Assembly (NCBI GenBank): GCA_913064995.1
Contig: CAJYBL010000002.1
Location: 1 to 35,866 of the forward strand
From: an uncultured Alphaproteobacteria bacterium
GTDB taxonomy: Bacteria; Pseudomonadota; Alphaproteobacteria; Puniceispirillales; Puniceispirillaceae
Length of the DNA stretch: 35,866 bases
Reading direction: 5' to 3'
The notes under the pieces were generated by a model. The model was not told the DNA's origin. It did no database searches and saw only the letters and a program-made list of their open reading frames with translations. Shown in pieces: positions 1-35,866 of the stretch (positions within the stretch are counted from its first letter, which is position 1; each line of letters starts with the position of its first letter). The position numbers and the translations under genes were made by a program.

Positions 1-55
1 TTTATTTTTTAATTCGGATTGCCTATTCAGACAAAATTGCTCAGAATAATGGTGC
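1..55. repeat. Direct repeat copy 1 (approx. 55 bp), matches 3353..3407 with 3 mismatches
   Basis: tttattttttaattcggattgcctattcagacaaaaTtgctcagaAtaatgGtgc versus 3353..3407 with C, C, T at the capitalised positions. Confidence 0.9.
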
Positions 56-268
56 ACTCGACAGGATGATGTTTCCTCCTACAGGCACTAAACAACAACT
101 TCATCCAAGCGTTTCTGACAGTCTAAGTGCCAGCAGTTGCAAGCCCTCCATCTAATTATACGACGAGGCGCCATTGCTGTAACAATAGGGGCGTCACTCG
201 CAGCTAGCCTTTTACCGAAATCACGTTATATCTGGCGACCTATCGGGTCAGAGAGACTTATCGGATTA

Positions 269-1540
269 TTATCTGGTTAGCAAAGACGGGAGCCAGGTGG
301 AGGCTTCAGGAATCAGGATCATCAAAATCCCATAAAGAATGCCAACACCGACAAAAAGTGGCACCTCGCGGAATGCCTTGGCCGGGTTTTCCTGAATGAC
401 GCTGGCGCTTGTGTAAATGCCGACACAGACCGGCGGGGTGATCATGCCGATCCCGGCAAAGGCGACGAACACCACATATAGGTGCAGCAGACTCTGGTTG
501 AAGGACAGGGTGATCGCGGCAAAGATCGGCACGGTGAGATAGAAAACCGGAACGATCTCGACAAAGGTGCCGAGCAGCAGGCAGATGATCGCCAGCGCCA
601 CCCAGAACAGCGCAAACGTCGCGCCCATATCGGTGAAATAACTGACGATCTGTTGCGGGATCTGGCTGTAGGTCAGGACCACGCTGAGGAAGGTAGCGGT
701 CGCAATGATGGCGAAAATGATCGCTGTGATCGTCGCCGTTTCTTTGAGCGCAAGACACAGCGATGCGAAGGTCAGTTCCCGGTAGATGAAAAATCCCATC
801 ACGATCGCCCAAACGCCAGCAACTGCTGCTGACTCAGATGGGGTCAGCAAGCCCGCATAAATGCCGCCAAGAATGATGGTCGGGGTAAATAATCCGGGCA
901 GCGCGCCAAGAAAACTGCGCCAGCGTTCCGCAGCCGAGGCCGGTTCTGGGTTGCGGATGTTGCGGCATTTGATCAGGACAACAATGACCATAAAGACGAG
1001 AAGGATCAGCCCCGGGATCACTCCGGCAGCAAAGGTCTGCGAGACCGGGACATTGGTGAGGGCGCTGAACAATATCGCGGCATTTGAGGGTGGAATCAGG
1101 GCTTCGAGAAGCGCGGCCGAGGCCGCCAGAACGATGACAAAGGGTCTAGGGTATCCCTGTTCGAGCATCTTTGGCATCATGATCGTGCCAACAGCCGTGA
1201 TGGCGGCCAGAATGGAGCCACAGAAAGCGGCAAAAAACCCCATGGCAATAACCATGGCAATGCCAAGACCGCCCGGCCAATGGCCGACAAGCGCCGTGGC
1301 AAAATCCACCAGGCGTTTGGCAGCCCCACCGCGGAGCATCACCATCCCGGCGAAAATGAACAAAGGCACGGCAACCAGAATGTGCTTTGTCATCGCGCCA
1401 AAGGAGACCTGAATCAAGGTTGACCAGGGTAGGCCAAGACCGAGGATGGCGGCAGCCGAGCTGCCGATACCAAATACCAAAAAGATCGGCACCGACATGA
1501 GCAACAGCAGGAGTGAAGAGAAGATTGCAAGCGCGTACAT
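269..1540 (-). CDS. dctM: TRAP transporter large permease (DctM-like)
   Basis: 423 aa, multi-TM, typical DctM motifs (VPLFIFAG, LLEALIPPSNAAILFSALT, GMITPPVCVGIYTSASV); adjacent to DctQ- and DctP-like ORFs. Confidence 0.95.
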   Translation of the reverse strand: MYALAIFSSLLLLLMSVPIFLVFGIGSSAAAILGLGLPWSTLIQVSFGAMTKHILVAVPLFIFAGMVMLRGGAAKRLVDFATALVGHWPGGLGIAMVIAMGFFAAFCGSILAAITAVGTIMMPKMLEQGYPRPFVIVLAASAALLEALIPPSNAAILFSALTNVPVSQTFAAGVIPGLILLVFMVIVVLIKCRNIRNPEPASAAERWRSFLGALPGLFTPTIILGGIYAGLLTPSESAAVAGVWAIVMGFFIYRELTFASLCLALKETATITAIIFAIIATATFLSVVLTYSQIPQQIVSYFTDMGATFALFWVALAIICLLLGTFVEIVPVFYLTVPIFAAITLSFNQSLLHLYVVFVAFAGIGMITPPVCVGIYTSASVIQENPAKAFREVPLFVGVGILYGILMILIPEASTWLPSLLTR

Positions 1541-1543
1541 GGG

Positions 1544-2101
1544 TTAAATCTTCTCCAGACTTTTGGTCGGGTTAGTCTGGACCGGATCATTGGGCGCTGG
1601 GCCAACCAGCGCCAAGAGTTCAACCAGAATCAGCTCCAGCGCGAATAAGATCATTATCCCAAAGCCGCAAGGAAAGGCCAGATACACCCACCAGACCGGG
1701 ATTTCAATTTCCAGCTCCATGACCTGCCCCAGCATGAAATAGAGGCTGGTGGCCTCAACCCCAGCTACAAGAAAGACGATGGATGACAGCAGGGCGATCA
1801 CCGCGATAATCAGTCTTAGGACCGATAATTGCCGTGGGGCCAGAAGATTGTTAAGAACATCCACCTTGATATGGGTGCCGGATTTCAACAACGGCCCCAG
1901 AAGCGGGAAGACAAGCCAGCTAGTGAGGATTGGTGGCAGTTCGATGAACCAATCATAGCCGGTGCCGGAGGCGTATCTGATCAGCGCGCTCAGGAACAGC
2001 GCAAGCACCATGTTGGCGACAATGAAAATCGCCAGCAGATAAATCGCTTTCTCAAGCCATTCATTCAGCTTGGACAAAGATGCAAGCGCGGCTTTCAACA
2101 C
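1544..2101 (-). CDS. dctQ: TRAP transporter small permease (DctQ-like)
   Basis: 185 aa, four hydrophobic segments, between DctM and DctP in the same orientation. Confidence 0.9.
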   Translation of the reverse strand: MLKAALASLSKLNEWLEKAIYLLAIFIVANMVLALFLSALIRYASGTGYDWFIELPPILTSWLVFPLLGPLLKSGTHIKVDVLNNLLAPRQLSVLRLIIAVIALLSSIVFLVAGVEATSLYFMLGQVMELEIEIPVWWVYLAFPCGFGIMILFALELILVELLALVGPAPNDPVQTNPTKSLEKI

Positions 2102-2137
2102 AGCGCCTGCCTCGTTGTTTTGAGTGCGGGATGCAAG

Positions 2138-3166
2138 CTAGTTGGCAGCATATTGCTGGGCCTTGACCAGCGTATCCTCATCGAACATGTCTGCCATTGC
2201 CGGCATCACCTCATCCTGCATCAATTTATTGAACTTTGCTTTCTCGGCACCGCTTAGTTCGGTGACAACGCCACCACGCTCAATAAATTTCTTCAAGGTA
2301 TCCTCACCCGCGCCCAGAATGTTATCAGTTGCAATCTGGCCAACTTCAGCGCCAACAGTCAAAACCAGCTCCCGCAAATCATCAGGCAAACTGCTCATCC
2401 AATCACGGTTGGCCATGATGTAAGCATCGGCAAAATACTGATAGGGCTTTTGACCATAGGTTAGATATTCCCACCAGCTGTAGGCTTCAATTGATCCCGG
2501 AGGGCTATTAATCGTGTCGATCATGCCGGTCTGAAGCGAGGTGTAGACCTCACCAGTTGGCAGTGAGACAGCGTTGGCACCAAGCGCCTTCCACATCGGA
2601 AGCTCACTTTTCAACAGGCGGCGGGCTTTCAGCCCCTTCATCACGTCAATGCCGGTCAATTCACGGGCGCTGCTGAAGGTCATCACCGGACCAACAGGGT
2701 TATACATGATCAGCTGCGATTTGCTCTTTCTGGTGATATCCCCCCAGATTTCCTGGCCCTTGTCCGAATTCAGGAAAAATCCACGCTGCTGTTCATAGGA
2801 GGCAAACAGACCGGGATAGGAGGCAACATTGAAATTCTTGTTGATCGGCGGAAAGCTGACAACCCCAACAACGCCGCCAAGCTCAACAGCGCCAGAGGTG
2901 ATGGCGCCAAGAACCTCTCTAATGCCGAAAAGCTGTTTGGAGGGATAATATTCGATCTTTAGCCGCCCACCAGACCTCTTTGTCACCTCATCGGCAAACA
3001 TCTGTGAATGGATCGAGCTTTGATGGGTTGGACTCCAATGTCCAGACATGCGCGCGACAATCTGGTCAGCAACGGCCTGAAATGAAGTGAGCGATATTGT
3101 CAGGGCAATGCCCCACGCAACGGGTTTGGTGACGCCACGCAAGGCGGCAGAAAGAAGTCTTCTCAT
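2138..3166 (-). CDS. dctP: TRAP transporter substrate-binding protein (DctP-like)
   Basis: 342 aa with N-terminal signal region; DctP-type sequence (GQEIWGDITRKSKSQLIMYNPVGPVMTFSSARELTG, QTGMIDTINSPPGSIEAYSWWEY). Confidence 0.92.
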   Translation of the reverse strand: MRRLLSAALRGVTKPVAWGIALTISLTSFQAVADQIVARMSGHWSPTHQSSIHSQMFADEVTKRSGGRLKIEYYPSKQLFGIREVLGAITSGAVELGGVVGVVSFPPINKNFNVASYPGLFASYEQQRGFFLNSDKGQEIWGDITRKSKSQLIMYNPVGPVMTFSSARELTGIDVMKGLKARRLLKSELPMWKALGANAVSLPTGEVYTSLQTGMIDTINSPPGSIEAYSWWEYLTYGQKPYQYFADAYIMANRDWMSSLPDDLRELVLTVGAEVGQIATDNILGAGEDTLKKFIERGGVVTELSGAEKAKFNKLMQDEVMPAMADMFDEDTLVKAQQYAAN

Positions 3167-3329
3167 TTATTCCTCCTTGTGATGCAGTCCCTTTATAATC
3201 CACATGAATCAGTGACTTGCATTTTACTATGCAGAAAATCAGTCAACCGACAGACTCTTGCTTTACCCAATTATTAGAATCGAAGTATGGGATTACCAAG
3301 AATTGATAACAAATATAATTTGCAAATAA

Positions 3330-3348
3330 ATACATTTGTATAATGTAT
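3330..3348. promoter_or_regulatory. Candidate operator: ATACATT-N5-AATGTAT inverted repeat in the dctP / S51-like intergenic region
   Basis: Perfect 7-5-7 dyad in the divergent intergenic region. Confidence 0.45.
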
Positions 3349-3352
3349 AGGT

Positions 3353-3407
3353 TTTATTTTTTAATTCGGATTGCCTATTCAGACAAAACTGCTCAGACTA
3401 ATGTTGC
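3353..3407. repeat. Direct repeat copy 2 (approx. 55 bp), matches 1..55
   Basis: See copy 1; located in the dctP upstream region. Confidence 0.9.
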
Positions 3408-3498
3408 TTGCAAAATGAAACAGTAACCAAAGCAAAAGGCGCACCGGAAGCCAAAGCTGCTGGATGACGAAGATCATAACCAGATTTTAGGGAATAAT

Positions 3499-4257
3499 AT
3501 GCGGGGGCTGGTTCAGATATTTGCTGTTGGCGGCGGAGGCTTTACCCATTCGCAAGATGGTGATCGCCGTGATATGCTGCTTGAGGATCGTCTGCTGGCG
3601 TTGGTTGGGCCGGTTGCCAAACTGAAAATCGGTTATATCGGCCACGCCAATAATGATCGGGCGGATCGTCTCAAGGCTTTTTATACGCGGTTTGAGGGCT
3701 GTGCGAGAACAACGCATTTGCCGATAACGGCAGATGCGGCGATGGCACAAGATTTTTTGCAGGATCTGGATATTCTTTATGTTGGCGGGGGAACAACAAC
3801 AGCAATGCTGTCACATTGGCGCAAATCAGGTATTGCCGATTTATTGTTGGCAGCGATACGCCGGGGGCTTGTTGCATCCGGGGTTAGTGCCGGAGCGATT
3901 TGCTGGTTTTCCGACTTGCTGTTGAAAACCGGAGAGGATTGTTTTGAACCCCAGTTTGAACAGCATAAGGGGCTTGGGCTTATTGCCGGAAGCGCGTGCC
4001 CGCATTTCAGCAGCGAGCCAGCCCGAAAGCAGGCCATTGAAGCGGCGATTGCCAGTCGGCAATTACAATCAGGAATAGCCATTGATGATGGTGTTGGCGT
4101 GCATATTATCAATGGTGTGGTTGCCGAGATTGTGCGCGCTCGCAGCAGCGGGTCGGCTTATCTGCTAGCACCAGATGGTGGCATGAATACCCATCAGCCG
4201 CTCACGCACGGTCACCGGCTTGGAATGGGGTCAGCAAATGGGGATGCAAGCATATGA
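3499..4257 (+). CDS. Peptidase S51 / PepE-like (class I glutamine amidotransferase-like) protein
   Basis: 252 aa; nucleophile elbow-like GVSAGAICW and LDILYVGGGTTTAML motifs typical of the S51/PepE fold. Confidence 0.75.
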   Translation: MRGLVQIFAVGGGGFTHSQDGDRRDMLLEDRLLALVGPVAKLKIGYIGHANNDRADRLKAFYTRFEGCARTTHLPITADAAMAQDFLQDLDILYVGGGTTTAMLSHWRKSGIADLLLAAIRRGLVASGVSAGAICWFSDLLLKTGEDCFEPQFEQHKGLGLIAGSACPHFSSEPARKQAIEAAIASRQLQSGIAIDDGVGVHIINGVVAEIVRARSSGSAYLLAPDGGMNTHQPLTHGHRLGMGSANGDASI

Positions 4258-5807
4258 GACGGGGTAAAGGGGTGGGTCGATCAAGAATGGGACGCAAAAG
4301 GCGGAATAAAAACGCTGCTGATAGCCCTGTCGAAAGCCTCGAGGGCAAGCGCATTATCGGTTTTGGGCGAGGCAATGGCCCGCTACATGACGCTGACATG
4401 GTCGCGGTTCATGAGGCGGCCTTGGCATTACTAGCAAATACCGGCCTTGCCGAAGCTTCGCCGATTGTTGTTGATCTTGTCGTGGCCGCTGGCGGCGGGC
4501 TTGATTCGCGTGGCCGGTTATTATTTTCACCGGATTTGGTGACGGCGGCGCTTGCTGGTTTGCGGCGCGATATCACGCTTTATGGGCGCGCCGGTGATAA
4601 TGACATGGCGCTGTCGTCAGGGGCGGTTCATGTTGGCACCGGTGGGGCATCACCATTGATCTTTGATGCGGGGCTTGGCAAATATCGCGAAACCAATCTT
4701 GTGGATCTTTATGATGCAGCGCGGCTTGTTGACCGGCTTGACCATGTTCATTTCTTCAGCCGTCCGGTTGTTGCTCGCGACATGCCGGATGCGCGTCATC
4801 TGGATGTGAATACTGCCTTTGCCTGTCTTGCTGGCACGGCGAAGCATGTTTTTACCAGCGCCTCGTCACCAGAATCGGTAAGGGATATTGCGACCATCTG
4901 CTATCAAATTGCCGGATCCGAAACGGCGTTTCGCGACAAGCCGTTCCTGTCGCTGAATGTTAACCATGTTGTGCCACCATTGCGGTTTGATCCAATTGCA
5001 CTCAATGTGATGGTCGAAGCAGTGCGCTTCGGCATTCCGGTGATGGTTAATTGCTTTGGCCAGCTTGGTGCCTCAAGCCCAGTCACAATTGCCGGCTGTG
5101 TGACGCAAACAATTGCCGAAACTCTTGCTGGAATGGTTATTGCCTGGCTGGTTAATCCCGAGGCGCGCGCCGTTTTTGGTCCACGACCGATGATTACCGA
5201 TTTGCGAACTGGCGGTATGGCGGGTGGCAGTGGTGAGCAGGCCTTACTGACCGCAGCCGCCATTCAGATGGCACGCTTTTACCAGCTTCCCTCATCAACA
5301 ATTGCCGGGGCGACCGATAGCAAAAGCCCCGACGCGCAAAGCGGCTATGAAAAATGTTTGAATGTCACACAGACGGTTCATGCAGGGGCCAATATCATCA
5401 CGCAGGCCTGCGGTGCGCAGGCTGGCCTTATGGGACTGTCGCTTGCGGCACTGGTTATTGATAATGACATGCTGGGAAGCATTCTGCGCGCCAGCGGCCC
5501 TGTTGCCGTATCGCCCGAAACGATTGCGCTGGAATCGATCGATCGGGTGGCGTGCGGTATTGGTCATTTTCTTGGCGAGCCAGAAACCTATGCGCGGATG
5601 CATTCAGATTTTCTATATCCGAAAACTGTCGATCGTCTAGGTATAGCGGCATGGGAGGAAGCAGGAAAACCTGACATGCGTGATAATGCGCATGATCAGG
5701 TTAGGACGATTCTTGAGGAGCATCACCCAACTTATATTGACGCTAAAAGCGAAATGATATTGCGCAAGGCGCTTCCTATTTTGCTGTCGCCAAAAGATCA
5801 AACCTAA
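4254..5807 (+). CDS. Trimethylamine methyltransferase (MttB/COG5598) family protein, non-pyrrolysine
   Basis: 517 aa with family-like motifs (VHVGTGGASP, TDSKSPDAQSGYEKCLNVTQTVHAGANIITQACG); no in-frame amber within the ORF; ATGA overlap with the upstream gene. Confidence 0.88.
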   Translation: MRRGKGVGRSRMGRKRRNKNAADSPVESLEGKRIIGFGRGNGPLHDADMVAVHEAALALLANTGLAEASPIVVDLVVAAGGGLDSRGRLLFSPDLVTAALAGLRRDITLYGRAGDNDMALSSGAVHVGTGGASPLIFDAGLGKYRETNLVDLYDAARLVDRLDHVHFFSRPVVARDMPDARHLDVNTAFACLAGTAKHVFTSASSPESVRDIATICYQIAGSETAFRDKPFLSLNVNHVVPPLRFDPIALNVMVEAVRFGIPVMVNCFGQLGASSPVTIAGCVTQTIAETLAGMVIAWLVNPEARAVFGPRPMITDLRTGGMAGGSGEQALLTAAAIQMARFYQLPSSTIAGATDSKSPDAQSGYEKCLNVTQTVHAGANIITQACGAQAGLMGLSLAALVIDNDMLGSILRASGPVAVSPETIALESIDRVACGIGHFLGEPETYARMHSDFLYPKTVDRLGIAAWEEAGKPDMRDNAHDQVRTILEEHHPTYIDAKSEMILRKALPILLSPKDQT

Positions 5808-6718
5808 GGCGCAGATTTGATAATAGGATCATTTTTAAAAGCTGTGATTATGATGTCTGCCAATTGTCTGGTTTCCTGCGTCATCATGTCAATGCCGCGG
5901 GTAATAATCGCAATGTTATATTGCATATTCTGCACAATCGGCCGGGTCATGACGCCGCCTGAAGCAACCGACATGCGCGCCGAAAACGGATCAACAATGG
6001 CCGGAACACCAGCCTCACGAACCAGCGCTGCACCAGCCAGAACATTGGCAACACTATAGCGCGCATTGCTCTGAAATTTTTCGGCGAGGCTGGCGTCCAT
6101 GCCTTGCATTTCAAGCGGGTAGACACTGCCAAATGTCACAAATTCTACCTGGCCAGCAACATCCCTTAAATCGATAGGGTCTTCTGATTTTGCCAGAATA
6201 TGGCCCTCAGGGATTAAGGCGACATAATTCACCATGGTCTGGTAAAGGATGTCCACACCAACATAAGGCGGCGACCGCGAGACAATGCCAAGGTCAAATT
6301 GCTGCAGCCGGATTGCGTCGACAATGGCCGGTGTATTATGCGTGTATATGATCGAATGGGTCGAATCATCCTGCCGGCGCATCTGGCCAAGAGCCCGTGG
6401 CAAGAGCGATGTCGAAAATGTTGGAATGACACCAATGGAAATCTTACCAACCGCCTTTTTGCGAATTGAGGCTGCCAGGTCATCAAGCCGCTCAATGTTG
6501 AGGAACGTGCTTTCAACCGCCAAATGAAAACGTCGCGCCTCAACAGTCGCGATAATGCCGCGCCCCTGACGAACAAAAAGGGCAAAACCAAGATTCAACT
6601 CAAGGTCGCGAATAAGCCGCGTGACACTTGGCTGAGAGACCAGCATTTGCTTTGCTGCACCAGTGATCGAACCAGTTTGCATAACAGCGTTAAAGGCCTT
6701 GAGTTGGCGAAAATTCAT
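5804..6718 (-). CDS. LysR-family transcriptional regulator
   Basis: N-terminal wHTH MNFRQLKAFNAVMQTGSITGAAKQMLVSQPSVTRLIRDLE; start chosen at the internal Met of ORF 5804..6766; divergent from the 6783 ORF. Confidence 0.93.
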   Translation of the reverse strand: MNFRQLKAFNAVMQTGSITGAAKQMLVSQPSVTRLIRDLELNLGFALFVRQGRGIIATVEARRFHLAVESTFLNIERLDDLAASIRKKAVGKISIGVIPTFSTSLLPRALGQMRRQDDSTHSIIYTHNTPAIVDAIRLQQFDLGIVSRSPPYVGVDILYQTMVNYVALIPEGHILAKSEDPIDLRDVAGQVEFVTFGSVYPLEMQGMDASLAEKFQSNARYSVANVLAGAALVREAGVPAIVDPFSARMSVASGGVMTRPIVQNMQYNIAIITRGIDMMTQETRQLADIIITAFKNDPIIKSAP

Positions 6719-6782
6719 TTTATCCCCTTTTGGCCAATCATACCTTTTTTCTATTAATTCATCCAATAATTATATTTGCCTA

Positions 6783-8012
6783 ATGATTAAGCCGACTGAT
6801 AGCGTTTGTGCATGGCATCGACTGGGGTGGGTATTGGGCAAACAACTATTTTCTGTAGCTGAGGCACGGCAAGTCGCAAAACGGCGTCTGCCGCGCATGA
6901 TGTTTGATTTTATCGATGGCGCATCGGGTGATGAATCATTACGTGATCTCAATTCGGCAATGATTGACCATGTCAGATTGATGCCCCGCGTTCTGATTGA
7001 TATTTCCGAGCGCGCAATGTCAACGTCTATTCTGGGACAAGAAACAGGTCTTCCTTTCGGAATCGCGCCAATGGGTATGTGCGCGCTGTCATGGCCGGGA
7101 GCTGATTTCAGTCTGGCGCGTGGAGCGGCAAAGCGGCGCATACCTTTATGTGTGTCAACAGCATCGTCAATGGCACTTGAACAGGTGATCAAGCTAGCCG
7201 AGGGTCATGCCTGGTTTCAGCTTTATGCTGATCAGTCAAACGGGTTTGTTGATGAATTGGTCGACCGCGCCATTGCCGCCAATTATAAAATGCTGATTCT
7301 GACCGTTGATGTGCCCATCCCTTCAGTGCGGACACGCGACAAACGCAACGGGTTTTCCTTTCCAATGAACTGGGGCGCGTCACAGATATGGGACTTTGCC
7401 AGCCACCCCAGATGGTCGCTTGAAACCGCGCTTCACGCGATCCGGCATCAAATGCCACAGCCAATGAACTATGCCACATCAAGCCAGAAGACAACCTTTG
7501 TGCGGAATGCCAGCCGAGCCGGTGCCGACTGGAATTTTCTTGTCACTTTGCGTGACCGCTGGCCGGGCAAGCTGGTGGTCAAAGGAGTACAGTCGGTTGA
7601 GGATGCTTTACGCATAAAGACAATCGGGGCTGATGCCATTTATGTGTCGAACCATGGTGGTCGCCAGCTTAATGCCGCGCCGGTGGCAATTGACTCGCTT
7701 GTCGAAATCCGCAATGCGGTTGGTGGCGCGTTTCCGTTGATTTTTGATGGCGGTATCCGCAATGGCGAACATGTCATCAAAGCGCTAGCTGCTGGGGCAG
7801 ATTTTGTCATGCTGGGTCGCAGTGTGATGTATGGTCTTGGTGCAGGCGGTGCGGCTGGTCTTGCGCAAATTCTGGATTTGATCGAGGCCGAAGCAAGTTC
7901 GGTGATGGGTTTGCTTGGATGCCGAAATGTTGCCGAACTGGGCGCTGCAAATTTAGCTGGAAATTATGAACCTTTGATGTTGCGAACAATGCTGGAAAGG
8001 GCTGCCGAATGA
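6783..8012 (+). CDS. FMN-dependent alpha-hydroxy-acid dehydrogenase (LldD/MdlB/glycolate oxidase family)
   Basis: FDFIDGASGDE, GIAPMGMCALSWPGAD, SNHGGRQLNAAPVAIDSL and FDGGIRNGEHVIKALAAGADFVMLGR motifs; start chosen downstream of the LysR overlap. Confidence 0.92.
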   Translation: MIKPTDSVCAWHRLGWVLGKQLFSVAEARQVAKRRLPRMMFDFIDGASGDESLRDLNSAMIDHVRLMPRVLIDISERAMSTSILGQETGLPFGIAPMGMCALSWPGADFSLARGAAKRRIPLCVSTASSMALEQVIKLAEGHAWFQLYADQSNGFVDELVDRAIAANYKMLILTVDVPIPSVRTRDKRNGFSFPMNWGASQIWDFASHPRWSLETALHAIRHQMPQPMNYATSSQKTTFVRNASRAGADWNFLVTLRDRWPGKLVVKGVQSVEDALRIKTIGADAIYVSNHGGRQLNAAPVAIDSLVEIRNAVGGAFPLIFDGGIRNGEHVIKALAAGADFVMLGRSVMYGLGAGGAAGLAQILDLIEAEASSVMGLLGCRNVAELGAANLAGNYEPLMLRTMLERAAE

Positions 8013-9751
8013 CGCCACCAAAAAAGATAAGGGGCGGCGCATTGCTTGCGCGTGCCTTGCAGGAAAAGGGCGTTGAACATGTGTTCACCCTGTCAGGCGG
8101 GTTTTGCAATCCTGCGCTTGAAGGGTTTATGGAATGCCAGATGAAGGTGATCAATTGCCCGCATGAACAGGTGGCTGGACATTTCGCCGATGGCCATACG
8201 CGGATCACGCGCAAACCTGCGGTTTGTCTTGTCGGACCAGAGGGGTTTGCGAATGCCGTGCCAGCAATGATGGAGGCTTGGGGCGAACGTTCACCGGTGA
8301 TTTTTGTCACTGGATCAAGCACGTTGAAACGTCAAGGTGCAGGCGGATTCAAAGAAATTGACGATGTTGCAATCGCCGCGCCGCTGACAAAATATAGCGC
8401 CACCATAACCGATGGCGAGCGCATCAATGAATTTGTTGACCGCGCCGTCAAGATTGCCACCAACGGCTATCCCGGGGCGGTTCATCTTAGCCTTCCTGTT
8501 GATATTATGTTTTCCCATTTTGCAGAAGATGCTGGCCGCGATGAACGGCCATTTGATCTGAGCATGCAACTGCCAGCGCGCGCTTGGCCAGAACCAGCAC
8601 GCCTTCAGCAACTGCTGCAAAAGCTCAACAATGCCAAACGGCCGGTTCTGATTGGCGGACATGGTGTTTGGTGGGCAAAGGCCGAGGCAAAACTTGAAGA
8701 GGCTGGCCGGCTGCTTGGCATTCCGGTGTTTAACATCCCCTATCATCAAAAACTGCTAGGCGAAGAATGCGAAGCCTATATGGGGCTTGCCGATATCCAT
8801 CAATATCATCCTTCCGCCGATGCGTTTCGTGACGCTGATCTGGTGCTGATGGTTGGTGGCCGACTTGATAATCAGATGAATTTTGGCAATCCACCATTAT
8901 TTCCATCAAGCGCCGAACTGGTATGTGTCAATGGATCGCACGAAGAAATAGAGTTTAACCGCGCGGCTGATTTTGCCTTATTATGTGATCCAGCTGCGTT
9001 TCTAGAAACCTTGGTCGCGCATCGGCAGAATCCCGATTTCCGCCTGCCCCGCGATTGGTATGATTTAAACCGGCAATGGCGTGCTGCATGGGTTGATAAG
9101 ATGCTTGCCGATCTTGATCATGAAACAGCGCAGCCAGCATTTGAGGGTCGGATTCACCCCTTGCAATTAGCACTTGATGTGCAGGGCGCGATGAGTGATG
9201 GCGACTGGCTGGTGATCGATGGTGGCAACACGCATTTCTGGTCGGAAATTGCGGTGAATATTGCCGGATTTCAGGGGAAAAAACTTGGTGGGATTTTGCA
9301 TCCAGGCACCTTTAGCCTTTTGGGGGTTGGTGTGTCGTTTGCGGTATCGGCAAAAAATGTTGATCCCAACCGCAATGTTGTGCTGATCAGCGGCGATGGT
9401 GCCTTTCTGTCAGGGGGGTTGTCGATTGAGGCTGCCTTTCAAGAAAATCGTCCCATCGTTGTCGTGATTGATAATAATGGCGGACTTGACTGTATTTCCC
9501 AGCAGCAGGAAAGGCTATTTGCCAGCGGCACGCATTATGCTACCGATTTCCGTGATATTCCGTTTCACGCGATGTTTGAGGGGCTTGGTGGGCATGGTGA
9601 ATTGGTCACAAGGCGCGAAGACATCATTCCGGCGGTGCAACGTGCCATGGCTACTGGCAAGACGGCTTGTGTAAATGTCAAAGTGAAGGGGGTTATCAGC
9701 CCGATTGTTTTGGCAACCACATCAAAACGCGACAAGGCGTCGATTGAATAA
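8009..9751 (+). CDS. Thiamine pyrophosphate-dependent enzyme (acetolactate synthase / benzoylformate decarboxylase-like)
   Basis: 580 aa; N-terminal VFTLSGG...EQVAGHFADGHTRITRKPAVCLVGPEGFANAVPAMMEAW and C-terminal TPP motif SGDGAFLSGGLSIEAAFQENRPIVVVIDNNGG; ATGA overlap with the preceding gene. Confidence 0.92.
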   Translation: MTPPKKIRGGALLARALQEKGVEHVFTLSGGFCNPALEGFMECQMKVINCPHEQVAGHFADGHTRITRKPAVCLVGPEGFANAVPAMMEAWGERSPVIFVTGSSTLKRQGAGGFKEIDDVAIAAPLTKYSATITDGERINEFVDRAVKIATNGYPGAVHLSLPVDIMFSHFAEDAGRDERPFDLSMQLPARAWPEPARLQQLLQKLNNAKRPVLIGGHGVWWAKAEAKLEEAGRLLGIPVFNIPYHQKLLGEECEAYMGLADIHQYHPSADAFRDADLVLMVGGRLDNQMNFGNPPLFPSSAELVCVNGSHEEIEFNRAADFALLCDPAAFLETLVAHRQNPDFRLPRDWYDLNRQWRAAWVDKMLADLDHETAQPAFEGRIHPLQLALDVQGAMSDGDWLVIDGGNTHFWSEIAVNIAGFQGKKLGGILHPGTFSLLGVGVSFAVSAKNVDPNRNVVLISGDGAFLSGGLSIEAAFQENRPIVVVIDNNGGLDCISQQQERLFASGTHYATDFRDIPFHAMFEGLGGHGELVTRREDIIPAVQRAMATGKTACVNVKVKGVISPIVLATTSKRDKASIE

Positions 9752-9772
9752 CCGTGAACAGGGGGCCAAACT

Positions 9773-10120
9773 ATGGCGGTTTTATCTTCTCACTTTTTGA
9801 ACGCGGTTGATGGAACCCATGCTGGCGCAGTGGCGGTTAGCCTGATGTCAATTGGCGATGACGACCAGCGCAAAACGCTATTCACCGCCGAAAGTGACGC
9901 ACATGGACGATTTTCCCATGGCTTTGACGCTGACAATGGGCAATCATATGAAATGGTGATTGCCAGCGGTGCCTATTTCAAGACAGCGAATTTACCAAGG
10001 TCAGGGGCACAGATTCTCGATGAAATTGTGGTGCGCTTTACCACACCTGATCCAGACAGCAGGTATCATATTCCCGTCATCATGGCACCCAACAGCTATT
10101 CATGCTGGTGGTCGGCTTAA
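9773..10120 (+). CDS. Transthyretin / 5-hydroxyisourate hydrolase-like protein with non-canonical C-terminus
   Basis: LSSHFLNAVDGTHAGAVAV, DAHGRF and RYHIPVIMAPNSYS match the HIUase framework; the protein ends CWWSA instead of TYRGS. Confidence 0.82.
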   Translation: MAVLSSHFLNAVDGTHAGAVAVSLMSIGDDDQRKTLFTAESDAHGRFSHGFDADNGQSYEMVIASGAYFKTANLPRSGAQILDEIVVRFTTPDPDSRYHIPVIMAPNSYSCWWSA

Positions 10121-10149
10121 TGGTCATAACATATAGTGAGGCTTAACTG

Positions 10150-11265
10150 ATGAGCGAATCAGGGTTAAACATGTCGCGTCGTATCCGGCGCACCCCTTAT
10201 TCTGACAAGGTTGAACAGCATGGTGTTCGCGGGTTCAGTGTGGTCAATCATATGCTATTACCAAAAGCCTTTTCAGATTCGGTTGAAGATGATTACTGGC
10301 ATCTTCGCCAAGATGTTCAAATCTGGGACGTTGCCTGCCAAAGGCAGGTTGAAATTTCGGGACCTGATGCGACACATCTGATTCAGTTAATGACGCCGCG
10401 CGACCTTCGCCAAGCGCGTGTTGGGCAAGGGCTTTACGTTCCACTGATCGACGAACATGCTGGCATGGTAAATGATCCGGTGCTGTTGAAACTGGCTGAA
10501 AACCGTTTTTGGCTGTCGATTGCCGACTCGGATGTTCTGCTTTGGGCAAAGGGGCTGGCGGTGGGCGCGGGTCTTAATGTGGTTGTCAATGAAGCTGATG
10601 TAGCACCACTTGCAATTCAAGGGCCAAAGGCCGGCCAATTAATGGCCAGTCTGGTTGGGGATCAGATTCAGCAATTGCCCTATTTTGGGTTTGCCATGTT
10701 TGATCTTCTTGGCACAAGCCAACTGATTGCGCGATCAGGTTACAGCAAGCAGGGCGGTTTTGAGGTTTACCTTGCTGGCGGCGATATGGGGTCTGACCTT
10801 TGGGATCTGATCTGGGATGCTGGTCAGCCCTATAATATCAAGCCCGGCTGCCCAAACCTGATCGAGCGCATCGAAGGTGGGCTCATGTCTTACGGAAATG
10901 AATTCACCCTTGCCAACAATCCGCTGGAATGCGGCTTTGATCGTTTGTGCCATCTTGGTGATGAAATCAATTATATTGGTCGTGCCGCGCTTCGCCAGAT
11001 TGCCACTGACGGGCCGGTTCAAGCCATTCGCGGAGTCCGCTTTGGCGGTGATAAGACACCGCCATGTGGCAAACCATTTCCAGTAACCGGTCTGGATGGC
11101 GTGCCGGTTGGGCAGATCACATCTGGAATCTATTCGCCGCGTTTGAACTGCAATATTGGCATGTCAATGATCCTTAAAACCCACTGGGATTATGACACTG
11201 CCCTGCTGGTTCATACGCCCGATGGTGTGGTGCGTGATGCCGTGGTTTCTAGATTACCCTTTTGA
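10150..11265 (+). CDS. GcvT/DmdA-family (dimethylsulfoniopropionate demethylase-like) THF-dependent methyltransferase
   Basis: 371 aa; WDVACQRQVEISGPDATHLIQLMTPRDL, LSIADSDVLLWAKGLA, GYSKQGGFEVYLAGG, GCPNLIERIEGGLMSYGNEFTLANNPLECG, as in DmdA-like proteins; actual substrate uncertain. Confidence 0.85.
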   Translation: MSESGLNMSRRIRRTPYSDKVEQHGVRGFSVVNHMLLPKAFSDSVEDDYWHLRQDVQIWDVACQRQVEISGPDATHLIQLMTPRDLRQARVGQGLYVPLIDEHAGMVNDPVLLKLAENRFWLSIADSDVLLWAKGLAVGAGLNVVVNEADVAPLAIQGPKAGQLMASLVGDQIQQLPYFGFAMFDLLGTSQLIARSGYSKQGGFEVYLAGGDMGSDLWDLIWDAGQPYNIKPGCPNLIERIEGGLMSYGNEFTLANNPLECGFDRLCHLGDEINYIGRAALRQIATDGPVQAIRGVRFGGDKTPPCGKPFPVTGLDGVPVGQITSGIYSPRLNCNIGMSMILKTHWDYDTALLVHTPDGVVRDAVVSRLPF

Positions 11266-11362
11266 TCATGGCTGTGGCCAAGCCTGTCTTCTAGGTGACG
11301 AGCAGTCTTTGTGCGAAAGCATGGCTGTTTGAGGCCTCAAATTGCTGCCGCTATTCATGGAT

Positions 11363-11378
11363 TTTGCCAATTGGCAAA
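11363..11378. promoter_or_regulatory. 16-bp perfect palindrome TTTGCCAATTGGCAAA
   Basis: Seen directly; 16 bp upstream of the MerR-type -35 element. Confidence 0.4.
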
Positions 11379-11394
11379 GCCATCATCTAGCCTG

Positions 11395-11425
11395 TTGACC
11401 TTCCCCTAGGAGGAAGATCTATGTT
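11395..11425 (+). promoter_or_regulatory. MerR-family (CueR/HmrR-like) promoter: TTGACC -N19- TATGTT with dyad GACCTTCC-N7-GGAAGATC
   Basis: 19-bp spacer and 8-7-8 dyad (7 of 8 paired) located in the spacer, as in CueR operators (ACCTTCC-N7-GGAAGGT). Confidence 0.8.
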
Positions 11426-11444
11426 CCGTCAGTAGGAGAAATTT

Positions 11445-11891
11445 ATGACTACCACAACCAACAGCTTAAACATCCATTGGCAGTGCAAACCTACATGGAA
11501 GCGCGCAAGCTATAACACCAGTTGGTGTTTACTTGGCTGTTCGATTGGTGATCTGGGAACGATATTTTATTTTCAAACCATGGGCATTGATTGGCCAGTT
11601 ATATGGATTATGTCGCTTGCTATTATAAATGGCCTTTTGACCTCAATCATTTTGGAAACAATCATTTTGGCGCGCCAGATGGCGTTCAACATCGCATTGA
11701 AAACGGCGTTTGGCATGTCTTTGATTTCGATGATTTCAATGGAAGTGGCGATGAATCTTACCGACTTTATGCTAACAGGCGGGGCCTTGCTCACTTGGTG
11801 GGCCGTGCCGCTTATGCTTTTTGCCGGTTTCATCACACCGTTGCCCTATAATTACTGGCGCCTGAAAGCGTTGGGCAAAGCCTGTCATTAA
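11445..11891 (+). CDS. DUF4396-like integral membrane protein
   Basis: 148 aa, multiple TM segments, C-terminal LPYNYWRLKALGKACH typical of DUF4396. Confidence 0.75.
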   Translation: MTTTTNSLNIHWQCKPTWKRASYNTSWCLLGCSIGDLGTIFYFQTMGIDWPVIWIMSLAIINGLLTSIILETIILARQMAFNIALKTAFGMSLISMISMEVAMNLTDFMLTGGALLTWWAVPLMLFAGFITPLPYNYWRLKALGKACH

Positions 11892-11964
11892 AACCACCGC
11901 ATTTAGTTTGGGACATTCCGATTATGGCCTTTCATTGCAGATCATCAAAAGGACCTTACGCAAC

Positions 11965-12411
11965 ATGACTTTACGCAAAACCACCCTTGCCGCAGCCCTC
12001 GCCCTTTCATGCGGTCTTTCTATGCTTGCCTATGCGCATAGCGGTGCCACCGGCATTGTCAAAGAACGGATGGATTTCTTCAAACAAAACAAAGATAGCC
12101 TTAAAGCCATCAAGACGCATTTTCGTAATGGTGATCTTGATGCGATTATTCCGCTTGCTAAGCAAATTCGTGATTGGGCAGAAAAGATGCCAGCCTATTT
12201 TCCAGCGGGAAGCGATGGCAAACCATCCGAAGCATCACCACAAATCTGGTTGGATTTTTCTGGATTTGAGCGTGCTGCCAATGCCAATTATCAAGCTGCT
12301 AATCAATTGGTGACTGCCGCCAAAGCAAGTGATTCCAAGGCCGCGATAAATGCGTTTAAAGCCACTGCAGCGACCTGCAAAAGCTGTCACAAATCATATA
12401 AATTGGATTAA
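11965..12411 (+). CDS. Class II cytochrome c (c'/c-556-like)
   Basis: Signal peptide MTLRKTTLAAALALSCGLSMLAYA and C-terminal haem motif CKSCHKSYK. Confidence 0.9.
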   Translation: MTLRKTTLAAALALSCGLSMLAYAHSGATGIVKERMDFFKQNKDSLKAIKTHFRNGDLDAIIPLAKQIRDWAEKMPAYFPAGSDGKPSEASPQIWLDFSGFERAANANYQAANQLVTAAKASDSKAAINAFKATAATCKSCHKSYKLD

Positions 12412-12415
12412 TGAG

Positions 12416-12901
12416 ATGCGCAAAAATACCCTTGCCTATTTATGCCTGACACTGACGGTTGCCACCCCAATGCCAAGCATTGCTGATAATCCTGTTGAAT
12501 TACGTCCCGATGACCCAGTCTATGTAAAGCTTGGAAAAAAAATCTACATGGATCAATGCGCAAGCTGTCATGGTGTGAATTTGGAAGGGCAAGCTGGATG
12601 GCGCGACAAGATGGTTGATGGCATGCGGCTTGCCCCACCACATGATAAATCAGGCCATACATGGCATCACCCAGATGCGTTGCTTTACAAACTAACCAAA
12701 TATGGGTTTGCCGCGATGATTGGCAGTGACTATAAGGTCAGCATGCCTATTTATGATGATGTGTTAAAAAACGAAGAAATCATCGCAGCCTTGTCTTATA
12801 TCAAATCGACATGGCCAGATGATGTCAGGCAAATCCATGATAAAATCAATGCTGATTACAAGCTGAACAATGCCATGGAAAATAGCAAACGCGGTTCTTA
12901 A
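12416..12901 (+). CDS. Class I c-type cytochrome
   Basis: Signal peptide then KKIYMDQCASCHGVNLEGQAGW; start at the internal Met of ORF 12350..12901, 4 bp after the preceding stop. Confidence 0.9.
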   Translation: MRKNTLAYLCLTLTVATPMPSIADNPVELRPDDPVYVKLGKKIYMDQCASCHGVNLEGQAGWRDKMVDGMRLAPPHDKSGHTWHHPDALLYKLTKYGFAAMIGSDYKVSMPIYDDVLKNEEIIAALSYIKSTWPDDVRQIHDKINADYKLNNAMENSKRGS

Positions 12902-13248
12902 TCTGTCAAATCTTCGCGGAATCCAGCGCTAGCTGTCTTGATTTTTGACCAGCAAGACACTGATTTTCGCATCAGCCATCCCATGATGATGTTGGTGATC
13001 CATTTTTCGTAAAGTGCTGGTGATAATCTTGTCACTGGTTCGTATTCTATTTTGTTATAATAGGCAAAAACTTCAATTTGCAGGTCATTTATTTGCCGTT
13101 CAGCAAGAAGATCCTTGATTTCATAGCTGGTTCGATTGCGAAACCAGCGTTCAAATCTTTTGTTTAACTTCCGTTCGATCCAATACATATGATTTGATCG
13201 GTAATCGGCCTCGATCACCTCGAGCAATGCGTGATCATCGGCTGTCAT
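12898..13248 (-). CDS. Hypothetical protein
   Basis: 116 aa; convergent with the cytochrome, stop codons share TTAA at 12898..12901. Confidence 0.6.
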   Translation of the reverse strand: MTADDHALLEVIEADYRSNHMYWIERKLNKRFERWFRNRTSYEIKDLLAERQINDLQIEVFAYYNKIEYEPVTRLSPALYEKWITNIIMGWLMRKSVSCWSKIKTASAGFREDLTD

Positions 13249-13362
13249 AGATTAATCGCTCCAATTGCTGTAGACAGAGGCTACCCACTTGTCGTAAAAT
13301 CGATCCGGCAAATATGACATTATGATCGCAGATACCAACCCGCACCCGAAAAATCAAATATC

Positions 13363-13806
13363 ATGAATGAATCCAGCGCACTTTTTGGCCTGTTTCTCTC
13401 AGCTTTTCTTGCCGCCACGATTTTACCGGCGCAATCCGAGCTTGGCCTTGGATATTTGGTGATTACATCAAAATATTCAATTGGGCTGCTAGTTATGTTT
13501 GCCAGTCTTGGCAATACGCTTGGCGCGATCGTCAATTGGGCCATCGGGCGCAGCATTGCATCATCGGTTATGCGAATGGAAAAAATAAAAGCCTCGCCGC
13601 GCTACCACTCGATTACCCGCTGGTATCAAAAATTTGGACGCTGGACACTTTTGCTAAGCTGGGTACCAATCATTGGCGATCCAATCACCGTGATGGCTGG
13701 CATTTTTAAAGAACCCTTGAAAAGCTTTGTTTTTATTGTCGCGCTGGCAAAAACCACCCGCTATGTGGTGATTGCGCTTTTTGCTGAAAAATTTGCTTTT
13801 GGATAG
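13363..13806 (+). CDS. YqaA-like (DedA/SNARE-associated) membrane protein
   Basis: 147 aa; AATILPAQSELGL, ASLGNTLGAIVNWAIGR, GRWTLLLSWVPIIGDPITVMAGIF. Confidence 0.85.
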   Translation: MNESSALFGLFLSAFLAATILPAQSELGLGYLVITSKYSIGLLVMFASLGNTLGAIVNWAIGRSIASSVMRMEKIKASPRYHSITRWYQKFGRWTLLLSWVPIIGDPITVMAGIFKEPLKSFVFIVALAKTTRYVVIALFAEKFAFG

Positions 13807-13891
13807 ACGTAACAGGCCGCTATGATTTGGCGCGTTACATTTTCCCAATTAGACATGGCGTTATCATAAAAATGCAAAAAGGAATGGATGC

Positions 13892-14521
13892 ATGATTGAT
13901 TTTTATACATGGACAACCCCGAATGGCCGCAAAGTATCGATCCTTCTCGAAGAGCTTGGCATCGATTACGAAGTGCATTCCATCAATATCACCCAAGGAG
14001 ATCAAAATAGCCCTGCATTTTTGAAAATCAGCCCAAATAACAAAATCCCAGCCATCATTGACCGTGACAATGGTATGAGTTTGATGGAATCCGGCGCTAT
14101 TCTTGTCTATTTGGCCGAAAAATATGGGAAATTTCTGCCAAAAGACAGAACCGCACGCGCCAAGGTCAATGAATGGCTGATGTGGCAAATGGGCGGATTT
14201 GGGCCGATTCTTGGTCAGGCACATCATTTCCTGCATTTCAATCCGGGCAAGTCAGATTATGCCGAAGAACGCTTTCGCAGCGAAGTGGCGCGGCTTTATG
14301 GCGTGCTCGATCGGCGGCTTGAAGGGCGCGATTATATTTGTGACGATTATTCGATTGTCGATATGGCCTGCTGGCCATGGGTATCGCGCTATGAGTGGCA
14401 ACAGGTCAATCTTACCGCTTATCCAAATGTCCGATCATGGTATCAACGCCTTCTGGCACGCGATGCGGTACAAAAAGGTTATCAAGTGCCAAAACAAATG
14501 GGGGAAATCCCGCAAGGCTAA
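13892..14521 (+). CDS. Glutathione S-transferase family protein (YghU/YfcG-like)
   Basis: MIDFYTWTTPNGRKVSILLEELGIDYEVHSINI, SPNNKIPAIID, LMESGAILVYLAEKYG. Confidence 0.92.
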   Translation: MIDFYTWTTPNGRKVSILLEELGIDYEVHSINITQGDQNSPAFLKISPNNKIPAIIDRDNGMSLMESGAILVYLAEKYGKFLPKDRTARAKVNEWLMWQMGGFGPILGQAHHFLHFNPGKSDYAEERFRSEVARLYGVLDRRLEGRDYICDDYSIVDMACWPWVSRYEWQQVNLTAYPNVRSWYQRLLARDAVQKGYQVPKQMGEIPQG

Positions 14522-14730
14522 TCCGTATTTTTCAACCATCAGCTGTCCTACCCATGAGCCGGGCGGGACGGCCATTACCATCTATAATATTTGAGGAGTG
14601 ATTTGTCTCATGCTAGCCCTTGATCACTTGGCGGTAGAAATCCATCCGTTAACTGAGGGAAAGTACGGCGAAGCTTACAATTACTGCGCGCAGTCGCGAT
14701 GATTTTAACGTCATTGTTAATAGCGAAGAA

Positions 14731-14964
14731 TTGCACAAGACCAAACAGTCGATTTTCAAAGTCAATATAACCAGTGCCGATCTTCACAAGCTAACAGAAA
14801 ACCGTGTCGATAAAGATCATCTTATTGCATTCGCCTTTATCTTTTTGCTGGAACGCGAACCTGTTGACGCGATTCAATCCGCCTTCAACATGAAAACCAT
14901 CAGCCATTATTTTCCTGAATTTCCCAAAGCGGTGAAAAGCTGGGTTGATGAAAATGCCAAATAG
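14731..14964 (+). CDS. Small hypothetical protein
   Basis: 77 aa from a TTG start; open frame extends further 5' (DFNVIVNSEE...) without an obvious ATG. Confidence 0.4.
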   Translation: MHKTKQSIFKVNITSADLHKLTENRVDKDHLIAFAFIFLLEREPVDAIQSAFNMKTISHYFPEFPKAVKSWVDENAK

Positions 14965-15032
14965 CGATTTTGGATAAGCGCATATCGCCTGCCTGCTGCT
15001 TAAATCAGGCGGCGCTGCCTTGCCATCATAAA

Positions 15033-15059
15033 TTGGCCGTTCCGGTCGGAACCGGCCAA
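15033..15059. other. Strong stem-loop TTGGCCGTTCC-GGTC-GGAACCGGCCAA (one bulge)
   Basis: Inverted repeat seen directly; no U-tract on the plus strand. Confidence 0.5.
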
Positions 15060-15180
15060 AAACCGAAAAATATGGCATGGGATTTGCAAAGGCCTCATCA
15101 AGGTCAAACCCCTAATTCGTGCAAAGGATCCCAAAAAGAGAATTTGACGCGAGTTAGCAGTGGCTTGGACCTCCGATGAG

Positions 15181-15220
15181 AACCCTCATCAGCCTTAACG
15201 GTTGGTGGGGGTTTTTCTTT
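15181..15220 (+). terminator. Rho-independent terminator, possibly an attenuator
   Basis: AACCCTCATCAGCC-TTAAC-GGTTGGTGGGGGTT-TTTCTTT: 14-bp stem including G-T wobbles and a T-tract. Confidence 0.8.
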
Positions 15221-15229
15221 AGGCAAAAT

Positions 15230-15508
15230 ATGCAAATTCTGGCATTTATCACCATTTTGATGGCCATCCTTGTTACAGACCGCGGTGACGCATAGGATTA
15301 CTCTAACGACCAGCTTGTCAAAGGCCGCTATTCGCTTCACCGTGTTGGTCCACTAAAAGGGTCGACGCCGTGTTATGTGGCGATCCTGCCTTATGTCGAA
15401 CAGCCGGATATATTGGGAACGCCCGAACGCGTCAAACGGCTTTATGGCCGTGTTTTGCGAATCCATCTCGAACGCGCCAGTTTACGGGGTGATTCCTATC
15501 TTGATTAG
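15230..15508 (+). pseudogene. Small ORF interrupted by an in-frame TAG (possible pseudogene)
   Basis: MQILAFITILMAILVTDRGDA-TAG-DYSNDQLVKGRYSLHRVGPLKGSTPCYVAILPYVEQPDILGTPERVKRLYGRVLRIHLERASLRGDSYLD-TAG; internal TAG at 15293..15295. Confidence 0.45.
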
Positions 15509-15645
15509 CCAAACGCCACACATTTGACAGAATTTGTCATCTAAAGCAGACTTTTTAAGACCATCGCTTTGCTGCATGGGATCAGCATCGCAGCCTATAG
15601 ATCAACCTGTCATGACAATGACAACGGGAAAGATAGAGGCAAATT

Positions 15646-16068
15646 ATGACGCCATTTATTGCAAAATTGATTGAACGAAGCTGTGTCACAACACATGCCG
15701 ATTGTCCACTTGATGATTTAATCGCGATTCTTGCCGAACGCCGCATTGGCACTGTGGTGGTGGTTGATCGTGATCAGCAGGTTATCGGCATCGTTTCGGA
15801 ACGCGATATCATTCGGCATTTATCAACCGGTGGCACAACAGCCGACACCTTCGCCAAAAATATTATGACAAGCAAGGTGATCACAGTTGAAAATAACGTC
15901 ACATCAGCACAGCTTATGCAGCTGATAACCGAGCATCACATCCGGCATGTGCCAATCACCTGTGATGGCAAGCTTGTTGGCATTGTGTCGATTGGCGATG
16001 TCGTCAAACGGCTTTTAGAAAAATATGAACAAGAAGCCGAGTTGATCAAGCAATTCATCAACTCATAG
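15646..16068 (+). CDS. CBS domain-containing protein
   Basis: Two CBS repeats (VVVDRDQQVIGIVSERDIIRHL and VPITCDGKLVGIVSIGDVVKRLL). Confidence 0.93.
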   Translation: MTPFIAKLIERSCVTTHADCPLDDLIAILAERRIGTVVVVDRDQQVIGIVSERDIIRHLSTGGTTADTFAKNIMTSKVITVENNVTSAQLMQLITEHHIRHVPITCDGKLVGIVSIGDVVKRLLEKYEQEAELIKQFINS

Positions 16069-16097
16069 CCAGCCAACGAGGATAGGTTCCGGCTTCA

Positions 16098-16718
16098 TCA
16101 GCTTATGAAAATAAGCCCGCCAACACAGATCAGAACAACACCGGTAATGCGGTTAATACGCTGGCGCAAAACTGGAGAATTGAACATTTTTGACACATGA
16201 TCAAACATCAGCGCCAACGCCAAATTGCCAAGAAATGGCACCAAGGCTGATAGACCACCAATAACAGCTATATCAATTGGCTGAAGCGCCGCTAGAGTAA
16301 AAAACCCCGGTAGAATACCGATATAGAATAAAATGGCCTTTGGATTACCAAGAATCACAAGAATACCTGCAAGCAGCCCTGCCAGCATGCCCGGACGGGT
16401 CAATTGATTGGGAAGATTGATCGTTTCTATTTTTAACCGCAAGAGATGGACCCCCATTGCAAAAAACACAAATACCGCCACATATTTCAGCCAGAAAATC
16501 AAATCAGCTTGAAAGCTAGCCACCTGACTCAGCATCAAAAGCGCCGCAACGGCCCAGGCAAAATCACCGAATGCAACCCCAAGCGCCAATGGCCAAGCGC
16601 CAGCAAATCCGTCTTTCAAACCGCGCGCAAGCATTGCCACCCACACCGGTCCAGGCGTCAGAAACAGCAAAAACAGCGCGGCAATATAGAGGCCTATTTC
16701 ACTAGCGGTTATCGTCAC
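16098..16718 (-). CDS. LysE/RhtB-family amino-acid exporter
   Basis: LFLTPGPVWVAMLARGLKDGFAGAWPLALGVAFGD and NPKAILFY motif. Confidence 0.92.
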   Translation of the reverse strand: MTITASEIGLYIAALFLLFLTPGPVWVAMLARGLKDGFAGAWPLALGVAFGDFAWAVAALLMLSQVASFQADLIFWLKYVAVFVFFAMGVHLLRLKIETINLPNQLTRPGMLAGLLAGILVILGNPKAILFYIGILPGFFTLAALQPIDIAVIGGLSALVPFLGNLALALMFDHVSKMFNSPVLRQRINRITGVVLICVGGLIFIS

Positions 16719-16836
16719 TGAATTGACAGCCTTTTCTGGAAAATATGGCAGGTGGTAAATCGGGTCAGATTTTTTGTTCCCCTAGTATTTCTTGGGGGAA
16801 AAAGATCAAAAACAAATCATCGGATTTGGATAATAT

Positions 16837-17010
16837 CTAAACGTCATCGCGACGGCGTTTGCCGCTATGCCGTTTCTCACTATGGCGCTTTTCATATTGT
16901 TTCTTCATATATCCGACAAGATGAAAAGCCACCATGGTAATCAGAAAATAAGAGGCAAATTGATCAACAAGATGTTCGGTTAACGGCTGTTCGGATTCAT
17001 CCTCACCCAT
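16837..17010 (-). CDS. Small (57 aa) single-TM protein with basic C-terminal repeats
   Basis: Not in the ORF track (below its length cut-off): MGEDESEQPLTEHLVDQFASYFLITMVAFHLVGYMKKQYEKRHSEKRHSGKRRRDDV*. Confidence 0.5.
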   Translation of the reverse strand: MGEDESEQPLTEHLVDQFASYFLITMVAFHLVGYMKKQYEKRHSEKRHSGKRRRDDV

Positions 17011-17265
17011 GATTTACCCTATCATCTTTAAATCATTCTAACGATTTCACCTTAGCCAGATTGCGGTGGCAATTACCATGAAAACCCGCATGGTGAGTGG
17101 AAAGAGTCTGCCAACATCGCCAAGCGTCAATTTCATCATGCCATTATCAATTATTGATCAAGGCACTTGCACCGCAGCTAAAGTCAGGCCAAGCTTCATC
17201 AAGATAATTATTTGTTTTATTTTTTATGTCTTGGCGCTATGTCAGCCCCATAAAACAGGACGCCT

Positions 17266-18483
17266 ATGATGATTGACAGTTTGACCCGCCCGTTTCGTGC
17301 CAAGGCTGTTGATGATATCTATATCAATATCAGCCATTTTCTTGATCATTTTATCATGCTTATTTTTGCCAAGGCAGCCTATGATGCTGGTCGTCATTTC
17401 GGGTTTAGCTATGATGAAATCATCGTTTATGGCGCTGTTGGATTTGTGCTATTTGGCGGCATGGCGCCGATTGCCGCCCAGCTTGCCGACAGGTTCTCGC
17501 GCTCATTATTAATGGTGATCTTTCATTTTGGCATTGGCCTTGGCGCAATTTTGGCAGGGCTGTCACAAAATATTTATCATCTTACCGCTGCCATTGGCAT
17601 GATCGGTGTTTTTGCCGCGATCTATCACCCTGTTGGCATTCCAATGCTTGTTAAAAGCAATAAAAAGATTGGTTACCGGCTTGGGGTAAATGGCGTGTTT
17701 GGCAATATGGGAGTTGCCGCAGCCCCGTTAATTACCGGATTACTGCTGACCGTTGGCGATTGGCGGATATGTTTTATCCTGCCTGGATTATTTTGTTTTG
17801 CTTATGGCGTGGCTTTTACCAAATCTTTGAAGCTTGATAAAGATGATCCCGCAAAGCCGCGAAGTAGCGCAGCTGATTCCTTTGCGCCAAATTGGAAACG
17901 CGCCCTGGCGGCGTTGGCATTATCAACAGCAAGTGGCGGCTTTATCTTTGGCGCAATGACGTTTGTCGTGCCACGCTATTTTGAAATTTCAATGACCAAT
18001 CTTTCAACATCGGTTGCCATTACCGGCCTCTTGGCGTCAATAGTTTATGCGGTTGCGTCATTTTCACAAATTGCGGTTGGCTGGTTAATTGACCGCTATT
18101 CACCAAAAAATATTCTATTCGTCATGGCTGTCGGGCAGGTTTTATTCATCTATCTCGCAGCGCAATTTAATGATCTGGCGCTGTTTGTGGCGATGCTTTT
18201 GGCAATGAGTTTTGTTTTTGGTCAAATTCCAATCACTGATGCAATCTTATCGCGCTATATCCCCGATGCATGGCGCGGCCGTATTTTCAGTGTGAAATTT
18301 TTGCTGAATCTATCAATTGGTGCCAGCGTTTTGCCGGTTTGCGGATTGATCCTGCAAGCTGGCTTTACCATGACAACGCTGTTCAGCTTGATGAGCATTG
18401 TTGCCATTTTGATTGTTCTGGCAGCGATTATTCTGCCGCAACAGCAAAGCGATCAACGGCTTGATCACGCCGCTGCCGAATAG
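17266..18483 (+). CDS. MFS transporter
   Basis: 405 aa, 12-TM-like, VAQ-type loop PIAAQLADRFSR and second-half loop VGWLIDRYSPK. Confidence 0.92.
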   Translation: MMIDSLTRPFRAKAVDDIYINISHFLDHFIMLIFAKAAYDAGRHFGFSYDEIIVYGAVGFVLFGGMAPIAAQLADRFSRSLLMVIFHFGIGLGAILAGLSQNIYHLTAAIGMIGVFAAIYHPVGIPMLVKSNKKIGYRLGVNGVFGNMGVAAAPLITGLLLTVGDWRICFILPGLFCFAYGVAFTKSLKLDKDDPAKPRSSAADSFAPNWKRALAALALSTASGGFIFGAMTFVVPRYFEISMTNLSTSVAITGLLASIVYAVASFSQIAVGWLIDRYSPKNILFVMAVGQVLFIYLAAQFNDLALFVAMLLAMSFVFGQIPITDAILSRYIPDAWRGRIFSVKFLLNLSIGASVLPVCGLILQAGFTMTTLFSLMSIVAILIVLAAIILPQQQSDQRLDHAAAE

Positions 18484-18493
18484 GCAAATGACC

Positions 18494-20029
18494 TTAATGA
18501 TCGGCGAATACAAGCTTGGCTTCACGGCGAAGCACCTTGCCAACCGGACTTCGCGGCAGTGATTCGGTGATGTAAATCCGCTTTGGTGCCTTGACCGAAT
18601 CAAGCCGTGATTTGACAAAAGCAATCAAGCCCGCCTCGTCAATACTGGCCTGTTTTGACAGCTCAACCGCAGCATGAACCGCCTCGCCCCATTTATCATC
18701 AGCAAGGCCAAAGACAACACATTCAACAACATCAGGATGCTGGCCTAAAACCGCCTCAACATCATTTGGATAAACATTGAATCCTCCAGTAACGACAACA
18801 TCGCGAATCCGGTCTTTGATAAAGACAAAACCGCGATCATCAATATAGCCAATGTCACCTGTATGAAGCCAACCATCGATAATCGTCTCGCTAGTTTTTT
18901 CAGGCATCTTATAATAGCCCTTCATTACCAGATCACCGGCAAGCACCAATTCGCCTTCTTCACCCGCTGGCAAAAGCGTGCCGTTTGCATCCATGATGCC
19001 AATGTCGGTCATGCAGGTGCCGCGGCCAGTTGACGCGTGATTTGCCGGATCCTGCCAATCCTTGGAACGCATGCAAATGGCAATTTGCGGCACTTCGGTT
19101 TGTCCAAAACAGGTTTCCATCGCATGATTGAAAATCGGCATGGCACGCGCAACAACATCAGGTCGGATGGTTGCCCCACCAATGATGAAATGGCGAAGTG
19201 ATGACAGGTCGATATCATTGATCCGGTCATCTTCGAGCATCATATAGCAAAGCGTTGGCGGCACAAAAATCGTTGTCGCTTGCATTGTTTCAATCGCATC
19301 AAGAATCGCTGCAGGGCTTGGTTGACCCATAAATAGCTGCGTGCCGCCAACGGCGAAAATCGGCAAAATCATCGTATTGGCACCATGTGTCATTGGCGCT
19401 GCCAATAGATGACGATCCTCAGCGTCAAAGCCGAATGCGGCAATCATCGACGCAATACAGCTATTAAAAACCCGATAGGTTTGCATCACGCCTTTTGGCA
19501 CGCCAGATGATCCGCCGGTGAATTTGATCGCTTGCAGATCGTCGCTATCAGCCAGATGACGCCTTGGCATCTTGCCAGCATTGGCCGCCAGTAACGCCGC
19601 CATATGACTGTTAGCGCGTGCTGCCGTCTCACTGTTTTTTCCGGCCAGAAGATGACCCGTCACGGCACCGAATTTCTCATCACAATCAGCATCGAAAATC
19701 ACAATGCTTGGCGTTGTTAAATCAATGATTCGATCCAGCTCGTCACGGCCATTGCGCGGGTTTAGCGGCACCCATATTTTGCCAGCGGCATAGGTTGCAA
19801 GCCAGCCAAGAAGATGCTCGAAACTGTTATAAGCGCAAATGCCAACACGGCTTTGCGGAGATGGGTCAATAGTTTGAAGCGCGTTTGCCAGCGCATTGAC
19901 CGATTTGGCAAGATTACCATAGGTGATTTTGCGCTGATCCGCCCCATCATTGATTTCAACGGCAATCCGATCTGGCCACCGTGCCGCCGATCGGAAAAAA
20001 TTATCAATCGGCATCATGACGTGAGACAT
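18494..20029 (-). CDS. AMP-dependent acyl-CoA synthetase/ligase
   Basis: KFTGGSSGVPKGVMQTYR, GWLHTGDIGYIDDRGFVFIKDRIRDVVVTGGFNVYPNDVEAVL; start at MSHVMMPIDN. Confidence 0.92.
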   Translation of the reverse strand: MSHVMMPIDNFFRSAARWPDRIAVEINDGADQRKITYGNLAKSVNALANALQTIDPSPQSRVGICAYNSFEHLLGWLATYAAGKIWVPLNPRNGRDELDRIIDLTTPSIVIFDADCDEKFGAVTGHLLAGKNSETAARANSHMAALLAANAGKMPRRHLADSDDLQAIKFTGGSSGVPKGVMQTYRVFNSCIASMIAAFGFDAEDRHLLAAPMTHGANTMILPIFAVGGTQLFMGQPSPAAILDAIETMQATTIFVPPTLCYMMLEDDRINDIDLSSLRHFIIGGATIRPDVVARAMPIFNHAMETCFGQTEVPQIAICMRSKDWQDPANHASTGRGTCMTDIGIMDANGTLLPAGEEGELVLAGDLVMKGYYKMPEKTSETIIDGWLHTGDIGYIDDRGFVFIKDRIRDVVVTGGFNVYPNDVEAVLGQHPDVVECVVFGLADDKWGEAVHAAVELSKQASIDEAGLIAFVKSRLDSVKAPKRIYITESLPRSPVGKVLRREAKLVFADH

Positions 20030-20104
20030 TGTTAAATCCTTCAAAAACCAAAGACTGACAAACGCCGAGATCGTGACAGGCGGGCATGAGTGAACCGGCA
20101 AAAG

Positions 20105-20146
20105 CCAAGCCCTTAGAGCCAAGCCCACAGAGCCAGACCCATAAAG
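20105..20146. repeat. 14-bp tandem repeat x3 (gccaagcccttaga / gccaagcccacaga / gccagacccataaa)
   Basis: Seen directly in the intergenic region. Confidence 0.75.
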
Positions 20147-20150
20147 CCAT

Positions 20151-20891
20151 TCACGCGATCAAAATATAGCCGCCTAGCCCCCCAAGCGCGATTAAAAATA
20201 ATTGCCGAAACAAATCTTGTGACAGACGCTGGCGAAGCCCGAGACCAATCTGCATGCCGATAAGCGCTGGCAATAACGCCGCCGCCGATAAGATGCCAAG
20301 CGATAAGGGCATCAGATCATGCCGGTATAGCGCCAATCCCAATGAAGCTGTCGAGGCGGCAAATAATATGCCCATTGCCTGCACAAGCGCATCACGCGGC
20401 AGGCCAATTGATTGCAAAAACATTACCCCTGGCACAAATAGCGTTCCGGTCAGTCCAGTCAATAGCCCATTTATCGCCCCACAAACCGGCCCCAGAATCA
20501 TCTCAAGGCGCGGTGATAATTGTGGCGGTTTTGTCATCAGGCCAGATATCGCATAAAGCAGCAAAAGCGCCCCAAGACAGCGATGCAAAAATTGTGTCTC
20601 GACAAGGGTTGAAAGCTGGGCACCAAGATGAACCATCACCACCGCCATCAGCAAAAACCGCCAAAGCCGCCGCCACAGCGCGACAATCTGACCGCCAGCC
20701 AATGCCTGCCAGACATTGGTTGCCAAAGATGGCATCACCAACAGCGCCATTGCAGTTGGCAAATCGACAATGATTGACAAAAGACCAAGGCTAACCGTTG
20801 GCAAACCAAGCCCGACCATGCCTTTGACAAAACCGGCAAGGCAAAAAACCACGCCAACCATGATCAGCAAATTTGGATCAGCCATGATCAT
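20151..20891 (-). CDS. Sulfite exporter TauE/SafE family membrane protein
   Basis: FVKGMVGLGLPTVSLGLLS and GLTGTLFVPGVMFLQSIGLPRDALVQAMG; start chosen at MIMADPN. Confidence 0.88.
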   Translation of the reverse strand: MIMADPNLLIMVGVVFCLAGFVKGMVGLGLPTVSLGLLSIIVDLPTAMALLVMPSLATNVWQALAGGQIVALWRRLWRFLLMAVVMVHLGAQLSTLVETQFLHRCLGALLLLYAISGLMTKPPQLSPRLEMILGPVCGAINGLLTGLTGTLFVPGVMFLQSIGLPRDALVQAMGILFAASTASLGLALYRHDLMPLSLGILSAAALLPALIGMQIGLGLRQRLSQDLFRQLFLIALGGLGGYILIA

Positions 20892-21055
20892 AATCCTGCT
20901 TTGCCGATTTCGGAGCGTTTTTCGCCGATCGCGCTGACGATCAACGCTGAAGATAAACGCTGGCGATAAAAGGAGCATGGTTTCATTGCCAAAGACTGGC
21001 AAGAAACAATCATAACAGCAAGGTTTCAATAAGGTAAAACAGTCGTAATCACTGC

Positions 21056-21643
21056 CTATTCGCCGCGAATCCTGATAATTGTTCGCCGGTTTTTAGCCCA
21101 TGCTTCGGGTGATGCACCACGCATGGCTGGCCGTTCTTTGCCAAATGATTTGGTGGTGATCCGTTGCGGGTCAACACCCATACGGGCAAGCTGTTTGCGA
21201 ACCGCTTCAGCGCGTTTGTGCCCAAGCGCGATATTATAATCGCGTGTTCCGCGCTCATCACAATGCCCCTCAATCAGAATCTGAACCGCCGGATTGGATT
21301 TCAAATAATCGGCAACAAACAAAAGACCTGAGAGGGTTTGCTGGCTCAAAACCGCGCTGTCATAATCAAAATAGCTAAGATAGCCATCAATTTTGATATC
21401 AATTTTGGCCTGTTTGGTGGCAGCTTCTGTTGGTGCCTGATCTAGAGCTTGATCTGGTGTTTTGGCGGGAGCAACATTTTCAGCTTTGGCAGGTGCCACA
21501 TCAGCCGGTGCAGCCGGTGGCATTTCCACAACCGGACAGGCGCGATCAGCTGGACAAGCAGGGCCATCTTCGAAAACAACGACGCTACAGCCGCTGAGCC
21601 ATAGCCCAATAAAGGCGGCGCGCAATGTCCGGCAGATCTTCAT
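21056..21643 (-). CDS. Pal-like OmpA-family lipoprotein
   Basis: Lipobox LSGC and OmpA/Pal domain FDYDSAVL...ILIEGHCDERGTRDYNIALGHKRAEAVRKQLARMGV...KNRRTIIRI. Confidence 0.88.
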   Translation of the reverse strand: MKICRTLRAAFIGLWLSGCSVVVFEDGPACPADRACPVVEMPPAAPADVAPAKAENVAPAKTPDQALDQAPTEAATKQAKIDIKIDGYLSYFDYDSAVLSQQTLSGLLFVADYLKSNPAVQILIEGHCDERGTRDYNIALGHKRAEAVRKQLARMGVDPQRITTKSFGKERPAMRGASPEAWAKNRRTIIRIRGE

Positions 21644-21872
21644 AATGGTTTACGCCTGTTTTAACTATCTTTGGTCTTCTTGCCAAAATGATAACGACCC
21701 TGTTCCGATTTATGTAAGCCTTTGCCGCGGCTTTTTTGAAATTGCGCCATTATCGGGTTGTCGGTTTGCCGCAAGGCCGATAGCCTAAATCAGCACTCGT
21801 TCCCGATGCGTTGCCACAAGGCTGTTCATCAGCCAGATATCCCATTTGGTAAAAATCACCGGAGCCAAAACC

Positions 21873-23213
21873 ATGAATTTATTTCCCAAACTTCAACAAC
21901 GCGATGCAGAGCAAAATCCGATCCGGATTGGCATGATTGGCGCTGGTAAATTTGGCAGCATGTTTTTGGCGCAGGCAAACCGACTTCCGGGGATTCACAT
22001 TGTTGGCATTGCCGATCTTAACCCGTCAATTGCCCGCTCAAATCTTGCTTATGTTGGCTGGTCGGCCGAGAAATACAATGCCGCATCGCTTGATGACGCG
22101 TTAAAAACCGGCACCAGTTTTGTTGGTGACGATTGGCAGGCCTTTATCAGCCATCCGGCAATTGACATGATTATTGAATGCACCGGCGATCCGGTTGCCG
22201 CCGTCCATCACGTTATAACCGCGTTTCAACATGGCAAAAATGTTATCAATGCAACGGTTGAAGCCGACGCTTTTTGTGGCGCAGGTCTCAATCAGGCAGC
22301 GATCGAGGCAGGGGTTGTCTATTCGATGGCCTATGGTGACCAGCCAGCGCTGACCTGTGAACTTGTCGATTGGGCGCGGACCTGTGGCTTTAAGGTGGTA
22401 GCGGCCGGGCGTGGGCATAAATGGCTTGCCGAATATCGGTTTTCAACACCGGAAACAATCTGGAATTACTGGGGGCTAACCGCCGAACAGGCCAAACGTG
22501 GCAGGTTAAATCCGAAAATGTTTAACTCATTTCTTGATGGGTCAAAACCAGCGATTGAATCGGCAGCCATTGCCAATGCCACCGGCCTTGGCGTTCCGCA
22601 AAACGGGCTGGCTTTCCCGCCAGGCGGTGTTGATGATATTGCAAATCTGATGCGGCCAAAATCGGCTGGCGGGGTTTTGGAATCCGAAGGTCTTGTCGAG
22701 GTGATCTCATGCCTGACGCCCGATGGTGCCGAAATTCCGCATGATATTCGCAAAGGCGTTTGGGTCGCCATCGAAGCCGATAATGATTATGTGCGCAATT
22801 GCTTTGAAGAATATAAAGTTATCACCGACACAACCGGCCGCTATATGAGCCTCTATAAAAAATGGCATTTAATCGGGCTAGAGCTTGGCATGTCGGTTGC
22901 CTCGGTCGGGCTTCGCGGCGAGCCGACTGGTGCGGCCACCTGTTTCAATGCTGATGTGCCAGCGATTGCCAAGGCCGATCTTGGCGCTGGCAGCATGCTT
23001 GATGGTGAAGGGGGCTTTACCATCTATGGCGGGGTACGGCCTGCGGCTATGTCAGTCGCCAATCGCTATTTGCCTTTGGGGCTTGCCAATCATGTCAAGC
23101 TGTTGCGCCCAGTCAAAAAAGATCAACCCATTACACTTGATGATGTTGAAATTGAAACCACATCAACAGCCTATAAGCTACGCGAAAAAACCATTGCCAT
23201 GCTCGCGCGTTGA
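21873..23213 (+). CDS. NAD(P)-binding oxidoreductase (homoserine dehydrogenase / Gfo-Idh-MocA-like) with C-terminal SAF-like domain
   Basis: IRIGMIGAGKFGSMFLAQ Rossmann motif; C-terminal LGLANHVKLLRPVKKDQPITLDDVEIE. Confidence 0.85.
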   Translation: MNLFPKLQQRDAEQNPIRIGMIGAGKFGSMFLAQANRLPGIHIVGIADLNPSIARSNLAYVGWSAEKYNAASLDDALKTGTSFVGDDWQAFISHPAIDMIIECTGDPVAAVHHVITAFQHGKNVINATVEADAFCGAGLNQAAIEAGVVYSMAYGDQPALTCELVDWARTCGFKVVAAGRGHKWLAEYRFSTPETIWNYWGLTAEQAKRGRLNPKMFNSFLDGSKPAIESAAIANATGLGVPQNGLAFPPGGVDDIANLMRPKSAGGVLESEGLVEVISCLTPDGAEIPHDIRKGVWVAIEADNDYVRNCFEEYKVITDTTGRYMSLYKKWHLIGLELGMSVASVGLRGEPTGAATCFNADVPAIAKADLGAGSMLDGEGGFTIYGGVRPAAMSVANRYLPLGLANHVKLLRPVKKDQPITLDDVEIETTSTAYKLREKTIAMLAR

Positions 23214-23366
23214 TCAGCATGTAACCAGATAGCCTTGCCCCAAAATGGCAACAGCGTTAGAACAGATAATGAATAGAGGGACAGGCTTCCCCCAGTCAAA
23301 CTGCGTCCGGCCTAGATACAGACCAGTCCTCTCTTTTTAGGCCTCTTAATTTTAAAGGAATTCCCA

Positions 23367-23795
23367 ATGTCAGTTACTTTGGATCAAGCCCGTATCATCT
23401 CCGAAGCCACCCTTGCCAAAGCGCGCGAACTCGGTCTGAAACCTATTAGCGTTGTCATTATGGACCCACGCACATCGCTTGTTGCCTGCCTGTCAGAAGA
23501 AGGCGTCAGCCAGATGCGGTGGCGCATTGCACAAGGCAAGGCAAATGCCGCAATCAAGCTTGGCTTGGGCACCCGCGCATTGATGGCGCGCGCCGAACAG
23601 CAAGCCTATTTCATTCAAGCCATGAACGGGCTTGCCGATGGCGAATTTGTTCCTGTCCCAGGGGGTGTTTTGATTCGTGATGCCGATGGCAATTTGCTCG
23701 GTGCAATTGGCATTTCGGGGGATACATCAGATAATGACGAAGCCGCCGCCCTTGCAGGTATCGCTGCGGCTGGGCTGGTTGCCGAAACCGGCTAA
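23367..23795 (+). CDS. GlcG/HbpS (DUF336) family protein
   Basis: SVVIMDPRTSLVACLSEEGV...PVPGGVLIRDADGNLLGAIGISGDTSDNDEAAALAGIAAA. Confidence 0.92.
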   Translation: MSVTLDQARIISEATLAKARELGLKPISVVIMDPRTSLVACLSEEGVSQMRWRIAQGKANAAIKLGLGTRALMARAEQQAYFIQAMNGLADGEFVPVPGGVLIRDADGNLLGAIGISGDTSDNDEAAALAGIAAAGLVAETG

Positions 23796-23833
23796 GCACG
23801 GCATTTCCAACATAACCGCAATGGTGATTTGGC

Positions 23834-25342
23834 TCAGCCCTGAAAGGTTGAGCCAAATTCATCACGAAGGATATTTTTCTGCACCTTGCCCATCGTATTG
23901 CGTGGCAGTGAGTCAACAAGAATCAATTTGCGGGGTTGTTTGAATCGGGCAAGTGTTTTGCCAAGATCGGCCTCAATCGCGTCAAGATCGACCGGCTGGC
24001 CACCATCGGCAACCAGAATGCCGATCACGCTTTCGCCAAAATCAGGATGCGGCGCACCAATGACAGCGCTTTCCAAAACACCCGGCTGTTCATCGAGAAC
24101 CAGCTCGATTTCCTTTGGATAAATATTATAGCCACCCGAAATGATTAGATCCTTGTTACGGCCAACAATCTGTAAATAGCCATGCTCGTCAATTCGGCCA
24201 AGATCGCCGGTAATGAAAAACCCATCTTCACGCAGTTCTTCACGGGTTTTTTCGGGCATGTTCCAATAGCCAACAAACACATTTGGCCCGCGCACTTCAA
24301 TCTGGCCAATATCACCATCGGCAAGCGTTTCGCCATTATCCGGATTGGTGATTTTCATATCCACACCCGGCAACGCCATGCCAACCGTACCGGCGCGACG
24401 TTCGCCATCATAGGGGTTGGATGTGTTCATATTGGTTTCGGTCATTCCATATCGCTCGAGAATACGGTGCCCTGTCCGGCTTTCAAATTGGATATGGGTT
24501 TCAGCCAGCAAAGGCGCACTTCCCGAAATGAAAAGCCGCATATGACGCGTTAGATCAGATGTCAGCCGCGGATCATCAAGAAGCCGTGTATAGAAGGTTG
24601 GGACCCCCATCATCGAGCTTGCCTTTGGCAGCGCATCAATCACCATATCAGTCGAAAATTTCGGCAGGAAAATCATGCTTGCCTTGGCCAGAAGGACAAT
24701 ATTCGTCGCAACAAACAAGCCATGTGTATGGAAAATTGGCAGCGCATGAAGGAGCACATCATTCGCATCAAACCGCCATTCACCAATCAAGGTTTCAGCA
24801 TTTGACAAAAGGTTGTTTTGCGTCAGCATCGCGCCTTTTGACCGGCCAGTTGTCCCTGATGTGTATAGAAAAGCTGCAAGATCATCGGCACCGCGTGGCA
24901 CAGTGGCAAATGTGTCGCTTGCGGTTGCCGCGCGATCGGCAAAACTGCCGCCTCCATCGGCATTCAGCCGTTCCAGAACCGCGCCATGCTCACTTGCCAC
25001 TGACTCAAGGTCAAATTGCTGATCAGCAACGACAAGCTTGGCGCCTGAATCACCAACAAAATAGGAAACTTCGGCTGGCGTATAAGCCTTATTCAGCGGC
25101 AGGAAAATCACCCCTGACTGAACACAGGCGGCATAAAGTGCCAGCGCTTCGGCAGATTTTTCAATCTGCGCGGCGAGTCGATCACCAACATCAAGCCCGA
25201 TCGATTGGATAACATTCGCATAGCGCGCCGTTTGCCGCAGAAAACTGTCATAGCATTGCTGTGACCCATCAGCAAAGATCAAAAACGGCTTTTGTTCACC
25301 CTGATGGCATCCGAACAAACGGTCATAAAGTAAATTCGACAT
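23834..25342 (-). CDS. matB: Malonyl-CoA synthetase-like AMP-forming ligase (MatB)
   Basis: LYTSGTTGRSKGAMLTQNNL, ERYGMTETNMNTSNPYDGERRAGTVGMALPGVD, GRNKDLIISGGYNIYPKEIE; directly downstream of the malonyl-CoA decarboxylase. Confidence 0.88.
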   Translation of the reverse strand: MSNLLYDRLFGCHQGEQKPFLIFADGSQQCYDSFLRQTARYANVIQSIGLDVGDRLAAQIEKSAEALALYAACVQSGVIFLPLNKAYTPAEVSYFVGDSGAKLVVADQQFDLESVASEHGAVLERLNADGGGSFADRAATASDTFATVPRGADDLAAFLYTSGTTGRSKGAMLTQNNLLSNAETLIGEWRFDANDVLLHALPIFHTHGLFVATNIVLLAKASMIFLPKFSTDMVIDALPKASSMMGVPTFYTRLLDDPRLTSDLTRHMRLFISGSAPLLAETHIQFESRTGHRILERYGMTETNMNTSNPYDGERRAGTVGMALPGVDMKITNPDNGETLADGDIGQIEVRGPNVFVGYWNMPEKTREELREDGFFITGDLGRIDEHGYLQIVGRNKDLIISGGYNIYPKEIELVLDEQPGVLESAVIGAPHPDFGESVIGILVADGGQPVDLDAIEADLGKTLARFKQPRKLILVDSLPRNTMGKVQKNILRDEFGSTFQG

Positions 25343-25381
25343 GGAAATTCCCTACAATAATAATAATGCAACAGCAAATCA

Positions 25382-26635
25382 CTATATAGCGCGATCAGTT
25401 ATTTCAATTTCAGCAGCCAGCATTTTTACCGATTTTTCGGCAATTACCGTTTGTTGATTGGCAAAAGCTTCATGATTTTCACTGATCCGGGACAGATCAT
25501 AGCGATAATTCACCATGACACCACAAGATTGCGCCATGCCGTTTTTCGACTTGTCAGCATTGGCATGAACCGCGCCAACAAGCGCCCCATTATTCAGATG
25601 AAAACGTGCCACCGGATCATGCGGCTGGCCCCTATGATGCTTCGCATTCAGCAGATAATGCGCGGCCAATTTCATGTGGGTTTCAGCTGTCGCGTCAGCA
25701 TCAAAATTACCAGTTTCACGAAGCCATTTTACCAGCCCAGGAATTGGCGATAAGGTGACGAAATTCCGAATTTGGGGCAATTCGCGCAGCAAATGCTGAA
25801 CCACGGTTTTGATCAATGAATTGCCAAAGGAAATGCCAGCAAGACCCGCCTGACAATTCGAAATTGAATAAAAGGCCGCCGTATCGGCCTTTTCAGCCGC
25901 CATCGCATCGCGGTTTTCAAGAAGGACGCTTTGAATCGAATTTGGGGTTCCTTTGGTCAATGCCACCTCGACAAAGATCAACGGTTCATCAGGCATTGCC
26001 GGATGGAAAAATGCAAAACAGCGGCGATCGTCAGGCTGTAACCGGCGACGCAAATCATCCCAATTTTCAATCTCGTGAACCGATTCATAGGTGATGATCT
26101 TCTCCAGAATATGCGCCGGACTTGACCAGTTGATCGGTCGCAAAACAAGGAATCCACGGTTAAACCATGATGCAAACAAATGTTTGAAATCGACATTTAA
26201 TTTGCCAAGGTCCGGGTGTTCGGGAAGAAACCGGATCAAATCTTCGCGCATTGCCACCAATTTGGCTGTGGCGTCATGCGTTTGGTTCAACCGGCGAATC
26301 AATTGCAATCGGGCAGGCTCAACCGCAGCCGTCATCGCTTCATAGTTTTTGGCAGATGGTGCGTCCTGATAGGCCTTGATTGCCGCAATCGCAACCTCGG
26401 CAGGAACATCCATGTCATTTGCCAAAAGCAAAAACCAAGCCAGCTTGTCGTCATCATCAAGATCGGCATAGCGTTCAAGAATCAATTGCGCAAGCGACAT
26501 GCCCGACACATCGCCGCGACTTGATAATAATGCCTGACACAAATCGTCAATCGGCTTGTTATCATCTTCAATACGGTTAGCAAGGCCAAGCTTGCGATCA
26601 AACAAGCTGGACAGTATATCAGCAAAAAAGTTCAC
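25382..26635 (-). CDS. Malonyl-CoA decarboxylase
   Basis: LSSRGDVSGMSLAQLILERY, FLVLRPINWSSPAHILEKIITYESVHEI, YSISNCQAGLAGISFGNSLIKTVVQHL, FVTLSPIPGLVKWL. Confidence 0.93.
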   Translation of the reverse strand: MNFFADILSSLFDRKLGLANRIEDDNKPIDDLCQALLSSRGDVSGMSLAQLILERYADLDDDDKLAWFLLLANDMDVPAEVAIAAIKAYQDAPSAKNYEAMTAAVEPARLQLIRRLNQTHDATAKLVAMREDLIRFLPEHPDLGKLNVDFKHLFASWFNRGFLVLRPINWSSPAHILEKIITYESVHEIENWDDLRRRLQPDDRRCFAFFHPAMPDEPLIFVEVALTKGTPNSIQSVLLENRDAMAAEKADTAAFYSISNCQAGLAGISFGNSLIKTVVQHLLRELPQIRNFVTLSPIPGLVKWLRETGNFDADATAETHMKLAAHYLLNAKHHRGQPHDPVARFHLNNGALVGAVHANADKSKNGMAQSCGVMVNYRYDLSRISENHEAFANQQTVIAEKSVKMLAAEIEITDRAI

Positions 26636-26869
26636 GAATTTTATCCTTTAATTTTCAATGTCATAAGGCCGGATCAGCGTAGACGAAAGGCCAAGCTTTA
26701 GCTAATTAGAGTCATTGGACTATCGATAATGATATAAGCAGCCAGCTTCACCGACACAAGGCAGAGACAACATGATCATATGGAAAAAATAGCTAAAGGA
26801 CAGGTTACAGATCGGCACCGCGACAACAAAAGACCGCTGTTGCCTGATCATTCTCAAATGAGAGTGACG

Positions 26870-27094
26870 TCATAAAGGCGCGATCAAACTACCGCTTGTC
26901 GCAGGTGGCATTTGCTTTTGCTGAACAGCAACTGGCGGTGCCATTACCGCCGCATAGTTGGTTTTCCAGCTATAGGATAACGCTGGCAAAGCAGGATCCA
27001 TATTGGTTGAAACGGCCGGTCTTGGATTGGTTGGCGCGCACGCCCCTATCAGGCCAAAAAGAAACAGTTCAGCAGGCGATATAGGTTTCATCAT
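26870..27094 (-). CDS. Small putative lipoprotein
   Basis: MMKPISPAELFLFGLIGACAPTNPRP: lipobox-like LIGAC; start at internal Met. Confidence 0.5.
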   Translation of the reverse strand: MMKPISPAELFLFGLIGACAPTNPRPAVSTNMDPALPALSYSWKTNYAAVMAPPVAVQQKQMPPATSGSLIAPL

Positions 27095-27224
27095 TTTGCA
27101 TGCGAGCCACGGTCTCCCTCTCACCTTTTGTTAAAAAGGGTAGCGGCTATAATAAATCAGGTCGATTTCGGAATGAATAAGACCAAAATATCATGGCAGA
27201 TCGCCGCAGCTGCCATGATCCGTT

Positions 27225-28409
27225 TTACCCTATCGCCGCCAAGGCCGACTCAAGATCGGCAATCAAATCGATTTTATCCTCTAAACCAACCGACAGCCTT
27301 ATATGCGATTGTGTGATATTCAGGTTGGCCCTGTCGGCATCGGTCAGATTGGCGTGCGTTGTGGTGAAAGGATGACAGGCAAGCGATTTTGAATCACCAA
27401 GATTATTCGAGATATCGATCAGCGTAAGCCCATTCAAAAAGCGAAAAGCCGCCGCCTGATCCCCATCAATTTCAAAGGCAAGCATATTGCCAAAACCACT
27501 CATTTGCCCTTTCGCAAGATCATGCTGCGGATGGCTGTCATGGCCAGGATAGCTGATTGATTTCACCTTTGGATGATTATGCAGAAACGCCGCCACATGC
27601 GCCGCATTTTTGGTTTGCGCAGCAACCCGAAGCGGCAATGTTTCAAGTGATTTCAGCATTACCCAAGCATTAAAGGCGCTGATCGCAGCCCCCGTTTGGC
27701 GGTAAAAAGGTAAAAACACATCTTCAACAAAGCTGGCCTTGCCAAGAACCGCACCACCAAGCAACCGACCCTGACCGTCAATATGTTTGGTGGTTGAATA
27801 AATAACGATATCAGCCCCCAATTCGAGCGGCTTTTGATAAAGCGGCGAGGCAAAAACATTATCGACCAGAACAAGCGCGCCAGCATCATGGGCAAGATCA
27901 CAAACCGCAGCAATATCAACAAGCTCAAGAACTGGATTTGACGGGCTTTCCAAAAATACCAGCTTGGCAGGTGTTTCTAACGCAGCTTTCCATGCAGCAA
28001 GATCAGTGCCGTCAATCAACTCGGTCTTCACCCCCCATTTTGGCAGGATTTTTGTCAAAATTGCATGGCAAGCACCAAAAAGCGCACGACTAGCCACGAC
28101 ACGGTCACCGCTTTTAAGCTGGCATGCCAGGGCACCGAATACCGCTGCCATGCCGGTTCCGGTCGCGCGGCAAGCCTCGGCACCTTCAAGAAGCGCCAAA
28201 CGCTGTTCAAACATTTTGACCGTTGGGTTGCCATAGCGTGAATAGACAAAAGTATCAATTTCATCACGAAACGCCGCCGCCGCCTGTTCGGCCGAGTCAT
28301 AGACAAAGCCCGAAGTCATATACAGCGCTTCTGAGGTTTCACGATTTTCAGAGCGATGCTGGCCACCACGAACCAGTTTTGTGGCGATTTGATAATCCTT
28401 ATCAGTCAC
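27225..28409 (-). CDS. metZ: O-succinylhomoserine sulfhydrylase
   Basis: Cys/Met PLP enzyme: YSRYGNPTVKMFEQRLALLEGAEACRATGTGMAAVF, VYSTTKHIDGQGR-type Lys motif, SIRLSVGLED-like C-terminus. Confidence 0.93.
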   Translation of the reverse strand: MTDKDYQIATKLVRGGQHRSENRETSEALYMTSGFVYDSAEQAAAAFRDEIDTFVYSRYGNPTVKMFEQRLALLEGAEACRATGTGMAAVFGALACQLKSGDRVVASRALFGACHAILTKILPKWGVKTELIDGTDLAAWKAALETPAKLVFLESPSNPVLELVDIAAVCDLAHDAGALVLVDNVFASPLYQKPLELGADIVIYSTTKHIDGQGRLLGGAVLGKASFVEDVFLPFYRQTGAAISAFNAWVMLKSLETLPLRVAAQTKNAAHVAAFLHNHPKVKSISYPGHDSHPQHDLAKGQMSGFGNMLAFEIDGDQAAAFRFLNGLTLIDISNNLGDSKSLACHPFTTTHANLTDADRANLNITQSHIRLSVGLEDKIDLIADLESALAAIG

Positions 28410-28609
28410 GATGATTGATCCTGTTTAAACGCTTGATGATCTTGAACCATATCTGGCAAAATCACCGCCTGTCCCACAATGCGATTGCCATTATCCATGA
28501 TCATAACCGGGTTGCCATATAAAATATAACCTTCGGCAAGAACGTCAGAAACACGCTGACAAAAAGCAGCGTCATCGACACCACTTAAAAAGCGATATGA
28601 TTTTTTCAT
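28406..28609 (-). CDS. DUF1737 domain protein
   Basis: MKKSYRFLSGVDDAAFCQRVSDVLAEGYILYGNP; 4-bp overlap with metZ. Confidence 0.78.
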   Translation of the reverse strand: MKKSYRFLSGVDDAAFCQRVSDVLAEGYILYGNPVMIMDNGNRIVGQAVILPDMVQDHQAFKQDQSS

Positions 28610-28696
28610 TTCGAAAATCCTCAGAGCCGGCCTTTGTGGTGCAATCACTGCCGAAAGATCACAATTAAGAAGGTTTAATCCTCTAGGCCAATAAGG

Positions 28697-29239
28697 TCAA
28701 TTGCGCGGGGCGTGCTTGCTCAAAATACGTTGCAACGTGCGGCGGTGCATTCTTAACCGGCGCGCGGTTTCCGAAACATTGCGGCCGCATTGTTCATAAA
28801 CGCGCTGAATATGCTCCCAGCGCACCCGATCAGCACTCATTGGATCCTGCGGTAGTGGTGGCATTTCATCACCTGATTGCGTTAATGCTGAGGTGATTTG
28901 ATCAGGGTCAGCCGGTTTTGGCAGATAATCCAGCGCCCCAGCTTTGACCGCTGCCACCGCCGTAGCGATATTGCCAAAGCCAGTTAGCATCACAATTCGG
29001 CAATCGGCGCGTTTTTTGCGCAATTCTTGAACCAACGTCAGGCCGGTTCCATCTTCAAGCTTCATATCAAGAATGGCGAAGGCAGGTGGGGTTTTACGCA
29101 CCATCTCGACACCTTCTTGAACGGTGCCAGCATCAATGACCTCAAATCCGCGCACTTCCATGGCGCGGCGCAGCCGGCCACGAAGCGGCGCATCATCGTC
29201 AAGAATCAGTAATGTTTTGTCCGTCACAGCCATGCCCAC
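28697..29239 (-). CDS. regA: RegA/ActR/PrrA-family response regulator
   Basis: Receiver ILDMKLEDGTGL, PLPQDPMSADRVRWEHIQRVYEQCGRNVSETARRLRMHRRTLQRILSKHAPR Fis-type HTH. Confidence 0.93.
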   Translation of the reverse strand: MGMAVTDKTLLILDDDAPLRGRLRRAMEVRGFEVIDAGTVQEGVEMVRKTPPAFAILDMKLEDGTGLTLVQELRKKRADCRIVMLTGFGNIATAVAAVKAGALDYLPKPADPDQITSALTQSGDEMPPLPQDPMSADRVRWEHIQRVYEQCGRNVSETARRLRMHRRTLQRILSKHAPRN

Positions 29240-29316
29240 TTAACCAATATATGCCAATCTAACAGCCGAGCCCTTGTCGGTTCAGCCCTGCCCCAATCAA
29301 CTAAATGCCGCATCTT

Positions 29317-30594
29317 TTATAATGCCGAACGCGGCACTCTTAATTCAACCAACCCACCACCGCCAGCCGCGTTGCCAAATTGTACCGAGCCACCAATCGA
29401 TTCGAGCAGGCTTCGCGCAATAAACAGACCAAGGCCACGATGCCCACCTGTTCCGCTGCGGCTACTATTCCAAGGCTGGCCCGCCTGCGCCAGAATCGAA
29501 GCCGAAAACCCTGGGCCATCATCCCAAATTTCAACGCGAATATCGTTGCCTACCCAGTCTATATGGATATTGACCTCACGAACTGCAAATTGTTTGGCAT
29601 TTTGTAATAGATTTTCCAGGGCATGAAGCCATTCAGGACGGTACTTCACCAGCGGAATATCAAGATCATCTTTGCCGCTATTGGTGACAACAAAATTGAT
29701 ATCATCGTTGCCAAGCCGCTGATAAATCACTTCATCAACAAGAAGCGTTACCGGCACTGGCGGTTCTTCGGCAATGGCGCGGCGACCTTGAACCACATCA
29801 AGCTCGCTTAGAATCACACGGCAACGTTCGATTTCGGCACGAAGAAGCTGGATATCTTCATAAATCGGATCATCGGGCGAGATGTCACGCGCCAGCTCAT
29901 GGCCAATCACGGTAATGGTATTTAATGGTGATCCAAGCTTATGCGCTGCTGCGGTTGCCAAAGAGCCAAGCGCGCGCACCTGCTGTTCTTCGGCAATGGC
30001 CAATCTTGCTTCGGTCAATGCGGTTGATAAGCGGCGCGCATTTGAAGCAACCCACCATGTATATCCACCCAGAAAACAGCTTGATAAAATCAACGCCATC
30101 CAGACCCCAACAAGATAATAGGGCGGAAATTCAATCGTCGCTTGCCATGCAAGCGGATGATTGAAAAAAGCCAGAAAACTGACCGAGGCGGCAACCAGAC
30201 CAATCAACATCAAGGTTGATTTGCGCCGCAACACGGCTGCCGACACCACCACCGGCGCCAGAATCATAACCGAAAACGGATTTAACAAGCCGCCTGTCAG
30301 ATAAAGAAGCGCTGCTAGCTGCACCACATCAAACCCAAGCGCAAAGGAATTATGGCGTTGACGTTGACGGCTTTGCGGGCTTTTCATGATTTGCCACAGA
30401 TTCACCACGATCGACAGGCTGATCACAAACAGCGCTGGCAATAATGGCAGATCAAGCTGTAACAACAGATGGGTGAATAAAAGCGCCGCGCCTTGGCCAA
30501 TGATCGCCACCCACCGGATGGTCAAAATCACCCCAACATCAATGGCACTGTCAAAACCGGCATCGGCATCTTTGTAATATTGCCGAATCATCAT
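29317..30594 (-). CDS. regB: RegB/ActS/PrrB-family redox sensor histidine kinase
   Basis: Quinone-binding heptapeptide GGLLNPF, redox-type Cys in IERCRVIL, HATPase EIWDDGPGF; partner regA downstream. Confidence 0.93.
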   Translation of the reverse strand: MMIRQYYKDADAGFDSAIDVGVILTIRWVAIIGQGAALLFTHLLLQLDLPLLPALFVISLSIVVNLWQIMKSPQSRQRQRHNSFALGFDVVQLAALLYLTGGLLNPFSVMILAPVVVSAAVLRRKSTLMLIGLVAASVSFLAFFNHPLAWQATIEFPPYYLVGVWMALILSSCFLGGYTWWVASNARRLSTALTEARLAIAEEQQVRALGSLATAAAHKLGSPLNTITVIGHELARDISPDDPIYEDIQLLRAEIERCRVILSELDVVQGRRAIAEEPPVPVTLLVDEVIYQRLGNDDINFVVTNSGKDDLDIPLVKYRPEWLHALENLLQNAKQFAVREVNIHIDWVGNDIRVEIWDDGPGFSASILAQAGQPWNSSRSGTGGHRGLGLFIARSLLESIGGSVQFGNAAGGGGLVELRVPRSAL

Positions 30595-30630
30595 GATATG
30601 TCCTTTATTTTTGCCGGTTTCTAGCCAGCA

Positions 30631-34295
<3,665 letters not shown>

Positions 34296-34302
34296 ATGTC
34301 AC

Positions 34303-35202
34303 TCACACACGCATTGGCATCAAAACAAACAAACTCGCTTCATCACCCGGGGCGCGTACCAAACTTGGCGACCCCTGATCAGCCAGCGCAAATTCAACCA
34401 TATCACTATTGACCTGGCCGGCAATATCCAACAGATAACGTGCGTTAAAGCCGATTTCCATTTCAGGGCCATCATAGCTAACTTCCAATTCTTCGGTTGC
34501 GCTAGAGGCATCAGTATTGCTGGCAGACAAGGTTAAAACACCTGGCTTAAGCCCCATTTTGACCGAACGTGATTTCTCTGAAGCGATTGTCGATACACGA
34601 TCAACTGCGGCGGAAAAAGCGCTGGCATCAACCTTCATGATGCGGTCATTTCCAACCGGAATGACGCGCGTATAATCAGGGAATGTACCATCGATCAATT
34701 TGCTGGTCAGGCGCACAACGCCAAACCGAAATTCAGCCCGTGTTTCGGACAGGCCAACAAAAACATCACCGTCAAAATCATCAAGCAGCTTGCGCAATTC
34801 GCTAACGGCTTTGCGTGGCAAAATAATTGACGGCATCTGCGCGGCACCTGACGGCAATGCCTGACGGGTCATCGCCAGACGATGCCCATCGGTTGCCACG
34901 GCGCATAATTCACCAGATTCGGCTTTGTGAATATAAATACCATTCAGATAATAGCGCGTTTCTTCAGTCGAAATGGCAAATCTTGTGGTATCAATCAAAT
35001 CGCGCATGTCAGCGGCAGTGAGCGAGAAATTCACCGGCAATTCACTGCTGCTGATCGCTGGAAAATCCTCAACCGGCAAGGTTGGGAGCCGAAAGCTAGA
35101 GCGTCCAGCACTAATCATGGCATGACCGTCACTTACCGCAATTTCGACTTCGGCACCATCGGGCAATTTACGGGCAATGTCATACAGCAGATGCGCCGAC
35201 AT
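34303..35202 (-). CDS. dnaN: DNA polymerase III beta clamp, N-terminally truncated (approx. first 70 residues absent)
   Basis: Begins at the internal SAHLLYDIARKLPDGAEVEI, continues normally to SLVRAPGDEASLFVLMPMRV; the upstream frame reaches a stop without beta-clamp N-terminal sequence. Confidence 0.93.
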   Translation of the reverse strand: MSAHLLYDIARKLPDGAEVEIAVSDGHAMISAGRSSFRLPTLPVEDFPAISSSELPVNFSLTAADMRDLIDTTRFAISTEETRYYLNGIYIHKAESGELCAVATDGHRLAMTRQALPSGAAQMPSIILPRKAVSELRKLLDDFDGDVFVGLSETRAEFRFGVVRLTSKLIDGTFPDYTRVIPVGNDRIMKVDASAFSAAVDRVSTIASEKSRSVKMGLKPGVLTLSASNTDASSATEELEVSYDGPEMEIGFNARYLLDIAGQVNSDMVEFALADQGSPSLVRAPGDEASLFVLMPMRV

Positions 35203-35275
35203 TGAGCAAGCGCGCGACGGCCTGCGTCCCTCCTAGGGCATCAATTACATCATTTGCTGTGGTTAATCGGGTCAT
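35180..35275 (-). pseudogene. Truncated YdaS/Cro-like HTH ORF fragment
   Basis: MTRLTTANDVIDALGGTQAVARLLNVGASAV* stops inside the HTH where homologues usually continue SNW...; overlaps the dnaN 5' boundary. Confidence 0.6.
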
Positions 35276-35392
35276 GGTGTTTTTATGTCAGAAATTCATC
35301 AATAAATCAAGAAAAATGAATTTATTTACAATATACATGAAAAATGAACTTCATAAATATAAAATTACCCAAATTATTTGCATTTTTTAGCC

Positions 35393-35419
35393 ATAATATT
35401 CACATAATATGAATATTAT
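35393..35419. promoter_or_regulatory. Perfect 10-bp inverted repeat ATAATATTCA-N7-TGAATATTAT in an AT-rich spacer
   Basis: Seen directly; between the hisS fragment stop and the HTH ORF. Confidence 0.5.
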
Positions 35420-35436
35420 ATCAATAATAGAAAAGG

Positions 35437-35862
35437 CTAAGAGAGTATTTCTTTGATTTTCTGAGCCAGGTCCGTGCGGGAAACTTGTGTTTGCGCATGC
35501 TCAGAGGCGCGCCACTCTTCATTATCTTTAATGTTTTGGGCATTTTGTTGCCCCAATTGAAGGTCTTTCAGGGTTACAATACCGGCGGCTAGCTCATCCT
35601 CACCCTCTATGACCACAAGGCGGGCATTGCGGTTATCTGCATAACGCATTTGTGCTTTCATTCCACTGTCACCCATATACATTTCAGCGCGTATGCCTGA
35701 ATTTCTGAGGGTTTTAACCAACTCAGAAGTTTCCACCAAACGGGTTTTATCCATGACCAGCAAGACCACCAAATCCTGCGTGGTCTTGGTGTCGGCTTTG
35801 CCAAGTAGGGTGAGCGCGGCAGCTAGGCGACTGACGCCTATTGAAATACCTGTTGCCGGGAT
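35437..35862 (-). CDS. hisS: Histidyl-tRNA synthetase C-terminal fragment
   Basis: IPATGISIGVSRLAAALTLLGKADTKTTQDLVVLLVMDK... anticodon-binding domain; frame preceded by TAA at 35863..35865 at the window edge. Confidence 0.85.
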   Translation of the reverse strand: MPATGISIGVSRLAAALTLLGKADTKTTQDLVVLLVMDKTRLVETSELVKTLRNSGIRAEMYMGDSGMKAQMRYADNRNARLVVIEGEDELAAGIVTLKDLQLGQQNAQNIKDNEEWRASEHAQTQVSRTDLAQKIKEILS

Positions 35863-35866
35863 TTAG

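Follow-up and report, generated by a model that had tools for sequence, protein, structure and literature searches.

The locus analyzed here raises the question of what a copper switch controls in a bacterium that lacks the copper pump usually placed under it. CueR is among the best-understood metal switches, and its usual, core target is the copper P1B-type ATPase CopA. An earlier note, made from the letters of a 35,866-nucleotide stretch of DNA (the window), had read a CueR-class promoter, a DUF4396 gene and two cytochrome c genes as a putative membrane protein/cytochrome module responsive to copper or another soft metal. The genome carrying the window is a SAR116/Puniceispirillum-like MAG (1.78 Mb, 279 contigs, 93% complete), and the named relatives matched through its DUF4396 protein were Candidatus Puniceispirillum and SAR116. 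The modular reading gained support from the conservation of the operator and the presence of CueR in the genome, and our best explanation for the locus is a CueR/HmrR-controlled copper-detoxification operon with DUF4396 as its putative core membrane effector.

The promoter, on the forward strand, consists of a -35 element TTGACC (11395-11400; relatives keep TTKAC) and a -10 element TATGTT (11420-11425) separated by the 19-bp spacer TTCCCCTAGGAGGAAGATC, followed by a ribosome-binding site AGGAG (11434-11438) located 6 bp upstream of the ATG, whose AGGA is kept in 6 aligned relatives. An over-long 19-bp spacer with an ACCTTCC-N7-GGAAGGT dyad is the signature of the CueR class, and the operator found inside the spacer (11398-11418, forward strand), which is kept upstream of DUF4396 in relatives, comprises the left half-site ACCTTCC (11398-11404), the sequence CCTAGGA and the right half-site GGAAGAT (11412-11418). 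This promoter with its spacer dyad is thus as the earlier note had described it, except that the right half of the operator, GGAAGATC, agrees with GACCTTCC at 7 of 8 positions, which makes the dyad imperfect. The pattern TTGACCTTCC-N7-GGAAGNTNTAT with up to 3 mismatches occurs once in the window and was never recovered in 100 dinucleotide shuffles; operator and promoter at 11395-11425 are not expected by chance. When TTGACCTTCC-N7-GGAAGGT was searched across the 1.78-Mb genome with 1 mismatch, only the window site and one at the end of contig C210 were found. Another CueR-like site, C3:969, was discarded as an operator and taken as a chance match because it lies inside an alpha/beta-hydrolase-like coding sequence.

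Just upstream of the promoter lies the 16-bp palindrome TTTGCCAATTGGCAAA (11363-11378), which the earlier note had listed alongside it. The palindrome is perfect and real, but as a conserved part of the system it did not hold up: it is exact only in locus L152, its symmetry is broken in the close relatives L174 and L151, and it is absent in L016. Random sequence of 36 kb would be expected to contain about 0.5 perfect palindromes of 16 bp; for this reason, and because relatives do not keep the symmetry, the palindrome was rejected as an operator and is probably incidental, with probably no functional part in the system. Also upstream of the promoter, window positions 10150-11265 encode the DMSP demethylase DmdA (PRK12486; 570 bits, cut-off 410); a 371-aa gene, the length of DmdA, precedes DUF4396 in L174 and not in L152.

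The window harbors no MerR gene, as had been noted, and the search for a cueR/hmrR gene in the rest of the genome was successful. The single MerR-family protein encoded by the whole genome is CueR (TIGR02044; 150.6 bits against the curated NCBI cut-off of 147.4), located on contig C21 (L003, 1303-1734) and unlinked to the window. Its alignment to the solved structures of E. coli CueR revealed Ser77 and the Cu(I)-binding loop C112-X7-C120, and Ser77 plus both loop cysteines are present in 64 of 65 DUF4396-associated CueR homologues. A CueR-type palindrome precedes this cueR gene as well as its orthologues in two relatives, and because they lie upstream of cueR itself, the sites on C21 and C210 are probably autoregulatory. 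The end of C210 (L001) nearly duplicates the region between glk and cueR on C21, carries a perfect ACCTTCCTTTCAAAGGAAGGT, and probably reflects variation among strains or the binning of a relative into the MAG.

Across relatives the operator follows the regulator. DUF4396 is present in 53 of the 61 genomes of the family, and in all 28 of the near-complete ones. Where a family genome has CueR, the operator precedes DUF4396 at 43 of 44 loci, compared to 1 of 6 where CueR is missing (Fisher test; p = 1.7e-5), so that the expected conservation upstream of DUF4396 orthologues was borne out; the exception among the genomes without CueR, G022, has the operator and no CueR match in a draft 99% complete. 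Most relatives carry cueR divergently oriented and adjacent to DUF4396, with the operator in the gap, and cueR occupies the divergent -1 position in 54 of 106 distinct loci. The window's subclade has cueR elsewhere and keeps the operator in eight genomes (G000, G016, G019, G020, G024, G025, G027 and G030), a pattern that speaks for selection acting on control in trans. A broader profile scan yielded 80 named loci, which belong to SAR116, Rhodobacteraceae/Paracoccaceae, Sneathiella, Rhizobiaceae and other groups; since the CueR-linked DUF4396 branch served as its seed, the frequencies obtained apply to that branch and not to all DUF4396 proteins. The divergent pair of cueR and DUF4396 is also carried by the roseobacter Amylibacter marinus (L169). 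An operator score of at least 12 out of 14 was reached at 55 of 59 DUF4396 loci with a cueR homologue in the locus, compared to 0.33% of shuffled controls. The degenerate consensus behind this score was fixed after the family loci were known, so the fit within the family is partly by construction, and the wider loci provide a test that is independent in part.

These data bear on the alternative that the operator-like sequence is a chance occurrence or the site of a different metal regulator, for instance ZntR or CadR. The degenerate half-site GGAAGAT speaks for such an origin and likewise counts against control by CueR. On the other side stand the results with shuffled sequences, the way in which site conservation tracks the presence of CueR, and the identity of the only MerR-family protein of the genome as a CueR with Ser77, and we consider this alternative highly improbable. 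Control of 11445-12901 by CueR, as judged from the sequence, is by comparison very probable.

DUF4396 is not found exclusively with CueR, a fact that weighs against our preferred explanation. Neither CueR nor operator accompanies it in G036, G046, G059 and G015, and members of the same DUF4396 branch from MED-G42 Pelagibacterales and similar genomes of 1.2-1.4 Mb (loci L228, L233, L235, L236 and L238) have no linked CueR and no operator. This persistence suggests that the protein may have a constitutive role, as in the Pelagibacterales-like genomes; those checked (G085, G143, G234 and G274) also lack a Cu P1B-ATPase. At seven SAR116-type loci (L193, L200, L201, L205, L208, L219 and L223) a divergent protein of about 100 aa replaces cueR and the CueR-type operator is kept; the protein is weakly similar to PF14026 (SCO4226, nickel-responsive), at 22.5 bits, below the cut-off.

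Pfam profiles bore out the gene assignments made earlier from the sequence for the region downstream of the promoter, where three genes follow on the forward strand. The first (11445-11891) encodes the DUF4396 membrane protein of 148 aa, which matches PF14342 over the full profile (1-141 of 141; 127 bits, cut-off 27). It is followed after 73 bp by a gene for a cytochrome c' (11965-12411; 148 aa; PF01322, 88 bits), with a likely signal peptide as judged by eye and a C-terminal CXXCH heme site, CKSCH, at residue 138. Only 4 bp separate its stop codon from the gene for a class I cytochrome c (12416-12901; 161 aa; PF00034, 50 bits), which has a likely signal peptide by the same criterion and an N-terminal heme site, CASCH, at residue 48.

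In relatives, the genes downstream of DUF4396 form clusters whose identities, taken from the Pfam matches of representatives, are cytochrome c (35 loci), multicopper oxidase (24), CopC-CusF fusion (24), CopD (20) and cytochrome c' (12), and at L209 DUF4396 is followed by an efflux pair of one CusB-like and one AcrB/CusA-type protein and by an outer-membrane efflux protein. Because operons of relatives carry multicopper oxidase, CopC-CusF, CopD and CusBA, copper is supported over another metal as the likely inducer. Locus L047 shows the order of the window with both missing ends added, namely a divergent cueR followed by DUF4396, cytochrome c', cytochrome c and a multicopper oxidase gene. The single multicopper oxidase gene of the genome under study lies outside the DUF4396 operon, on contig C4 (5600-6900; L277), and was discarded as a CueR target after no CueR-type site scoring at least 12 was found in the surrounding 5.5 kb.

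Two roles other than export were considered for DUF4396. One is redox detoxification: electrons from Cu(I) in the periplasm or membrane would reach the respiratory chain through DUF4396 and the two cytochromes, with hemes performing the function of CueO. A cytochrome c gene comes directly after DUF4396 in about a quarter of the loci, and cytochromes under CueR have a precedent, as the cytochrome c553/c554 genes of Vibrio were predicted to be CueR targets (Permina et al. 2006; PMC1526738). Against this role, many DUF4396 loci have no cytochrome, and a multicopper oxidase often stands alongside the cytochromes (L047, L193 and L201), so we regard it as rather unlikely. The other is that of a copper chaperone or assembly factor in the membrane, which would load copper onto a multicopper oxidase, CopC/CopD or a respiratory oxidase and whose induction would serve the production of periplasmic enzymes for detoxification. 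It would fit both the persistence of DUF4396 where CueR is lacking and the fact that multicopper oxidase, CopC-CusF and CopD rank next after cytochrome c in frequency among the neighbors. The operon of the window's own group, however, encodes no cuproenzyme, the multicopper oxidase on C4 has no CueR-type site nearby, and a CueR whose sole effector was a chaperone would leave copper without an exit from the cytosol; a chaperone role is accordingly doubtful, to about the same degree as the redox one.

Neither a Cu P1B-ATPase (CopA/ActP) nor a multicopper oxidase under the same regulator, the marks of a canonical CueR regulon, was found in the genome under study. The profile for the Cu P1B-ATPase (TIGR01511) produced no match above cut-off in any of the 61 family genomes (28 of them near-complete), with one 17.8-bit fragment as the sole trace below it, and 14 of 14 control genomes were positive. 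When 387 near-complete genomes from across the Alphaproteobacteria were sampled, the ATPase was absent from 26 of the 34 genomes harboring the CueR-linked DUF4396 branch compared to 86 of the other 353 (p = 2e-9), and with one genome per family from 8 of 10 compared to 29 of 109 (p = 0.0013). With the latter comparison restricted to genomes of at most 3 Mb, the ATPase was missing from 8 of 10 and from 27 of 60, respectively (two-sided p = 0.08), and small genome size therefore accounts for part of the association; the branch is enriched in CopA-less Alphaproteobacteria, which is partly explained by reduced genome size, and this weaker anticorrelation counts against our explanation. Of the CopA-less genomes outside the family, 21 have this DUF4396 and 59 do not, and CueR scored above cut-off in 7 of the former and 1 of the latter (p = 2.4e-4). 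The exception, G219, lacks both CopA and DUF4396; at L274 (G219:C4:29500-36500), within 3526-5385, its cueR adjoins genes for an HMA-domain protein and for a small membrane protein with Cys-Cys in its first predicted helix, MerT-like by eye, which is possibly another small transporter controlled by CueR.

With the customary pump for exporting copper absent from these bacteria, a good candidate for having taken over the export or handling of copper is DUF4396. An AlphaFold2 model built from a 56-sequence alignment contains four long helical regions (pLDDT 84, pTM 0.75), predicted to be transmembrane, and Lys/Arg counts place the N-terminal tail, the loop at 75-89 and the C-terminal tail on the cytosolic side, predicting an N-in/C-in topology. 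Residues T25, C28, C32, G35, S95, M99, E100, N104, P134 and N136, among others, are invariant even against distant DUF4396 proteins of 20-30% identity; within the family, an alignment of 26 sequences shows no variation at C14, M79, M91, M96, M103, D36, D107, C147 and H148 either. Searches of the PDB, by Foldseek with two DUF4396 models (pLDDT 72 and 84) and by sequence, found no relative.

In its strong form, our explanation makes DUF4396 a true Cu(I) exporter that replaced CopA by non-homologous displacement. Cu(I) would be received by the cytosolic C14, C28-X3-C32 and C147-H148 and passed to the periplasm along a row in TM3 formed by M91, M96, M99-E100 and M103-N104. Such a role would agree with the retention of CueR where CopA is missing from the entire family, with the anticorrelation across the class, with the four helices and their charge pattern, and with the invariance of C28, C32, M99, E100 and N104. 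Set against it are the marginal size-matched association, the 8 of 34 genomes that carry both this DUF4396 and a CopA-type ATPase, the lack of a transporter-like fold among PDB structures in the Foldseek search, and a length of 148 aa that would require oligomers. On this balance a non-homologous replacement of CopA is plausible from the sequence, export by DUF4396 itself is a possibility that we hold tentatively, and a little more tentative still is the generalization that the CueR-linked branch forms an undescribed family of Cu(I) exporters replacing CopA in SAR116 and other streamlined marine Alphaproteobacteria.

For the copper-detoxification operon as a whole, we infer a metal response, copper binding and a transport or redox role that may be connected as follows. 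A rise in cytosolic Cu(I), or in Ag(I)/Au(I), would lead to binding of the metal at the C-X7-C loop of the single CueR of the genome, which would then untwist the 19-bp-spaced promoter at 11395-11425; activation through DNA distortion is an established mechanism of MerR/CueR regulators. DUF4396, cytochrome c' and cytochrome c would be co-transcribed, and the cysteines of DUF4396, as a small inner-membrane protein, would take up Cu(I) on the cytosolic side, most likely to move it out of the cytosol, or else to hand it across the membrane. The periplasmic cytochromes would probably bind or oxidize periplasmic Cu(I), where related operons use multicopper oxidase, CopC and CopD.

What gives the locus its interest is the family-wide absence of CopA, unmentioned in the earlier note. 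The switch persists, the pump is gone from a whole ocean family, and an uncharacterized small membrane protein stands in its place. DUF4396 thereby gains a specific, testable function, through which the copper tolerance of SAR116 and similar marine Alphaproteobacteria would find an explanation, and cytochrome c' and cytochrome c become predicted new targets of CueR in many genomes. Were the exporter role to prove true, the CueR switch would drive a structurally unrelated, ATP-independent exit for copper.

MerT and MerC, the mercury transporters, are small proteins of 3-4 transmembrane helices with a Cys pair in TM1. They resemble DUF4396 as small transmembrane proteins with a Cys pair, a works-like comparison only; Pfam assigns DUF4396 alone, and the setting is that of CueR, not MerR. 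Within PF14342, deeply divided into two or more branches (20-30% identity), the protein matches the family over its full length and shares C-X3-C, M-E and P-X-N with distant members, yet it belongs to a distinct, highly conserved, CueR-linked marine branch; the other is found chiefly in genomes of larger size that encode numerous metal ATPases, for example at L231 and L232. The locus resembles the cop/pco periplasmic copper resistance operons in that related DUF4396 operons include multicopper oxidase, the CopC-CusF fusion and CopD, and differs from them in being controlled by CueR instead of CopRS/CusRS, in having DUF4396 at its head and, in the window, in keeping only the cytochromes. With the CueR/HmrR regulons (copA/cueO of E. 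coli and actP-hmrR of alphaproteobacteria) it shares the 19-bp spacer, the ACCTTCC dyad, and a CueR with Ser77 and C-X7-C, and those regulons also have extra targets, such as multicopper oxidase and the cytochrome c genes predicted in Vibrio (PMC1526738); here, in contrast, canonical CopA is missing and the conserved first gene encodes DUF4396 and not a P-type ATPase. In the open literature searched, DUF4396 is mentioned in a single paper, and there only as a gene flanking a metal-resistance island of Acidihalobacter, with no link to CueR, so that as far as this literature goes its place as a CueR target is without precedent. What is new is therefore an uncharacterized DUF4396 protein as a core CueR target together with the loss of the canonical one, under a switch that is itself of a known class.
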